From positions 806,001-870,000 of the forward strand of contig NZ_QENZ01000003.1 in NCBI RefSeq assembly GCF_003096835.1: a DNA stretch of 64,000 bases, given 5' to 3'. The notes beneath the pieces are model-generated. The model did not search any database and had not been told where the DNA came from. It saw nothing but the letters and a program-made list of their open reading frames with translations. This document shows, piece by piece, positions 1 to 64,000 of the stretch. Source of the stretch: Balneicella halophila (GTDB lineage: Bacteria; Bacteroidota; Bacteroidia; Bacteroidales; Balneicellaceae). Position numbers and translations under genes: made by a program. The number at the start of each line of letters is the position of its first letter. The first letter of the stretch is position 1.

Positions 1-98
1 TGAAAAAACGCAGTGAAGAGTGTAAGATCGTAAGACGCAAAGGACGTCTTTACGTAATTAACAAAAAGAATCCACGTTTTAAGCAACGTCAAGGATAA
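1..98 (+). CDS. rpmJ: 50S ribosomal protein L36, 3' part
   Basis: The first 98 bases read in frame (first full codon at base 3) as a Lys/Arg-rich tail ending [18 protein letters not shown] and a TAA stop, which is the C-terminus of the small zinc-ribbon ribosomal protein L36. The start lies before the window. Its place directly ahead of rpsM is the usual order in the alpha operon. The segment is short, but the match to the family C-terminus is characteristic. Confidence 0.88.
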
Positions 99-142
99 TT
101 TAGAGACAAATAAAAGTTAAATTTATAAAATAACCAGATTTT

Positions 143-520
143 ATGGCTAGAATTGCCGGTGTAGATATACCGAATGATAAGCGTGGTGAAGTAGCGCTTA
201 CTTACATCTACGGAATAGGACGTAGTCGTGCTGCTAAGATTTTAACAGCTGCAGGAGTAGAAGTAAGTAAAAAAGTCAAAGATTGGACAGACGAGGAATC
301 TGCAGAGATTCGTCGTGAAATCGCTGATAATTATACGATTGAAGGACAATTACGTTCTGAAGTACAATCAAATATCAAGCGATTGATGGATATAGGGTGT
401 TATAGAGGAATACGACACCGTATAGGACTACCTGTGAGAGGACAAAAAACAAAAAACAACTCCCGTACTCGAAAAGGTAAGAAGAAAACTGTAGCAAATA
501 AGAAAAAAGCAACCAAATAA
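143..520 (+). CDS. rpsM: 30S ribosomal protein S13
   Basis: A 125-residue protein of the small-subunit head; S13 contacts tRNA and forms bridges to the 50S subunit. The N-terminus [20 protein letters not shown] and the later [20 protein letters not shown] segment are family hallmarks, and the last 20 residues are a Lys-rich basic tail. Length is normal. It lies 44 bp after rpmJ and 10 bp before rpsK, so it is one operon. I see no Shine-Dalgarno sequence, as is usual in this phylum. Confidence 0.98.
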
Positions 521-530
521 ACAGTAGGGT

Positions 531-920
531 ATGGCAAAGAAAACAGTATCAGCGAAGAAAAGAAAAGTTATTGTGGAGGCTATTGGGCAAGCTCATATAC
601 ATTCTTCATTCAATAACATTATCATATCTCTTACCAATAATAATGGACAGGTTATTTCCTGGTCATCTGCTGGTAAGATGGGCTTTAGAGGCTCAAAGAA
701 AAATACACCTTATGCAGCACAAGTAGCAGCAGAAGATTGCTCTAAAGTGGCAAGTGACTTAGGTCTTAGAAAAGTGAAGGTATTTGTAAAAGGTCCTGGT
801 AATGGACGTGAATCTGCAATACGTGCTATTTCCAATTCTGGAATAGACGTTACAGAAATTGTAGATGTAACACCACTACCACACAATGGTTGTCGTCCAC
901 CTAAGAGACGTAGAGTATAA
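531..920 (+). CDS. rpsK: 30S ribosomal protein S11
   Basis: A 129-residue protein of the 30S platform, near the mRNA exit site. The segments [21 protein letters not shown] and [19 protein letters not shown] and the C-terminal [18 protein letters not shown] are diagnostic. The gene follows rpsM by 10 bp and precedes rpsD by 116 bp in the same operon. Nothing is unusual in length or sequence. Confidence 0.98.
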
Positions 921-1036
921 TTTTAAGCAGAGAATAATACCTGGATTATTATTTCATTTTTTCTATCCTCTTACCGCGGCAAAAAGTAATTCAGAAAGAA
1001 GAAAGAAATAATAACATTATAAATATAAATTAAAAA

Positions 1037-1645
1037 ATGGCTAGATATACAGGTCCAAGAACAAAGATTGCAAGAAAGTTTGGCGAGCCTATTTTCGGTC
1101 CCGATAAAGCGTTGGAGCGTAAGAATTACCCTCCAGGACAGCACGGTGCTGATGCTCGTAGAAAGAAAGTTTCTGAATACGGATTGCAATTAAAAGAAAA
1201 GCAAAAAGCAAAATATACGTATGGTGTATTAGAAAAGCAATTTGCTATCACATTTAAAAAAGCTGAACGCAGTAAGGGGATTACTGGTGAGGTCTTATTA
1301 CAATTATTAGAAAGTCGCCTAGACAACGTTGTCTATCGTTTAGGTATTGCGCCAACACGTGCAGCAGCACGTCAGTTTGTAAACCACAGACACATTGTAG
1401 TGGATGGCCAAATTTGTAATATCCCTTCACGCATTATCACACCTGGACAAATAGTAGGAGTGAGAGAGAAGTCTAAATCTCTTGAAGCAATTACGAACTC
1501 ATTAGAAACAGGACGTCACAGCCTGTATAATTGGTTCGAGTGGGATAAAGAGTCATTAAGCGGAAAAATGCTTAATGTTCCAGAAAGAGAAGATATTCCT
1601 GAGAATATCAAAGAGCAGCTCATCGTAGAACTCTACTCTAAATAA
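1037..1645 (+). CDS. rpsD: 30S ribosomal protein S4
   Basis: A 202-residue primary 16S rRNA-binding protein of the 30S body. The N-terminal [21 protein letters not shown] is followed by the S4 RNA-binding fold near residues 92-155 ([20 protein letters not shown], then the [15 protein letters not shown] strand). In many bacteria S4 also represses its own operon; I see no obvious regulatory structure here. The 116-bp gap before it is the longest within the operon. The protein lacks the zinc-binding cysteines found in some S4 N-termini. Confidence 0.98.
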
Positions 1646-1671
1646 TAACCTGATAATAGAAAAAGAATAAT

Positions 1672-2664
1672 ATGGCAATTTTGGCATTCCAAAAACCGGA
1701 CAAAGTATTGATGCTTGATTCTGACGAAAAGGTTGGAAAATTTGAATTCAAACCTTTGGAACCGGGATATGGCATTACCGTGGGTAATGCTATCCGAAGA
1801 ATATTACTATCCTCATTAGAAGGTTTTGCCATCACTTGCGTCAAAATAGAAGGAGTAGAGCATGAATTTGCCACTATAGACGGAGTGATTGAAGATGTTA
1901 CAGAAATTATTTTGAATTTAAAGAAGATTCGCTTTAAAAGAAAAGTTGAAGATTTTGATTCTGAAAAAATAACTGTAAACATCAAAGGGCAAGAAACCTT
2001 TACAGGAGCAGATATAAATAAGTTCCTTACTGGGTTCGATGTATTAAATCCTGACCAGCTTATTTGTCGTATGGATAAAAAAGTGAGTCTGAATATCGAT
2101 TTAACCATCGAAAAAGGTCGAGGATATGTACCTGCTGAAGAAAATGAAATTGAGTCTGATGAAATTGGCTTAATTCCTATAGATGCAATATTTACTCCAA
2201 TAAAAAACGTAAAATATCAAATTGACAATTTCCGTGTCGAACAAAAAACCGACTATGAGAAATTGACTATTGAGATTGAATCTGATGGTTCTATTCATCC
2301 TAAAGAAGCATTAAAAGAGGCTGCCAAAATACTTATCCATCACTTTATGTTATTCTCTAACGAGCGTATTACCTTAGAAAAGGAAGCTGACGTTGTACAA
2401 GAGGAATTTAACGAAGAAGTGTTGCATATGCGCCAATTGTTAAAATCACAATTGACTGATATGGACTTGACAGTACGTGCATTGAACTGTTTGAAAGCTG
2501 CTGATGTGGAAACATTAGGTGAGTTGGTACAGTTTGAGAAATCTGATCTGTTGAAGTTTAGGAATTTTGGGAAAAAGTCACTTACTGAGTTAGAAGAACT
2601 TTTAGACTCTTTGAATTTGACTTTCGGAATGGATGTGAGTAAGTATAAATTAGACAAAGAATAG
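1672..2664 (+). CDS. rpoA: DNA-directed RNA polymerase subunit alpha
   Basis: A 330-residue subunit that nucleates RNA polymerase assembly. The N-terminal dimerisation domain includes [20 protein letters not shown] near residues 30-50. The C-terminal domain (about 255-330) carries the helix-hairpin-helix that binds DNA and activators ([18 protein letters not shown], then [16 protein letters not shown]). The stop codon is TAG, which shows that TAG is a real terminator in this genome. The gene lies 26 bp after rpsD and 4 bp before rplQ, the usual alpha-operon position. Confidence 0.99.
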
Positions 2665-2668
2665 TACG

Positions 2669-3463
2669 ATGAGACATAGAAAGAAATTTAATCATTTAGG
2701 AAGAAAAGCCGCACATCGTAAGGCGATGCTAGCCAATATGGCGTCTTCATTGATATTACATAAGAGAATAAAAACAACAGAAGCGAAGGCTAAGGCACTT
2801 CGTATATATGTAGAACCTTTGGTAAACAAAGCAAAATTATCTGTAACTGTAAAGACAGATAAGATGGATGCTACACATTTACGTCGTACCGTTTTTAGCT
2901 ATTTGAAACAAAAAGAAGCGGTTACTGAGTTGTTTAAGGAAGTAGCACCTAAAGTTGTGAATCGCCCAGGCGGTTATACTCGAATTATAAAGTTGGGAAA
3001 ACGTATGGGTGATAACGCTGAAATGGCATTTATCGAATTAGTAGATTTCAACGAGTTGTTATTGCAACCTGCTGAAAAGCCTGCTAAGAAGAAAACACGC
3101 CGTAGAAGAAGCAAAAAATCTGAAACTGCCGAAAACAATACAGCTCCAAAAACACAAGAAGCTTCTAAGACGCAGAAAGAAGCACCTAAGGCTGATAAAG
3201 AAGTAAAGGCTGATGACTTAACAAAAATCGAAGGAATCGGACCAAAAACTTCAGAAGCCTTACAGAATGCAGGTGTAACCTCTTTTGCAACTCTTGCAGA
3301 AATGGAAGCTGAGAAGATTTCAGAAATTTTAGAAGCCGCAGACGGCAATTTCAAAGCACAAGTGCCTGATACTTGGCCGGAACAAGCTAAGCTTGCTGCC
3401 GATGGCAAGTGGGACGAGTTGAAAAAATGGCAAGACGAACTTGACGGTGGCAGAGTTGAATAA
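2669..3463 (+). CDS. rplQ: 50S ribosomal protein L17 with C-terminal HhH extension
   Basis: Residues 1 to about 125 are a complete L17 ([43 protein letters not shown]), which lines the peptide exit tunnel. A Lys/Ala/Glu/Thr-rich linker of about 50 residues follows. The tail from about 175 to 264 contains [20 protein letters not shown], a helix-hairpin-helix signature, then a Trp-containing [20 protein letters not shown] segment. At 264 residues it is about twice the E. coli length. I believe similar extensions occur on ribosomal proteins of other Bacteroidota; their function is unknown to me. It is the last gene of the operon, with a terminator at 3516. Confidence 0.95.
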
Positions 3464-3515
3464 TTAAAGAATATAAATGTACTCATTATGCAGTAGATTT
3501 ATTTAAATATTAAAG

Positions 3516-3546
3516 ATGGGTAAGGTTAGCTTTACCCATTTTTTTT
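3516..3546 (+). terminator. Rho-independent terminator of the rpmJ-rplQ operon
   Basis: ATGGGTAA at 3516-3523 pairs with TTACCCAT at 3532-3539 and is followed by a run of T. It sits 52 bp after the rplQ stop and ends the ribosomal operon before eno. Confidence 0.85.
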
Positions 3547-3549
3547 ATG

Positions 3550-3557
3550 TATTTTTG
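3550..3557 (+). promoter_or_regulatory. Candidate -7 promoter element of eno
   Basis: TATTTTTG matches the Bacteroidota -7 consensus TAnnTTTG. It lies just after the upstream terminator and 35 bp before the eno ATG. I see no clear -33 TTTG, because that stretch is the terminator T-run. Confidence 0.5.
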
Positions 3558-3571
3558 GGTGAAATTTTTAA

Positions 3572-4882
<1,311 letters not shown>

Positions 4883-4904
4883 TTTTAAAACTTTCAATAA
4901 AAAA

Positions 4905-4941
4905 GGAACGCTACTTCATTATGGAGTAGCGTTCCTTTTTT
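4905..4941 (+). terminator. Rho-independent terminator of eno
   Basis: An 11-bp perfect stem, GGAACGCTACT (4905-4915) with AGTAGCGTTCC (4925-4935), has a 9-nt loop and is followed by TTTTTT. A-residues upstream make it potentially bidirectional. Confidence 0.93.
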
Positions 4942-4963
4942 ATGAGTTCCCTTCTTATCAAAA

Positions 4964-5044
4964 AGTCCTTTCGCAGAGGATTTAGGGGTAGATTTAGGGA
5001 CAGGTAGCATAGAGATTCCTCACTGCGTTCGGAATGACACAACT
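4964..5044. repeat. Intergenic repeat, copy 1
   Basis: An 81-bp unit nearly identical to 5309-5388. It begins with a short stem-loop (TCCTTT-CGC-AGAGGA) and ends in CACTGCGTTCGGAATGACA. The latter reads on the minus strand as the NAVRNL/SERSEES-type peptide often seen in spurious ORFs of Bacteroidota. It is noncoding in my view. Confidence 0.75.
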
Positions 5045-5308
5045 GTTTATTATCCTGCTGACGAAAGGTAACATCTTATGTAATTGTTTCTCTATATTGT
5101 ATGATAGACCTTGAAAGTGTTGCGTAAAGAAACAAAGTTTCGGTGTCGTTAAGGAAGCTTCACGAGTCAGTTCGGAAAGAATTTTCGACAGACTCTTTGT
5201 GATGCATTTAGACATCGGAACATTTGTTTTAGCAACAGCTTTCACAGTCTTGAGTTTTTGGTTCGTTTTGGGTCAAGCCAAAATGAACAAGAAGAAAAGA
5301 TGTGTTTC
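5045..5308. other. Gene-free spacer between repeats, with a strong hairpin
   Basis: No convincing gene is seen. An 11-bp stem at 5261-5271/5278-5288 (GTTCGTTTTGG with CCAAAATGAAC) has a 6-nt loop. On the minus strand an open stretch reads SELTREASLTTPKLCFFTQ, without family identity that I can defend. It may be a relic or part of a larger dispersed element that includes both flanking repeats. Confidence 0.4.
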
Positions 5309-5388
5309 AGTCCTCTCGCAGGGGATTTAGGGGTAGATTTAGGACAGGTAGCATAGAGACTCCTCACTGCGTTCGGAATGACACAACT
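5309..5388. repeat. Intergenic repeat, copy 2
   Basis: An 80-bp direct copy of 4964-5044 with a handful of substitutions. The leading stem-loop is TCCTCT-CGC-AGGGGA, so the stem is kept by compensating or wobble changes. It is followed at 5391-5424 by an arm (TGTCATGCAGG, then GAGCGAAGCGAAGC) that is roughly inverted relative to the end of the copy, giving a larger imperfect palindrome. Confidence 0.75.
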
Positions 5389-5448
5389 TGCTGTCATGCA
5401 GGGCTGAGCGAAGCGAAGCATCCCACGCTACTATCATCGCGTAATGCA

Positions 5449-5490
5449 AGTCCCCTCGTAGGGGATTTGGGGAAATGGAATTTAGGGATA
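5449..5490. repeat. Intergenic repeat, partial copy 3
   Basis: This repeats only the first part of the unit: a perfect stem-loop TCCCCT-CGT-AGGGGA at 5451-5465, then GATTTGGGG and ATTTAGGGATA. It ends 11 bp before the phoH-like stop codon, so it may also sit in that transcript's 3' end. Confidence 0.6.
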
Positions 5491-5501
5491 CTATCCTAAA
5501 A

Positions 5502-6821
5502 CTATAATAAATCACTGGCAACTTCAGCCAATTTACTACGCTCTCCTTTTACTAGATTCACATGGGTAAATATTTCTTGACCTCGCATACGATCTGCTGT
5601 ATAAGATAATCCATTAGAACGCTTATCTAAGAAAGGGGAGTCTATTTGGTCTATATCTCCTGTGAATACCATCTTAGTGCCTTCACCTGCTCGGGTTACA
5701 ATCGTTTTTACTTCATGTGGTGTTAGGTTTTGTGCTTCATCTACAATAAAATAAGCATTCGACAAGCTACGACCCCGGATGTAAGCTAAAGGAGTAATCA
5801 CTAACTTCTCCTCATCAAGCATTTGTTCAATTTTCTGCACCTCTTTGCTATGGAGTGCAAATTGGTTTTTAATCACCGCTAAGTTATCAAACAATGGCAA
5901 CATATAGGGGCCTATTTTTTCGTTAGCTGTTCCAGGCAAATAGCCCAAGTCCTTACTTGATAGAGCAACAATAGGACGTGCCAAATAAATATAATCATAC
6001 TTATCTGCCTGCTCTAATGCCGCTGCCAAGGCTAAGAGCGTTTTTCCCGTACCCGCCTTACCTGTTACGGTCACTAAATTCACATCAGTATTTAGTAAGG
6101 CATGCATTGCAAAGGTCTGCTCAGTATTTCGAGGCGTTATGCCATACACTTCTTCTTTTTCAATTCGCTCAAATAACTTTAGAATGGGGTTGTAATGAAC
6201 CAACACCCCCATACTGCCATTTTTCAGCAGGTAATACTCATGCCCCTCAGGCTGGGTAGGGAGTTTTACCTCATCCGCTGAGATTTCACTCTCATCGTAG
6301 AAGCGCTGAATAATACTGGTATCAATATCCAGAAATTCAGTAGCACCCTCCTTTGCTACGTAATCCATATCTTGCACCTTGTCGGTTTCATAATCTTCGG
6401 CAGGAATACCGATAGATTTCGCCTTCATACGCAGGTTAATGTCTTTAGTAACTAAAGCAACCTTCCTTTTAGGATATTTGTGAACGAAAAATTCAGCTAC
6501 TGCTAAGATTCTATGATCTGGAATGTTTTCCGGGAATGACATATTCATAGCGTCAGAGAAAGGCTTACCTGGTTCAATATATAATTTTCCTTTTTTCTTA
6601 CCCAAGCTTACTCCATTGTCAAACAATCCCTGACCAGCAAGTTTGTCTAGCTCGCGAACAAATGTACGCGCATTATAATTAATCTCCTCCGTACCTTTTT
6701 TGAATTTGTCCAACTCTTCAAGTACTGTTATAGGGATAACAATATCATGTTCTTGGAAATTATGAATTGCTCCACTGTCATGTAAGATTACGTTGGTGTC
6801 TAAAACGAATAATTTTTTCAT
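5502..6821 (-). CDS. PIN-PhoH family ATPase (YlaK/PhoH2-like)
   Basis: A 439-residue cytoplasmic protein with two domains. Residues 1 to about 150 are a PIN nuclease domain, with Asp8 in FVLDTNVILHD, the EELDKFKKG acidic/basic motif and a KVALVTKDINLR segment. The PhoH ATPase domain follows at about 225-439, with Walker A GKAGTGKT at 254-261 and Walker B FIVDEAQN near 358-365. Mycobacterial PhoH2 proteins of this architecture are described as RNA helicase/ribonucleases. It is alone on the minus strand, flanked by repeats on one side and a long AT-rich gap on the other. The biological target is not evident. Confidence 0.93.
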   Translation of the reverse strand: MKKLFVLDTNVILHDSGAIHNFQEHDIVIPITVLEELDKFKKGTEEINYNARTFVRELDKLAGQGLFDNGVSLGKKKGKLYIEPGKPFSDAMNMSFPENIPDHRILAVAEFFVHKYPKRKVALVTKDINLRMKAKSIGIPAEDYETDKVQDMDYVAKEGATEFLDIDTSIIQRFYDESEISADEVKLPTQPEGHEYYLLKNGSMGVLVHYNPILKLFERIEKEEVYGITPRNTEQTFAMHALLNTDVNLVTVTGKAGTGKTLLALAAALEQADKYDYIYLARPIVALSSKDLGYLPGTANEKIGPYMLPLFDNLAVIKNQFALHSKEVQKIEQMLDEEKLVITPLAYIRGRSLSNAYFIVDEAQNLTPHEVKTIVTRAGEGTKMVFTGDIDQIDSPFLDKRSNGLSYTADRMRGQEIFTHVNLVKGERSKLAEVASDLL

Positions 6822-7338
6822 ATATTATCTTAATGTTAAATTATAAAATATAGAAAAGAAAAGTTCCACTGCTAGTCACTGTAACTGATACTATGTTTTT
6901 TCTAAGTTTCACCCACTTCTTTTCATTGCATAAATATAGTGAATTAATTAGTATTGATGGAATCTTAATAAATGAACTATAGTAAATAACACTTTAAAGC
7001 TTTGTAAATCTTTATTTCAAACATAAATTTTGTCCGTTTCTTAATTAATGAAAGACTTTTTTGAATTTGCTTGTATGATTGTAACCCAACGTATGCAACT
7101 ATTTTGTATGTTAATTAATAATTAATTTGTGTATTATTACGATTTTATTATGTGATTTCATTTATTATGTGATATCTTTACCCACGATAATTATAAAAAT
7201 ATATTTTAATAGACCAAGACATTACTCATTTTCTACAGTTAATTCTCACTTTTCATTCACAATTGTTTATTTAATATAAGCAAGTAGTTTTTTGAAGTAC
7301 GATTGGTTTTATTATAATAAGTATTAAAGAATTTTATT
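6822..7338. other. 517-bp AT-rich intergenic region
   Basis: No gene is seen. This divergent gap must hold the promoters of the PhoH-like gene (leftwards) and the giant surface protein (rightwards). The only structured element I find is the direct repeat plus near-consensus -7 element at 7144-7180. The remainder is A/T-rich without clear hairpins. Confidence 0.6.
7144..7180 (+). promoter_or_regulatory. Direct repeat over a candidate promoter
   Basis: TTTATTATGTGAT occurs at 7144-7156 and again at 7161-7173, 17 bp apart. The second copy runs into TATCTTTA (7173-7180), one base off the TAnnTTTG consensus. It lies about 160 bp before the giant surface-protein gene. This suggests a regulator-bound promoter, but it is inference. 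Confidence 0.4.
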
Positions 7339-10300
7339 ATGAGACTTAAATCAATCTTTTTAAAATGCATACTACTCTTTTCTCTTGCAGTATGTTTAGC
7401 TATCCAAACAAACGGACAAGCTACTCTTAGTTTATCTCCGGCAAACTTGGAGATTTCAAACGGCTCTACAGAGCTAGAAACAATAGTAACAATGACAGAT
7501 TTAAGTGAAGGCTTTTCAACTGCAACTGTTACCATTTCATTTCCTACTGGTATTGCCTATAAATCAGGGAGCTTAAGTCTTGTCAGTACAAATGCCAATT
7601 TACAAATTGTAGAGTCTGATGTAAGTGATCCTCAGAATCCAGTCTTTTTAATTACCAAAACAGGTTCACCTGCCACTTTTACTATAGCAGACCGTATAGG
7701 CTTTAAAGTTAGTAGATATGCAGGTTGTGAGGCTAACGATAATATTTCTAGTGTTTTTCAAGATGAGGTTAAAGTTCAAATTGGGAGTAACATCGTTGAT
7801 AAACTTTCAGATGAATATAATCTTATAGCTCCATCAATTGTTCTTAGTCCCGTTTCAGATATTTCGGCTTCATATGGCCAAGTTTATCAAAGAGAAATGA
7901 CAATATTGAATGCAGGTTTAGGTGGAACAAGAAATGTATACTTCACAACTGATGAACCTGGAATATATAACCAAACTTCAATTTCTGCTGTTTTACATAG
8001 CAGTGATGGTACTACATCAACTATCTCTTTAGGTACTCCTTCATCATCTGGGTTACAAGATTTGTATACCATCAATGGAAGTAACCTGGGTAGTGATAAC
8101 TCATTTACTAATAATGAAAAAATTGTAATAACCGAAAGTTTTAACGTGGCAGAATGTGGAACAGCGCCAATTGAAACTCAATATTCTGCTGGTTGGGGTG
8201 ATGGGCCAACTAGTCTATGTCAATCATCTGATAGATCAGCTAAAGTAACTGTAAAAGATATAAAGCCTTCTGTTAGGGCTATATCACATAGTCCTGAGCT
8301 TACAGGAAACTCAATATGTAGCAATCTAGCATATAAAACACTTACAGTGACTTGGAAGAATACATCTGCAGTTGCAAATGTTGCTACAGCTATTCAAAAT
8401 ATTAATTTTTTAATGAGGGCATATGGTACTAATACTGAGTATATATATGATAGTGATTATTCAGAATATTATGACTATAAGCTTATTACACCAAATGGCG
8501 GGCAAGCATCAGTACCTTTGTCTCAAGCAACAGCTCCTGCAGCAAATGGTCAGAATAGGCTGGAAATTACTTTGGAGGATGCTTTTAATTCTGATGTTGA
8601 TGGTCCAGGTGGATTAGAGGATATCGATGGTGACGGGAACTATGATGATCTGCCTGCAGGTGAAGAAATTACTATTGAATTTAAATTAAGACTACATCCA
8701 GAATTATTATCGTGTAGTAATCCTACAATCCGAGCGAGGCCTTATACATGGATTACTTATAATACTGAATGTACAACGAGTACACAATCTGCTGGTTTAT
8801 GGCTTCAAAATCACTTTCGTAGAGAAATTTCTACAAGTGCCAATGGTTATATTCCAGTAAATACGTTTCCAGGTGAACCTTTTGAAACGGCTCTTTCGGC
8901 TAACCTAGTCACTAGGATTGATACTGAAGCTTCTGCTGATTCCAGATTGCAGTATGTTATCACACTGCCTGCAGGTTTTGACGGATCTGATATAAAACTC
9001 ATTGAAGGAAGATATCCTGCAAGAGGTGCCACGCTATCCAGTACTATAACAACAACTACTGATCCTACATCCGGAGAAACAACGATTGTTGTTACATCAG
9101 TAGATTATGTTGAGGAATTACATGTAGTTATGGATGTTACTAAGGATTGTAGTAACCCAAATGTGAATGACGATGAAGATATCAACATTAAATATGATTT
9201 AAATTATATCACGAATATAAATTATCCAAATTGTATAGAAAAGATTTCTTGCGATAATATTTTTACCACAAAAATGGAATCTTGCCCTGATCCTAATGAA
9301 GGTCCTTGTTACGGAGCTTCCACATTAGGAGTGAGAGTGCAACGTGCTGACAATTCATTAGGCTGGACTGATGAATCCATGACAACAAGACAGTCTAGAG
9401 CTAACATTAGTATCTTACAACAAAAAAGAGCACTATATTTGGATGATATAGAGGTACTTGCTTCAGGACGTCAGCGAACTGAAACTATAAATTTATACCA
9501 AGAACTAGCTGTTAAACTAGATAATTCTAATGGTAATCCGTTAACTCCAAAATCAATAGACATAACGTTTACTCGAGCAGGCAATACTTATAATGCAACA
9601 CTTGATGCATCAACCACTCCTAATAATGTTGAGGTGGTTCAGAATTCAGGTAATCAGGTTATTACTTGGGATTTGTCAAGTGCAATCTCCTCTTCTGGTA
9701 TTCCTGGAGGTAATTTGCAAGAGGGAGATACCTATATTACTGTAGCAACTTATCAGGTGACTTCAAAAAACCTTAAACTTACAGATATAAATTACGGAGA
9801 GCACTTTTATTTTTATAATATCAGCGATACCGGAAATAAAATGATTTGTGGTTATGATGATCTCATACCAGAAATGTATTTAATGCACACTGCAAATAAT
9901 GTAGGATCAAAGGTATGGAGAATATATTCATGTGATCCTAAAGCACTTGGAGAAAATGGACTATCTATGGCAAATAGATTTGATACAGGAGGTATTGAAT
10001 TTGTAGATGAATTTAGGCCGGCATTCCAACTTGATGAGTTTGTTATTACTATTCCTGCTGATGTTGATATGGATAGAGTTGAATATCTGCCTACAAAGCC
10101 TAAACCCAATGGTGTTGGAGTTGATGATAATAACGCACATAAAATTACATTAACTACAAGTGATGCAAATGCTACAAATCAAACGACTGTAAATGGTATT
10201 ACCTATAACTCTTACACTTTTAAAAACTCTAGTGATAGATTTAAGCCTGGAAGTGTTACAGTCAAAAATAATGTTGCAGGACATATCATCCCTTACTTAA

Positions 10301-13300
10301 GTGCAAGTTGTGATGCTACTACTAAAGCAAATATAGATATTGCAGTAAAAGTTAAGGATTATTATTATCATTACGCTGACCCTACTACACCAAGTGGTAC
10401 AGCATTAAAAGAGCCTAGATACAATTCAAGTGGTGTTAATAATAAAAATGTTACAGTTGTAAAGCCCGTACTAACTCTAACTAATTTAAGTGGAACACTT
10501 GATGTAACACAAGCCGAAGAACATTTTAACATAAGACTTAGAGTTACCAATGCTAATGCTCAATTTACTTATCTGTATGTACCTAATGAGCCAGATGTTG
10601 AAATAACAAGAATGGAAGATAACTCAGGTAATGTAATATCTTCTACGATAACTAATGATGGTGTTATTTTTGATTTACGAACAACTCATAATAAAAATGC
10701 TAGTCACGAGTATAAATTGTTTTTTAAATATACTACTTGTGAAGAAAAAAACTTTAAAATTTCGACAGGATGGGGTTGTGATGGTTTTCCTACAGATGCT
10801 TCTGATTTTTGTGATAACAATAAAGAAACGACCCTTACATTTCGATCTAGGCCTAATTTAATTCAGTTAAATAAGATTATATCTCCTTCTAGTATAGACT
10901 TATGTACTGATGCCCAGTATAAATTTATTGTCAATAGTGCTCAGGAAGCTAGTGTGTTATCGCCCACTTTAACAATAAACCTTAAAGCAGGGATGACAAT
11001 TAACAATTTTGAAGTAGAATATCCCTTAAATAGTAATAATTTTTATCCTGTAAATCCAGCTAGTGGATCGACATCAATGGAAAAAATATATGATTTATTT
11101 AGTTATAGCAATGCTCCTAACTTTTTACCAGGAACTACTGATGCAAATGGTAATTCAAATAATCGTCAGATTGGGGTTCGATACAATATTGCTACAGATT
11201 GTGAGTATATTTCTGGGACATCATATAAGTTAAGCATTGAAGGAATTAGTACTTGTGGAGAGCCCGCAAATGGTAATAATATCGTAACTAACAATGCCTA
11301 TATTTCAGGTGCAGAAAGTAAATATTCTATAATAAAAACATTTGAATATGTTGAGGGTGACCTTACAACTTGTTCAAATAATATGGGAGCAAAATTTAGA
11401 GGACAACATACGATTATTGCAGACAATAATATAGTAACAGGTAATAATGGTTTCATAATTATCCGTTTGCCAGAAAATTATAGTTATGTTCCAAATTCAT
11501 TTGTAGAAGAAACAACAACGGGGGCAACTATATCGTCTACTATTACAGATCCAACAACAGGAATAACAACGATTAGTATTAATATACCAGAAAACTTAGG
11601 GAATGCTGATGTAATTAGATACACTATTAATATTATCGAAGATACAGATGAGTTTGTAGAGTGTGGAGCTAAATTAATAGAAGTTTATAGTGTTGATGAA
11701 ATTGAAGGTCTCGAATGCTCAACAGCTCCAAATGGAAAGTGTGATAAATTAACTGTTCAAACATCTTTAACTACAGAAATAGAGATTGTTACAGAAAAAC
11801 CTACGGTAGAAATCATCGCTGGTAGCTTTATTTCTGCACATGGCGATGGGCTAAGCAATACATTATCAGTTGATTTCGACATTAAGAATACCTCACTTAT
11901 TGACTTAAGCCATGATTTGACAGTTAAAGTATATAATGATATTAATAGCAGTGGATCGGTAGATGCAGGTGATCAAGAGTTATTATCTAAAGACATAAAC
12001 TTTGTAGCAGCAGCTGGTGAATCTATATCTTCTTCTATCGTATTTGAAGATGTAAACCCAATTAAGATTTGTAATCTTTTACTAGTTATCTCACGCGATG
12101 ATAATATTTGTATATGTGAGGGAGACGTTAGGCCTATCTCTTTAGAATCAAATACAATGATTGATGGAATTGCAGGGGAAGACATAACAGTATGCGAAGA
12201 TGATATAACTCATTTGGTTGGCTCTGTGTTAAATGAAGAGTTTACCACCTATCAATGGTCTAGTACTACGACAGGAGCAACTGATTACCTGTCAAGTACA
12301 ACAGTAGCAACACCAACTTTTGAGTATAGTGGAGCACCTTTAACAAACCAGACATCTATTACTTATCAAGTACGTGTTACACAAGAGCAAGGATGTTCAT
12401 TCATAGATGAGGTTGTAGTGACTATACTGCCACTGCCTAGAGAACCTGCTATAACACCTAATACTCCTATTTGTGCATATGAAGATGCTGTTTTCACAGT
12501 AAGTGGTACTCAAAGTGATGTTTTAACATATGAAACCACAACAGGAGGATTACAGTCATTAACCTTCAGCAGTTCTGGTATTGCGACAATTACAAGCGTT
12601 GCAATTAGTGATGATGAAATACTAACTTTAGTATCTCTACAGAGTGGCTTGACAAGTTGTACCAGTGAGTTAAGCGGTTCTTCAACCGTTACAGTCAATG
12701 AGCTACCTGAAATAAGTGGGCCAACTTATGTCTATAAAGGCAATACAGTAACTCTAACAGCTACCACATCACCATCAACAACGGACGCATGGAGTATTAG
12801 TCCAACAGCTACTGTAGCAAGTATAGTTGCAAACGGTTCTACGCTAAATGTCACAGGAGTAAATACAGGAACTTCAGTAGTAACTTATACGAATGCTTTA
12901 GGTTGTATTGCAACCCATACGTTAGAGGTTCGAATTAATCCTATTGATGCGGTAGATGATGATTATACCGGAGATCCTATAAATGGAGCTGACGGAGGTA
13001 CAACAAGCAGTGTTCTAGAAAATGATACCTTGAATGGAGTTGAAGTTAATCCTAATGATGTTAATTTAACACCAGGAACAGCACCAACACCAACCGATGG
13101 AAGCATCACTATGAATGATGATGGTACTATTACTGTAGCTCCAGGAACAACAGCTGGAACTTATACAATGACTTACACTATTTGTGAGAAGTTGAATCCA
13201 GATAACTGTGATACAGCAACAGCTACTATATTGGTTGAGCCACCAGTAATTGATGCGGTAGATGATGATTATACCGGAGATCCTATAAATGGATCTGATG

Positions 13301-15834
13301 GAGGCACAACAAGCAGTGTTCTAGAAAATGAAACATTGAATGGAGATCCGGTTGATCCTGATGATGTTAATTTAACACCAGGAACAGCACCAACACCAAC
13401 CGATGGAAGCATCACTATGAATGATGATGGTACTATTACTGTAGCTCCAGGAACAACAGCTGGAACTTATACAATGACTTACACTATTTGTGAGAAGTTG
13501 AATCCAGATAACTGTGATACAGCAACAGCTACTATATTGGTTGAACCACCAGTAATTGATGCGGTAGATGATGATTATACCTCAACACCAATTGACGGTA
13601 TTGAAGGTGGTACTTTAGGCAATATTTTAGACAATGATACCTTAAATGGTGTATTGCTTGATCCTAATGATATAAATTTAATTCCAGGATTTAATCCACA
13701 ACCTGATGAAGGTAGTATTACAATGAATGCTGATGGTACTATTACTGTAGCACCTGGTACAACAGGAGGAATTTATGTAATGAATTACACTATCTGTGAG
13801 AAATTAAATCCGGCTAATTGTGATACTGCAGTGATAACAGTTGTTGTAAAATCTCCTGAGATTAATGCTGCAGATGATGATTATAGTTCGACTCCTATCC
13901 AGAGTGAAGCAGGAGGAGAATTAGGTAATGTATTAGATAACGATACCTTAAATGGAGCTGTTGTAAATCCTGACGAGATTTACTTAACGCCAGGATTAAA
14001 CCCCGCCCCATCAGAAGGAAGTATTGTGATGAATCCAGATGGAACACTTAGTGTGTCACCTAATACCACCCCAGGAGTTTACACAATGACTTATACCATT
14101 TGTGAGAAAGTAAATCCTGAGAACTGTGATAGTGCCATAGTTACTATAAAAGTAGAAGCTAATTCCTCAATCACGCTGGATAAGCAGGGCGTTTTCCAAG
14201 ATGAAAATTCAGATGGTAATGCACAAGCAGGTGAGACTGTCATCTATACATTTACAGTAAAAAACACAGGTAGTGTAGCACTTAGCAATGTTCATGTTGA
14301 TGACTCAAGGATAGGAGTAACAGACTTAGCTACTACCCCTTCTGATTTAGAAGCAGGAGAGAAAGGAACTGTCAGCTATAGTTACACATTGACAGCAGAA
14401 GATGTCAAAGCAGGAGAAGTATTAAACGTAGCTTATGTAGAAGGAACTACAAGCTTAGGAGATACTGTTACATCTTCTGATAGCGCAACAGTAGAATTCA
14501 ATACTGTAGAAGAGAATGGAGAGGTATCAGTTGAAAAGACAGCTGATAAGGAAATGTACGAAGAAGTAGGAGAAGATATAACCTACACGATTGTCGTAAA
14601 GAATACAGGTAATGTTGTGCTGACAAATGTCGTAGTGAGTGATCCATTGACAGGATTAGAGAAAGTAGTTGAAGAGTTAGACGTAGCTGCTTCAGTGAGC
14701 TTTACAACCGAGTATACAGTAACACAGTCAGATATAGATACAGGTTTTGTCAATAATGTTGTAACAGCAGAAGGGATAACACCATTAGGAAGTAATGTAA
14801 GTGATACAGATACAGCGACAGTGAAGTATGATTCTGCTGGGGGAGAAGAGAATGGAGAGGTGTCAGTTGAAAAGACAGCTGATAAGGAAATGTACGAAGA
14901 GGTAGGAGAGGTTATCACTTATAGCATTGTAGTAAAGAATACAGGCAATGTTGTGCTGACGAATGTCGTAGTGAGTGATCCATTAACAGGCTTAGAAAGA
15001 GTAGTTGAAGAGTTAGTTGTAGATGCTTCACTAAACTTTACAACCGAGTATACAGTAACACAGTCAGATATAGATACAGGTTTTGTAAATAATGTTGTAA
15101 GAGCAGAAGGGACAACACTATTAGGAAGTAGTGTAAGTGATACAGATACAGCGACAGTGAAGTATGATTCTGTTGGAGGAGAAAAGAATGGAGAAATCAC
15201 TGTTGAGAAGACAGCTGATAGGGAAAGCTATGAGGGAGTAGGAGAAGAGATAACCTACACGATTGTCTTAAAGAATACAGGTAATGTTTTGTTGACAAAT
15301 GTAAATGTTAAAGATCCATTGACTGGATTAAATGAAACAGTCTCAGAATTAGCAGTAGGAGAATCAATAGAGTTTACTGTTTATTACATTGCAACTAGAG
15401 AAGATATTACTAATAAGTCTATTGTAAATATTGTTTTCGCAGAAGGAGAACTTCCAGATGGAACAAAAGTTGATGATGAAACAGATGCAGTGGTAGTGTT
15501 TGAATGTCCAGGTTTTGATGATAATTTTAAGATTCCACAGGTAATAACACCGAATAATGATGGTCACAATGATACTTGGGAGGTTGCAGAATTAGAATTA
15601 AGAGCTATGTGTAGTGATGAGGTTAATAACGTTATGATTTTTAATAGATGGGGGGCTAAGGTTTATGAGAAGAGAAATTATATGTCTGACAGTGATAGAT
15701 TCTCAGGATATTCTACAAACAGCTTAGACTTCCAGGATGATGAGTTATTACCAGCAGGGGTATATTTCTATGTTATTGAATTGAATGATAAAATTGAGAA
15801 AACAGGTTATATATACCTGCTTTCGGAGGAGTAA
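7339..15834 (+). CDS. Giant T9SS-exported surface protein with DUF11 repeats
   Basis: A 2831-residue secreted protein. Residues 1-27 are a signal peptide (basic start, hydrophobic core, then TNGQA). Residues to about 1868 are Thr/Ser/Asn-rich, probably beta-sandwich domains with scattered cysteines; an Ig-like stretch near 1640-1780 resembles SprB-type adhesins. Four 102-aa repeats span 1869-2276 (each with DDDYT, LNG, DGTITVAPGTT-like and ICEKLNPxNCD motifs). One DUF11-like domain covers 2277-2391 and three 112-aa DUF11 repeats 2392-2727 (EKTADKE, ITYTIVVKNTGNVVLTNV). The last 100 residues (IPQVITPNNDGHNDTWEV, MIFNRWGAKVYE, LPAGVYFYVIEL) are the gliding-motility-associated C-terminal domain, a type B sorting signal for type IX secretion. 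Adhesin or gliding roles are plausible; the ligand is unknown. Confidence 0.93.
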   Translation: MRLKSIFLKCILLFSLAVCLAIQTNGQATLSLSPANLEISNGSTELETIVTMTDLSEGFSTATVTISFPTGIAYKSGSLSLVSTNANLQIVESDVSDPQNPVFLITKTGSPATFTIADRIGFKVSRYAGCEANDNISSVFQDEVKVQIGSNIVDKLSDEYNLIAPSIVLSPVSDISASYGQVYQREMTILNAGLGGTRNVYFTTDEPGIYNQTSISAVLHSSDGTTSTISLGTPSSSGLQDLYTINGSNLGSDNSFTNNEKIVITESFNVAECGTAPIETQYSAGWGDGPTSLCQSSDRSAKVTVKDIKPSVRAISHSPELTGNSICSNLAYKTLTVTWKNTSAVANVATAIQNINFLMRAYGTNTEYIYDSDYSEYYDYKLITPNGGQASVPLSQATAPAANGQNRLEITLEDAFNSDVDGPGGLEDIDGDGNYDDLPAGEEITIEFKLRLHPELLSCSNPTIRARPYTWITYNTECTTSTQSAGLWLQNHFRREISTSANGYIPVNTFPGEPFETALSANLVTRIDTEASADSRLQYVITLPAGFDGSDIKLIEGRYPARGATLSSTITTTTDPTSGETTIVVTSVDYVEELHVVMDVTKDCSNPNVNDDEDINIKYDLNYITNINYPNCIEKISCDNIFTTKMESCPDPNEGPCYGASTLGVRVQRADNSLGWTDESMTTRQSRANISILQQKRALYLDDIEVLASGRQRTETINLYQELAVKLDNSNGNPLTPKSIDITFTRAGNTYNATLDASTTPNNVEVVQNSGNQVITWDLSSAISSSGIPGGNLQEGDTYITVATYQVTSKNLKLTDINYGEHFYFYNISDTGNKMICGYDDLIPEMYLMHTANNVGSKVWRIYSCDPKALGENGLSMANRFDTGGIEFVDEFRPAFQLDEFVITIPADVDMDRVEYLPTKPKPNGVGVDDNNAHKITLTTSDANATNQTTVNGITYNSYTFKNSSDRFKPGSVTVKNNVAGHIIPYLSASCDATTKANIDIAVKVKDYYYHYADPTTPSGTALKEPRYNSSGVNNKNVTVVKPVLTLTNLSGTLDVTQAEEHFNIRLRVTNANAQFTYLYVPNEPDVEITRMEDNSGNVISSTITNDGVIFDLRTTHNKNASHEYKLFFKYTTCEEKNFKISTGWGCDGFPTDASDFCDNNKETTLTFRSRPNLIQLNKIISPSSIDLCTDAQYKFIVNSAQEASVLSPTLTINLKAGMTINNFEVEYPLNSNNFYPVNPASGSTSMEKIYDLFSYSNAPNFLPGTTDANGNSNNRQIGVRYNIATDCEYISGTSYKLSIEGISTCGEPANGNNIVTNNAYISGAESKYSIIKTFEYVEGDLTTCSNNMGAKFRGQHTIIADNNIVTGNNGFIIIRLPENYSYVPNSFVEETTTGATISSTITDPTTGITTISINIPENLGNADVIRYTINIIEDTDEFVECGAKLIEVYSVDEIEGLECSTAPNGKCDKLTVQTSLTTEIEIVTEKPTVEIIAGSFISAHGDGLSNTLSVDFDIKNTSLIDLSHDLTVKVYNDINSSGSVDAGDQELLSKDINFVAAAGESISSSIVFEDVNPIKICNLLLVISRDDNICICEGDVRPISLESNTMIDGIAGEDITVCEDDITHLVGSVLNEEFTTYQWSSTTTGATDYLSSTTVATPTFEYSGAPLTNQTSITYQVRVTQEQGCSFIDEVVVTILPLPREPAITPNTPICAYEDAVFTVSGTQSDVLTYETTTGGLQSLTFSSSGIATITSVAISDDEILTLVSLQSGLTSCTSELSGSSTVTVNELPEISGPTYVYKGNTVTLTATTSPSTTDAWSISPTATVASIVANGSTLNVTGVNTGTSVVTYTNALGCIATHTLEVRINPIDAVDDDYTGDPINGADGGTTSSVLENDTLNGVEVNPNDVNLTPGTAPTPTDGSITMNDDGTITVAPGTTAGTYTMTYTICEKLNPDNCDTATATILVEPPVIDAVDDDYTGDPINGSDGGTTSSVLENETLNGDPVDPDDVNLTPGTAPTPTDGSITMNDDGTITVAPGTTAGTYTMTYTICEKLNPDNCDTATATILVEPPVIDAVDDDYTSTPIDGIEGGTLGNILDNDTLNGVLLDPNDINLIPGFNPQPDEGSITMNADGTITVAPGTTGGIYVMNYTICEKLNPANCDTAVITVVVKSPEINAADDDYSSTPIQSEAGGELGNVLDNDTLNGAVVNPDEIYLTPGLNPAPSEGSIVMNPDGTLSVSPNTTPGVYTMTYTICEKVNPENCDSAIVTIKVEANSSITLDKQGVFQDENSDGNAQAGETVIYTFTVKNTGSVALSNVHVDDSRIGVTDLATTPSDLEAGEKGTVSYSYTLTAEDVKAGEVLNVAYVEGTTSLGDTVTSSDSATVEFNTVEENGEVSVEKTADKEMYEEVGEDITYTIVVKNTGNVVLTNVVVSDPLTGLEKVVEELDVAASVSFTTEYTVTQSDIDTGFVNNVVTAEGITPLGSNVSDTDTATVKYDSAGGEENGEVSVEKTADKEMYEEVGEVITYSIVVKNTGNVVLTNVVVSDPLTGLERVVEELVVDASLNFTTEYTVTQSDIDTGFVNNVVRAEGTTLLGSSVSDTDTATVKYDSVGGEKNGEITVEKTADRESYEGVGEEITYTIVLKNTGNVLLTNVNVKDPLTGLNETVSELAVGESIEFTVYYIATREDITNKSIVNIVFAEGELPDGTKVDDETDAVVVFECPGFDDNFKIPQVITPNNDGHNDTWEVAELELRAMCSDEVNNVMIFNRWGAKVYEKRNYMSDSDRFSGYSTNSLDFQDDELLPAGVYFYVIELNDKIEKTGYIYLLSEE
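12943..14166 (+). repeat. Four tandem 306-bp coding repeats
   Basis: Units start at 12943, 13249, 13555 and 13861, exactly 306 bp apart, and encode 102-residue domains. Units 1 and 2 are identical over about 182 bp (13057-13238 versus 13363-13544), while 3 and 4 have diverged. This indicates a recent duplication or gene conversion. Confidence 0.95.
14512..15519 (+). repeat. Three tandem 336-bp DUF11-type coding repeats
   Basis: The ENGE/KNGE motif recurs at 14512, 14848 and 15184, exactly 336 bp (112 codons) apart. Units 1 and 2 share long near-identical DNA stretches and unit 3 is more diverged. Each unit encodes the NTGNV-containing DUF11 fold, probably a stalk module. Confidence 0.93.
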
Positions 15835-15858
15835 ATTGCATTAAATAGTTAGATAATT

Positions 15859-15893
15859 ATAGGAGTTTTTATTATAAATGCTCCTATATTTTT
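15859..15893 (+). terminator. Probable terminator of the giant protein gene
   Basis: ATAGGAG (15859-15865) pairs with CTCCTAT (15881-15887) around a 15-nt AT-rich loop, followed by a T-rich tract. It lies 25 bp after the stop codon. Confidence 0.7.
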
Positions 15894-15923
15894 TTAAATT
15901 TCTTTTTTCAGTAGAAAAATGTT

Positions 15924-15931
15924 TACCTTTG
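15924..15931 (+). promoter_or_regulatory. -7 promoter element of rpsA
   Basis: TACCTTTG is an exact TAnnTTTG match, 57 bp before the rpsA ATG and directly after the upstream terminator. A -33 TTTG is not clear. Confidence 0.65.
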
Positions 15932-15988
15932 CATCAATTTTTTAAAACAATATAATGTCCAATCTATTAAAGTATTAGAGAAAAGAAA

Positions 15989-18016
15989 ATGACAGAAGAA
16001 AACAAAAAAGCAGCGGAGGAAGCTGTAGAAAAAGCAGATGAAAAAGTAGTTGCTCAAGAAGAGACTACTGCAACACCTCAAGAAGAAGTAGCAGAGGCTG
16101 ATGCTAAAGCAACACAAACTACTACAGAAGAGGTAAAAGAAGAAGCAACAGCAACTGAAGCTAAAACGGAAGAAACAAAAGAAGAAAAGACTCCAGAAGT
16201 TAAGGAAGAAAAGGAGCCTGTTCCAACAACATCTCCAGAACCAGATGAAGATTTTGACTGGGAAGCTTATTCGAATGCTGAAACTTACAGCGAATCAGAA
16301 CGTGAAGGTCTAGTAGATAAGTATGAAGATACATTGTCTACAGTAGCTGAGAAAGAAGTTTTAGATGGTAAAGTAATTGCCATGAATAAGCGTGAAGTCG
16401 TAGTAAATATTGGCTTCAAATCAGATGGTATAATTAGTTTAAATGAATTCCGTTACAATCCTGATCTTAAAGTAGGCGACGAAGTAGAAGTATATATCGA
16501 AAGTCAAGAAGATCCTAAAGGACAATTGGTGTTATCTCACCGTAAAGCACGTGCACTGCGTGCATGGGATCGTGTAAATGAAGTTCATGACAATGGAGAA
16601 ATCGTAAAAGGTTACATTAAATCTAGAACTAAAGGTGGTATGATTGTAGATGTATTTGGCATCGAAGCATTCTTACCAGGTTCTCAAATTGATGTGAAAC
16701 CTATTAGAGATTACGATATTTACGTAGGTAAAACTATGGAATTCAAAGTGGTTAAGATTAACCCTGAATTTAAAAATGTTGTAGTTTCACACAAAGCATT
16801 AATCGAAGCTGAGCTAGAACAACAAAAAGCTGAGATTATCTCTAAACTTGAAAAAGGACAAGTACTTGAAGGTACTGTTAAAAACATCACTTCTTACGGT
16901 GTGTTCGTAGACTTAGGTGGTGTTGATGGTTTGATTCACATTACAGACCTTTCATGGGGACGTATTTCTCACCCAAGTGAGGTAGTTGAATTAGATCAAA
17001 AGATTAACGTTGTAATTCTTGATTTTGATGATCAGAAGAAGCGTATTGCTTTAGGTATTAAGCAATTGACTCCACATCCATGGGAAAACTTAGATACAGA
17101 GCTTAAAGTTGGTGATGTAGTAAAAGGTAAAGTTGTAGTGATGGCTGACTACGGTGCGTTTATCGAGATCGCACAAGGTGTAGAAGGTTTGATTCACGTA
17201 TCTGAAATGTCATGGTCACAACACTTACGCTCAGCACAGGACTTTATGAAAGTTGGTGATGAGGTAGAAGCTCAAATTTTAACATTAGATAGAGAGGACC
17301 GTAAGATGTCATTGGGTATCAAACAATTGAAAGAAGATCCATGGCAAAATATTTCTGAGAAATATCCAGAAGGAAGTAAACATAAAGCTACTGTACGTAA
17401 CTTTACAAACTTTGGTGTATTTGTAGAATTAGAAGAAGGTGTAGATGGTCTTATTCACGTATCTGATCTTTCTTGGACTAAGAAAGTAAAACATCCAGCA
17501 GAGTTTACTTCTGTAGGTGAAGAGATTGAAGTAGTTGTTTTAGAATTGGATAATGATAACAGAAGATTAAGCCTAGGACACAAACAGTTGGAAGAGAATC
17601 CATGGGATGTGTTTGAAACTTTATTTGACGAAGGATCAATCCACGAAGGAACTATTACAAGTTTAGTTGATAAAGGAGCCTTAGTAAAACTTCCTTATTC
17701 AGCTGAAGGTTTTACAACTCCTAAGCACTTAACTAAAGAAGATGGTTCAGAAGCAAAGGTTGGAGATGTATTACCTTTCAAAGTGATTGAATTCAACAAG
17801 AATGCAAAGAAAATTATTGTATCTCATGCGAGAACTTGGGAAGATGAGAAGCGCGCTGCTAACGATGCAGAAAGAAAATCAACTCAAAAAAACATGAGAA
17901 ATATCAATACATCTACAGAGAAAACTACTTTCGGTGATATGCCTGAGTTAGCTGACCTTAAATCTAAAATGGAGGAGAATAAAGCAAACGAAGAAGCAGA
18001 ATCTTCTGAAGAGTAA
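15989..18016 (+). CDS. rpsA: 30S ribosomal protein S1
   Basis: A 675-residue protein that delivers mRNA to the ribosome. Residues 1 to about 100 form a Glu/Ala/Thr/Lys-rich, low-complexity acidic extension. Six S1 RNA-binding domains follow, starting near 124, 204, 287, 374, 461 and 548; domains 3-5 show the classic YGVFVDL, GLIHITDLSW and GLIHVSEMSW pattern. The last domain is less typical. The acidic tail at both ends makes it longer than E. coli S1 (557 aa). The promoter at 15924 supports the start used. It is followed after 19 bp by rnz. Confidence 0.96.
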   Translation: MTEENKKAAEEAVEKADEKVVAQEETTATPQEEVAEADAKATQTTTEEVKEEATATEAKTEETKEEKTPEVKEEKEPVPTTSPEPDEDFDWEAYSNAETYSESEREGLVDKYEDTLSTVAEKEVLDGKVIAMNKREVVVNIGFKSDGIISLNEFRYNPDLKVGDEVEVYIESQEDPKGQLVLSHRKARALRAWDRVNEVHDNGEIVKGYIKSRTKGGMIVDVFGIEAFLPGSQIDVKPIRDYDIYVGKTMEFKVVKINPEFKNVVVSHKALIEAELEQQKAEIISKLEKGQVLEGTVKNITSYGVFVDLGGVDGLIHITDLSWGRISHPSEVVELDQKINVVILDFDDQKKRIALGIKQLTPHPWENLDTELKVGDVVKGKVVVMADYGAFIEIAQGVEGLIHVSEMSWSQHLRSAQDFMKVGDEVEAQILTLDREDRKMSLGIKQLKEDPWQNISEKYPEGSKHKATVRNFTNFGVFVELEEGVDGLIHVSDLSWTKKVKHPAEFTSVGEEIEVVVLELDNDNRRLSLGHKQLEENPWDVFETLFDEGSIHEGTITSLVDKGALVKLPYSAEGFTTPKHLTKEDGSEAKVGDVLPFKVIEFNKNAKKIIVSHARTWEDEKRAANDAERKSTQKNMRNINTSTEKTTFGDMPELADLKSKMEENKANEEAESSEE

Positions 18017-18035
18017 ATAATAAAAGCTAAAGGAA

Positions 18036-18983
18036 ATGCAATTTGAACTAACCATATTGGGTTGTAATTCTGCACTTCCTACAGCATATAGATATCAAAC
18101 TGCTCAGGTACTGAATGTATCTGAGCGTTTTTTTTTAATAGACTGTGGTGAAGGTACGCAAATACAGCTTAGACGTTTTAAGACTTCTTTGCAAAAGATA
18201 AACTACGTCTTCATTTCACATATGCACGGTGATCACTTTATAGGACTGCCTGGTTTGATTTCCAGTATGGCATTACTTGGGCGTACTCGACCACTACACA
18301 TCTTCGGACCCAGAGCTCTAAAAGAATATTTAGATTATCATACGAAGCTCTTTGGTGGACGTATGGAGTTTGTAATAGATTTTCATCTAAATAATCCATC
18401 CAAAAAAGAACTTATTTTTGAGGACAAGGTTGTAGAAGTTTATAGTTTTCCTCTGTATCACGGTTCTATTCCTACATCAGGTTTCTTGTTCAGAGAGAAG
18501 AGGCGGTTAGCTAATTTGATTAAAGAAAAACTGCAAGAATATAAAATCCCAGTTAGCCAGATGCATAGAATAAGAGAAGGTGCAGATTTTATAAATGATA
18601 AAGGAGAAGTTGTTCCAAATGAGGAATTAACAATACCGGCACCAACACCGCGCAGTTATGCTTTTTGCAGTGACACCAGTTATGATGAACGTTTAGTACC
18701 AATTGTTAAAGAAGTTGATTTACTCTATCATGAGGCTACGTTTTCTGAAAAAGAGAGAGAGTTAGCTGCTAAGCGATTTCATTCAACAGCTAAACAAGCA
18801 GCCAGGATTGCACTGAAAGCAAATGTTGGGAAACTTCTTATTGGTCACTACTCTGCACGATATCCAGATACAACTATTTTACAAGAACAGGCACAGGAAG
18901 TATTTAAAAATACCTTGGCAGTAGAAGACGGAACCAAAATAAACATACCTTTAAAGAATAGAGAGCAATGGAGACAATCCTAA
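18036..18983 (+). CDS. rnz: Ribonuclease Z
   Basis: A 315-residue metallo-beta-lactamase-fold endonuclease that removes 3' trailers from tRNA precursors. The zinc motif HMHGDH is at residues 62-67. The N-terminal LTILGCNSALPT and DCGEGTQIQLRR, the later FCSDTSYDERLVP and YHEATF segments and the C-terminal GHYSARYPD are family landmarks. It lies 19 bp after rpsA and overlaps the next gene by 16 bp, so the three are probably cotranscribed. Confidence 0.96.
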   Translation: MQFELTILGCNSALPTAYRYQTAQVLNVSERFFLIDCGEGTQIQLRRFKTSLQKINYVFISHMHGDHFIGLPGLISSMALLGRTRPLHIFGPRALKEYLDYHTKLFGGRMEFVIDFHLNNPSKKELIFEDKVVEVYSFPLYHGSIPTSGFLFREKRRLANLIKEKLQEYKIPVSQMHRIREGADFINDKGEVVPNEELTIPAPTPRSYAFCSDTSYDERLVPIVKEVDLLYHEATFSEKERELAAKRFHSTAKQAARIALKANVGKLLIGHYSARYPDTTILQEQAQEVFKNTLAVEDGTKINIPLKNREQWRQS

Positions 18984-19672
18984 ATTTAGACACAGAACTT
19001 TTATTATTTTTGAATAGTTTTCACTCTGAATATTTTGATTGGTTTATGTCTATGGTGACAAGGCGAGAGATATGGTTGCCATTTTATTTGTCAATAGGCT
19101 ATACAATATTTAAAAGCAAAGGTAGAGTAGCTTTTCTTACACTCATCTTTATTATCCTAGTGCCTTCGCTTTCAGACTTACTAAACCAGCATATCTTTAA
19201 GCCTTATTTTGACAGATTAAGACCTTTTCATGTAGAAGAGCTTAAAAATCAATTACATGTGTTCAATGAAAACCCTAGTGGGCGTAGAGGGTTTATGTCA
19301 GCCCATGCAATGAATAGTTTTGGCTTGGCAACATTTTGTATCCTGTTATTCAAGAAAAAAGTTTTTACCCTTTTTATCATTTTATGGGCATTGCTTTCTT
19401 CTTACTCTAGGATTTATTTGGGTTTCCATTATCCGGGTGATGTTTTTTGTGGAATGTTAGTAGGTATCCTTATTGGCTGGATGCTGTACTTATTTTATAA
19501 AAAAATCATTGGGAAAAAGTCTAGATATTATCTATTAAGAAATGCTGATTATAACATGAAACCTATTATAATTGTGGGGTTAGTTATTATTTTCTGCTGT
19601 TTTGTTGCGGCCTATCATAACTACATTTTTATAGAAGAGTATACACGTCGTGTGAGCAAACTAAAGATATAG
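18968..19672 (+). CDS. PAP2-family membrane phosphatase
   Basis: A 234-residue integral membrane protein with about five or six hydrophobic helices. It has the three PAP2 motifs: K78-x6-R85-P86 (KPYFDRLRP), the SAH segment at 111-113 in place of PSGH, and S147-R148-x5-H154-x3-D158 (SRIYLGFHYPGD). The family includes undecaprenyl-pyrophosphate and lipid phosphate phosphatases; which substrate is used cannot be told. The start ATG lies inside the rnz 3' end (16-bp overlap), suggesting translational coupling. The stop is TAG. Confidence 0.88.
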   Translation: METILNLDTELLLFLNSFHSEYFDWFMSMVTRREIWLPFYLSIGYTIFKSKGRVAFLTLIFIILVPSLSDLLNQHIFKPYFDRLRPFHVEELKNQLHVFNENPSGRRGFMSAHAMNSFGLATFCILLFKKKVFTLFIILWALLSSYSRIYLGFHYPGDVFCGMLVGILIGWMLYLFYKKIIGKKSRYYLLRNADYNMKPIIIVGLVIIFCCFVAAYHNYIFIEEYTRRVSKLKI

Positions 19673-19721
19673 AGAATTTATTCCAAAGTATGAATCACTG
19701 AAAAATAGTGAGAGGTTTTTA

Positions 19722-19729
19722 TATCTTTG
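19722..19729 (+). promoter_or_regulatory. -7 promoter element of guaA
   Basis: TATCTTTG is an exact consensus match 54 bp before the ATG at 19783. It lies downstream of a longer in-frame start at 19708, so it decides in favour of the internal start. Confidence 0.65.
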
Positions 19730-19782
19730 TCATAAAATATGGTAGCAATATCAAATCGAGATTCAAAAAAATACAACAGAAT

Positions 19783-21312
19783 ATGCAAAAGAAGATTTTA
19801 ATTATAGATTTTGGTTCCCAATACACACAACTGATAGCGAGAAGAGTTCGTGAATTAGAGGTATATTGTGAAATAGTCCCTTATTTCAAAGAGATAGATT
19901 ATACCGATCTCTTAGGAATAATCTTATCGGGAAGTCCATATTCTGTGAATGATACCGATGCTCCTAAAGTACATTTAGAAACTATCGTTGAGAAAGTTCC
20001 TGTTTTGGGCGTCTGCTACGGTGCTCAATATTTAGCTAAACATTATGGTGGTAAAGTAGAAAACACCGATAAGCGTGAATATGGTAGAGCAATACTTGAC
20101 ACTACAGCTGGAGCCGAATCTGTACTTTTTAAGGATGTCTTAGACAATAGTCAAGTGTGGATGTCGCACGGAGACACGATTACCGAATTGCCTCCAAAGG
20201 CTAAGCGAATTGCTGGAAGTAAAGATGTCATGAATGTGTGTTTTGAGTGGAAAGACAAACCAGTATATGGCATTCAATTTCATCCGGAAGTTTATCATTC
20301 AACCGAAGGGAAAAAGATTTTAGCTAATTTTCTTTTTGATGTTTGTAAATGTAAACCAGAATGGACATCAGAAGCTTTTGCAGAGGAATCAGAAAAACAA
20401 TTAAGAGAGAAAATTGGTGATGATAAAGTAATTCTCGGTTTATCGGGAGGTGTTGATTCAACAGTGGCTGCTATGCTACTACATCGAGCAATAGGAAAAA
20501 ATCTCACTTGTATTTTTGTAGATAATGGTCTGCTTCGTAAAGATGAATTTACGACTGTACTTAAAGATTATGAAGTTTTAGGACTTAATGTAATAGGTGT
20601 AGACGCTAGTGACGAATTTCTCGAAAATTTGAAAGGAATAACAGAGCCAGAAGCGAAGAGAAAAGCGATAGGTAATACTTTTATTGATGTTTTTGACAGA
20701 GAAGCTAAGAAGATAGAAGGAGCTACTTGGTTAGCTCAAGGAACCATATATCCTGACGTTATAGAATCCCAATCAGTTAATGGGCCTTCAAAGACCATTA
20801 AATCACATCATAATGTGGGGGGCTTACCAGATTTTATGACATTAAAAGTGGTAGAGCCTTTACGGATTTTATTTAAAGATGAAGTGCGTAGAGTGGGGCG
20901 AAGTATTGGATTGCCTGAGAATTTCATCAAACGTCATCCTTTCCCTGGACCGGGATTAGGCATTCGTATTTTAGGGGAAGTAAATGCAGAGAATGTGCGA
21001 TTACTGCAAGAAGCAGATGCTATTTATATAAATGGACTTATTGAGGAAGGTTTATATGATGAAGTGTGGCAAGCCGGAACAATTTTATTACCAGTTCAAT
21101 CAGTTGGAGTGATGGGTGATGAGCGTACTTATGAAAAAGCTGTAGCTTTACGTGCTGTGACTTCTACCGATGGAATGACAGCAGACTGGTGTCATTTACC
21201 TTACGAGTTTTTAGCAAAGGTTTCAAACCAGATTATCAATCAAGTAAGAGGGATTAATAGAGTCGTTTATGATATCAGCTCTAAACCACCTGCAACCATC
21301 GAATGGGAATAG
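19783..21312 (+). CDS. guaA: GMP synthase (glutamine-hydrolysing)
   Basis: 509 residues from the ATG at 19783; this enzyme converts XMP to GMP using glutamine. The N-terminal glutamine amidotransferase has nucleophile Cys77 in GVCYGAQ and the IQFHPE His/Glu pair. The ATP-pyrophosphatase domain has the P-loop SGGVDST near 216-222. The C-terminal dimerisation domain ends in [11 protein letters not shown]. An in-frame ATG at 19708 would add 25 residues without homology and would sit upstream of the promoter element, so I reject it. It is a single gene and stops with TAG. Confidence 0.98.
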
Positions 21313-21319
21313 ATAGAAA

Positions 21320-21760
21320 TTATCTTTTCTTTTTAAAGAATTCTCGTATTAATAGTGAACATTCATCTTCTAAAATACCGCCTGTGACTTTGGTGCGTTT
21401 GTGAAGAAGGGGAGGACTGTAATTACTATATCCTCTGACATTGTCGTATGCCCCAAAGACTAACTGCTCTAGCTGTGCCCATGCTAAGCCCCCTGCACAC
21501 ATTACACAAGGCTCTAAGGTAACATATATAGTGCAGTTCTTTAAATATTTACCTCCTATCAAGTTGCTTGTAGCTGTAATTACTTGCATTTCAGCGTGTG
21601 CGGTTGTATCGTTTAGTCGCTCGGTTAAGTTGTGAGCACGTGCGATTATTCTGTTATTGTGAACTACAACAGCACCTATAGGCACTTCATCCTTATCGTA
21701 GGCTTTTTCAGCCTCAATGAGTGCTTGTCTCATAAAGTCTTCTGGAGTGGTTCTTAACAT
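21320..21760 (-). CDS. tadA: tRNA-specific adenosine deaminase
   Basis: A 146-residue zinc deaminase that converts A34 to inosine in tRNA-Arg(ACG). The HAE motif (His55, catalytic Glu57) and the PCVMC zinc motif (Cys85, Cys88) are present, with the TadA-like EVPIGAVVVHNNRII start. It is convergent with guaA (7 bp between stops). A tRNA-Arg with ACG anticodon, its expected substrate, is in this same window at 59179. A guanine deaminase is the alternative but fits less well. Confidence 0.9.
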   Translation of the reverse strand: MLRTTPEDFMRQALIEAEKAYDKDEVPIGAVVVHNNRIIARAHNLTERLNDTTAHAEMQVITATSNLIGGKYLKNCTIYVTLEPCVMCAGGLAWAQLEQLVFGAYDNVRGYSNYSPPLLHKRTKVTGGILEDECSLLIREFFKKKR

Positions 21761-21792
21761 TTACTTTATCCTAAATTGAATGAATACTATTA

Positions 21793-21800
21793 CAAATATA
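21793..21800 (-). promoter_or_regulatory. -7 promoter element of tadA
   Basis: Read on the minus strand, TATATTTG matches TAnnTTTG, 33 bp upstream of the tadA ATG. Confidence 0.5.
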
Positions 21801-21911
21801 GTACTTTTATATGCTCTAAATGATCTTCTTGTAATAAAGGGAAATAGTATAAAACTTTGAAACTTAATACTGAATTTATTTGAGAAGTAGTAATAGTTTA
21901 GTTATAAAACT

Positions 21912-21919
21912 TACCTTTG
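21912..21919 (+). promoter_or_regulatory. -7 promoter element of typA
   Basis: TACCTTTG is an exact consensus match 24 bp before the ATG at 21943. A longer in-frame start at 21880 lies upstream of it and is therefore unlikely. Confidence 0.65.
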
Positions 21920-21942
21920 CCGAATTATTTTTAGAAAAGAAC

Positions 21943-23745
21943 ATGCAGAAATTACGAAATATTGCTATCATCGCTCACGTAGACCATGGAAAAACAACCT
22001 TGGTTGACGAGATGATAAAATTTGGTCAAGACCAAAAAACACAAGAAAAAGCTGGTGATTTGATTATGGATTCCAATGACTTGGAACGTGAAAGAGGAAT
22101 CACCATTTTATCAAAGAATGTATCAGTTCGATATAAGGACTATAAAATAAATGTGATAGATACTCCTGGTCACGCAGACTTTGGCGGTGAAGTTGAGCGA
22201 GTGCTTAATATGGCAGACGGAGTGCTCCTTATTGTAGATGCTTTTGAAGGACCGATGCCTCAAACACGTTTTGTCTTACAAAAAGCTATCGAATTAGGAT
22301 TGAAACCAATCGTAGTTATCAATAAAGTGGATAAGGAAAACTGTAAGCCTGACGAAGCGATGGAAGCGGTTTTTGATTTGATGTTTTCGCTAGGAGCTAC
22401 TGAAGACCAATTGGATTTTCCAACAATTTATGGTTCGGCAAAGAATGGCTGGATGAGTGACGATTGGAAGAAGCCTACAACCAGTATAGAAACGCTTTTA
22501 GAAGCAATAATAGAATATATTCCTGAGCCACAAGTGGAGGCGGGAGAAACCTTACAAATGTTAATCACGTCTCTTCAATATTCGTCTTACAAAGGGCGAA
22601 TTGCTGTAGGGAGGTTGTATTCAGGGGTTTTACGTTCCAATATGAAAGTCGCTTTAGTGGCTCGTGATGGTTCTATTAGAAAGTCAGTTGTTAAAGAACT
22701 AAATATTTTTGATGGACTTGAACAGGTGCAAGTTGACGAATTGCAACCAGGCGAAATTTGTGCACTTACAGGACTAGAAGGCTTTGATATTGGTGATACT
22801 GTTGCTGACATCGAAAACCCGAAAGCTTTACGTCATATCACGATTGATGAGCCAACTATGAGTATGTCATTTATGATTAATGATAGTCCATTCTTCGGTA
22901 GAGAAGGTAAATTGGTGACCTCAAGACATATACGAGAACGTCTAGAAAGTGAGTTAGAAAAGAATTTAGCATTGCGTGTTGAAGAAACAGGTTCAGCTGA
23001 TGTATTTAAAGTACATGGTCGAGGTGTTTTGCACTTATCAATACTTATAGAGACCATGCGTCGTGAAGGCTATGAATTACAAATTGGTCAGCCACAGGTG
23101 TTATTCAAAGAAATAGATGGTAAGCGTTGTGAGCCGATGGAAGAGTTGAATATTGATGTCCCGGAAGAGATGGCAGGGACTGTTGTTGAATTGGTGACGC
23201 AGCGAAAAGGGGAGATGCACAATATGGAACCTCGAGGAGGACGTATGTTTTTGATGTTTAATATCCCATCTCGTGGTCTAATTGGATTAAGAAACCAAAT
23301 TATTGTCTCAACGATGGGAGAAGCAGTAATGACTCACCGCTTTACGGAATATGCACCATATAAAGGAGATATTCCAGAACGTATAAAAGGCTCTTTGATT
23401 AGTTTAGAGCCAGGAAAAGCCATTCCCTACAGTTTGAATAATCTGCAAGACAGAGGAAGATTCTTTGTTGCACCAAATGAGGAAATTTACGAAGGACAGG
23501 TTATCGGAGAACACACACGCCCCAATGATCTCACCGTAAATGTTACAAAAACGAAAAAGCTGAGTAATATGCGCTCTTCTGGGAATGATGAAAAAGTGAA
23601 GCTAGCACCTCCTACTAAATTTACCTTAGAGGAAGCCTTAGAATATATTCAATCTGATGAATTGGTAGAGGTAACACCTAAATCTATTCGTTTACGTAAA
23701 GTTCATTTAACAGAAATGGAAAGAAAAAGGGCGGGGAAGAAATAA
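21943..23745 (+). CDS. typA: Translational GTPase TypA/BipA
   Basis: A 600-residue ribosome-binding GTPase of the EF-G family, involved in stress adaptation and ribosome assembly. G1 AHVDHGKTTL is at residues 10-19, the switch region ERERGITIL near 48-56, G3 DTPGHADFGG and G4 NKVD follow, and the BipA-specific C-terminal domain contains PSRGLIGLRNQ and KGDIPERIKG. The ATG at 21943 is chosen from the promoter position and the family N-terminus (MQKLRNIAIIAHVDHGK). It is a single gene, convergent with the next. Confidence 0.97.
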   Translation: MQKLRNIAIIAHVDHGKTTLVDEMIKFGQDQKTQEKAGDLIMDSNDLERERGITILSKNVSVRYKDYKINVIDTPGHADFGGEVERVLNMADGVLLIVDAFEGPMPQTRFVLQKAIELGLKPIVVINKVDKENCKPDEAMEAVFDLMFSLGATEDQLDFPTIYGSAKNGWMSDDWKKPTTSIETLLEAIIEYIPEPQVEAGETLQMLITSLQYSSYKGRIAVGRLYSGVLRSNMKVALVARDGSIRKSVVKELNIFDGLEQVQVDELQPGEICALTGLEGFDIGDTVADIENPKALRHITIDEPTMSMSFMINDSPFFGREGKLVTSRHIRERLESELEKNLALRVEETGSADVFKVHGRGVLHLSILIETMRREGYELQIGQPQVLFKEIDGKRCEPMEELNIDVPEEMAGTVVELVTQRKGEMHNMEPRGGRMFLMFNIPSRGLIGLRNQIIVSTMGEAVMTHRFTEYAPYKGDIPERIKGSLISLEPGKAIPYSLNNLQDRGRFFVAPNEEIYEGQVIGEHTRPNDLTVNVTKTKKLSNMRSSGNDEKVKLAPPTKFTLEEALEYIQSDELVEVTPKSIRLRKVHLTEMERKRAGKK

Positions 23746-23746
23746 T

Positions 23747-24244
23747 CTATCCTCGCACTCCTAGTTCTATAATTTCAAAGTCCTTGATATTTTCATTCTC
23801 GATTGTAAAACGAACAGCTGTTCGTACGTGGTGAAATCCATGCTTACCAGAAGCTCCGGGATTTACGAATAACATTTCGTATTCCTTATCATACTCGACC
23901 TTCAAAATGTGGGAATGCCCGCAGATAAAAAGCTGAGGTCGAAACTCTCCAATGGCGGCTAATGCACTAGCTCTATAAGCTTTGGGTTTTCCTCCAATAT
24001 GAATCATCAGGACTTTTACTTTTTCACAATAAAAAAATTGTATTTCAGGGAACTCAGCACGTAACTTGTGGTCATCAATATTTCCATATACACAGCGTAA
24101 AGGTTTCCATTGTTCCAGTTGATTGATGACCTCAATACTGCCTACATCACCAGCATGCCAAATTTCATCGCATGGAGCAAAGAATTCTTTAAGCTGAGGG
24201 TCTAAATAAGAATGAGTATCTGAAAGTAAACCTATCTTTTGCAT
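23747..24244 (-). CDS. YfcE/MJ0936-type metallophosphoesterase
   Basis: A 165-residue small metallophosphatase. The dimetal motifs are visible: GLLSDTHSYLD near the N-terminus, HAGDVGS, VYGNIDDH, and GHSHILK near the C-terminus. Members hydrolyse phosphodiesters in vitro, but cellular substrates are mostly unknown. It ends 2 bp from the typA stop (convergent) and starts 64 bp from map on the other strand. Confidence 0.9.
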   Translation of the reverse strand: MQKIGLLSDTHSYLDPQLKEFFAPCDEIWHAGDVGSIEVINQLEQWKPLRCVYGNIDDHKLRAEFPEIQFFYCEKVKVLMIHIGGKPKAYRASALAAIGEFRPQLFICGHSHILKVEYDKEYEMLFVNPGASGKHGFHHVRTAVRFTIENENIKDFEIIELGVRG

Positions 24245-24278
24245 GGTGCTAAAATTACGTCTTTCTTTTTATTTTCCT

Positions 24279-24286
24279 TACCTTTG
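24279..24286 (+). promoter_or_regulatory. -7 promoter element of map
   Basis: TACCTTTG is an exact match 23 bp before the map ATG, in the short 64-bp divergent gap. Confidence 0.65.
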
Positions 24287-24308
24287 TAACTATAAAATAT
24301 AGACAAAT

Positions 24309-25085
24309 ATGAGCATTATAATAAAAACACCAGAACAAATTGCTGGAATTCGTAAGAGTTCACAATTAGCAGGAAATTGTTTGAAAATGATTGCTGATTA
24401 TGTGAAAGAAGGCGTTCATACTGCTTATTTAGATAAGATTATAGATGAGTACATTCGTGATCATAACGCAATTCCCGCAACATTAAACTATAATGGATTT
24501 CCAAAGTCATGTTGCATTTCTTTGAATGATGTTATATGTCATGGTATCCCTAGTGAAAAAACTGTATTGAAAGAAGGTGACATTTTGAATATAGATGTAA
24601 CAACTATTTTAAATGGATATTTCGGAGATACCAGTACGATGTTTACCATTGGTGATGTTGCACAAGAGGTAGAAGAACTTGTTATAGACACAGAAGAAAT
24701 GATGTATTTGGCAATTGATGAAGTAAGACCTGGTAATCGTTTTGGTGCAATAGGACATGTTATTGCCAGTTATGCTAAAAAGAAAAACTATAGTGTTGTT
24801 TATGAGTTTTGCGGACACGGTGTAGGTTTGGAATTTCATGAAGAACCACAGGTGGAACATATTGGACGTAAAATAGACGGGCCTAAGTTTAAGCCTGGAA
24901 TGACTTTTACTATTGAACCTATGATTAATTTAGGAAGAGCAAAAGCTGTAATTGATAAAGAAGATGGCTGGACTGCACGTACGATTGATGGCAAATATTC
25001 TGCACAATTTGAACATACTGTTTTAGTAACTGAAGATGGTGTGGATATTCTTACTGATGTTGGAGAATATAACATTTATAAATAA
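24309..25085 (+). CDS. map: Methionine aminopeptidase, type I
   Basis: A 258-residue dimetal enzyme that removes the N-terminal Met from nascent proteins. Landmarks are CHGIPSEKTVLKEGDILNIDVT (His and first metal Asp), GDTSTMF (second Asp), FCGHGVGLEFHEEP (metal His), FTIEPMIN (Glu) and SAQFEHTVLVT (Glu). Length is normal for the short type I form. It is followed after 6 bp by ispD and probably cotranscribed. Confidence 0.97.
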   Translation: MSIIIKTPEQIAGIRKSSQLAGNCLKMIADYVKEGVHTAYLDKIIDEYIRDHNAIPATLNYNGFPKSCCISLNDVICHGIPSEKTVLKEGDILNIDVTTILNGYFGDTSTMFTIGDVAQEVEELVIDTEEMMYLAIDEVRPGNRFGAIGHVIASYAKKKNYSVVYEFCGHGVGLEFHEEPQVEHIGRKIDGPKFKPGMTFTIEPMINLGRAKAVIDKEDGWTARTIDGKYSAQFEHTVLVTEDGVDILTDVGEYNIYK

Positions 25086-25091
25086 GCTGTC

Positions 25092-25757
25092 ATGAAAACA
25101 ATAGCAATAGTATTAGCAGGCGGAGTAGGAATGCGCATGGAAAGTGATAAACCGAAACAATTTCTTGAGATTGGAGATAAACCTATTGTTATTCATAGTT
25201 TAGAAGCTTTTCAAAAACATTCTGGTATTGATGAGATTATCTTGGTAATCAATGAAAAATTTAGAGATGAGTTTATAGCACTTTCTGATAAATATATTTT
25301 TTCAAAGTTACAGACGGTGGTTTCAGGAGGTAAGGAACGAAGCGACTCAAGTAGAAATGCGCTGAAAAAACTATCTGGTTATGAACCTTGCAAAGTCCTG
25401 ATACATGATGCAGTACGTCCTTATGTGAGTGGTGATATACTATCAGATATTATACGTGCACTCGACAAACATAAAGCCGTTAATTTAGCAATTCCAGCTA
25501 CTGAAACCGTTTTAATTACCAATGCCGATGACGAGATTGTATCGATACCTCCTCGTGAAAATGTATATTTAGCCCAAACACCACAAGGTTTTCACTCTGA
25601 TATAATACTTAAAGCTTATGAATTGGCCTATTTAGATCCTGACTTTAAAGCTACAGATGACTGTGGAGTGGTACATCATTATCTGCCTTCTATTCCAATA
25701 CATATTGTAAAAGGCAGCATTGAAAATAAAAAAATTACTTATCCCTCTGATCTCTAG
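25092..25757 (+). CDS. ispD: 2-C-methyl-D-erythritol 4-phosphate cytidylyltransferase
   Basis: A 221-residue enzyme of the non-mevalonate isoprenoid pathway that makes CDP-methylerythritol. It shows the nucleotide-binding LAGGVGMRMESDKPKQF with its Arg/Lys pair, the VLIHDAVRPYVS signature, and the AQTPQGFHSDII segment. It sits 6 bp after map. Its 3' end overlaps the convergent thioesterase gene by 23 bp. The stop is TAG. Confidence 0.96.
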   Translation: MKTIAIVLAGGVGMRMESDKPKQFLEIGDKPIVIHSLEAFQKHSGIDEIILVINEKFRDEFIALSDKYIFSKLQTVVSGGKERSDSSRNALKKLSGYEPCKVLIHDAVRPYVSGDILSDIIRALDKHKAVNLAIPATETVLITNADDEIVSIPPRENVYLAQTPQGFHSDIILKAYELAYLDPDFKATDDCGVVHHYLPSIPIHIVKGSIENKKITYPSDL

Positions 25758-26493
25758 GCTCAAAATGGAGTCGCATCATACAGGCAGTTTGTTCTTGACT
25801 CGCATTATATAGTTCTATATCACTATGAGTAGCTGTATCAGTCTTGTAGATTTTAATTTCATTATTCCAATAGACTTCATGATTATAATTAAGTTCCAAT
25901 TGGCATAATTGATGTCTTGCAAGAAATTTTGGACTCAATGTATTAATTCCCCATTCAACATACCTGTTGCTATTAACATGTTTGTTGTAGTCTAAATCAG
26001 AATATTGTGCTATGACTTGTCCAACCAATTCACCTTTTTCAAAGATCAACTTTTGAGGTGTTTTGCAGGGAATCTCTTTAGAGTTTGTTTTGTCATTATC
26101 ACCTATAACTTTACGAATAGGAGCGATGCTTCGGGTTTTGGTATCAATAATTGACCAATAGCTGACCCCACGTGCTAGGATTTGACCATTATCATCATGT
26201 ACCTCGAATAAGCGAATGGAAAATGCTGATCTGACCTTTTGAATCCAAGTATCCACATAGATTATGTCAACGTCTGAAACTAATTTGTTTAGAACTAAGT
26301 TGATTCGTGAAAGAACCCAGGTATACCCCTTTTCTAATAATAGTTCCTTACTGATGTCTAATATCTCCGCATGAGAACCGGCACTATCTAAAATCAAAGG
26401 TAATAGTTTGTTTAACGAAACGTTACCATACATATCCTTGGTATGATATGAGTAAATTTTATGTGGAAAAGATCCAATATTTTTCATATTCAT
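25735..26493 (-). CDS. Acyl-ACP thioesterase family protein
   Basis: A 252-residue double-hotdog protein of the bacterial acyl-ACP thioesterase family. The N-terminal half has the WVLSRINLVLNK-type segment, and the second hotdog has the active-site-like motif YNKHVNSNRYVEWGIN (Asn/His) near 165-180. It would release fatty acids from acyl carrier protein; chain length cannot be inferred. It overlaps ispD tail-to-tail by 23 bp. A near-consensus -7 element (TACCTTTA on the minus strand, 26515-26522) lies just upstream. Confidence 0.87.
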   Translation of the reverse strand: MNMKNIGSFPHKIYSYHTKDMYGNVSLNKLLPLILDSAGSHAEILDISKELLLEKGYTWVLSRINLVLNKLVSDVDIIYVDTWIQKVRSAFSIRLFEVHDDNGQILARGVSYWSIIDTKTRSIAPIRKVIGDNDKTNSKEIPCKTPQKLIFEKGELVGQVIAQYSDLDYNKHVNSNRYVEWGINTLSPKFLARHQLCQLELNYNHEVYWNNEIKIYKTDTATHSDIELYNASQEQTACMMRLHFEPRDQRDK

Positions 26494-26523
26494 CTTAGCA
26501 TTGGTTTTTTACTGTAAAGGTAT

Positions 26524-26557
26524 AAAAAAAGAAGAAAGTTCATATTTAGCTTTCTTC
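26524..26557 (-). terminator. Terminator of the POT transporter gene
   Basis: GAAGAAAG/CTTTCTTC (26531-26538 with 26550-26557) forms an 8-bp stem. On the minus strand it is followed by seven T, 25 bp after the transporter stop. Confidence 0.8.
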
Positions 26558-26581
26558 TTTCAAATAGTTATAGATTTAGTT

Positions 26582-28066
26582 TTATTTTACTCCGTGTAAT
26601 AATTTTTTAAGTAGTGGAGATAGTACTACAGCAAATAGACCAATTCCTACTGCCCACATACCTAATTGAGTATACACATCAGTATAAGTAGCTAAACTTT
26701 CTGCTGGAGACGCAGCAACAGACTCTACACCCTCAACATGGTGACCACCTGTGAGTGTAGCAATCTTCCCTGCTAAAAAGTTTGCAGCTGCAGTTGATAG
26801 GAACCAAACTCCCATTACAGTACCTGTAAGCTTTGCAGGTGCTAGTTTCGTTACCATTGATAAACCAATCGGAGAAATGAATAATTCACCAGTTGTATGT
26901 AGCATATAAAGTAAACCTAATGTCCAAATAGGCACTTTATAATCAGGAGCAAATTGAGCACCAAGTTGTACTACTAAATATCCTAGACCTAATTGGATAA
27001 TACCTAATCCAAATTTCATTGGGATATTTGGGTTCATGCCAATTTTATCCAATTTCAGCCACATCACAGAAAATAACGATCCAAAAACAATAATATAAAA
27101 TGGATTAAAAAACTGTGTATTACCAGCAGTCATCTCAAATATTCCAAATATGTTTCTATCTACGTTGGTGTCAGCAAATAATGTCAATGATGTTCCTGCT
27201 TGCTCAAATAATGCCCAGAAAACAACATTAAAAAGACAAAGGATAACAAAAAGAATCATTCTGTCTAAAAGAACTTTTCCTCCCTTAACTCCTTCATAAA
27301 TTAAGTAAGCAATCATACCTACGCCTGACACAGCCAGAAGGTATTGAACAATGGTATTTTGGTTTACAAGGTAGTAAATCACAGGTACCATTGCTATTGA
27401 TAAGATGTAGATTAGATATTCTAAAGGAATAATTCCACCAACTTTTTTCTTCAATTTCTCAACACTTGGAGGATTAGATTGTTCACGGAAATGCTTTGAC
27501 CCCGCAACAAAGATTAGGAAACCTAATAACATACCAATACCGGCAAGACCGAAACCGTATTTAAAACCATAAGTTTCACCTACATAAGAAACAATAAGTG
27601 TTGCTAAGAGGGCACCTACATTAATACCAATATAGAAAATCGTAAAACCTGAATCTCTACGTGGATCGCCATCTCGATATAGTTTTCCTACAATACTAGA
27701 AATATTTGCTTTGAAATAACCGTTACCTATAATTAAGAATCCCATACCCCAGAATAACCAGTCAGCTGTTCCTCCTAAGATCATGAATTCCCCTAGTGCC
27801 ATTGCTAGTGCACCGAAAATAATAGCTTTTCGATAACCTAACCATGCATCTGCAATTCTACCTCCAAAAACTGGGGCAAGATATACTAGTGCGGTATACG
27901 AACCGTAAATAAGATACGCATCAGAATCTGCGTACAATAATTGTTTCACTAAATAAAGTGTCAAGAGAACTCTCATTCCATAATAACAAAAACGCTCCCA
28001 CATCTCTGCCATAAATAGAACATAGAGTCCTTTCGGATGTCCTTCTTTTACTGTTGTTTGATTCAT
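26582..28066 (-). CDS. POT-family proton-dependent peptide transporter
   Basis: A 494-residue integral membrane protein with about 12-14 predicted helices. The ExxER-type motif is present near residue 20 (EMWERFCYYGMR), the PTR2 signature follows (FTIFYIGINVGAL), and the C-terminal half has GELFISPIGLSMVTKLAP. The family imports di- and tripeptides with protons across the inner membrane. It has its own terminator and a -7 element at 28089, so it is monocistronic. Whether it carries other substrates cannot be read from sequence. Confidence 0.94.
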   Translation of the reverse strand: MNQTTVKEGHPKGLYVLFMAEMWERFCYYGMRVLLTLYLVKQLLYADSDAYLIYGSYTALVYLAPVFGGRIADAWLGYRKAIIFGALAMALGEFMILGGTADWLFWGMGFLIIGNGYFKANISSIVGKLYRDGDPRRDSGFTIFYIGINVGALLATLIVSYVGETYGFKYGFGLAGIGMLLGFLIFVAGSKHFREQSNPPSVEKLKKKVGGIIPLEYLIYILSIAMVPVIYYLVNQNTIVQYLLAVSGVGMIAYLIYEGVKGGKVLLDRMILFVILCLFNVVFWALFEQAGTSLTLFADTNVDRNIFGIFEMTAGNTQFFNPFYIIVFGSLFSVMWLKLDKIGMNPNIPMKFGLGIIQLGLGYLVVQLGAQFAPDYKVPIWTLGLLYMLHTTGELFISPIGLSMVTKLAPAKLTGTVMGVWFLSTAAANFLAGKIATLTGGHHVEGVESVAASPAESLATYTDVYTQLGMWAVGIGLFAVVLSPLLKKLLHGVK

Positions 28067-28088
28067 CGTTTTTAATTTTAAGATTGCC

Positions 28089-28096
28089 CAAAGATA
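28089..28096 (-). promoter_or_regulatory. -7 promoter element of the POT gene
   Basis: TATCTTTG on the minus strand, 23 bp upstream of the ATG. The adjoining spacer (28096-28119) consists of three 8-bp tandem units AATAAAAG/AATAAAAG/AATAAAAT. Confidence 0.55.
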
Positions 28097-28155
28097 ATAA
28101 AAGAATAAAAGAATAAAATCTTTTTTTTAGTATAACTGCTTTAGAACAGTATTCT

Positions 28156-28163
28156 TATCTTTG
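28156..28163 (+). promoter_or_regulatory. -7 promoter element of ribF
   Basis: TATCTTTG is an exact match 16 bp before the ribF ATG, so the 5' leader would be very short. Confidence 0.55.
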
Positions 28164-28178
28164 TAGTAAAATAATTAG

Positions 28179-29111
28179 ATGGAAGTACATTTCGATAACT
28201 TTAAGTTTCAGGTTTTCAGACCAGTAGTGACCATTGGTACCTTCGATGGGGTGCATGTAGGGCATCGTTCAGTAATAAAGAATTTACTAAAGGAAGCTAG
28301 TCGGGTTGAAGGTGAATCTGTAGTAATTACATTTGATCCACATCCGAGACACATTGTTGCTACAAAAGAAAGTAAAACGTTGTTACTGAACACATTAACT
28401 GAAAAGATTTATCGTTTTAGTGAGTTGGGAGTCGATCATCTTTTAATTATTTCATTTACCGAAGAATTTTCAAATTTACCCTATGAGAAGTTTTTTAAAG
28501 ATATCCTGATTGACAAACTTAACATTCACACACTTTTGGTTGGGTATGATCATAAATTTGGGAAAAATAGAGGAGGAAATTTTGAAATGTTATCAAGACT
28601 GTGTGGCAAAAATAACGTGAATATAGCGCAGACGCCACAGTTGCAAATTGATGACAAAAATGTAAGCTCATCAGCAATTCGCCAGTTAATTTCCAATGGC
28701 GAAGTAGAGATAGCATCCAAAATGTTGTCTTATAACTACTCTTTAAAAGGGAAAGTTATTGACGGAGATAAAATCGGACGTACTATAGGATTTCCAACTG
28801 CTAATTTAGACCAAAACAATCCCTATAAATTATTGCCAAAAACTGGAGTTTATGCTGTGCACGTTTATCATAAATCGAAGAAATTCTATGGAATGCTTAA
28901 TATAGGTACTAGGCCCAGCGTAAGTCGCCGAAATGAACGTAAAGTGGAAGTTCATATTTTTAATTTCTCTAAAAATATATATGGAGACGAGTTGCGTGTG
29001 TCTTTTATCAGAAGAATTCGTGATGAAGTAAAATTCGAAAGCCTCGAAGCACTTAAAGAACAACTGAAAAAAGACAAAAAATTTATAGAGAATTTCTTTA
29101 AGATAAATTAG
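28179..29111 (+). CDS. ribF: Bifunctional riboflavin kinase/FAD synthetase
   Basis: A 310-residue enzyme making FMN and then FAD. The N-terminal adenylyltransferase domain has TIGTFDGVHVGHRS and VGYDHKFGKNRGGN; the C-terminal kinase domain has GKVIDGDKIGRTIGFPTANL and YGMLNIGTRPSV. Both domains look complete. It ends with TAG 4 bp inside the convergent lipoprotein gene's 3' end. Confidence 0.96.
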   Translation: MEVHFDNFKFQVFRPVVTIGTFDGVHVGHRSVIKNLLKEASRVEGESVVITFDPHPRHIVATKESKTLLLNTLTEKIYRFSELGVDHLLIISFTEEFSNLPYEKFFKDILIDKLNIHTLLVGYDHKFGKNRGGNFEMLSRLCGKNNVNIAQTPQLQIDDKNVSSSAIRQLISNGEVEIASKMLSYNYSLKGKVIDGDKIGRTIGFPTANLDQNNPYKLLPKTGVYAVHVYHKSKKFYGMLNIGTRPSVSRRNERKVEVHIFNFSKNIYGDELRVSFIRRIRDEVKFESLEALKEQLKKDKKFIENFFKIN

Positions 29112-29572
29112 TTGTAGATTCTCAAATTATTACCCGAATAAGCTGTTCTATACTCAGATAGTCCCTCCTTTGCCGGTCCTGATTGCACATTACCATCTAA
29201 GAGATTAAATTTGCTTTTGCATTTCGGACAATACACTATGAGTTTATTATTTTCTTGAATAAGGTGTTCCTCTATTTCAGAATGGTTAGAGTCATTACTC
29301 AATAAGGTACAGCTAGCATCAAATGCTCTGAATTCATTGCTGTTAATTTTTGTGACATAAATGCCGTGTCCTTTATATCCAACCTTTTGACCATTTGCAC
29401 TTCCAATGTATTTTGGCTGTAACGCACTCTGTAATTCTGGAGTTGTTAAAATATTAATAGAAATATTTACTCTAATATCAGGAATAGGGTTGACTTGATT
29501 ATCCTCTTTTTCACATGATAAAAAAAAGAACGCAATCGTTACTATCAAAAAAATGTTTATCTTTGTACACAT
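29108..29572 (-). CDS. Lipoprotein with a degenerate Rieske-like domain
   Basis: 154 residues from the ATG at 29572. A lysine-containing start and hydrophobic stretch end in FFLSC, a lipobox, followed by acidic EKEDN, so an outer-membrane-directed lipoprotein is likely. The second half resembles a Rieske fold: FDASCTL near residue 80, then YCPKCKSKFNLLDGNVQSGPA. A canonical site needs CxH and CxxH; here I see C-T-L and C-P-K-C, with both histidines absent, so 2Fe-2S binding is doubtful. A longer in-frame start at 29614 would lie upstream of the promoter element at 29602 and is rejected. Confidence 0.72.
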   Translation of the reverse strand: MCTKINIFLIVTIAFFFLSCEKEDNQVNPIPDIRVNISINILTTPELQSALQPKYIGSANGQKVGYKGHGIYVTKINSNEFRAFDASCTLLSNDSNHSEIEEHLIQENNKLIVYCPKCKSKFNLLDGNVQSGPAKEGLSEYRTAYSGNNLRIYN

Positions 29573-29586
29573 AGGTAGAAAATGAT

Positions 29587-29594
29587 TATCTTTG
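29587..29594 (+). promoter_or_regulatory. -7 element of the 137-aa membrane protein gene
   Basis: TATCTTTG on the plus strand, 47 bp before the ATG at 29642. It faces an opposing -7 element seven bases away. Confidence 0.5.
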
Positions 29595-29601
29595 ATAGGA
29601 G

Positions 29602-29609
29602 CAAAGGTA
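29602..29609 (-). promoter_or_regulatory. -7 element of the Rieske-like lipoprotein gene
   Basis: TACCTTTG on the minus strand, 29 bp before the ATG at 29572. It faces the plus-strand element at 29587-29594. Confidence 0.5.
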
Positions 29610-29641
29610 ATCATTTTGCTGTATAATGTGATAGCTCATAA

Positions 29642-30055
29642 ATGGAAGACGGATTTCAAATATTATTGTATGTTGTTGCAGGTGTTGTCTGGGTAATTAG
29701 CTCAGTAATATCCAACAAGAAGCAAAAGGCGAAGAGGACTCCTATGCGCAGTCCATCGTTGCCCACTGAAACGTCTATAGATGATTTTGAAACAATTCTG
29801 GAAGAAGATCAGGCACAGCATATTGAAGAGATTGTTGAAGAGTTTGTAGAGGAGAAGAAAGAGAAAGTAGCAAAAACGTTTTTTGATAGAGACCCTTACA
29901 AAGACAGTGTTAAGCATAAAGCGAGAAAAAAAAGATTAGCTAAATTAAAAGTGATCGTGCCTGAGGACAAAGAAGACAGCCCAGGATTGGATGTCACTGA
30001 AATAGATTGGACAAAAGCAGTTATTTATTCGGAAATACTGCGACCACGTTTCTAA
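29642..30055 (+). CDS. Small membrane-anchored protein, unknown function
   Basis: A 137-residue protein I do not recognise. Residues 6-22 (ILLYVVAGVVWVISSVI) form one N-terminal membrane helix. A Lys/Arg-rich stretch follows, then an acidic Glu-rich segment at about 50-80, likely helical. A basic KHKARKKRLAKLK lies near 95-107, and the end contains EIDWTKAVIYSEIL. The closing DWTKAVIYSEIL-type segment before the C-terminus looks like a conserved short motif of small Bacteroidota proteins, but I cannot name the family. It precedes greA by 100 bp. Confidence 0.7.
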   Translation: MEDGFQILLYVVAGVVWVISSVISNKKQKAKRTPMRSPSLPTETSIDDFETILEEDQAQHIEEIVEEFVEEKKEKVAKTFFDRDPYKDSVKHKARKKRLAKLKVIVPEDKEDSPGLDVTEIDWTKAVIYSEILRPRF

Positions 30056-30155
30056 AAGAACTAAGCAAGATTAAAATTTATGAATTGTATGTAACCTTTA
30101 GGTAGGAGCAATTCTTTTTTATAGAAAATAGAGAAAAAATTAAAATACAAATGTT

Positions 30156-30638
30156 ATGAGTAGCGAAAAGAAAGCGTCATATATGACACAAGAAGGTTTG
30201 GATAACCTAAAAAAGAAGCTAAAGCATATGGTATCGGTAGAACGTCCTGAGATCTCTAAACAGATTGCAGAAGCAAGAGACAAAGGAGACCTCTCAGAAA
30301 ATGCAGAATACGATGCCGCAAAGGAAGCACAGGGAATGTTAGAAGCAAGGATTGCTCATATTGAGTCACAAATCTCTAACGCTCGTATTATTGATGAATC
30401 ACGTATTGATACCAATCAAGTACAAATGCTGAATAAAGTAACCATTAAGAACCAAAAAACAGGTTCTGTGATGACCTATACTTTAGTTTCAGAATCAGAG
30501 TCAAATTTTAAAGAAGGGAAGCTTTCCATTAATACACCGATTGCGAAAGGACTGATTGGTAAGAAAGTGGGTGATGTAGCTGAAGTACAAGTGCCCTCTG
30601 GCATAATCCCTTTTGAAATTATGGAAATCAGTATCTAA
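30156..30638 (+). CDS. greA: Transcription elongation factor GreA
   Basis: A 160-residue factor that stimulates RNA polymerase to cleave backtracked transcripts. The N-terminal coiled coil has the acidic tip DKGDLSENAEYDAAKEAQG near 45-65 (catalytic acidic pair), followed by the FKBP-like C-terminal domain with SPIAKGLIGKK-like INTPIAKGLIGKKVGD. The stop and the next start share bases (TAATG), so the HIT gene is translationally coupled. Confidence 0.96.
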   Translation: MSSEKKASYMTQEGLDNLKKKLKHMVSVERPEISKQIAEARDKGDLSENAEYDAAKEAQGMLEARIAHIESQISNARIIDESRIDTNQVQMLNKVTIKNQKTGSVMTYTLVSESESNFKEGKLSINTPIAKGLIGKKVGDVAEVQVPSGIIPFEIMEISI

Positions 30639-31030
30639 TGGCAACGATATTTACAAAAATAATCAACGGTGAGATTCCTAGCTATAAGATAGCTGAGGAT
30701 GATAAGTATTATGCGTTTTTGGATATCAATCCAATAGCAGAAGGACACGTGCTTGTAGTTCCTAAGATTGAAAATGATTATATATTTAATCTAGAAGATG
30801 AACTTCTTGGAGGTTTGATGGTTTTTGCAAAGAAAGTCGCAAAAGCAATAGACAAGAGTATCGATTGTAAGCGCGTAGGAGTAGCAGTAGTAGGCCTGGA
30901 AGTACCACATACCCATGTTCATTTAATACCCTTGCAGGGGATTGATTCATTGAGCTTTTCGAATCCAAAGTTGGATTTTACTGAAGAAGAGTTCAAAGCA
31001 ATACAGAAAAAAATCACAGAAAATATTTAA
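30638..31030 (+). CDS. HIT family nucleotide-binding protein
   Basis: A 130-residue histidine-triad protein; the family hydrolyses or transfers nucleoside monophosphates. The N-terminal IFTKIINGEIPSYKIAEDDKYYAFLDI and the C-terminal triad HTHVHLIP (His-x-His-x-His) are clear. The exact substrate is unknown. The start overlaps the greA stop by one base. Confidence 0.94.
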   Translation: MATIFTKIINGEIPSYKIAEDDKYYAFLDINPIAEGHVLVVPKIENDYIFNLEDELLGGLMVFAKKVAKAIDKSIDCKRVGVAVVGLEVPHTHVHLIPLQGIDSLSFSNPKLDFTEEEFKAIQKKITENI

Positions 31031-31035
31031 GACTG

Positions 31036-31066
31036 TTGCAGAAATAGGATAAATTACTTACTTTTG
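31036..31066 (+). promoter_or_regulatory. Promoter of tRNA-Ser
   Basis: TTG at 31036-31038 and TACTTTTG at 31059-31066, 20 bases apart, give a full Bacteroidota-type promoter. The predicted start is about a dozen bases before the mature tRNA. Confidence 0.75.
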
Positions 31067-31084
31067 CAACCGCAATATTACGCA

Positions 31085-31169
31085 GGAGAGATGGCAGAGT
31101 GGTCGAATGCGGCGGTCTTGAAAACCGTTGACGTGCAAGCGTCCGGGGGTTCGAATCCCTCTCTCTCCG
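31085..31169 (+). tRNA. tRNA-Ser (TGA anticodon)
   Basis: An 85-nt gene. The acceptor stem GGAGAGA pairs with TCTCTCC (31162-31168) with discriminator G. The anticodon loop CTTGAAA gives TGA. A long variable arm typical of class II tRNA-Ser (TTGACGTGCAAGCGTC region) and T-loop TTCGAAT are present. CCA is not encoded. Confidence 0.96.
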
Positions 31170-31175
31170 CAAAAA

Positions 31176-31213
31176 AAATCCTTACAGAACATTAGTTGTG
31201 TAAGGATTTTTTA
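31176..31213 (+). terminator. Terminator after tRNA-Ser
   Basis: AAATCCTTACA (31176-31186) pairs with TGTAAGGATTT (31199-31209), an 11-bp stem followed by T residues, directly after the tRNA. Confidence 0.88.
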
Positions 31214-31289
31214 ATTTAAGATATATAGGTGTTATAAAAATGTTTTAAATTCCTATTCACTTATCATCGTTTAGGAGGAGTACCCATCT

Positions 31290-32666
31290 TTACAATATTC
31301 TTTTGATATAGTTAAAATACCTAAAAGGGACGTATTTAAAAGGCATATCTATCCATGTAGGTGTATTGACAATAGATCTTCTATTGCTAAACGCTAAAAA
31401 ACTCTCATACCCATGATATTTCCCAATCCCACTATAATTAACACCGCCAAATGGTAAGTTGTGATTTGTAATGTGCATCAGAGTATCATTGATACATGCT
31501 CCTCCTGATGTTGTGTTCTGTAAAACTTCTTTAGCTTTTTTGTTTTTACCAAAATAGTAAAAAGCCAGAGGTTTATTGTTTTTATTTATATAATTTGTAG
31601 CTTTATCAATATGATTAAATGTTAATACTGGTAAAATAGGACCAAAGATTTCTTCTTGCATGATTTTAAATTCAGGTTTCACATTGTCAATGATGGTTGG
31701 CGCAATAAATTTTTCTTTATAATCAATCTCACCTCCTGTATGTATGCTACCTTCAGTCATCAACTCTTTTAATCTTTCTACAGCTTTATGTGTTACAATC
31801 CGAGGGTAAAACCTACTTTCCTTAATATTATCACCATACATTTTTTTAATTTGCTTAGCTATCTTATCCAGCAATTTGTCTTTAATAGAGTGATGAGCAA
31901 ATAAATAATCAGGTGCAATACATGTTTGACCTGCATTAATTAATTTTCCCCAAGCGATGCGTTTTGCTGCAATATACAAATTTGCATCAGCATCAACGAT
32001 GCATGGACTTTTACCGCCTAATTCCAACACGACAGGAATTAATTGCTCAGCTGCAGCTTTCATTACCACTTTACCAACAGAAGAGCTACCTGTAAAAAAC
32101 ATGAAATCGAATGGCTCATGCAATAAAATAGCATTGGTGTCACGGTGACCTTGAACAATACCTATGTATTCTTCATCAAAGGTTTCTTCAATCATTTCTT
32201 GCATGACGATGGCAGTTTTGGGCGCATCAGGGGATGGTTTTAATATTGTACAGCATCCTGCACTTATAGAACCAATCAGTGGAGCTATTAATAGTTGAAA
32301 AGGATAATTCCAAGGTGCTATAATAAGTGATAGTCCCATAGGTTCGTAAAGTATCTTGCTAGTAGATGGACGAAGGTGCAATGGTGTAGAAACCTTCTCT
32401 GGCTCTGCCCAAGTTTTTAGATTTTTTAAGTGGTTGTCAATTTCATTATTTATGATACTAAATTCGGTCAAATAGGCTTCTTCCGGTGATTTGTGTAAAT
32501 CTTGCCAAAGAGCATCTTCCAACTTATCTTGATAGTTTTCTACAGCCTTTTTAAGCTTGCGAAGTTGCTCTAGTCTAAAGCTGATATCTTTAGTTTTGTT
32601 CGTAGCAAAAAAGTCCTTCTGTTTTTTTACTAAATTATCTATAATATCTTTTGATGTATCTTCCAT
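31290..32666 (-). CDS. Aldehyde dehydrogenase (class 3/fatty aldehyde type)
   Basis: A 458-residue NAD(P)-dependent dehydrogenase. The cofactor and active-site segments are APWNYPFQLLI, FTGSSSVGKVVMKAA, the catalytic Glu in VLELGGKSPCIV and the catalytic Cys in NAGQTCIAPDY. The length and the INDTLMHITNHNLPFGGVNYSGIGKYHG ending match the short class 3 form, and the basic, hydrophobic C-terminus could associate with membranes. It lies 15 bp after the SDR gene and is probably cotranscribed with it. Substrate is not evident. Confidence 0.94.
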   Translation of the reverse strand: MEDTSKDIIDNLVKKQKDFFATNKTKDISFRLEQLRKLKKAVENYQDKLEDALWQDLHKSPEEAYLTEFSIINNEIDNHLKNLKTWAEPEKVSTPLHLRPSTSKILYEPMGLSLIIAPWNYPFQLLIAPLIGSISAGCCTILKPSPDAPKTAIVMQEMIEETFDEEYIGIVQGHRDTNAILLHEPFDFMFFTGSSSVGKVVMKAAAEQLIPVVLELGGKSPCIVDADANLYIAAKRIAWGKLINAGQTCIAPDYLFAHHSIKDKLLDKIAKQIKKMYGDNIKESRFYPRIVTHKAVERLKELMTEGSIHTGGEIDYKEKFIAPTIIDNVKPEFKIMQEEIFGPILPVLTFNHIDKATNYINKNNKPLAFYYFGKNKKAKEVLQNTTSGGACINDTLMHITNHNLPFGGVNYSGIGKYHGYESFLAFSNRRSIVNTPTWIDMPFKYVPFRYFNYIKRIL

Positions 32667-32681
32667 ATTTATAATGATTTT

Positions 32682-33485
32682 CTATTTCCTTCCTGTAAAA
32701 TCTTCCATCGTTTTATAAATTCCTAATACGTTATTCACTACCCAGTCAAATAAACTTGTTGGTAATATTGCTTGTCCTAAGCGTGTTAAGTTGTAGATGT
32801 AACCAGGTATTGTTACCATTTTTTTATCTTTTTCAATGGCTTTTATGATTTTATGTGCTACAGGTTCAGGTTTTAGAATTGGTATTTTTGATCTAACGCC
32901 CTCAAACATCCCTGTATCGATGTAATAAGGCATAATGGTCGTTACCTTTACGTTTTTTTTCATCTTCTCCATTTCTAGTCGTAAACTATCAGACCAACCC
33001 ACCACAGACCATTTACTTGCTGCATATACAGACATTTGAGGGTTGGAAATAAGTCCTGCTGAGGAAGCAATATTGCAAATGTGTCCTGAGTTCTGTTTCA
33101 TCATATCATTCAGGAACTGCTTGGTAACAAACATGGGAGCCATTGCATTTATTTCCATCGTCTTTAAGATGTTTTGAGGCGTTTGTTCATGAAAATATTT
33201 CCCAACAACTATCCCTGCATTATTGATCAAAACATCGACCACCCCAACATCTGATTTTACTTTTTTTGCAACATTCTGAACCATGTCGATTTTTGATACG
33301 TCTACTAAGTAGGTGCGTACAGCTCCAAATTGCGCCATTTCATTGTGTAGTTTGTTAATGTTATCTTGACTAATATCCCAAATAATTACGTTGGCTTTAC
33401 GTTCTAACATTAAATGAACTAATATCTTTCCAATCCCAGATGCACCTCCTGTAATTAAGACATTTTTACCTTCTAAATTTTTCAT
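32682..33485 (-). CDS. Short-chain dehydrogenase/reductase
   Basis: A 267-residue NAD(P)-binding SDR. The glycine-rich motif TGGASGIG is at residues 12-19, NNAG near 88-91, Ser in IASSAGL, and YAASK as the catalytic Tyr-x-x-x-Lys. The C-terminal part resembles RDH10/DHRS-like lipid or retinol-type SDRs (IDTGMFEGV, VTIPGYIYNLTRL). It is the first gene of a pair with the aldehyde dehydrogenase, which suggests an alcohol-to-aldehyde-to-acid route; that link is inference. Confidence 0.92.
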   Translation of the reverse strand: MKNLEGKNVLITGGASGIGKILVHLMLERKANVIIWDISQDNINKLHNEMAQFGAVRTYLVDVSKIDMVQNVAKKVKSDVGVVDVLINNAGIVVGKYFHEQTPQNILKTMEINAMAPMFVTKQFLNDMMKQNSGHICNIASSAGLISNPQMSVYAASKWSVVGWSDSLRLEMEKMKKNVKVTTIMPYYIDTGMFEGVRSKIPILKPEPVAHKIIKAIEKDKKMVTIPGYIYNLTRLGQAILPTSLFDWVVNNVLGIYKTMEDFTGRK

Positions 33486-33596
33486 TTACTGATAATTTGG
33501 CATTAGTGAATGAACCGGATTTTAAAATATATATTAATAATAATGTTTTAAAAACGGTGCAAAAACCACTCCACAAAAATGTCAAAAAATGGTTTG

Positions 33597-33604
33597 TATT
33601 TTTG
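33597..33604 (+). promoter_or_regulatory. -7 promoter element of the sigma factor gene
   Basis: TATTTTTG is a consensus match 40 bp before the ATG at 33644, in the 158-bp gap between divergent genes. No -33 partner is clear. Confidence 0.5.
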
Positions 33605-33643
33605 GCACTGAAATTGAATGATTTATATAAAAGATAAAAAAAG

Positions 33644-34192
33644 ATGAATCCTATTTTAAATAATCTAAAAACTGAAAATAATTCTGCGTTTGGGAAATTG
33701 TACCAAGATAATTTCCAAAAAATATTGAAGTTTGTCAGTAATAATAGTGGAGGCAAAGCTGATGCTGAGGATTTATTTCAAGATGCCATGATGGTTCTTA
33801 TTGAAAAATTACGAAATGATAATTTCAAACTAACTGCATCTATAAATACCTATGTATATGCTATTTGCAAAAATCTCTGGCTTAAAAAATTGCGAGATAA
33901 AGACTTTGATTTGTCAATGGATACGATGAACTCTTTAGATTTTCAAAGTTCTATTAATGATTCTATTGAAGAGGAGATGAGCGACTGTGAGAAACTAAAT
34001 AGCTATCGTGAGAAAATATCGAAACACTGTGATGGACTGATAGAGGATATATTTGTAAACGGAAAAGCTATAGAAGAAATTCAAAAGGAGTATGGCTACT
34101 CTACGAAGCATAGTGCTCATAATCAGACATATAAGTGTGTGGAGCAGATAAGAAGAGTAAAAGAGCAAGAAGAAAAATTGAAAAAAAATTAG
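33644..34192 (+). CDS. ECF-type RNA polymerase sigma factor
   Basis: A 182-residue sigma-70 family protein. Region 2 spans about residues 12-85 (FGKLYQDNFQKILKFV, DAEDLFQDAMMVLIEKL, then INTYVYAICKNLWLKKLR). Region 4 is near 125-170 (IEEIQKEYGYSTKHSAHNQTYKCVEQIRR), a variant common in Bacteroidota, with a helix-turn-helix and KYKC-like segment. I see no anti-sigma gene adjacent. It is divergent from the SDR/ALDH pair and followed by the YceI gene. The target regulon is unknown. Confidence 0.9.
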   Translation: MNPILNNLKTENNSAFGKLYQDNFQKILKFVSNNSGGKADAEDLFQDAMMVLIEKLRNDNFKLTASINTYVYAICKNLWLKKLRDKDFDLSMDTMNSLDFQSSINDSIEEEMSDCEKLNSYREKISKHCDGLIEDIFVNGKAIEEIQKEYGYSTKHSAHNQTYKCVEQIRRVKEQEEKLKKN

Positions 34193-34276
34193 TACACTGG
34201 GTGATATTTTAGGTGTTTTGGTATAAAGATATAGATAAAACAATTTGAATATTAAAAACATTAAAATTTTAAAACA

Positions 34277-34879
34277 ATGATTTCAACAATTAAAAAAATG
34301 GTTTTAGCAGTATTTATTACTGCATTAAGTGTAGTAGCTGTGAATGCTCAAGATGCACCAAAGTGGGAAGTTGATAAGATGCACACATCTGTGGATTTCT
34401 CTATCAATCACTTCTTTTCATCAGTAACAGGAAACTTTAAGGAATTTGATGGAGCGATTTATTTCGATCCAAACAATCTTGAAGGAAGTAAGGCAGAGTT
34501 CTCTATTGCAGTAAATAGTGTAGATACTGATAATGAGAAAAGAGACAATCATTTGGCATCAGCTGATTTTTTCAATGCAGAAAAATATCCTAAGATGACA
34601 TTTGTATCAACTAAGTTTGAGAAAAAAGGAACAAATGATTATTTGGTTCATGGTAAACTGACAATCAAAGATGTAACTAAAAACATCGCTCTTCCAATGA
34701 AAGTTTTGGGTACGATGACTAATCCAATGATGGAAGGTCATACATTGATGGGACTTTCTTTTGATACTACTCTTGATAGAACTGACTATGGTGTTGGTAC
34801 AGGAAGTTGGGCAGCTACAGCTGTAGTAGGCGACGAAGTTAAAGTTCATATTCCTATGGAAGTAAACCGCAAGAAATAA
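34277..34879 (+). CDS. YceI-family periplasmic protein
   Basis: A 200-residue protein with a signal peptide (MISTIKKMVLAVFITALSVVAVNAQ). The mature part is a YceI lipocalin-like barrel, family landmarks being KMHTSVDFSINHFFSSVTGNFKEFDG and FFNAEKYPKMTFVSTKF, and FDTTLDRTDYGVG near the C-terminus. YceI proteins bind polyisoprenoid-like lipids. It lies 84 bp after the sigma factor and is followed by two hairpins. Confidence 0.93.
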   Translation: MISTIKKMVLAVFITALSVVAVNAQDAPKWEVDKMHTSVDFSINHFFSSVTGNFKEFDGAIYFDPNNLEGSKAEFSIAVNSVDTDNEKRDNHLASADFFNAEKYPKMTFVSTKFEKKGTNDYLVHGKLTIKDVTKNIALPMKVLGTMTNPMMEGHTLMGLSFDTTLDRTDYGVGTGSWAATAVVGDEVKVHIPMEVNRKK

Positions 34880-34910
34880 AAGCAGATTAATTAGATAATT
34901 TATTTTAGGA

Positions 34911-34933
34911 TTGCAAGAGGTTTAATCTTGCAA
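34911..34933 (+). other. Hairpin 3' of the YceI gene
   Basis: TTGCAAGA (34911-34918) pairs with TCTTGCAA (34926-34933), an 8-bp perfect stem. It lacks a T-run and immediately precedes the strong terminator at 34941, so it may stabilise the 3' end. Confidence 0.5.
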
Positions 34934-34940
34934 AAATGAA

Positions 34941-34974
34941 AAGCGATTCAAGTTCAAACTTGAATCGCTTTTTT
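34941..34974 (+). terminator. Strong terminator of the YceI gene
   Basis: AAGCGATTCAAGTT (34941-34954) pairs with AACTTGAATCGCTT (34957-34970), followed by TTTT. It is a very stable stem with a minimal loop. Confidence 0.93.
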
Positions 34975-35036
34975 GTTAAAATACAAGCTAGCCAGCAGGT
35001 TTTTTAAAAGAAGCAGTCCTACACTGGATGATGATA

Positions 35037-35987
35037 TTAATTTTTAATACCTTTAAAGTACTTTTTCCGTAGCCAGAAAGAAATACGTACTAATATTATC
35101 AAAGCTGGAACTTCGACTAATGGACCTATCACTCCTGTAAATGCTTGACCAGAATTCAAACCAAAAACTGCAATGGCTACTGCGATAGCTAATTCGAAAT
35201 TATTGCCTGCAGCAGTAAAAGCTACCGATGCTGTTTTATCATAGCTCGCCCCAACACCTTTGGTGACAAAAAATCCAATGACAAACATCAAGATAAAATA
35301 AATCAGTAGTGGAATAGCAATAATGATTATATCCATTGGGATTTCGACAATCATTTCACCTTTTAATTTTACTAGAATAAAACGGCTCATTATACCCATG
35401 AGAAATGGAATACCAAGATAAATTGCAACGCTTTCTGCAATAGTGCCAATTGAAATGGCCACAATTGCCCCTTCAAATCCAAAATAGGGAGGGAGTATAG
35501 TGATAAATATCTATGCATAGAAACTATATGCAAAGACCTGAAAAATACTGTTGAGTGCAACCAAGCCAGCACCATATTCACTGCTTCCATCAGCTAAGTC
35601 ATTCCAAACTAATACCATGGCAATGCATCTAGCGAGTCCTATAAGAATAAGACCAACCATGTATTCAGGATAATCTCTTAAAAAAGTAATGGCTAAAATA
35701 AACATCAAAACAGGTCCCACAATCCAATTTAGAAACAATGAAATTGATAGTATTTTCGTGTTTCTGAAAACCTTAGGCAACAGGGAATAATTGACCTTGG
35801 CTAAAGGAGGATACATCATTAAAATCAATCCTATTGCCATGGGGATATTGGTTGTACCACTAGTAAAAGAATTAATAATGTTTGGGAAGGATGGTATAAA
35901 ATAACCCAAGCTGATGCCAATTGCCATAGCTATGAATATCCAAAGTGTTAGGTATCTGTCTAGAAAGTTTAATTTTTTTGATTTCAT
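35037..35987 (-). pseudogene. acr3: Arsenite efflux pump ACR3, interrupted and shortened
   Basis: The two reading segments 35511-35987 (158 codons) and 35037-35510 are in the same frame, separated only by a TAG at 35511-35513. Together they read as an Acr3 arsenite permease ([78 protein letters not shown]). By family memory, the TAG replaces a residue such as Trp in an FLAWFFITVLPPYFG-like stretch. About 30 residues that I expect between VKLKGE and MIVEIPMD are also missing, consistent with recombination between two KGE-coding repeats. It follows the arsC-like gene by 2 bp. The pump is probably non-functional. Confidence 0.85.
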
Positions 35988-35989
35988 TT

Positions 35990-36547
35990 TTATAATTTAA
36001 TATTTACAAATACATATTTTAATTCTGTCGCTATTTGTTTACTTCTCTCTAGGTATTTTTCAGCTTGCTCTGGAGAGTTGTCAAATATTTTCGGGTCATC
36101 ATAAGTGATAGGTATTCTTTTATCTGCTCCAACAATAAAAGGACACCCATTATCAGCTTGTGAGCAAGTCATAATAGCACAAAATTGTGATTTAGGGTTT
36201 AAGTCGGTTGTTAGCGTTTTTGAGAAACCAATTATCGGCAACTCGTTTAAAGCGTATTTCATGCTGTAGATCAGATTATCACTTTCTGAGAGTTTTTCTA
36301 TTAGAAACCCTGATTTTTGTAAACTCTGAATCACTGAGGGAAATATCGCTGTTGCTTCAGTACCCGCTGAATAACAAATTATATTTTGAATTCCATAATA
36401 AAATGCCAAAGTCTGAGCCCAAACTTGTGCTAAATGACTCCTTCGGGAGTTGTGAGTGCAAATAAAAATTAATCGGATAGGTTGGTGGTCATTAATTTTT
36501 GATTGTAGGTAATCAATCAATGGTTGGAGAATCTCATTACGCTCCAT
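35990..36547 (-). CDS. ArsC-like low-molecular-weight phosphatase-type arsenate reductase
   Basis: A 185-residue protein with the phosphatase/arsenate reductase loop C30-THNSR-R36-S ([18 protein letters not shown]). Later segments are [43 protein letters not shown] and [15 protein letters not shown] know such proteins in Bacteroidota arsenic operons. The reading frame continues upstream for 28 more codons to an ATG at 36631, four bases from the arsR stop, but a TAG at 36557-36559 interrupts it. The ATG at 36547 lies three codons after that TAG, so reinitiation could still give a product with the catalytic loop. Confidence 0.82.
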
Positions 36548-36549
36548 AG

Positions 36550-36631
36550 AGATAGTCTAGATATCTAAGTCTTCTATCGTCTTACGAAGTGGTAAGATCA
36601 GTTTTGAATTAGAAGGATGCAAAGTATTCAT
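36550..36631 (-). other. Displaced N-terminal segment of the ArsC-like gene
   Basis: From the ATG at 36631, codons in frame with the downstream gene read MNTLHPSNSKLILPLRKTI, then EDLDI, TAG, TIS, Met. The start is 3 bp after the arsR stop, a spacing like the 2 bp between the arsC-like and acr3 genes. I therefore take it to be the original 5' end of the gene. Confidence 0.65.
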
Positions 36632-36634
36632 AGT

Positions 36635-36967
36635 TTAGCAACATTTAGTGATATCAGTTACATCTTGATCGAGAAAGTTCAACAGCACTTTTTTGATTTC
36701 AACCCATTTAGATTTTTCGATACAGTAACATACGCTTTGTCCTTCCACATTTCCTTTTACCAATCCTAATGCTTTGAGTTCCTTAAGATGCTGTGAAATT
36801 GTTGCTTGTGCTAATCCTATTTCTTCTACTAAATCTCCACAAATACATGAATCCATTTTGAATAGGTGTTGCAAAATAGCAACTCTTGCAGGATGTCCTA
36901 TAACCTTTGCAATAGATGCAATGTGGTTTTGTTCTTTAGTGAAAATCTCTGTTTTTGATAAACCCAT
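36635..36967 (-). CDS. arsR: ArsR-family transcriptional regulator
   Basis: A 110-residue winged-helix repressor, likely arsenic- or metal-responsive. The candidate sensor motif MDSCICGDLV places two cysteines (CxC) in helix 3, followed by the recognition helix AQATISQHLKELKALGLVKG. A CC pair ends the protein. It is the first gene of the tight arsR-arsC-acr3 unit. An operator-like palindrome sits upstream at 36988. Confidence 0.93.
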   Translation of the reverse strand: MGLSKTEIFTKEQNHIASIAKVIGHPARVAILQHLFKMDSCICGDLVEEIGLAQATISQHLKELKALGLVKGNVEGQSVCYCIEKSKWVEIKKVLLNFLDQDVTDITKCC

Positions 36968-36987
36968 TATTTTCTTTATTTTTATTC

Positions 36988-37003
36988 ATTGCAATATTGC
37001 GAT
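36988..37003. promoter_or_regulatory. Candidate ArsR operator
   Basis: ATTGCAATATTGCGAT is a near-perfect inverted repeat (one mismatched pair), 20 bp upstream of the arsR ATG, where autoregulatory ArsR operators usually lie. Confidence 0.6.
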
Positions 37004-37108
37004 AAATGTGTGTAAAATCAAATTTGGAGAGTGTTTTTTTATACTGTTTAATTATGAAGTTAGAAAAGTGTATTATTAGCCAACCAAGAGAAAGATATCA
37101 GTAGTTAT

Positions 37109-37861
37109 TTATAACTTAATTCTAAATTTCTCCCAAAGAATATTTGGAAAATCAACCGCATCTATCTCACGTGATTCTATGGTTTTACTGTTTCTTGTAA
37201 GTTTTAATGTGTTTCCGGTTAAGGTAACTCTACCATCTTTTGTTGGTAAGGAAATGAGACGTTTTCGAACAAAACTTGAGTCTGGATTTGTTTGATGATA
37301 ATTACACCTATTTTCAAATTCCTCAAATTTCCTATCAATATTTTTAAAAATAAATTCAGGTGTGGATTCACCATCATTTGATTTATTGATACGCCAGTAT
37401 TCATCATTATACATATCCACACTGTAGTGATTTCTACCATCGTAAATTTCATTATCTCTCGCTAAAGCTATAGGTTCGAATAAAAAGTCTCCAAAGCCTA
37501 AGTCGGTAAGATAATCTTCATCTCCAATATGGGCGATAATTGTTAAATGATCATATTCAGGACTGTAACCGGTGTTTTCAATATAAACTCGAGCTGATAT
37601 TCTTTTTACATCATAACCAAGAATATTAAGAAGCTTATAAAACAATCCATTAAGTTCATAGCAAAATCCTCCTCTATTATTGGCAGCGATTTTTTCGTAA
37701 ATGTGTTTGGTGTCCAATTTTATAGGAGTTTGGGTATGAACATCTAGGTTTTCGAAAGGAACAGCTAATAGATGTGCCTTTTGCAATCTTTTTAATGTTG
37801 TTAGGTTTGGTGCTAAACTTCCTTTGTAATTTATTCTATCTAAATACCTGTCAATATCCAT
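37109..37861 (-). CDS. Arylamine N-acetyltransferase
   Basis: A 250-residue enzyme that transfers acetyl groups from acetyl-CoA to arylamines or similar substrates. The catalytic triad is intact: Cys67 in RGGFCYELNG, His105 in YDHLTII and Asp120 in YLTDLGFGD. Length is slightly short of the family norm. It lies between the arsenic cluster and a broken SDR gene, but is itself uninterrupted. The natural substrate cannot be inferred. Confidence 0.93.
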   Translation of the reverse strand: MDIDRYLDRINYKGSLAPNLTTLKRLQKAHLLAVPFENLDVHTQTPIKLDTKHIYEKIAANNRGGFCYELNGLFYKLLNILGYDVKRISARVYIENTGYSPEYDHLTIIAHIGDEDYLTDLGFGDFLFEPIALARDNEIYDGRNHYSVDMYNDEYWRINKSNDGESTPEFIFKNIDRKFEEFENRCNYHQTNPDSSFVRKRLISLPTKDGRVTLTGNTLKLTRNSKTIESREIDAVDFPNILWEKFRIKL

Positions 37862-37901
37862 AATTTCTAGAAGCTAAATGTAGGTATAATTTCCTTTAGA
37901 C

Positions 37902-37934
37902 AAAAAAAGACTGTCAACAATTAAAGACAGTCTT
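37902..37934 (-). terminator. Terminator downstream of the SDR pseudogene
   Basis: AAGACTGTC/GACAGTCTT (37907-37915 with 37926-37934) is a 9-bp stem, followed on the minus strand by seven T. It sits 23 bp after the pseudogene's final stop. Confidence 0.85.
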
Positions 37935-37956
37935 ATTTTCGCAGTACTAAATTTTA

Positions 37957-38842
37957 TTATTTCGTTTTCTTGTCTTTGGATGCATCATTACTTGGGTTTG
38001 TTTCTTTTTGTGATGATTGCTTTTTTTCTTTTTGCGCCTTCATAATTTGTGAGAACAAACCACCGTCAACCATAATATCAGTTCCTGTTATAAATTCTGA
38101 TGCATCACTTATCAAGAATCTTGAAACCTCTGCAATATCTTCAGGTACTCCATATCTTCCAGCAGGTGTCATTCGGCGCTGTGCTTCCATGGACTCAGGA
38201 TGGTCTTTCCAAGCTTGCTTTACCATTGGTGAGAACACAACGCCAGGGGATATAGTTGCAATTCTCGCTCCCATATTGCCAAAACGCATTAAATTATCTT
38301 TACATAACAACAAAACGCCACGTTTTGTAAAATTCTACATAGTATCTGAGTTATTTTCCACAAAAGGCTCAACAATTGAGAAAGAATCTTTGTCGTTAGG
38401 ATTGCGTAATGCATCGTCATACTTCGGGTTTGGTGGTATGGCGTGTCCCATCATAGATGCAATCAACACAACAACACTATCTTTTCTGGAAATGTCATGA
38501 AAAGTATCAATCAGCATATCAGTAGCTCGAAGGTTTATATCAAAAAGTTTTGAGATCCTTTGTAGCCCCACTGACTCCTGCGGTATGGATCACTGCTTTG
38601 AAGTTCCCCTGTCTTAATGTGAGATTTTTCAGCTCTTGAAGGGAATCTCGGTTGGTAATATCTGTAGCAAACCCTAATGCATCTATTCCTTCATTTTTTA
38701 ATTCTAGTACCAATTTCTAAACAATCTCTTGTGAGTAATCAGTTACAACTAACTAGTAATCTCGCATTGCGTAGGCACAACTCCTGCCAATACCTCCAGC
38801 TGCACCTGTTATTACTACCACTTGATTTCTTCTTAATTCCAT
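37957..38842 (-). pseudogene. Short-chain dehydrogenase, degraded
   Basis: From the ATG at 38842 the frame reads MELRRNQVVVITGAAGGIGR, an SDR nucleotide-binding start, but has TAG at 38753-38755 and at 38717-38719. It remains recognisable (VIHTAGVSG) until a frameshift near 38541-38560. The homologous frame then resumes (KLFDINLRATDMLIDTF, ASMMG), has a third TAG at 38335-38337, and finishes with a complete SDR C-terminus (RIATISPGVVFSPM, SEFITGTDIMVDGG) plus a Lys/Ser-rich tail. Three TAGs and a frameshift make a functional product very unlikely. Its expected length is about 295 residues. Confidence 0.85.
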
Positions 38843-39113
38843 AATAATATTTTTTAAAAGTTTTTGTCTTAAAATAACAATTTACGTGTCTGTTGTGTAG
38901 CAATCTTCCATAGTCAGCTCATAAAAACACTTAACCAATTGTGTTAAAATAAATATACTAAAATTAGAGGATAGAACAAAATAAAAATTCAAATGGTTTG
39001 TCTCCTAATTTAATTTACAGATAATAAATCTTTATTCAGTAATAAATATTTTCTTTCACATCTACCCTCGTGTAAATTAACTATATTTATTGATTCAAAT
39101 TAGACATTAAATT

Positions 39114-40154
39114 ATGAGTTTGAGGAATGTTTTAACTACTATATGGAAACAAACTAAGGATATTAGCAGTGAGTGGTTTGATGATGATCCGTTGATGATT
39201 ATCCCTTTTATTTCTTATGCTAATGCTAATGAAGTGGTGATAAGGGGAAGGGTTATAGAAAATGAAGGGGGGCTAGTGACTGAGGAAGATGGCTCTTTTC
39301 AAAATTTTATAAATGCTTTCAGGAGCTTTGAAACTGATGAAGCAAGAAATATAGATGTTATTATTACCTACAATGGTAATGATTATAAGACCCAAACAGA
39401 TAACGAGGGCTACTTTAGTTTATCAATCAATGATACTACAATTCCTTCAACTACCACAGCGATAGAATGGAAAATTACAAATGTCTTTTTACCTGATTAT
39501 CTGAATGAGAAAGGTAATCCTATTAATGATAATGTGAAAATACTTATACCACATTCTCAAAGCTCTCTAGGGATTATTACTGATATTGATGATACTGTTC
39601 TAAATTCATATGTTGATTCTTTTTTGAAACTGCGTCTAATTTATGAGACACTTTTTGAAAATGCCCATACACGAACAGCCTTCGATGGGATTGGCGACGC
39701 TTTGCAGGCACTCACAGGGAATGCTAATGGCGAATATACAAATCCTATATTTTATCTAAGTAATAGCCCTTGGAATTTATACAGTATGTTGCACTTATTC
39801 CTTAAAAAAAATAAATTACCAGAAGGCCCCATGTTTTTAAGAGACTTTGGATATAAGAGAGGAAAGGCTAAACATGAGCACATTGAACATAAAACTATTC
39901 AGATAGAATATTTGTTAAGATTTTATAAGAATCTATCATTTATATTAATTGGTGATGCTACTGAACAAGATGTGTATGTGTATCTAAAAGCTTATAAAAA
40001 ATATCCCGATAGGATAAAGAAAATATTCATTAGAGCTACGAGTAAAGAATCAAAGAATCAGAAGATTAAAGATTTAATAAAAGAGAATCCTGAAGCAAAT
40101 CTGAACTTAATTTATCATTCAAACGAAATTACGACTCTTTCTTTGAAAGATTAG
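39114..40154 (+). CDS. App1-like phosphatidate phosphatase (DUF2183)
   Basis: A 346-residue protein. Residues about 40-145 form a beta-rich domain. The catalytic domain starts with GIITDIDDTVL, a HAD-type D157-x-D159-x-T161 motif, followed by FYLSNSPWNLYSMLHLFL and the FILIGDATEQDVYVY acidic loop. The yeast homologue App1 dephosphorylates phosphatidate. I see no signal peptide or clear membrane helix. Its 3' end overlaps the convergent MscS gene by 26 bp. Its stop is TAG. Confidence 0.88.
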   Translation: MSLRNVLTTIWKQTKDISSEWFDDDPLMIIPFISYANANEVVIRGRVIENEGGLVTEEDGSFQNFINAFRSFETDEARNIDVIITYNGNDYKTQTDNEGYFSLSINDTTIPSTTTAIEWKITNVFLPDYLNEKGNPINDNVKILIPHSQSSLGIITDIDDTVLNSYVDSFLKLRLIYETLFENAHTRTAFDGIGDALQALTGNANGEYTNPIFYLSNSPWNLYSMLHLFLKKNKLPEGPMFLRDFGYKRGKAKHEHIEHKTIQIEYLLRFYKNLSFILIGDATEQDVYVYLKAYKKYPDRIKKIFIRATSKESKNQKIKDLIKENPEANLNLIYHSNEITTLSLKD

Positions 40155-41052
40155 TTTTATATTCTTCTTTCTTTACTGTTATCGGAATACTATTTTGGGA
40201 ACCATAGAGTTTTATTTCGTGAATATCAGCAGGCATATTAAGCCCATTTTCTAGGACAACAGTTTTCACGCGTTTTATCACGTCACTTTTTATCTCAACC
40301 GCACTGCGTTTATAATCTTTTGTCTTCGTCCAAAAAATAACTTTTAGATTTACACTGCTAACACCCAAAGAATCAACGGCAATGAATGTTTGGTGCGTAT
40401 TGGTATGCATAACCCCTGGTGTGTCAAGCACAGTTTTTAGTATAACCTCCTTCGCCATATCAATATCATCATCGTAATCGATACCAACTATAAAGTCTGA
40501 ACGAGAAAAACCGTCTTCTGTATAGTTAAAAACAGCTTTCTTTATAATGTCGCTATTCGGTATATAAACATCTCTGCCATCAAATGTTTTTATTTTGGTA
40601 TAGCGAAATTCCATTGCTTTCACTTTACCGAAAATATCTCCTACCATGACAGTGTCGTTTAAATTGAAAGGTCTATTAAAGGAAAGTATAACTCCAGAAA
40701 TAAAATTTTCGCCAATATCTTTGAAGGCGAAACCAAGAATAACTGCACCTGCACCGGCAGCTGTGAGTAATCCTGCTGCAATACTACCCAATCCAGCGAT
40801 CCGTAAAGCTAGGATTAATACTAATATGAGTATAATCAACTTAACGACCCTAGTGAGGAAATTTGTCATTAAAGGATCATGAGAGCGAAAGGCAATTGCT
40901 TTTTTGAATACTTTTGCTGTAAACCTTGCTAAAAAGGTTCCAATGATTATGATCAGTATTGCTACTAGAATCTCAGGTAATTGATCTATAAAAGTGTCCC
41001 ATTCATTTTCTAGCGAATTGCTTAATTTTCCAAGTGCAGTATCAAAACTCAT
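40129..41052 (-). CDS. MscS-family mechanosensitive channel
   Basis: A 307-residue inner-membrane channel opened by membrane tension. Three helices lie within residues 20-125; the pore helix is the Gly/Ala-rich GLGSIAAGLLTAAGAGAVILGFAFKD. The beta domain follows (FNLNDTVMVGDIFGKVKAMEFRYTKIKTFDGRDVYIPNS) and then the alpha/beta vestibule. Length and layout match small MscS. It overlaps App1 tail-to-tail by 26 bp and is followed by a ChaB-type gene upstream on the same strand. Confidence 0.93.
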   Translation of the reverse strand: MSFDTALGKLSNSLENEWDTFIDQLPEILVAILIIIIGTFLARFTAKVFKKAIAFRSHDPLMTNFLTRVVKLIILILVLILALRIAGLGSIAAGLLTAAGAGAVILGFAFKDIGENFISGVILSFNRPFNLNDTVMVGDIFGKVKAMEFRYTKIKTFDGRDVYIPNSDIIKKAVFNYTEDGFSRSDFIVGIDYDDDIDMAKEVILKTVLDTPGVMHTNTHQTFIAVDSLGVSSVNLKVIFWTKTKDYKRSAVEIKSDVIKRVKTVVLENGLNMPADIHEIKLYGSQNSIPITVKKEEYKTNLSKKES

Positions 41053-41098
41053 TCTATTGATTTATTTATTTTATCAAGCAAAGATAAAAAAAGGAGAA

Positions 41099-41302
41099 TT
41101 ACTTCTCCTTTTTTACCCAGTTGCCTTTATTATTTTTATGATATACCTCTTTTACAGCACTCCAAGCTGTGGCATACCAACGGTCTTCTTCGTCATATTG
41201 CTTCTCTGCACTGTTAAATGCAGCTTGAAAAATTTCTTGACCGTGCTTTGGTAAAGCATCTTTTACCTCATCCGGTAAGTCTTTTAGTGTTTCGTAAGGC
41301 AT
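41099..41302 (-). CDS. ChaB family small protein
   Basis: A 67-residue protein matching the ChaB domain (LPDEVKDALPKHGQEIFQAAFNSA, then WYATAWSAVKEVYHKNNKGNWVKK). The function of ChaB proteins is poorly known; the name comes from the E. coli cation/proton antiporter locus. It lies between the hemerythrin and MscS genes on the same strand, in a stress-type cassette. Confidence 0.88.
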   Translation of the reverse strand: MPYETLKDLPDEVKDALPKHGQEIFQAAFNSAEKQYDEEDRWYATAWSAVKEVYHKNNKGNWVKKEK

Positions 41303-41318
41303 ATTCTATGGATTTTGA

Positions 41319-41789
41319 TTATGATTGATTTTTAGGAAGAGACTCTGGCCAACCTTTACGATATTCTTTCATCGTTTTTTCGTAGCCATCGGCTAATTTT
41401 TTAGCATCTTTTTTAGAATAAATATCTCTAGCTTTATCAAAATAATCATCTTCTTCATCATCTAAGTGATGATTTACTTGATGTGCTAATTTTTTAGCTG
41501 CAGCTAACCATGCGGCTGAAGTCATATCGGCTTCATCAACTTCTTTTATCAACTCATCAATCTCATGATGCTCAGCGATACCGTGTCTAGCATCTTCTTG
41601 CATCTCGTCTGTATCAATTAATGGGATATAGAAATAGCGTTCTTCAGCAACAGCATGTACTTCTAATTCCTTCTTCAAATCGTCCCATAACTGTTTTCTT
41701 TCTTCAGATTCTCCTGAAGTTTCAAGGATTTTCTTGCATAATTCACGCTGAATGTCATGGTCTTGTCTAATTGCTTTGTAAATCTTCAT
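41319..41789 (-). CDS. Hemerythrin HHE-domain protein
   Basis: 156 residues from the ATG at 41789 (MKIYKAIRQDHDIQRELCKK); an in-frame ATG at 41816 would add nine residues without family support. The four-helix HHE fold shows the expected iron ligands: His in QDHDIQ, HAVAEERYFY, AEHHEIDELI and HHLDDEEDDYF. Such proteins bind a di-iron centre and are linked to oxygen, NO or oxidative-stress responses. It is 16 bp upstream of the chaB-like gene. Confidence 0.88.
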   Translation of the reverse strand: MKIYKAIRQDHDIQRELCKKILETSGESEERKQLWDDLKKELEVHAVAEERYFYIPLIDTDEMQEDARHGIAEHHEIDELIKEVDEADMTSAAWLAAAKKLAHQVNHHLDDEEDDYFDKARDIYSKKDAKKLADGYEKTMKEYRKGWPESLPKNQS

Positions 41790-41890
41790 AATTTCTTTTT
41801 TTGGTTTAATAAACAATAGTGTTTATCCACAATAAAGATACCAAATGTCTAATATTGAATTGATTGGCGTGCAGTTCAGAAACAGTCTAA

Positions 41891-42424
41891 TTAATCTGAA
41901 CGATTTGAATCCTTTACGCCTTCCAGTAAAATTGAATCTGGCTCTGTTTTCTTACTTCCATGCAAGACACTAATATCTCCAGTAGTTTCCAAAACCACTG
42001 CATAAACATTGTTCAGGTCTATAGCATTGGCTTCACGGAGCTTAGCTACAACATCGCTTTTTGAAACATTTGATTTTTCTAAATTCTTATACAGAAATTT
42101 ACCATTTCTCATCAATAATAACGGCTGGTTTTCTGCCAATTTATTAAACCAAGGTAATTTCATTTTAAGAGATGAGAAAATTGTTTGTAAAAGCAGTAAA
42201 AACCCCACCACAATGGCACCTTTAATTATAGAATTAGAGTCTGACATTATGGTAGAGTTTATAACAGAACCAATAGTAATGGTAGTAACAAAATCAATAC
42301 TAGACATTTTGGCAAAGGAGCGAAGGCCATTGATGCGCACATACAATATCATTATAAACAACAGAACTATTGAAGTTAAGCCCGCATGCCACAACACCGA
42401 CCAACTCTCGATTAACCAATGCAT
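41891..42424 (-). CDS. DUF421 (YetF-like) membrane protein
   Basis: A 177-residue protein with three N-terminal hydrophobic helices (about 12-30, 45-60, 68-85), including RINGLRSFAKMSSIDFVTTITIGS, a DUF421 hallmark. A soluble domain follows, with PLLLMRNGKFLYKNLEK and the VAKLREANAIDLNNVYAVVLETTGDISVL segment. Function is unknown; the family includes YetF and YdfS. It starts one base after the catalase stop region, so cotranscription is likely. Confidence 0.87.
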   Translation of the reverse strand: MHWLIESWSVLWHAGLTSIVLLFIMILYVRINGLRSFAKMSSIDFVTTITIGSVINSTIMSDSNSIIKGAIVVGFLLLLQTIFSSLKMKLPWFNKLAENQPLLLMRNGKFLYKNLEKSNVSKSDVVAKLREANAIDLNNVYAVVLETTGDISVLHGSKKTEPDSILLEGVKDSNRSD

Positions 42425-42425
42425 A

Positions 42426-44561
42426 TTATACGATTATTTGTTTAGCAACTTCTTCTCTTTCCCAATTTCTGTGTTTTGCTATTGCATCAACAAATTTTTC
42501 AGGTTTTTCGTCAATGAAGACAGCCTTGTCGTCTTTGTAAGGAACATCAATACATTTCTCCAAAAGCTTATCAGCTTCTCCATCTACTGCAATCGCCTTA
42601 CAATATTTAAAAGTTTCCTTAATGAATTTAAAAACTTTTGCTTCTTTCATTAGTTCATCTATGCTTTTCTTACCTCCCGGGATATATAAAGCATCATACA
42701 AAACACTTTCTGTAGTCGATAGCATGGCATCTACTTCGTGTTCCATATTGTCAGAGCATTTTACTATGCCACCATTAGGAGCTATCAGCGTTATAAAGGC
42801 ATCTTTATTTTTTAATGTTTTCTCCATTTCGCTAAAAGCGTCCATGTCAAATCCATCTGCAACTAATACAGCAACATTACGTGTTGCAATAGTATCAAAT
42901 TTATTATGTGTCTGACTTAGTGCTTCAGATTTTTCTAAATAATTCTTTTTGGGTGCAGGCTGGTATTTTTTGATATCACTTTCTTCAGCACCCACTGCTT
43001 GGTTTACAGGCATATCTATTTCCTTAGGAATTTCTAAACCTAAATTATCTGATACTTTTTGGGCTAAATCTTCATTGATTTGTTGTAAATGATATAATAT
43101 TCTTTCTTTAATATGCTTATAAGTACATTTTCCAAGCTCGAAACTATAAGCATTCACAACATGGTCTTGTTCCCACTTAGCTAATGAACGGTAAAACAGA
43201 GCAGGTTGTGAATAGAAGTCATTGAAACTTTCGCTACGACCACGTACCTGCTGAGCATCAATTTTTTTCGCCATAGATGCAAACGCGCCTTTTGCCATTT
43301 TACTCTGATGGGGACAACCTCCACCTATAGAGTTAGGGAAGTAATGTGCTTTCCCTTTCGGAATGTCCATTTGCATCATCGCATCCTTCTGGTTGTTGCT
43401 CGTTTCATTTATAGGCCTGTTTATCGGAATCTGATGGAAGTTGGGTCCACCAAGTCTAGATATTTGCGTATCAAGGTATGAGAATAGACGTCCTTGCAAT
43501 AAGGGGTCATTAGAAAAATCAATACCGGGAACTATATTTGATGGGCAAAAAGCTACTTGCTCAGTTTCAGCGAAGAAATTCTCAGGGTTTTTATTCAGAG
43601 TCATTTTCCCTACAATCTTTACGGGAACCATTTCTTCAGGAATCAGTTTTGTTGGGTCTAGCAAGTCAAAATCATACTTATGCTCATCTTCCTCAGGCAC
43701 TATCTGAAATCCTAGTTCCCACTCAGGATACTGTCCTTTCTCAATAGCGTCCCATAAATCTCTTCTATGGAAATCACTATCAGCACCGTTTATTTTAACG
43801 GCCTCTTCCCAAGTAATAGAATGTGCTCCCAATATAGGTTTCCAATGGAACTTTACAAATTTAGCTTTACCTTCTTTATTAATCAATCGATAAGAATGGA
43901 TTCCAAAACCTTCCATCATTCGTAAACTTCTAGGAATACCTCTATCACTCATTGCCCAAATATGGTTGTGAAGCGTTTCTGGAGATAAAGAGACAAAATC
44001 ATAAAAAGTGTCATGAGCTGAAGCTGCCTGCGGTATTTCTCTATCAGGCTCAGGTTTTACTGAATGGATGAGGTCCGGAAATTTTATGGCATCCTGAATA
44101 AAGAAGATAGGCATATTATTACCGACAATATCAAAATTTCCTTCCTCAGTATAAAACTTGACAGCAAAACCGCGTACATCTCTTGCCAAGTCCGGAGAAC
44201 CTTTCGATCCAGCTACTGTTGAAAATCTCACGAAAACAGGAGTTTTTCTAGAAGTATCGGTAAATAACCCGGCAGTAGTAAGTTCTGATTGGTCTTCATA
44301 CAATTCGAAAACACCATGGGCTCCACTTCCACGAGCATGAACAATTCTTTCTGGAATTCTTTCGTGATCGAAATGAGTGATTTTTTCGCGCAACATAAAA
44401 TCTTCAAGAAGCGAAGGACCTCTTTCTCCGGCTTTTAAAGAGTTGTTGTCATCATTAATTTTTAAACCTTGATTTGTAGTTATAGCCTTATCAAAACTAT
44501 CACTAGTGTAGGCATCAAGTTGCTCCAATTTTTTACTTTTAGCTTTTTCTTTATTAGACAT
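42426..44561 (-). CDS. katE: Large-subunit catalase with C-terminal amidotransferase-like domain
   Basis: A 711-residue clade 2 catalase (HPII type) that breaks down hydrogen peroxide. The catalytic His is in [16 protein letters not shown] and the Asn in [21 protein letters not shown]; the proximal Tyr is in [15 protein letters not shown]. Residues about 560-711 form the DJ-1/GATase-like domain ([35 protein letters not shown]). A TATCTTTA element, one base off consensus, lies 39 bp upstream at 44600-44607. The HHE, ChaB, MscS and DUF421 genes follow on the same strand. Confidence 0.96.
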
Positions 44562-44653
44562 ATCAAAAAGTTTAATTATATGGATAAAATATTGACTCTT
44601 AAAGATAGATATTTAAACAGAGAAAATTACTTAAAATCAATTTAAATTACATT

Positions 44654-44684
44654 TTTGGCAAGTTGTGCAAACTCATTATCTTTG
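44654..44684 (+). promoter_or_regulatory. Promoter of gcvT
   Basis: TTTG at 44654-44657 and TATCTTTG at 44677-44684 are 19 bases apart, a full Bacteroidota-type promoter. The ATG lies 42 bp downstream. Confidence 0.78.
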
Positions 44685-44725
44685 CTACACAATTTATATC
44701 ATAATAAAATCTAAAATAATATATA

Positions 44726-45829
44726 ATGAAAAGAACCCCTTTTTATGATTGCCATGTAGCACAAGGTGCAAAAATGGTACCCTTTGCAGGACATGAATTG
44801 CCAATAGAGTATGAAGGAATAAAAGCAGAGCATTTAGCTGTTCGCCAAAAGTGTGGTGTGTTTGATGTGTCACATATGGGAGAGTTTTTTGTGAATGGCC
44901 CTAAAGCTTTTGATTTAGTACAAAAATTAACTTCTAATGATGTTGCAGCTTTATCTGATGGAACGATACAATATTCTACTTTAACTAATGAAAAGGGCGG
45001 TATTGTTGATGATTTATTAGTTTACAGAATTAATGAAGAGAAATATTTACTCGTAGTAAATGGTGCTAATGTTGAAAAAGACTGGGCACATTGTGCAAAA
45101 TATGCTGAGGAATTAGGAATGAAACCTGGAGTAGATTTAGTAAACGAATCACCAGATATCTGTCAGCTTGCAATACAAGGACCTTTAGCATTAAAAGCGA
45201 TGAATAGCTTATGTGAGTTTGACTTGGAAGAGATGACTTACTACACATTTAAGATTGGAGAATTTGCAGGTATTAAAGACGCTATAGTATCTATCACAGG
45301 ATATACCGGTTCTGGAGGTTGTGAAGTGTATGTGAAAAACGAGTATGCAAAGAAATTGTGGGATGCAGTCTTAGAAGCTGGAAAAGAATATGATTTAATT
45401 CCTTGTGGATTAGGTGCAAGAGATACTTTACGACTTGAGGCTGGTTTCTGCCTTTATGGTAATGACTTAGATGATGAGCATTCTCCTATTCAGGCAGGTC
45501 TAGGTTGGTTGACCAAATTTGTAGAAGGGAATAACTTTATAGGTCGTGAGATTATAGAAGACCACAAAACAAACAATCCACCTAGTCGTTTAAAACCATT
45601 TGTACTTTCTGAAAGAGGTATTCCTCGTAAAGATTATGAAGTAGTAAACGCAGAAGGAGAAAAAATTGGCGTGGTAACTTCAGGAACAGTATCTCCTCTT
45701 ACAGGAAAAGCTATTGGTTTTGCTTATATGCAACCGGGTTATTACAAAGTAGGTACTGAAATTTACATTCAGATTCGTAAAAAGCAGGTAAAAGCAGAAA
45801 TTGTTAAACTGCCATTTTACGACAAATAA
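44726..45829 (+). CDS. gcvT: Aminomethyltransferase, glycine cleavage T protein
   Basis: A 367-residue tetrahydrofolate-dependent enzyme of the glycine cleavage system. Landmarks are MVPFAGHELPIEYEGI, GVFDVSHMGEFFV, the folate-binding STLTNEKGGIVDDLLVYR, TGYTGSGGCEVYV and GLGARDTLRLEAGFCLYG. The other gcv genes are not in the window. It has its own promoter and terminator. Its product feeds one-carbon units, as does ftcD at 61.6 kb. Confidence 0.97.
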   Translation: MKRTPFYDCHVAQGAKMVPFAGHELPIEYEGIKAEHLAVRQKCGVFDVSHMGEFFVNGPKAFDLVQKLTSNDVAALSDGTIQYSTLTNEKGGIVDDLLVYRINEEKYLLVVNGANVEKDWAHCAKYAEELGMKPGVDLVNESPDICQLAIQGPLALKAMNSLCEFDLEEMTYYTFKIGEFAGIKDAIVSITGYTGSGGCEVYVKNEYAKKLWDAVLEAGKEYDLIPCGLGARDTLRLEAGFCLYGNDLDDEHSPIQAGLGWLTKFVEGNNFIGREIIEDHKTNNPPSRLKPFVLSERGIPRKDYEVVNAEGEKIGVVTSGTVSPLTGKAIGFAYMQPGYYKVGTEIYIQIRKKQVKAEIVKLPFYDK

Positions 45830-45848
45830 AACACAAAAATAAAATGAT

Positions 45849-45900
45849 AAGCTTTGCTATCCAAAATAGAAAAATCAGGATAGCAAAGCTTTCTTTGTTT
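45849..45900 (+). terminator. Terminator of gcvT
   Basis: AAGCTTTGCTATCC (45849-45862) pairs with GGATAGCAAAGCTT (45878-45891), a 14-bp perfect stem, followed by a T-rich tract. Confidence 0.9.
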
Positions 45901-45950
45901 TTATTATAACCATCATTTCTCTTTTGAGAAAGAGTTTATAAAAGTACTGT

Positions 45951-46673
45951 ATGAAAAAAATTGAAATTTGTTTAGCTCCTGTTCTATATCCTCATCAAAA
46001 ACTTGATGACAGCATTGTTGTTGTTATAGATATTTTCAGGGCTACTACTACTTTCTGTGTGGCATTAGCCAATGGGGTGGAGAGTATAAAGCCGTTTGCC
46101 TCTGCAGAGGAAACCTTCACCTACAAAAATAAAGAAGGTTATATGATAGCTGGTGAACGTAATGGCTATAAATTAGAAGGATTTGATTTAAGTAATTCTC
46201 CTAAAGCCTTTATGAATAATGACGAAGTCAAAGGAAAAAAAATTGCTTTTACCACTACAAATGGGACCCAGGCTATTTCTTTAGTGAAAGATGATGCAAC
46301 TGTTGTCATTGGTTCTTTTTTAAATGAAGGAGCTTTGTTGAGATGGTTGGTTGAACAAGACAAAAATGTATTATTGCTATGCTCGGGCTGGAAAAATACC
46401 ATTAATTATGAAGACACACTTTTTGCCGGCTCATTAGCTGAGAAGATGATAAAAACTGATTTATGGGAGCATTCTTCCGATAGCGTAGAGATTGCAATGA
46501 CATTATATAATGAGGGTAGAGAAAATCTATTAGAGTATATTTATAAGAAGTCTGCTAGAATAAAAAAACGCTCTGAAGAAATAGGGCAAGAATTTGAATA
46601 TTGTATGAAGCGTGGTATTCTACAAAATGTTCCTATCTTTAGAGATGGATATTTGATCAATTATGAGGAATAA
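45951..46673 (+). CDS. 2-phosphosulfolactate phosphatase family protein (ComB)
   Basis: A 240-residue ComB-family acid phosphatase. Conserved segments are VVVIDIFRATTTFCVALANGVESIKP, AGERNGYKLEGFDLSNSP and AFTTTNGTQAI. In methanogens ComB acts in coenzyme M synthesis; the role in Bacteroidota is unclear, perhaps sulfonate metabolism. It overlaps hemC by 11 bp, so it may be cotranscribed with haem genes. Confidence 0.88.
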   Translation: MKKIEICLAPVLYPHQKLDDSIVVVIDIFRATTTFCVALANGVESIKPFASAEETFTYKNKEGYMIAGERNGYKLEGFDLSNSPKAFMNNDEVKGKKIAFTTTNGTQAISLVKDDATVVIGSFLNEGALLRWLVEQDKNVLLLCSGWKNTINYEDTLFAGSLAEKMIKTDLWEHSSDSVEIAMTLYNEGRENLLEYIYKKSARIKKRSEEIGQEFEYCMKRGILQNVPIFRDGYLINYEE

Positions 46674-47565
46674 AATAAGAGTCGCAACACGTCCCAGCCT
46701 TTTAGCATATACCCAAACCATGCAAACGGTAGCTCTGCTAGAAAAAGCGCATCCTAAAGTGGAGTTTGAGGTTATTAAATACAGCACCCAGGGTGATCGT
46801 GACCAACGGAGCTCTTTAACACAGTTTGGCGGTACGGGTGTTTTTGTAAAGGAATTAGAGCATGCACTGCTTAGTAACCAAGCTGATATTGCCATACATA
46901 GTCTGAAAGATATGCCTTCAAATCAACCTGATGGACTTTGTTTAGCAGGTTTTCCGAAAAGAGAAGATCCTCGCGATGTATTCGTTGTGACTAATGAGCC
47001 AGTAAAGAAAGTAGGAACTGGTAGCCCACGTAGATTGTTACAATGTGCTTTACTTCATCCTGATGTTTCTTTTGTGGAAATAAGAGGCAATGTTGGAACT
47101 CGTTTAGAGAAAATGGAAAATGGACTTTGTGATGCCACTTTTCTTGCCAAGGCTGGTCTGAATCGTCTAGGGATAGAATTACCTCAAGGAACACCGTTAG
47201 ATGTAGAAAATTTTATTCCTGCTATCGGACAAGGCGCTTTAGCTATCGAATGTAGGACTGATGATGTTGAAACTCACAAAATAGTAGAGGCAATTACAGA
47301 TGAGAACACTAAAGTAGCAGTAGGTGCAGAACGTGCTTTTATGAAAGAAGTAGAAGGAGGTTGTAAATTTCCTCTAGCAGCTCATGCATTTAAACAAGGC
47401 GGTAAATTGCGTTTTCTTGCTGTTATTGGGGATTTGAATACTAATGAATACATCAAGAGAATTGAAGAATTTGATATAGATAAAGCAGTAGAGCAAGCGA
47501 TAACAGTTGCTAAAGAAATGAAACAAGCTTGCAAAGAAAAAAACATAAATTTAGAATTTGAATAA
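46663..47565 (+). CDS. hemC: Hydroxymethylbilane synthase (porphobilinogen deaminase)
   Basis: A 300-residue haem-pathway enzyme that joins four porphobilinogens. It shows KIRVATRPSLLAYTQT, STQGDRDQRSSL, the HSLKDMPSNQ loop, the VEIRGNVGTRLEKME segment and the dipyrromethane cofactor cysteine in EGGCKFPLAAHA. It overlaps comB and is followed by hemB after 10 bp. Confidence 0.97.
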   Translation: MRNKIRVATRPSLLAYTQTMQTVALLEKAHPKVEFEVIKYSTQGDRDQRSSLTQFGGTGVFVKELEHALLSNQADIAIHSLKDMPSNQPDGLCLAGFPKREDPRDVFVVTNEPVKKVGTGSPRRLLQCALLHPDVSFVEIRGNVGTRLEKMENGLCDATFLAKAGLNRLGIELPQGTPLDVENFIPAIGQGALAIECRTDDVETHKIVEAITDENTKVAVGAERAFMKEVEGGCKFPLAAHAFKQGGKLRFLAVIGDLNTNEYIKRIEEFDIDKAVEQAITVAKEMKQACKEKNINLEFE

Positions 47566-47575
47566 GATTAAAGAT

Positions 47576-48559
47576 ATGAGACCATTATTTCCAACAAGCA
47601 GACCACGTCGCTTGAGATACAATTCAGTATTACGTGAAATGATAAGTGAAACAAGCTTGTCATTAAATGATTTTATTATGCCTTTATTTGTACGACCAGG
47701 TAAAGAAGAACGTGTTCCTATACAATCTATGCCAGGAAATTTCCAACTTTCTGTTGATGAATTAGTGAAGGAATGCAAAGAATTGAGCGATTTAGGAATC
47801 AAAGCCGTACTGTTATTTGGTATTCCTGAAACTAAAGATGAGGATGGAACCGTTGCTACTCATGACCATAGCATTGTACAACAAGGTATACGTGCCATTA
47901 AAAAAGAGCTGCCTGATATGTATATTATTGCAGATGTTTGTAACTGCGAATATACTACACACGGTCATTGCGGTACGATTATAGACGGAGATGTGGACAA
48001 TGATTCGACATTAATAACCTTAGCAAATCAATCTGTGTCATTAGCCAGAGCAGGAGCAGACATGATAGCACCCAGTGACATGATGGACGGAAGGATAGGT
48101 GCTATACGAAAAGCTTTAGATGAGAATGGTTATGAAAAAACTCCGATTATGGCGTATTCAGCAAAATTTGCATCAGCATTTTACGGGCCTTTCAGAGATG
48201 CTGCTGAAAGTGCACCGCAATTTGGTGATAGACGAACCTATCAAATGGATTTTCGTAATGGAGATGAAGCGCTTCGTGAAATTGAAGCGGATATAGCAGA
48301 AGGAGCAGACATCGTTATGGTGAAACCTGCATTATCATTTATGGACGTAATAGCACGAGCAAAAGATCGATACAATGTGCCCATGGCAGCTTACAATGTA
48401 AGTGGTGAGTTTTCGATGGTAAAGGCAGCTTCTGAAAATGGATGGGTTGATGAAGATCGGATAATAATGGAGATTATGTATTCTTTAAAGCGAGCTGGTA
48501 CTGACCTAATAATCAGCTACCACAGTAAAAGAGTTTCAGAAATATTAAATAACAAATAG
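47576..48559 (+). CDS. hemB: Delta-aminolevulinic acid dehydratase (porphobilinogen synthase)
   Basis: 327 residues from the ATG at 47576. It condenses two aminolevulinates to porphobilinogen, the step before hemC. The zinc-type cysteines are present (DVCNCEYTTHGHCG), as are the Schiff-base lysines in MAYSAKFASAFYGPFRD and IVMVKPALSF. A TTG at 47558 would extend it into hemC without family support. The stop is TAG. It lies directly downstream of hemC. Confidence 0.97.
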   Translation: MRPLFPTSRPRRLRYNSVLREMISETSLSLNDFIMPLFVRPGKEERVPIQSMPGNFQLSVDELVKECKELSDLGIKAVLLFGIPETKDEDGTVATHDHSIVQQGIRAIKKELPDMYIIADVCNCEYTTHGHCGTIIDGDVDNDSTLITLANQSVSLARAGADMIAPSDMMDGRIGAIRKALDENGYEKTPIMAYSAKFASAFYGPFRDAAESAPQFGDRRTYQMDFRNGDEALREIEADIAEGADIVMVKPALSFMDVIARAKDRYNVPMAAYNVSGEFSMVKAASENGWVDEDRIIMEIMYSLKRAGTDLIISYHSKRVSEILNNK

Positions 48560-48607
48560 TTTGTGTTATTTTTTGTCGCTAAAATCCTAATTTTTAGTGG
48601 TTTTTTA

Positions 48608-48638
48608 TTTGGTTTATATTAGATTTTCTTTATTTTTG
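48608..48638 (+). promoter_or_regulatory. Promoter of the HU gene
   Basis: TTTG at 48608-48611 and TATTTTTG at 48631-48638, 19 bases apart, match the Bacteroidota promoter fully. It lies 54 bp before the ATG at 48693, so a longer in-frame start at 48597 is ruled out. Confidence 0.8.
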
Positions 48639-48692
48639 TTTCGAAGAGTATTAAAATATGATAAGTACCAAAACACATTAAATTTTATAATT

Positions 48693-48965
48693 ATGAATAA
48701 AGCTGAACTAATTGATGCAATGGCAAGCAAAGCTGGCCTAACAAAAGCGGATGCAAAAAAAGCAATTGACGCATTCACAGAAGTAACAGGAGATGTACTA
48801 AAAAAAGGTGATAAGTTAACGCTTATCGGCTTTGGAACTTTCTCTGTCTCTAAGAGAGAAGCACGAACTGGTCGTAACCCACGCACAGGAGAGGCTCTAA
48901 AAATTAAAGCAAAAAATGTTGCTAAATTCAAGCCAGGAGCTGAACTTGCTAAAAAAGTACAATAG
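48693..48965 (+). CDS. hup: HU family DNA-binding protein
   Basis: A 90-residue nucleoid protein that bends DNA. It reads MNKAELIDAMASKAGLTKAD, GDKLTLIGFGTFSVSKREAR, TGRNPRTGEALKIKAKNVAKF, the last being the Pro-tipped DNA-binding arm. Length is normal. It has its own promoter and terminator. The stop is TAG. Confidence 0.97.
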   Translation: MNKAELIDAMASKAGLTKADAKKAIDAFTEVTGDVLKKGDKLTLIGFGTFSVSKREARTGRNPRTGEALKIKAKNVAKFKPGAELAKKVQ

Positions 48966-48987
48966 TTTAGCCTAACATATTAAAGAT

Positions 48988-49014
48988 AAGGGATGCGTTT
49001 GTATCCCTTTTTTT
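48988..49014 (+). terminator. Terminator of the HU gene
   Basis: AAGGGAT (48988-48994) pairs with ATCCCTT (49003-49009) and runs into seven T. It ends six bases before the trmH-family ATG at 49020. Confidence 0.82.
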
Positions 49015-49019
49015 GTACC

Positions 49020-49706
49020 ATGAAGTTATTGATTGATTATCTATCCGCTTTAGTGACGCAGGAGCGTATGCAGGTGTTAGAGCGTGTTTCCCAAAACAGG
49101 ACACGTCATTTAACAGTAGTTTTAGAAGATATATTTCAGCCACAAAATGCCAGTGCTGTTCTTCGTACTTGTGATTGTTTTGGTATTCAAGATGTACACA
49201 TTGTTGAAAATACGAATGAATACAATATTAATCCTGATGTAGTTTTGGGTGCTTCTCAATGGTTAAGCATTTATAATTACAATACGCAAAAAGAAAATAC
49301 TTCCACTGCTTTACAAGCCTTAAAGTCAGAAGGATACAGAATTGTTGCTACGTCTCCGCATGCAGAAGAACGTAGTCTGGAGAAATTTGATGTTACAGCT
49401 CAGAAAACAGCATTAGTTTTTGGCACAGAACTCACTGGAATTTCTGAGACTGTAAACGAATATGCGGATGATTTTTTAAAAATTCCGATGTTTGGTTTTA
49501 CTGAAAGTTTTAACATTTCGGTGTCTGCGGCTCTTATTTTACAACAATTAGTTTCCCAATTACGAGACTCCGACATTGATTGGAGATTACCAAACGACGA
49601 ACGAGAGGCATTGCTTGTAGATTGGTTGCTAAAGACTGTAAAACATAGCGACAAGGTGTTACGAAGATTTTACAAAGAACATCCGGATTTTACTCCTCTA
49701 ACCTAA
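49020..49706 (+). CDS. TrmH/SpoU-family tRNA/rRNA methyltransferase
   Basis: 228 residues from the ATG at 49020; a longer start at 48993 would fall inside the HU terminator. The SPOUT motifs are clear: VLEDIFQPQNASAVLRTCDCFG, VFGTELTGISE and IPMFGFTESFNISVSAALIL. Such enzymes 2'-O-methylate ribose, often G18 of tRNA. How it is transcribed is unclear, as the HU terminator lies right before it; readthrough is possible. Its stop overlaps the convergent next gene by 17 bp. Confidence 0.9.
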   Translation: MKLLIDYLSALVTQERMQVLERVSQNRTRHLTVVLEDIFQPQNASAVLRTCDCFGIQDVHIVENTNEYNINPDVVLGASQWLSIYNYNTQKENTSTALQALKSEGYRIVATSPHAEERSLEKFDVTAQKTALVFGTELTGISETVNEYADDFLKIPMFGFTESFNISVSAALILQQLVSQLRDSDIDWRLPNDEREALLVDWLLKTVKHSDKVLRRFYKEHPDFTPLT

Positions 49707-51015
49707 TGAGATATTGCTGCCAAGTTTGTTGGCTAATTTTTCCATTTTTTTCTACTAGGACGTAGTATGGGAATCTACCTAATCGATAGTCTCGTAATGT
49801 ATAGCTGTGGTAAGGAATTACAAATTGTTTCCAATTGTTTGGAGCAATATCAATACTTTTCGTTGCACTGAATAGGATGACTTCAAACTTGCTGTACTTT
49901 TCTTGTAATTCTTGTAACGTTTTTATGCTAACGTCATTATTTACAGCACCATCAAAAAAGGCAATTAGTGTTGGTTTGTTTGTTTTTAAAATTGAGGAAT
50001 TATACGTTAGTCCATCAGTAGCTTTCAAAGAAAAGTTTGGGGCACTGCTACCCTTAAACTGTTTGTAAAATTTGGAAATGATACTTTCAGCAAGTTCTAT
50101 ATTAGTTTTGTTATTGCTTTGCTCAGCAATCAAAGACAATTTTTTTAGTGCTACTTTTGGGGGGATAGTTTTGAGTTGCAAACCAGAATGCAATATGTAA
50201 ATAAAGAAATGTTCATTTAGTGCAATATCAGCAGTTCCAGTTATACTTTTTGAGATTTTATAAAGGTCGCTATAGCTATTATTTGCCACTAACTGTTTGT
50301 ATAGAGGGCGGTAATCAGTTGCTTGTGAAAAATCTTCCGCAATAGGCTTTGCCAGTTTTTTCATTAAGCTCACATAGGCGGTATTGTGTAGCAACAAAGG
50401 CTTATTTGCATAAAATGTTTCTATAATCTTATTTTGTTCTCCAGACACATAGTACAGATAGGCTTCTTTATATGTAGCATAGCTTTTTAAATGTGGTATA
50501 GCTGAAATAGACCTAAGTTTCTCAATGTAATCTATGTGTTCGCTTGCGCTTTTCTTCTGATAAATAGCTCGAAAATTGCTTTTTAAATAGTTGTTAAAAG
50601 CGCTATCATATGCCGAAATTGACTGGTTCAAAGAGTTTTTATTTTCAATAAATAACGGGATTTCCCTTCCGGAATAGCTTTTTAATTGGATAAAAGCCTC
50701 CTCGAGTTTTCGGCGATTGGGAAGCTTGAGTGCTAATGTTTTGTCTGGCTCGGCATAAAAAATGAGATGAAAAGAATAGATAGGAATATAAACAAGTTGT
50801 GGTTTTCTAATATTTAGAGAAAAAGAAAGTGCACCATCGGTTGCGACTGTCTTTTCTTCTAAAAGTTGCGGAGTATGTGATAAGAGATTGTCGTAGGCAT
50901 AAATGCGTAGAGGAATGTCAGCATAACTTTTATCTGCTATTTTAATCAAAGTTTGTCCATGACCGACAGTAATCAATACCAAAAATGGAAATATAACCAA
51001 CCAAGCCTTTTTCAT
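49690..51015 (-). CDS. Secreted thioredoxin-fold protein without cysteines
   Basis: A 441-residue exported protein: signal peptide at 1-20 (WLVIFPFLVLITVGHGQ), then about 300 residues of mixed helix and strand like the N-terminal domains of Bacteroidota TlpA-type proteins. A C-terminal thioredoxin-like domain spans about 325-441 (SSAPNFSLKATDGLTYNSSIL, LIAFFDGAVNNDVSIKTLQELQEKY). Where TlpA proteins have WCxxC this one has GAVNN, and I find no cysteine in the whole sequence, so it cannot act as a thiol-disulfide enzyme. It may be a binding or structural variant. Confidence 0.75.
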   Translation of the reverse strand: MKKAWLVIFPFLVLITVGHGQTLIKIADKSYADIPLRIYAYDNLLSHTPQLLEEKTVATDGALSFSLNIRKPQLVYIPIYSFHLIFYAEPDKTLALKLPNRRKLEEAFIQLKSYSGREIPLFIENKNSLNQSISAYDSAFNNYLKSNFRAIYQKKSASEHIDYIEKLRSISAIPHLKSYATYKEAYLYYVSGEQNKIIETFYANKPLLLHNTAYVSLMKKLAKPIAEDFSQATDYRPLYKQLVANNSYSDLYKISKSITGTADIALNEHFFIYILHSGLQLKTIPPKVALKKLSLIAEQSNNKTNIELAESIISKFYKQFKGSSAPNFSLKATDGLTYNSSILKTNKPTLIAFFDGAVNNDVSIKTLQELQEKYSKFEVILFSATKSIDIAPNNWKQFVIPYHSYTLRDYRLGRFPYYVLVEKNGKISQQTWQQYLIRLEE

Positions 51016-51022
51016 AAGTTAT

Positions 51023-52165
51023 CTATTCTAATAGTGAAAGCCCAATTTCAAGATAATGAGTAATGTCCTCAGTTATATATCCGATTTCTTCCAAAGCCTT
51101 TTTTTCTCCTAAGCGAACAACAACAGCATTTTTATCTGGAATACTATAAATATACTGCCCTTTATGACCTCTCATATATGGAACCGGACCGTTCTTTGTA
51201 GGCAGTATCCACCATTGATAGGCATAAAACACTAATTCGTTATCGTCTCGATCCAAAAGGTAAGTTTTTGCTTCTGTGGCTTCTCTCATATATGATTCGG
51301 AGACAATTCTTTTACCATTCCACATGCCTTTATCTAAGACGAGTTGACCAATGCGTGCAATATCTTTAGCATTGGTATGGAAACAACAGAAAGCTCTTTC
51401 ATCACCATTCTTACTATCTTTAGACCATAATGCAGGATATTCAGCGCCCAATGGTTTCCATATCTTTTCCTGAGCATATTTACTTACAGTAACACCAGTT
51501 GCCTTTTCAACAATGTAGGAAAGCAATTGTGTGTCACCGCTGAGGTATTTGAATCTTTTGCCAGGTGTGGCTACCAACTTTTGCTGAGTCGTAAGCTTGC
51601 GTAAATTATTCCCATAATAAGCTTGTGTTGTTATTGAAAAAGGACTGGTATAAATTTCGTTCCAATCTAGACCGGAACTCATAGTAAGAAGATTTTGAAT
51701 CGTAATATCTCCTCGATTATCATTTGAAAACTCTGGAATATATTTGCCTATAGATTCATCTACGGACTCAATTTTCCCTTCGTCGATGGCAATTCCAATG
51801 AGTAAACTCACAATGCTTTTTGTCACAGAAAATAAATTGGAATGTACACTATCTGAGCCATTATCCCAGTATGACTCATGAAGAATTTTCCCATCTTGAA
51901 TAACCAAGAAGGCTGTAGTCTCATGGGATTCTAAGTAAGAGAGAGCTTCCTTCGTAAATTCTTTTTTGTTGTAATTGGAAGCGTATTCCCAAGGAATAGG
52001 TTGTGCTGTTTCCACTGTATCATTTTCAAAAATCTTGTAATCATCAAGATCCGGATACCAATGCGTAAAGCTTTGTTTTAGATAATAGGGCGCAAATAAA
52101 AGATAGAGTAAGACACAAACTCCAAGAAATAGAGCTGTGCGTGCTAGGTTTTTACTGATTTTCAT
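51023..52165 (-). CDS. Membrane-anchored serine hydrolase, beta-lactamase family
   Basis: A 380-residue class C/EstB-like hydrolase. One N-terminal membrane helix (TALFLGVCVLLYLLFAPYYL) probably anchors it facing the periplasm. The SxxK nucleophile motif is SVTK (LFSVTKSIVSLLIG), the Tyr motif is YLSGDTQLL, and MRGHKGQYIY holds the HKG in place of KTG. The family includes esterases and peptidases, and a true antibiotic beta-lactamase is unlikely. It lies 9 bp after coaD and 7 bp before the thioredoxin-fold gene on the same strand. Confidence 0.88.
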   Translation of the reverse strand: MKISKNLARTALFLGVCVLLYLLFAPYYLKQSFTHWYPDLDDYKIFENDTVETAQPIPWEYASNYNKKEFTKEALSYLESHETTAFLVIQDGKILHESYWDNGSDSVHSNLFSVTKSIVSLLIGIAIDEGKIESVDESIGKYIPEFSNDNRGDITIQNLLTMSSGLDWNEIYTSPFSITTQAYYGNNLRKLTTQQKLVATPGKRFKYLSGDTQLLSYIVEKATGVTVSKYAQEKIWKPLGAEYPALWSKDSKNGDERAFCCFHTNAKDIARIGQLVLDKGMWNGKRIVSESYMREATEAKTYLLDRDDNELVFYAYQWWILPTKNGPVPYMRGHKGQYIYSIPDKNAVVVRLGEKKALEEIGYITEDITHYLEIGLSLLE

Positions 52166-52174
52166 GGGGGATAG

Positions 52175-52678
52175 CTACTTTATTGACAAAGCATTCTTAA
52201 TGTGAAATTCACTTTTGTCTAATTTGTCAGGGATAAACATAGATGCATCACCACCATGGCGAATGATATCTCTCACAATTGTTGAGGTAACAGGGGTAAG
52301 CTCTGGAGGTGTAAGTAAAAAGATACTTTCTAAACCATTTGAAAGTGCTTTGTTCATCTGTGCAATGGCTCTTTCATATTCAAAATCAGAAGAGGTTCGT
52401 AGTCCTCTTAATATATAAGAGGCATGATGCTTTTGAGCGAAATCTATAGTTAAGCCTTCGTAGGATTCTACTGAAATTTTAGGCTCATTAGCGAAGAGTG
52501 TTTCAATCCATTTTATGCGTTGCTCAAGCGGGAAGAAACTCTTTTTAGTTGCATTGAATCCTACACCTATAATTATCTTATCAAAGATGTCAACTCCTTT
52601 ATTAACAATGTATTCATGTCCTGTGGTGAAAGGGTCAAACGAGCCGGGGAATATGGCAACTTTTTCTTTACAACTCAT
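52175..52678 (-). CDS. coaD: Phosphopantetheine adenylyltransferase
   Basis: A 167-residue enzyme of coenzyme A synthesis. The nucleotidyl-transferase motif is GSFDPFTTGHEYIV (TxGH), with FFPLEQRIKWIETLF, LRGLRTSSDFEYERAIAQMN and the C-terminal TPVTSTIVRDIIRHGGDAS. It is slightly longer than usual. It is the first gene of a three-gene minus-strand run. Confidence 0.96.
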   Translation of the reverse strand: MSCKEKVAIFPGSFDPFTTGHEYIVNKGVDIFDKIIIGVGFNATKKSFFPLEQRIKWIETLFANEPKISVESYEGLTIDFAQKHHASYILRGLRTSSDFEYERAIAQMNKALSNGLESIFLLTPPELTPVTSTIVRDIIRHGGDASMFIPDKLDKSEFHIKNALSIK

Positions 52679-52801
52679 TATTACTAGTCCGGTTTTTTAT
52701 TGTTACAGGATGGCAAGATACGATTTTTTCAAATACTGAACCTTTTTTTATCAACGACTTTTAAAATATCTGTTCATAAAACAATCTAAGTGAAATTAGA
52801 T

Positions 52802-52833
52802 TTTGATTATTTCTGTTTTTTAGCGTAAGTTTG
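52802..52833 (+). promoter_or_regulatory. Promoter of dnaN
   Basis: TTTG at 52802-52805 and TAAGTTTG at 52826-52833, 20 bases apart, match the consensus. The ATG is 63 bp downstream. Confidence 0.65.
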
Positions 52834-52896
52834 TATGTCGTGGTTAAGGCTATGAAATAATAAGAAGATAAAAACAAAAATCATAATAATATACCT

Positions 52897-54027
52897 ATGA
52901 AATTTATAGTAAAAAGTTCTGATTTACTGCAACATCTATTGGCAGTAGGTAGAGTTATCAATACAAAAAACACACTTCCTATTTTGGATAATTTTTTGTT
53001 TGAAATTGAAGGAGAAGAATTGACTATTACGGCATCTGATTTGGAAACAACTTTACAAACAAAATTGATGTTAAGTAACAGTACTGCTAATGGTAGAATT
53101 GCTTTACAAGCAAAACTTTTGACCGAAACTCTAAAGGAATTTCCTGAGCAACCTTTGACTTTTGATATTGATGATGAAACACTTTCTGTTAAAATCTTCT
53201 CAGACAAAGGAGAGTTTAGTATTATGGGACAAAATGGTGACGAATATCCAGCACTTCCTGTCAGAGACAGTGAAAGCCTTTGCAAATTGACTATTTCACC
53301 TCAAGCTTTTCTTTCAGGAATTTCAAAAACACTTTTTGCTACTGCAGATGACGAGCTTCGCCCAGTGATGAATGGTATTTATATTGAGATGTCTCCTGAA
53401 AATGTAACCTTTGTTGCTTCTGATGCGCATAAATTGGTGCGATATAGAAGAATGGACGCACACTCTGAGGCAGATGCCGCTTTTATTTTACCCAAAAAAC
53501 CTGCTGGCCTGCTAAAAAATATTTTGTCAAAACAAGAAGAAGATATTGTTTTAGAGTTTGACAACCAAAATGCATTTGTGAACTTGACTGATTACAAATT
53601 GGTATGTCGCTTAATAGAAGGTAGCTACCCTCGCTATGCCTCTGTGATTCCAACAAACAATGAAAATAAAATGACAATTGATAGATTAGAATTACACAAT
53701 ACGCTAAAGCGTGTCTCTGTTTTCTCTAATCCTGCAACAAATCTTATTCGTATGTCAATAGATGGTAATGAGTTGTCGGTTTCAGCACAGGATTTAGATT
53801 ACTCTATCTCAGCACACGAAACCATTCCGTGTGAATATAATGGAACGCCCATAGAGATTGGATTTAAGTCTGTTTTTTTACTGGAGATTCTTTCTAATAT
53901 GTCAGCGACTGATGTAGTTGTAGAATTATCTGATGGTGCAAGAGCCGGCTTGTTTTTACCGCAAGAGGAGGCTACTGCCAATGAAGACACACTCATGTTG
54001 CTGATGCCAATGATGCTTAACGCATAG
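52897..54027 (+). CDS. dnaN: DNA polymerase III beta subunit (sliding clamp)
   Basis: A 376-residue clamp of three similar domains. It shows MKFIVKSSDLLQHLLAVGRVINTKNTLPILDNFLF, DGEYPALP-like NGDEYPALPVRD, the FATADDELRPVMNGIYIE segment and the C-terminal ALMLLMPM-like TLMLLMPMMLNA. Length is normal. Here it is not next to dnaA; a DnaQ-like exonuclease follows 114 bp downstream. The stop is TAG. Confidence 0.98.
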   Translation: MKFIVKSSDLLQHLLAVGRVINTKNTLPILDNFLFEIEGEELTITASDLETTLQTKLMLSNSTANGRIALQAKLLTETLKEFPEQPLTFDIDDETLSVKIFSDKGEFSIMGQNGDEYPALPVRDSESLCKLTISPQAFLSGISKTLFATADDELRPVMNGIYIEMSPENVTFVASDAHKLVRYRRMDAHSEADAAFILPKKPAGLLKNILSKQEEDIVLEFDNQNAFVNLTDYKLVCRLIEGSYPRYASVIPTNNENKMTIDRLELHNTLKRVSVFSNPATNLIRMSIDGNELSVSAQDLDYSISAHETIPCEYNGTPIEIGFKSVFLLEILSNMSATDVVVELSDGARAGLFLPQEEATANEDTLMLLMPMMLNA

Positions 54028-54141
54028 TGAAAATTTATAGAGTTTAAAGATATTGTCACTAGTCTGTAGCTAATCTCACTTACTTTAGTTAGTGAGTTTC
54101 ATTGCTATAACGGTGAAAGATTTATTAAATAAAAATTTCGA

Positions 54142-54912
54142 ATGCAATTACAATTAAAAAAGCCCATTGTATTTTTCGACCTAGAAACTACGGGAACCAA
54201 TATTGCTACAGATAGAATCGTAGAAATCGCACTTTGTAAGGTACATCCTGATGGGAAAGAAGAAGTGAAAACTTATCGTGTAAACCCGGAAATGCCTATT
54301 CCCCCTGAAGTTTCTGAAATCCATGGGATTTATGATGAGGATATTAAAGATTCTCCTACTTTTAAAGAAATTGCTAAAGAAATAGTCTCTTTTATTACCG
54401 GTTGTGATTTAGGAGGTTACAACTCTAATCGTTTTGATGTTCCCCTGTTAGCTGAGGAACTTTTACGTGCCGATGTTGACCATGATGTTAAGCGTCATCG
54501 TTTGGTTGATGTACAAGTAATCTTCCATACTATGGAAAAGAGAACTTTAGAAGCTGCCTATAAATTCTATTGCGATAAAGATTTAAAAGATGCTCATAGT
54601 GCTGAGGCTGACACTATTGCCACTTACGAAGTGCTTAAATCACAATTAGAACGTTACAAAGATTTAGAAAATGATATCGATTTTCTGTCTAAGTTTACTA
54701 CACGTACCCGAAATGCAGATTTCGCAGGATTCATTGCCTTTAATGACAAAGATCAGGAGATTTTTAATTTTGGAAAGTTCAAAGGACGTGTAGTTGAGGA
54801 GGTACTGGAAACAGATCCTGGTTATTTCGGATGGATATTAAATAGTGACTTTCCATTATATACCAAGAAAGTTTTGACAAATATCAAACTCCGAAAGGCG
54901 ACTTTGTTTTAA
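54142..54912 (+). CDS. DnaQ-like 3'-5' exonuclease
   Basis: A 256-residue DEDDh exonuclease. Exo I is FFDLETTGTN near 13-22 (Asp, Glu), Exo II GYNSNRFDVPLL (Asp), and Exo III HSAEADTIATYEVL (His, Asp). The C-terminal 60 residues (GFIAFNDKDQEIFNFGKFKGR, then YFGWILNSDFP) resemble the small domain seen in Pol III epsilon-related proteins of Bacteroidota. It could be the replicative proofreading subunit or a repair or RNA exonuclease; the position after dnaN supports a replication link. Confidence 0.9.
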   Translation: MQLQLKKPIVFFDLETTGTNIATDRIVEIALCKVHPDGKEEVKTYRVNPEMPIPPEVSEIHGIYDEDIKDSPTFKEIAKEIVSFITGCDLGGYNSNRFDVPLLAEELLRADVDHDVKRHRLVDVQVIFHTMEKRTLEAAYKFYCDKDLKDAHSAEADTIATYEVLKSQLERYKDLENDIDFLSKFTTRTRNADFAGFIAFNDKDQEIFNFGKFKGRVVEEVLETDPGYFGWILNSDFPLYTKKVLTNIKLRKATLF

Positions 54913-54930
54913 CCTCAAATAATTGCATTT

Positions 54931-55542
54931 ATGAAAATTGTTTGTATTGGAAGAAACTATCGTGAACATGCCAAGGAGCTGAACAATCCTGTACCTAAGG
55001 AGCCTGTTATCTTTATGAAGCCAGATTCGGCACTTCTTCGCAATAATGACCCTTTTTATTATCCTGATTTTTCTAAAGATATTCACTACGAATTGGAAGT
55101 AGTTGTAAGAATTAACAAATTGGGAAAATCTATCTCTGAAGAGTTTGCTCCACGATATTATGATGAAATAGGCTTAGGCATTGATCTTACAGCGCGAGAC
55201 ATTCAGAAACGATGTAAAGAAAAAGGATTGCCATGGGAGCGAGCAAAGGCTTTCGATTTTTCTGCTGTGCAAAGCACATTTATTTCAAAAAAAGAATTAC
55301 CTCCCGTTGATGCGTTACATTTTCAATTGGAGAAAAATGGTAAAATAGTGCAAGATGGTTTCACTGGAGATATGCTATTCCCCATTAATCAACTCATTGC
55401 TGAGATCTCGAAATATTTCACGCTTAAGATTGGAGACTTAATCTATACCGGGACTCCGGAGGGAGTAGGATCGCTTGCTATTGGTGATAAATTGAAAGGT
55501 ACACTTGAAGGACAAAGCTTATTAGACTTTGAAGTGAAGTAA
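54931..55542 (+). CDS. Fumarylacetoacetate hydrolase family protein
   Basis: A 203-residue FAH-fold protein. Metal-binding and active-site segments are HYELEVVVRI (Glu pair), GLGIDLTARDIQ (Asp) and the C-terminal DLIYTGTPEGVGSLAIGD. Small members are acylpyruvases or oxaloacetate decarboxylases; the sequence does not decide. It is 18 bp after the exonuclease and 96 bp before hutU. Confidence 0.92.
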   Translation: MKIVCIGRNYREHAKELNNPVPKEPVIFMKPDSALLRNNDPFYYPDFSKDIHYELEVVVRINKLGKSISEEFAPRYYDEIGLGIDLTARDIQKRCKEKGLPWERAKAFDFSAVQSTFISKKELPPVDALHFQLEKNGKIVQDGFTGDMLFPINQLIAEISKYFTLKIGDLIYTGTPEGVGSLAIGDKLKGTLEGQSLLDFEVK

Positions 55543-55638
55543 AGCATTGAATAACAGCAAACGATTTTACTCATTTTCATTAGTTTTTTATAATTTTAGC
55601 CGAATTTTAGAAAGAACTTTTAAAAAATAGAAGGAAAT

Positions 55639-57621
55639 ATGAAATATACTTTATCTAATCAGTTACCGGATTACCCAAAATTTCAAGAAGGTATTCGTCG
55701 TGCACCAGACAGAGGCTATCGCCTTACTCCTGCACAAACTAAGTTAGCATTACAAAATGCCTTACGTTATATCCCTATAGAATTGCATGAAAAATTAGCA
55801 CCTGAATTTTTGGAGGAGCTAAAAACTCGAGGTAAGATTTACGGTTACCGCTATCGTCCTGAGGGAGACTTAAAAGCAAAACCTATTGATCAATACAAAG
55901 GAAAATGTGTAGAAGGGAAAGCATTTCAAGTGATGATAGATAATAATCTTTGCTTTGATATTGCGTTATATCCTTACGAATTGGTAACTTATGGGGAGAC
56001 CGGTCAGGTTTGCCAAAACTGGATGCAATTTCGTTTGATAAAAATGTATTTAGAAGAATTGACGCAAGACCAAACTTTGGTGATTGAAAGTGGACATCCG
56101 CTGGGATTATTCAAATCAAAGCCCGATGCTCCTCGTGTGATTATTACCAACTCTATGATGATAGGTCAGTTTGATAATTTGACCGATTGGGAAATTGCAG
56201 CACAAATGGGTGTAGCCAATTACGGACAAATGACTGCAGGCGGTTGGATGTATATTGGACCACAAGGTATTGTTCACGGAACATTTAATACATTGCTCAA
56301 TGCTGGTAGAATGAAGTTAGGTATTCCTCAAGATGGAGATTTACGCGGACACTTATTTGTATCTTCAGGTTTAGGAGGAATGAGTGGAGCTCAACCTAAA
56401 GCGGCAGATATTGCAGGAGCAGCATCTATTGTAGCTGAGGTGGATTACTCACGTATCGAAACACGGAAGACTCAAGGTTGGGTACACGAAGTGACTGAAG
56501 ATATACAGCAAGCATTTACATGGGCACAAGAAGCTATGGATAAAAAAGAGCCTATTTCTATTGCTTATCATGGAAATATTGTGGATTTATTAGAGTATGC
56601 TGATAAAAATGATATTAAGATTGAATTGTTAAGTGACCAAACTTCTTGTCACGAACCCTATACCGGAGGCTATTGTCCGGCAGGAATATCTTTTGATAAA
56701 CGCACACGCCTGTTGAAAGAAGACCGTGTACAATTCACAAAGTTAGTGAATGACACTCTTGTTCGTCATTTTAACGTAGTGAAAAGTTTAGTTTCTAAGG
56801 GAACTTACTTCTTTGACTACGGAAATTCTTTCATGAAAGCAGTGTATGATGCAGGTGTTAAAGAAATCTCTAAGAATGGTGTTGACGATAAAGACGGATT
56901 TATATTCCCTTCTTATGTAGAAGATATTATGGGACCTGAGCTGTTTGATTATGGTTATGGTCCATTCCGTTGGGTTTGTTTGAGTGGCAAGCATGAAGAC
57001 TTAGTAAAAACAGATAAAGCTGCGATGGATTGTATTGATCCTGAGCGTAGGGGACAAGATAAAGACAATTGGATTTGGATACGTGATGCAGAGGAAAATC
57101 AATTGGTGGTTGGTACACAAGCACGAATCCTTTACCAAGATGCACTTGGGCGCATGAATATTGCGTTGAAGTTTAATGAAATGGTTCGTAATGGAGAGGT
57201 AGGACCTATCATGCTAGGCCGCGACCACCACGACGTTTCGGGAACAGATTCACCTTTCCGTGAAACCTCTAACATAAAAGACGGCAGTAATGTGATGGCA
57301 GATATGGCAGTACAATGTTTTGCTGGTAACTGTGCACGTGGAATGAGCTTAGTGGCGCTTCACAACGGAGGTGGAGTAGGAATAGGAAAAGCGGTAAACG
57401 GTGGTTTTGGTATGGTTTGCGATGGTAGCGAGCGAGTGGATGAGATTTTACGTTCATCAATGCTTTGGGACGTAATGGGAGGTGTCGCAAGACGCTCGTG
57501 GGCGCGTAACGAAAACGCAATGTCAACCGTTGAGGAATTCAACGACTCTCACAGCGAACATTACCACATCACGGAACCTTATTTGGTCAATGAGAAAATT
57601 CTAAAAGATTTGGATTTGTAA
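55639..57621 (+). CDS. hutU: Urocanate hydratase
   Basis: A 660-residue enzyme of histidine breakdown that converts urocanate to imidazolonepropionate with bound NAD. Diagnostic segments are GYRYRPEGDLKAKP, GQMTAGGWMYIGPQGIVHGTFNT, SSGLGGMSGAQPKAADIAG, SDQTSCHEPYTGGYCPAGISF and the C-terminal FAGNCARGMSLVALHNGGGVGIG. At 660 residues it belongs to the longer subgroup (the classical form is about 555). ftcD, acting two steps later, is 4 kb away on the other strand; hutH and hutI are not in the window. Confidence 0.95.
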   Translation: MKYTLSNQLPDYPKFQEGIRRAPDRGYRLTPAQTKLALQNALRYIPIELHEKLAPEFLEELKTRGKIYGYRYRPEGDLKAKPIDQYKGKCVEGKAFQVMIDNNLCFDIALYPYELVTYGETGQVCQNWMQFRLIKMYLEELTQDQTLVIESGHPLGLFKSKPDAPRVIITNSMMIGQFDNLTDWEIAAQMGVANYGQMTAGGWMYIGPQGIVHGTFNTLLNAGRMKLGIPQDGDLRGHLFVSSGLGGMSGAQPKAADIAGAASIVAEVDYSRIETRKTQGWVHEVTEDIQQAFTWAQEAMDKKEPISIAYHGNIVDLLEYADKNDIKIELLSDQTSCHEPYTGGYCPAGISFDKRTRLLKEDRVQFTKLVNDTLVRHFNVVKSLVSKGTYFFDYGNSFMKAVYDAGVKEISKNGVDDKDGFIFPSYVEDIMGPELFDYGYGPFRWVCLSGKHEDLVKTDKAAMDCIDPERRGQDKDNWIWIRDAEENQLVVGTQARILYQDALGRMNIALKFNEMVRNGEVGPIMLGRDHHDVSGTDSPFRETSNIKDGSNVMADMAVQCFAGNCARGMSLVALHNGGGVGIGKAVNGGFGMVCDGSERVDEILRSSMLWDVMGGVARRSWARNENAMSTVEEFNDSHSEHYHITEPYLVNEKILKDLDL

Positions 57622-57644
57622 CAAGTGCTAGTCATTTCGAGTAT

Positions 57645-57667
57645 TTTTCAGACTTTTAGGCTGAAAA
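57645..57667. other. Hairpin in the hutU 3' region
   Basis: TTTTCAG (57645-57651) pairs with CTGAAAA (57661-57667), and looser pairing extends outwards (ATTTCGAG with CGAGAAAT). There is no T-run; the main terminator lies downstream at 57693. Confidence 0.45.
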
Positions 57668-57692
57668 TTTATCGAGAAATTAAGAATAAAGT

Positions 57693-57727
57693 AAAAGCCT
57701 GTATGCGTTTAGTGTACAGGCTTTTTA
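57693..57727 (+). terminator. Terminator of hutU
   Basis: AAAAGCCTGTA (57693-57703) pairs with TACAGGCTTTT (57715-57725) and continues into T residues. It separates hutU from the next gene. Confidence 0.88.
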
Positions 57728-57820
57728 AGGTTTAAAATTGTTAGGATGTAATTTGTTAAAATCATTAGTTCTTTGCAATTTCGTAAATTATAAATATTAA
57801 TAGAGATATGAATTAACCCA

Positions 57821-58939
57821 ATGTATTTAATTAATAAAGAACAAAATAAAGTAACTAAATTAAAGCAAAAGAAATTTTCGGAATTGAGATTCCGAGAGCG
57901 TGACCATTTGCAGGAATGGATAGCAAATAATCCATCAACTTTAGGTGAAGAACTTTTAATAATCCAAAAAGAATTTAGTGGTTTCAGTGAAACAAACGAA
58001 CGGCTAGACTTGCTAGCTTTGGACAAATTTGGAAATATAGTTGTCATTGAAAATAAACTTGACGATTCGGGTAAAGATGTAACTTGGCAAGCAATTAAAT
58101 ATGCTTCTTATTGTGCAAGTTTAACTAAGCAAGACATAATTAAAATTTATCAAGATTTTTTAGGTAGTTCTGCAATCGCCCAAGAAAATCTGAGCGACTT
58201 TTTTGATGGTAGAGAATTATCGGAAATTGTTTTAAATCAGGGATTAAATTCCCAACGACTAATTTTAGTAGCAGCTAATTTTAGAAAAGAAGTGACTTCC
58301 TCTGTTCTTTGGTTACTTAACTTCAAGGTTAGGCTTCAGTGTTTTAAGGTTACACCTTTTGCTTATGGAGAACAGCTATTTTTAAATTTTGAACAGATAT
58401 TACCTACTAAAGAGACAGAGGACTTTTCAATCAGTATATCTACAAAAGCACAAGAAGAAATTGAAGTGCAAGAAACTTTAAAGAACAGACATCATTTTCG
58501 ACTCAAATTTTGGGAAAATTTCATTAATTTTAGCAATAAAAAAAATAGCCTTTTTTCTAACAACTCGCCGTCCAAAGAAAGTTGGATTGGAAAAGGAATT
58601 GGAATGAGTGGAGTTAATATGAACATAGTAGTAAGTAACTCATATTGTAGGAGTGAAATCATAATTAATAGAGGAAGTAAAGAAGAAAATAAAGAATTAT
58701 TTGATTTTCTTTATCAGATGAAAGATATTGTAGAAAATGATTTTGGTGCAGAATTAACTTGGGAAAGAATGGAAGATAACGTTACTTCTCGTATCAAATA
58801 TCAACACGATGGAGTGAGTTATTTTGAAGAAGATGATTGGAAAATTATGAATGAGTTCTTAATTGATGCATCAGTTAGAATGGAGAATGCTTTCAAAGAA
58901 CCGATTAAAAAACTAAACGCATATTCAAAACGGAAATAA
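57821..58939 (+). CDS. DUF4268 protein with PD-(D/E)XK-like N-terminal domain
   Basis: A 372-residue protein. The N-terminal part resembles NucS-like restriction folds: RLDLLALDKFGNIVVIENKLD near residues 61-81 has the Asp and Glu-x-Lys of a PD-(D/E)XK nuclease, followed by QAIKYASYCASL. Residues about 240-360 match the general pattern of DUF4268 (FWENFINF, WIGKGIGMSGVNMNIVVSN, then an acidic WERMEDNVTSRI segment). I infer a nuclease or nuclease-like role. It stands alone between terminators, without a methyltransferase or other defence gene adjacent. Confidence 0.8.
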   Translation: MYLINKEQNKVTKLKQKKFSELRFRERDHLQEWIANNPSTLGEELLIIQKEFSGFSETNERLDLLALDKFGNIVVIENKLDDSGKDVTWQAIKYASYCASLTKQDIIKIYQDFLGSSAIAQENLSDFFDGRELSEIVLNQGLNSQRLILVAANFRKEVTSSVLWLLNFKVRLQCFKVTPFAYGEQLFLNFEQILPTKETEDFSISISTKAQEEIEVQETLKNRHHFRLKFWENFINFSNKKNSLFSNNSPSKESWIGKGIGMSGVNMNIVVSNSYCRSEIIINRGSKEENKELFDFLYQMKDIVENDFGAELTWERMEDNVTSRIKYQHDGVSYFEEDDWKIMNEFLIDASVRMENAFKEPIKKLNAYSKRK

Positions 58940-59129
58940 GATATAAGTTGCCAATGTTTATTATATATTGGCAATAGTTTGTATTTAATGATTTTAACAA
59001 ATTAAAGCTAAAGATATTCAATGAATATTATGTCGCTACCTAAATATAATAATACAAAATTTCTGTTTAGGCGTATAATTTCATCCTTTCTTTTCTTATT
59101 GATTATTTCTCAACTTGACCTTTCAAACC

Positions 59130-59162
59130 AAAAAAAGAGAAACCATTTTTAATGATTTCTCT
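59130..59162 (-). terminator. Terminator of tRNA-Arg
   Basis: AGAGAAACCATT (59136-59147) pairs with AATGATTTCTCT (59151-59162) with one mismatch. On the minus strand it is followed by a run of T, 17 bp after the tRNA. Confidence 0.8.
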
Positions 59163-59178
59163 TTTCGAATTTTAACTG

Positions 59179-59252
59179 TGAACACGGAGGGATTCGAACC
59201 CCCAACCTCTTGGGCCGTAACCAAGTGCACTATCCAGTTATGCTACGCGTCC
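59179..59252 (-). tRNA. tRNA-Arg (ACG anticodon)
   Basis: A 74-nt gene on the minus strand. The acceptor stem GGACGCG pairs with CGTGTTC using two G-U pairs. The anticodon stem CTTGG/CCAAG encloses TTACGGC, giving ACG; T-loop is TTCGAAT and the discriminator is A. CCA is not encoded. A34 is the expected target of the TadA at 21320. Confidence 0.96.
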
Positions 59253-59267
59253 ATTTGATTTCGGGTG

Positions 59268-59275
59268 CAAAGATA
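59268..59275 (-). promoter_or_regulatory. -7 promoter element of tRNA-Arg
   Basis: TATCTTTG on the minus strand, 15 bp before the mature 5' end. A TTTG lies only 15 bases further upstream, shorter than the usual 19-20. Confidence 0.6.
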
Positions 59276-59313
59276 CGAATATTATCATATCAAAAAAAGA
59301 AAATATCGTTTTT

Positions 59314-60282
59314 TTATTCAAAAATAACAGGAATGCTGTCAGTTGACAAACTATCTATAACGGGGCTTACAGGTTCGCTGATAGTTTCTGAAGCATTCAA
59401 AGGGGCATAGTCTGTTGCAAAGGCTAAAACCAAGACTAACAAAAGTGGTAATACTAAAGAAACTTTTGTCTTTCGCCATAGTGGAGATTTTGATTTAGCT
59501 AGCATTTTAATTCTATTCTTTAATGCTGTTGCTGCAAAGTTGCTCGCTTCTGCAAAGCTGTGTCCATCTAAGGTATAGTTCAGCAAGTGTTGTTGGTAAA
59601 CAATAGTATCCATTCCTTGCTCAATCAAGCTGTAATCCGTTTGGTATTCGTGAATTTCTTTCAGCTTCCGTTTTATTGACCACACAAATGGATTGAACCA
59701 AAAGATACAACTCCACACCTCCAAAAGAAAACTTTCAATCGTATGCCCTTGCTTGATGTGTTCAATTTCGTGCTTCCAAATAACTTTAAAATCAGGAGCA
59801 TTCAATTCTTCTTTATTTACATAAATGATGTTCCAAAATGAAAATGCAGTAAACGGCTTATTGTGCACGAAAAGGCGTACTCCATCTTTACGGTATTTTT
59901 TTGATACTCTATGTAATGAAGTAATTTGATACAGGAATACAAAGACACGAATTGAAAACACAAATATTCCAATATAATATACTTTCTCAATAATATTAGG
60001 CCAGCTAAAAGGGGAGGCTTTACCATAGATAATCACTTCATCTAATAAATAAACAAAGAAAAATTCTTTTGTGCCATCGACTAAAGTATAGAAAAAACTT
60101 TCCGGTGTAGATACGCCTATCGGTATAGTAATTTGGATTAAAGGAATCAAAGCAGAAAGAAGCAATATAGCCAAAAGGTAAATCCTGTTCAGTCGGAAGA
60201 AAGTTTCTTTCCTGAGCAGAAAATAGTAGAGTCCGTATAAAAGACCGCTACATATGAGTGTTTTGACGATGAAGGCTATCAT
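59314..60282 (-). CDS. BlaR1/MecR1-type M56 membrane metallopeptidase
   Basis: A 322-residue protein with three or four N-terminal membrane helices (residues 1-20, 33-55, 95-115). The zinc site HEIEH lies in WKHEIEHIKQGHTIESFLLEVWSCIFWFNPFVW. A further hydrophobic helix lies near 285-300 (VSLVLPLLLVLVLAFA). It lacks a penicillin-sensor or TonB-like domain, so it is a short form. In classical systems this peptidase inactivates the BlaI repressor encoded next to it, here 35 bp upstream. The inducing signal is unknown. Confidence 0.92.
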   Translation of the reverse strand: MIAFIVKTLICSGLLYGLYYFLLRKETFFRLNRIYLLAILLLSALIPLIQITIPIGVSTPESFFYTLVDGTKEFFFVYLLDEVIIYGKASPFSWPNIIEKVYYIGIFVFSIRVFVFLYQITSLHRVSKKYRKDGVRLFVHNKPFTAFSFWNIIYVNKEELNAPDFKVIWKHEIEHIKQGHTIESFLLEVWSCIFWFNPFVWSIKRKLKEIHEYQTDYSLIEQGMDTIVYQQHLLNYTLDGHSFAEASNFAATALKNRIKMLAKSKSPLWRKTKVSLVLPLLLVLVLAFATDYAPLNASETISEPVSPVIDSLSTDSIPVIFE

Positions 60283-60317
60283 GATTCCTTACTTAATTTG
60301 AGCTGTGTAATAATGCG

Positions 60318-60692
60318 TTATTTCTTTTGTTCTTTGAGTTGTTTATCAATCAATGCCTGTATTTCTTCCAATTCATTTACGCTAATTTCTTTATTGTTTG
60401 CAAAAAAAGAAACCATGTTTTGAAAAGAATTTGAAAAATAATCTTTGACGAAATGCTTTACAAAGGCTTTCTTGTAATTGTCTTTAGCAATAATAGGATA
60501 GTAGAGATGACTCTTGCCACAAGCTTCATGCGACACGAATCCCTTTCGCTCTAAGATGCGCACAATCGTAGAAACGGTATTGTATGCTGGTTTAGGTTCA
60601 GGTAATTGTTCAATAATATTTTTTACGTAGGCTTTTTCTAACTTCCAAAGCTCTTGCATGATTTGCTCTTCTGCTTTCGTCAACTCTTTCAT
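60318..60692 (-). CDS. BlaI/MecI-family transcriptional repressor
   Basis: 124 residues from the ATG at 60692 (MKELTKAEEQIMQELWKLEKAYVKNII); an ATG three codons upstream at 60701 is possible. The winged helix includes KPAYNTVSTIVRILERKGFVSHEACGKSHLYYP, the recognition region. The C-terminal half is a helical dimerisation domain. It pairs with the M56 gene downstream. The palindrome at 60727 is a likely operator. Confidence 0.93.
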   Translation of the reverse strand: MKELTKAEEQIMQELWKLEKAYVKNIIEQLPEPKPAYNTVSTIVRILERKGFVSHEACGKSHLYYPIIAKDNYKKAFVKHFVKDYFSNSFQNMVSFFANNKEISVNELEEIQALIDKQLKEQKK

Positions 60693-60726
60693 GATATCCA
60701 ATTTTAAAAACTTTCTACTAATTTAT

Positions 60727-60742
60727 AACTAAAAATTTAGTT
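60727..60742. promoter_or_regulatory. Candidate BlaI-type operator
   Basis: AACTAAA and TTTAGTT flank a 2-base centre, a 7-bp inverted repeat 35 bp upstream of the repressor ATG. It also lies close to the end of the S1/P1 nuclease gene. Autorepression is the inference. Confidence 0.5.
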
Positions 60743-60756
60743 TTCCAAATATTTAA

Positions 60757-61524
60757 TTAAAAAATATCATTCAAAACACCTGCCAGGCGGATTCCTGCTT
60801 TGTGTAATTGATGTCTTAAGGTTTCAAAATAATCATACATATACCGGTAGCCTAAGTCCTCATCTTGCTCAGCTGAAGCGTAAACCATCGCCGTAGTAGT
60901 TCGCATTTCCTCTGTCCATGTTAGCATGTCGCCTTTTTGCCATTCCTTGCGAACTTTACGGGAGATTTTGGGCATGTTTTCTGCCAATTCAGAATAACTC
61001 ATTCGGTACGATGATATCATATTCTCATCCCAAACACGATGCAGGTTAGACTTTCTTCCGAACCATTTTACTTTGATGTCATTACCACCACGGTCTTCAG
61101 CACGTCCTATGTGAAGCGGTTGGTGAGCATCACCGACTAAGTGAACCAATATCTTCAGACAAAAGCGTTTATCCTCTACAGAGGATGATTTATCTTTTAA
61201 TGTAGCTACACAATGGTTAAAAGCGGTAACTAGATCTCCTTTAGGGTTTTTTATGCTTTGCAGGTATGTTTCTCCGTCTTTCATATTTACATAATGCCAG
61301 GTATAGGAGAAGTCATAGGCTTTATCTGATTTAATATCATCCCCGTAAGTGGAAACCAGTACTAAATTTTCGTCACCCAATAGTTTCTTGATAGCACGTT
61401 TTGCTCGGCAATTCAAATGCTCTTGTGCAATGGCAGAAACCGCACGGTGTCCTGTTGGTCCATAAGCCCAAAGTGATAGTGCAGAGCCTATAAATAGAAC
61501 CGAAATAATTATCTTTTTCATCAT
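60757..61524 (-). CDS. S1/P1-type zinc nuclease, secreted
   Basis: 255 residues from the ATG at 61524; an ATG at 61536 would leave almost no leader after the -7 element at 61548. A signal peptide precedes the mature YGPTGHRAVSAIAQEHL. Family zinc ligands are visible: GHR His, Asp in TYGDDIKSD, WHYVN His, HLVGDAHQPLH and the GGNDIKVKW Asp. In P1 nuclease the mature N-terminus is Trp and binds zinc; here Tyr is aligned at that place, with Trp two residues earlier. It would degrade extracellular single-stranded nucleic acid. Confidence 0.9.
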   Translation of the reverse strand: MMKKIIISVLFIGSALSLWAYGPTGHRAVSAIAQEHLNCRAKRAIKKLLGDENLVLVSTYGDDIKSDKAYDFSYTWHYVNMKDGETYLQSIKNPKGDLVTAFNHCVATLKDKSSSVEDKRFCLKILVHLVGDAHQPLHIGRAEDRGGNDIKVKWFGRKSNLHRVWDENMISSYRMSYSELAENMPKISRKVRKEWQKGDMLTWTEEMRTTTAMVYASAEQDEDLGYRYMYDYFETLRHQLHKAGIRLAGVLNDIF

Positions 61525-61547
61525 AATTTTAAACATTGATTTAAGTA

Positions 61548-61555
61548 CAAATATA
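61548..61555 (-). promoter_or_regulatory. -7 promoter element of the S1/P1 nuclease gene
   Basis: TATATTTG on the minus strand matches TAnnTTTG, 23 bp upstream of the ATG at 61524. Confidence 0.5.
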
Positions 61556-61610
61556 GAAAAAGGGAAGCTAATAGACCTCCCTTCTTAGATTATATAAAAT
61601 GGAATGTTAA

Positions 61611-63296
61611 TTATTCAGATAATTTTCCTTCAGCAATATCAAGAATAATTTTTTCCATATTTACGGTATCCTCTGCAATTTTCTTTGCCTCACCTAACAT
61701 TTTCTCAACGATTTTGATATCCTCAACATCTTTTAAGTTAACTTGTACGTTTAGGTAAGCTGCTAATACACCAGAGCGAGCGGCCAATGCACCTACTGCA
61801 GCATCCGTTACGGAATTTGGATTTCCTATTTCAGTCATCGCTTTGATAACTTCCATGCTGTCGTAGCAAAGTTGCATCGTTTTTAATGGCACTTCTGCGG
61901 CATAGATTGTCGCTTCTTGAATAGCTTGTTTGCGAGCTAGCTTTTCCTCATCAGTACTTTTAGGTAGTCCAAAAGCATTCATAATCGCGTTGAATGAATC
62001 TGTATCTTCATCTACTGCACGGAGCAGTGCCTGTTGGTAATGCTTTCCTTTTTCTGCCCAGTCAGAAAATTCTTCCCAACGGTCATCCCATCCTCTTTTA
62101 TGTGATGAAAGGTTAGCTACCATAGTTGCAAGAGATGCACCCAAAGCACCCATATATGCTGCTACGGAACCACCACCCGGAGCAGGTGATTCTGATGCGG
62201 TTTCTTCTGCAAAGCCTTGAACAGAGTAGTCCACCAATCGCTTCTTGTCCTCTTGCATCTTGTATTCAATAATCTTTTCTTCAGGATCGAATGGTGCTAA
62301 TTCATCAAGTCCCATTGTTTTTACAGCAATCTTAATCAATTCAGCATCAGATACACCCGTAGAACGTTTTTGTTTGCGCAAGAAGTAACGACCGGCCTCA
62401 AGCATTGCATCTAAAGGAATCAATCCTACAAGTTCAGAGCCAGTTACGCGGATACCTCTTTTTTGTGCTTTGTCACAAACTTCATCAAATGCTTTGTGGA
62501 TAGAAGTAACCGAGATATCTGTTAGGTTCATAGAGATTTGTGCTACGCCATATTCTTCAATAAACCAGCCGATAGCTTTCACAGATTTTAATGTTCCCGG
62601 CTCATTAATTGGGTTGCCTTTTTCGTCTCGAAGAATCTTTCCTGTCAACTTTCCGCCTTCGCGCTTCACACGACCACGTTCACGCACATCAAATGCAATG
62701 GCATTGGCACGGCGAGTAGAAGTTGTATTTAAGTTTACGTTGTAGGCAATGAGGAAGTTTCTGGCACCTACAGCTACGGCACCAAAATTAGGGTTAAATT
62801 CATCAGAACCGAAATCTGGTTTTCCAGCGTCTGTTTTTAATTTTTTAGCCAAACCTTCGTATTCACCAGAGCGAACTTTTGCTAAGTTTTTGCGCTCAGG
62901 AGTTAAAGCGGCAGACTCGTAGCAATATACTGCTAGACCTAATTCATCACCGACTTTTTTAGCCAATTTCCTAGCATATTCTACCGTTTCTTCCATAGAA
63001 ATATTAGCCACAGGAATGAATGGACAAACATCAGTAGCACCAAAACGTGGGTGTTCGCCTTTGTGCTTACTCATGTCTATCAATTCAGATGATTTTTTGA
63101 TAGCTTGGAAAGCGGCTTCAACAACTTCATCAGGCGTACCTACAAAAGTTACTACCGTACGGTTTGTCGCTTTGCCTGGATCTACGTCTAGCAAGCTCAC
63201 TCCATCTACTGCTTCAATAACATCAGTGATTTGTTTAATCACTTGCATATCATTCCCTTCACTAAAATTAGGAACACATTCTATAATCTTCTTCAT
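61611..63296 (-). CDS. ftcD: Bifunctional glutamate formimidoyltransferase/formimidoyl-THF cyclodeaminase
   Basis: A 561-residue two-domain enzyme of histidine breakdown that moves the formimino group from formiminoglutamate to tetrahydrofolate and then deaminates it. Residues 1 to about 300 are the transferase (ECVPNFSEGNDMQVI, DVDPGKATNRTVVTF, HKGEHPRFGATDVCPFIPV). Residues about 355-555 are the cyclodeaminase (ASESPAPGGGSVAAYMGALGASLATMVANLS). The fused form is as in animals and many Bacteroidota. It works with hutU in this window. Confidence 0.95.
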   Translation of the reverse strand: MKKIIECVPNFSEGNDMQVIKQITDVIEAVDGVSLLDVDPGKATNRTVVTFVGTPDEVVEAAFQAIKKSSELIDMSKHKGEHPRFGATDVCPFIPVANISMEETVEYARKLAKKVGDELGLAVYCYESAALTPERKNLAKVRSGEYEGLAKKLKTDAGKPDFGSDEFNPNFGAVAVGARNFLIAYNVNLNTTSTRRANAIAFDVRERGRVKREGGKLTGKILRDEKGNPINEPGTLKSVKAIGWFIEEYGVAQISMNLTDISVTSIHKAFDEVCDKAQKRGIRVTGSELVGLIPLDAMLEAGRYFLRKQKRSTGVSDAELIKIAVKTMGLDELAPFDPEEKIIEYKMQEDKKRLVDYSVQGFAEETASESPAPGGGSVAAYMGALGASLATMVANLSSHKRGWDDRWEEFSDWAEKGKHYQQALLRAVDEDTDSFNAIMNAFGLPKSTDEEKLARKQAIQEATIYAAEVPLKTMQLCYDSMEVIKAMTEIGNPNSVTDAAVGALAARSGVLAAYLNVQVNLKDVEDIKIVEKMLGEAKKIAEDTVNMEKIILDIAEGKLSE

Positions 63297-63334
63297 TTTA
63301 AAAACAATGTTTTATAGGTTACATATCATTGCTA

Positions 63335-63342
63335 CAAATGTA
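63335..63342 (-). promoter_or_regulatory. -7 promoter element of ftcD
   Basis: TACATTTG on the minus strand matches TAnnTTTG, 38 bp upstream of the ATG. Confidence 0.5.
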
Positions 63343-63558
63343 TGTTTATTATAGAGATTTTCCACATTTTTTAGGAAGGATTTTAGGAAAATATATTCGT
63401 ATGAAATTTTTATAAATTTCTAGTTCGTCCAATTCTATTTTATACAAGTTGGAACTATTTAATTGTTAAAAACTAATAAAAAATACGAGTGTTTGCTTGA
63501 AAGAAATTATCTTTAAAATGGATTAGTATAGATCTATTAAAATTAAAATCAATTAAAA

Positions 63559-64000
63559 ATGATGAAACGTTTATTTATTTTATCAGCTTTTTTATTCCTT
63601 TCTCTGGCTTTACGAGCTGAGGATAAGGTGTATAAAGTTGAAAAACACACAGATGCAAATGGGTACAGTTACGAAACTGTAACTAACGACCCCACAGGCA
63701 CAAGAATCTACACATTAGAAAATGGCTTGAAAGTATATTTAAGTAAAAATGAGAATGCACCGCGTATTCAAACATACATTCCAGTGCGTACAGGTTCTAA
63801 TAATGATCCTGTTACCAATACCGGATTGGCTCACTACCTAGAGCATATGCTTTTTAAAGGTACTAGCAAGGTGGGTGCACTGGATTGGGGCTCAGAGAAA
63901 GAGTTATTACAACAAATTTCTGATTTGTATGAAGAGCACAAAGCGGAGCAAGATTTAGAAAAACGTAAAGAGATTTATAAAAAGATTGATTCGATTTCCC
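63559..64000 (+). CDS. M16-family zinc metallopeptidase, 5' part
   Basis: The gene runs off the end of the window; 147 codons are visible. A signal peptide ([20 protein letters not shown]) is followed by a short leader and the M16 fold: [20 protein letters not shown], then the inverted zinc motif H92-YL-E95-H96 in [14 protein letters not shown]. The insert after it ([21 protein letters not shown]) matches the large periplasmic PqqL-like group. An alternative ATG lies one codon downstream. TATCTTTA at 63508-63515, one base off consensus, may be its -7 element. Confidence 0.92.

Follow-up and report, generated by a model that had tools for sequence, protein, structure and literature searches.

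The window, meaning the whole 64,000-nucleotide stretch analysed, carries at 7339-15834 of the plus strand a frame of 2,831 amino acids that begins with ATG and has no internal stops in the ORF translation. It lies among housekeeping genes, in the order rpoA, rplQ, eno, phoH, the adhesin gene (as we call this frame), rpsA, a beta-lactamase-fold gene, PAP2, guaA and bipA. A divergent PIN/PhoH gene flanks it across a gap of 517 bp upstream, and rpsA follows after 154 bp. The genome assembly has 11 contigs that total 2.09 Mb, with a completeness of 98.2%. The features of the locus are listed below.

7339..7419, plus strand (residues 1-27): signal-peptide-like N-terminus, judged by eye from the sequence
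7420..12165, plus strand (residues ~28-1609): cysteine-rich head module, a predicted chain of Ig-like beta-sandwiches (relatives, alignments, AlphaFold2, fold searches)
8611..8649, plus strand (residues 425-437): DxDGDGxxDD loop within the head, of Ca2+-binding type by look (alignment A1)
12166..12945, plus strand (residues 1610-1869): unassigned linker with a weak Ig-like signal (Ig_7 E 0.18, below cut-off; AlphaFold2 confidence mostly <50)
12946..14169, plus strand (residues 1870-2277): four 102-aa Big_9 repeats, each with ICEK.NP.NCD (Pfam Big_9, all four units)
14170..15504, plus strand (residues ~2278-2722): four DUF7507 (CLIPPER_2) stalk domains (Pfam)
15529..15831, plus strand (residues 2731-2831): type B T9SS sorting domain (CHU_C / TIGR04131; Pfam, NCBIfam)
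15924..15931, plus strand: element TACCTTTG before rpsA, which we take to be a Bacteroidota-type -7 motif (consensus match only)

The anatomy that a sequence-only reading had predicted for this protein is borne out: the frame is intact, and the repeats, a DUF7507 array and a type B tail were all located. The N-terminal letters MRLKSIFLKCILLFSLAVCLAIQTNGQ resemble a signal peptide by eye. The 102-aa units begin at residues 1870, 1972, 2074 and 2176 and share 58 to 96 of their 102 residues in pairwise comparison, with units 1 and 2 the most alike. Their ICEKLNPxNCD motif had been proposed as the possible mark of a new or poorly described stalk module, a candidate that we rejected because Big_9 matches all four units (E up to 0.01; unit 1, the one for which the cut-off is shown, scores 25.2 against 23.6 bits). 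On the whole protein, Pfam places Big_9 over four stretches at 24.7 against 23.6 bits. The second repeat array is also real, but it is not the DUF11 array first described; it consists of four DUF7507 domains (253 against 27 bits, E 2e-76, four tandem stretches), and the DUF11 and DUF7619 matches that overlap them are weaker relatives, also over their own cut-offs. According to the sections of PMC12617251 used here, DUF7507 received its new name CLIPPER_2 from the group that determined the structure of an isopeptide-bonded DUF11 domain, and both DUF11 and DUF7507 occur in the stalks of fibrillar adhesins, often beside CHU_C. Lys, Asp and Asn stand at aligned places in all four DUF7507 units, and the spacing in unit 1 (K2282, D2322, N2363; +40/+81) is close to that of the published exemplar (K72, D112, N152; +40/+80), a pattern that would fit isopeptide bonds in the stalk. 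At the C-terminus, CHU_C (residues 2731-2827; 79.2 against 27 bits, E 2.6e-22) and TIGR04131 (37 against 35 bits) both lie above their curated cut-offs, which marks the protein as type B cargo; TIGR04131 and TIGR01451 are its NCBIfam matches. The SprB repeat PF13573 is absent among the 12 Pfam families found in the protein at E up to 1. The stalk and tail are of known types, and together they support the earlier claim of a T9SS surface protein with a likely role in adhesion.

The long upstream region had been read as a sign of dedicated regulation, which we find unsupported. The 517-bp gap has a GC content of 22% and folds worse than its own shuffles (z +2.4). Rfam matches nothing in it at the gathering threshold, and the number of promoter-like sites in 6500-7400 is close to that expected by chance (10 against 6.7 +/- 2.5). 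An RNA element or dedicated regulation 5' of the adhesin gene was rejected on the Rfam search, the folding and the promoter-site counts. Single-gene transcription is plausible given the divergent phoH gene and the -7 element before rpsA, and that element suggests that rpsA has a transcription start of its own. On the 3' side of the adhesin gene, at about 15859-15895, a hairpin whose loop spans 15 bases, together with a T run, can be seen by eye; a hairpin scan restricted to loops of 3-8 has no entry for that strand at this place.

The N-terminal part of the protein, about 1,840 residues, had been described as lacking any assigned domain. This was right, and most of the stretch proves to be a conserved and widespread family. 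NCBIfam gives no match in residues 1-1868, no Pfam family has its best stretch there over cut-off, and the head itself is matched by neither library. With residues 28-1868 as the query, matches come from 19 of the 393 genomes of the order, the window genome among them. Four others (G115, G266, G199 and G239) match most of the query; the remaining 14 comprise 13 whose match is confined to residues ~1601-1868 and one, G095, with a match over residues 49-276. When the phylum is sampled evenly, residues 28-1042 find matches in 13 of 392 genomes, again counting the window genome. A scan of genome records found at least 137 relatives, of which 79 loci were kept; the scan selects for one motif, the acidic loop, the conservation of which is there by construction. 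Among the matches listed are Zobellia, Flavobacterium, Maribacter, Lutibacter, Croceitalea, Porphyromonas gulae, Mariniphaga, many Saprospiraceae and two records titled Chlorobi. The head family is widespread in the phylum, though not common.

Alignments show how much of the head is held in common. In an eight-sequence alignment (A1), about 1,550 residues are co-linear; identity to the window protein is 21-27%, many cysteines are invariant, and the acidic loop DxDxDGxxDD stands in all eight rows. Co-linearity of the head extends over ~1,550 residues at 19-31% identity to the window protein. In a 61-row alignment, 20 of the cysteines in the window protein fall in columns with at least 85% conservation, and disulfides are probable, with covariation too saturated to assign pairs. 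In the even phylum sample, the acidic loop is present in strict or relaxed pattern at 9 of 11 loci whose match spans it, a count that leaves out the window and includes paralogues within one genome; by its residues the loop may bind Ca2+. Library matches among the eight head members are CARDB (E 0.0013), DUF11 (0.0076) and TIGR01451 (0.0011), each in one member, and no description of the family was seen among the papers that literature searches listed. Residues ~28-1609 are one co-linear, cysteine-rich family that has no Pfam or NCBIfam model. The head is an undescribed family in the libraries searched, and boundaries are now set for a large conserved module outside those libraries.

We modelled the head with AlphaFold2, using the window sequence together with relatives from the genome-record scan. 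Mean pLDDT is 83.5 for residues 28-1042; residues 1040-1609 are mostly above 90, and residues ~1622-1850 are under 50. Both head models are chains of beta-sandwiches. The predicted model of residues 28-305 best matches antigen I/II C-domains (3opu_A, Z 14.1, rmsd 4.7, 262 aligned), the fold of which we take to be that named tandem DEv-IgG. A match to PrgB over 515 residues has a similar score (Z 13.8) but an rmsd of 15.9. Residues 1040-1609 resemble single pilin domains (Z 10.8-11.7, rmsd 2.6-3.0) and ClfA (Z 10.0-10.5, rmsd about 19); taken as a chain, they resemble integrin legs (Z up to 14.7, rmsd 10.7). Ig-like chains score broadly, and a common fold says nothing on function; in two fold-search lists no chain was seen to cover the whole head as one body. 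Relatives of solved structure were also sought by sequence and rejected, the one match being due to chance (E 0.65). Members of the antigen I/II family have an A-V-P region architecture and an LPXTG anchor, and Pfam names no A-V-P or LPXTG part in the window protein, which has a T9SS tail instead. As modelled, the resemblance to antigen I/II is one of fold only.

From fold and architecture together we infer a role in adhesion. The same models could describe a structural fibre or matrix protein (a sheath, a capsule scaffold or a biofilm matrix) that has no specific ligand and in which the head is only further, mechanically stable stalk: the parts with high model confidence consist of Ig-like sandwiches, integrin legs and PrgB-type stacks reach scores similar to those of adhesin domains, and Pfam and NCBIfam find no ligand-binding domain of known specificity in the protein. 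We consider this unlikely, however, as the head has stayed co-linear over ~1,550 residues at 19-31% identity while the tails vary, which suggests a specific job, and we retain an adhesive head as the preferred reading.

The variation in tails was examined at the 52 of 79 loci where the end of the frame lies within the contig; with L158 left out for a masked stretch, the scan covered 51 C-termini. Among the matches listed, Pfam assigns 24 of the 51 to type B (CHU_C), 11 to type A (Por_Secre_tail) and the rest to neither. A local CHU_C model also calls L154 type B where Pfam has type A, so that n=24 is kept for type B, and for type A the local model counts 12 (L149 extra). Among these matches, 13 of the 24 type B genes have a PorP/SprF-like gene that starts within 220 bases past their end, against 0 of the other 27 genes (Fisher p 5e-6 with loci treated as independent, some being akin to one another, as in several Maribacter and Mariniphaga). 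At least 1 kb of DNA lies past the gene at 23 of the 24 type B loci; among the other 27, L113 and L124 fall short of this. The next gene after the PorP-like one is PorE-like at 12 of the 13 loci, and at the 13th the contig ends. Pfam confirms five such pairs; all five PorE-like proteins have OmpA and PD40, and four have CarboxypepD_reg. The other 11 type B relatives are without an adjacent shuttle, one of them (L150) having only 269 bp of DNA past the gene. A C-x-C tail is absent from all 13 shuttles of the relatives and from the PorP of the window genome. On a head tree with 39 rows of known tail, tail type changes at least 11 times, a tree-dependent count from a quick method in which the window row is a long branch, and one made without a shuffle control.

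Two unusual arrangements were seen among the relatives. At L087, L092, L093 and L096, which are of Mariniphaga type, a second pair of PorP-like and PorE-like genes lies upstream, such that two shuttle genes flank the head gene. At L077 (635-11205, in G115) and L090, two head proteins of one genome stand in tandem as 1,715-aa frames; both end in an SprB-repeat-like stretch (by eye), and L090 is without a PorP-like gene.

The window genome has what type B cargo needs, namely a T9SS translocon (SprA, GldL) and a PorP/SprF-family shuttle, the single PorP_SprF match being the only shuttle detected. A 668-aa PorE-like frame with a TPR-like start (by eye) and an OmpA domain (Pfam model) begins about 30 bp after PorP. 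Six CHU_C matches exceed the cut-off, that of the adhesin gene included, and there is one Por_Secre_tail match. By coordinates, none of the six type B matches adjoins PorP, the nearest being about 39 kb away. Directly 3' of the adhesin gene there is no porP/sprF-like gene; the next gene, rpsA, encodes a six-S1-domain protein. The adhesin gene is an orphan type B cargo gene in this genome. Its CTD is 58, 45, 41, 39 and 24% identical to the other five.

Some of those other type B genes are irregular in themselves. At L072 11900-12641 (contig C3, about 617.9-618.6 kb), an in-frame TAG separates a 471-aa frame from a CHU_C piece, possibly through a pseudogene, an assembly error or readthrough. At L073 4757-8318 (contig C4, about 12.8-16.3 kb, minus strand), another type B CTD gene is broken across two reading frames. 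Two of the six type B genes thus look interrupted. A further frame with a CHU_C end, at L074 3575-17170 (contig C3, about 704.6-718.2 kb), runs to 4,531 aa from stop to stop and is larger than the adhesin.

Published work on type B systems bears directly on this arrangement. In the portions of PMC12618676 used here, F. johnsoniae type B domains require a PorP/SprF-family shuttle. The gene for one substrate, Fjoh_3952, is followed by a shuttle gene and then a PorE-like gene, and the protein forms static foci only; a wall-anchored complex is the authors' proposal, and that PorE makes the complex static falls short of proof (PMC12618676). In the same portions of that study, the operons of mobile, SprB-like substrates contain no PorE-like gene. 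A single orphan shuttle serves three orphan substrates, all assigned to the gliding machinery, and one of these forms foci that are mostly static and move in 3% of cells (PMC12618676). For P. gingivalis, the part of PMC9143113 used here places PorE, PorP and PG1035 in one complex. The C-x-C tail of SprF couples it to the gliding track and is needed for gliding but dispensable for export, as stated in the sections used of PMC12635249.

These findings weigh on gliding, which had been named beside adhesion and prey or host contact as a possible function; adhesion finds support, and gliding we judge less likely than static anchoring. Were the protein an SprB-like gliding adhesin, its type B tail would load it on a shuttle that rides the GldK/GldJ track and pulls the cell along. 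Its tail and giant size would suit such a role, as would GldL, GldB (over cut-off) and a GldJ-like protein (strong but below cut-off, 419 against 458 bits) in the genome. Because these gliding genes are present, and because the orphan type B substrates reported in the cited parts of PMC12618676 are assigned to the gliding machinery, we hold the static reading with less confidence than we otherwise would. Against gliding, the single PorP-like shuttle detected contains just one Cys, ends in KKRFKSPRYF and so is without the C-x-C tail needed for track attachment (PMC12635249, in part); it adjoins a PorE-like gene, unlike the mobile substrates described in the part of PMC12618676 used; and the protein is without SprB repeats. 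Gliding is in our view improbable. The orphan position of the gene and the interruption of two other type B genes could mean that there is no working surface protein here, for want of a matching shuttle and hence of export or through decay of the family in this genome, but this is very doubtful given an intact 8.5-kb frame, the T9SS, PorP and PorE-like genes, and published orphan substrates that use a distant shuttle (PMC12618676, in the portions used).

On balance we favour, with moderate confidence, a static, wall-linked fibrillar adhesin held through the genome's PorP-PorE pair, since the published shuttle/PorE logic would apply here and the shuttles of both the relatives and the window genome are without C-x-C. 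Sec would carry the protein into the periplasm, and the type B CTD would direct its passage through SprA/Sov, the T9SS translocon. The PorP/SprF-type barrel encoded elsewhere in the genome would then take it up and grip its C-terminus, and PorE would tie the barrel to peptidoglycan. The adhesin would stand as a static fibre, its stalk of CLIPPER_2 (isopeptide) and Big_9 domains close to the cell and its disulfide-rich, Ig-like head of ~1,580 residues outermost, where it could contact a surface, a glycan or another cell. Both the use of this PorP and the static anchoring are argued by analogy with the published systems. With six type B matches (two in interrupted genes), one detected shuttle and one PorE-like neighbour, this genome is a clean natural test of the shuttle/PorE logic of type B secretion, to which the head module is now linked. 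More tentatively, and with the balance leaning against it, the head may represent a new Bacteroidota adhesin superfamily, a disulfide-stapled counterpart of the antigen I/II-type domains of Gram-positive bacteria that evolution has moved between tails (type A, type B with PorP/PorE, orphan type B, or none), its destination changing accordingly among release, LPS linkage and peptidoglycan linkage.

Several known systems invite comparison. By tail and gene order, the closest are Fjoh_3952/3951/3950 of F. johnsoniae and PG1035-PorP-PorE of P. gingivalis, which share the type B sorting domain. The three-gene order of the Fjoh_3952 triad recurs in 12 relatives of the adhesin, and shuttle tails are without C-x-C; as in P. 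gingivalis, one PorP is detected in the window genome. Unlike in these systems, the window cargo gene lies alone between phoH and rpsA, and PG1035, at ~50 kDa, is too small to hold a head of ~1,580 residues. SprB is similar in its giant size and type B CTD but differs in that the window protein has no SprB repeats and no adjacent SprF, and no C-x-C shuttle was found in the genome. The antigen I/II C-domains (SpaP, SspB, BspA, AspA) and the Ig-like domains of PrgB resemble the head in forming a chain of sandwiches and, for residues 28-305, in the predicted fold (Z 14.1, rmsd 4.7 to SpaP), whereas identity is 5-10%, and the window head has conserved cysteines, takes another export route and comes from another phylum. 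The CLIPPER/CLIPPER_2 (DUF11/DUF7507) adhesins share the tandem DUF7507 stalk, the Lys-Asp-Asn pattern, the CHU_C anchor and the signal-peptide-like start; to these the window protein adds a head of ~1,580 residues that lies outside their models.
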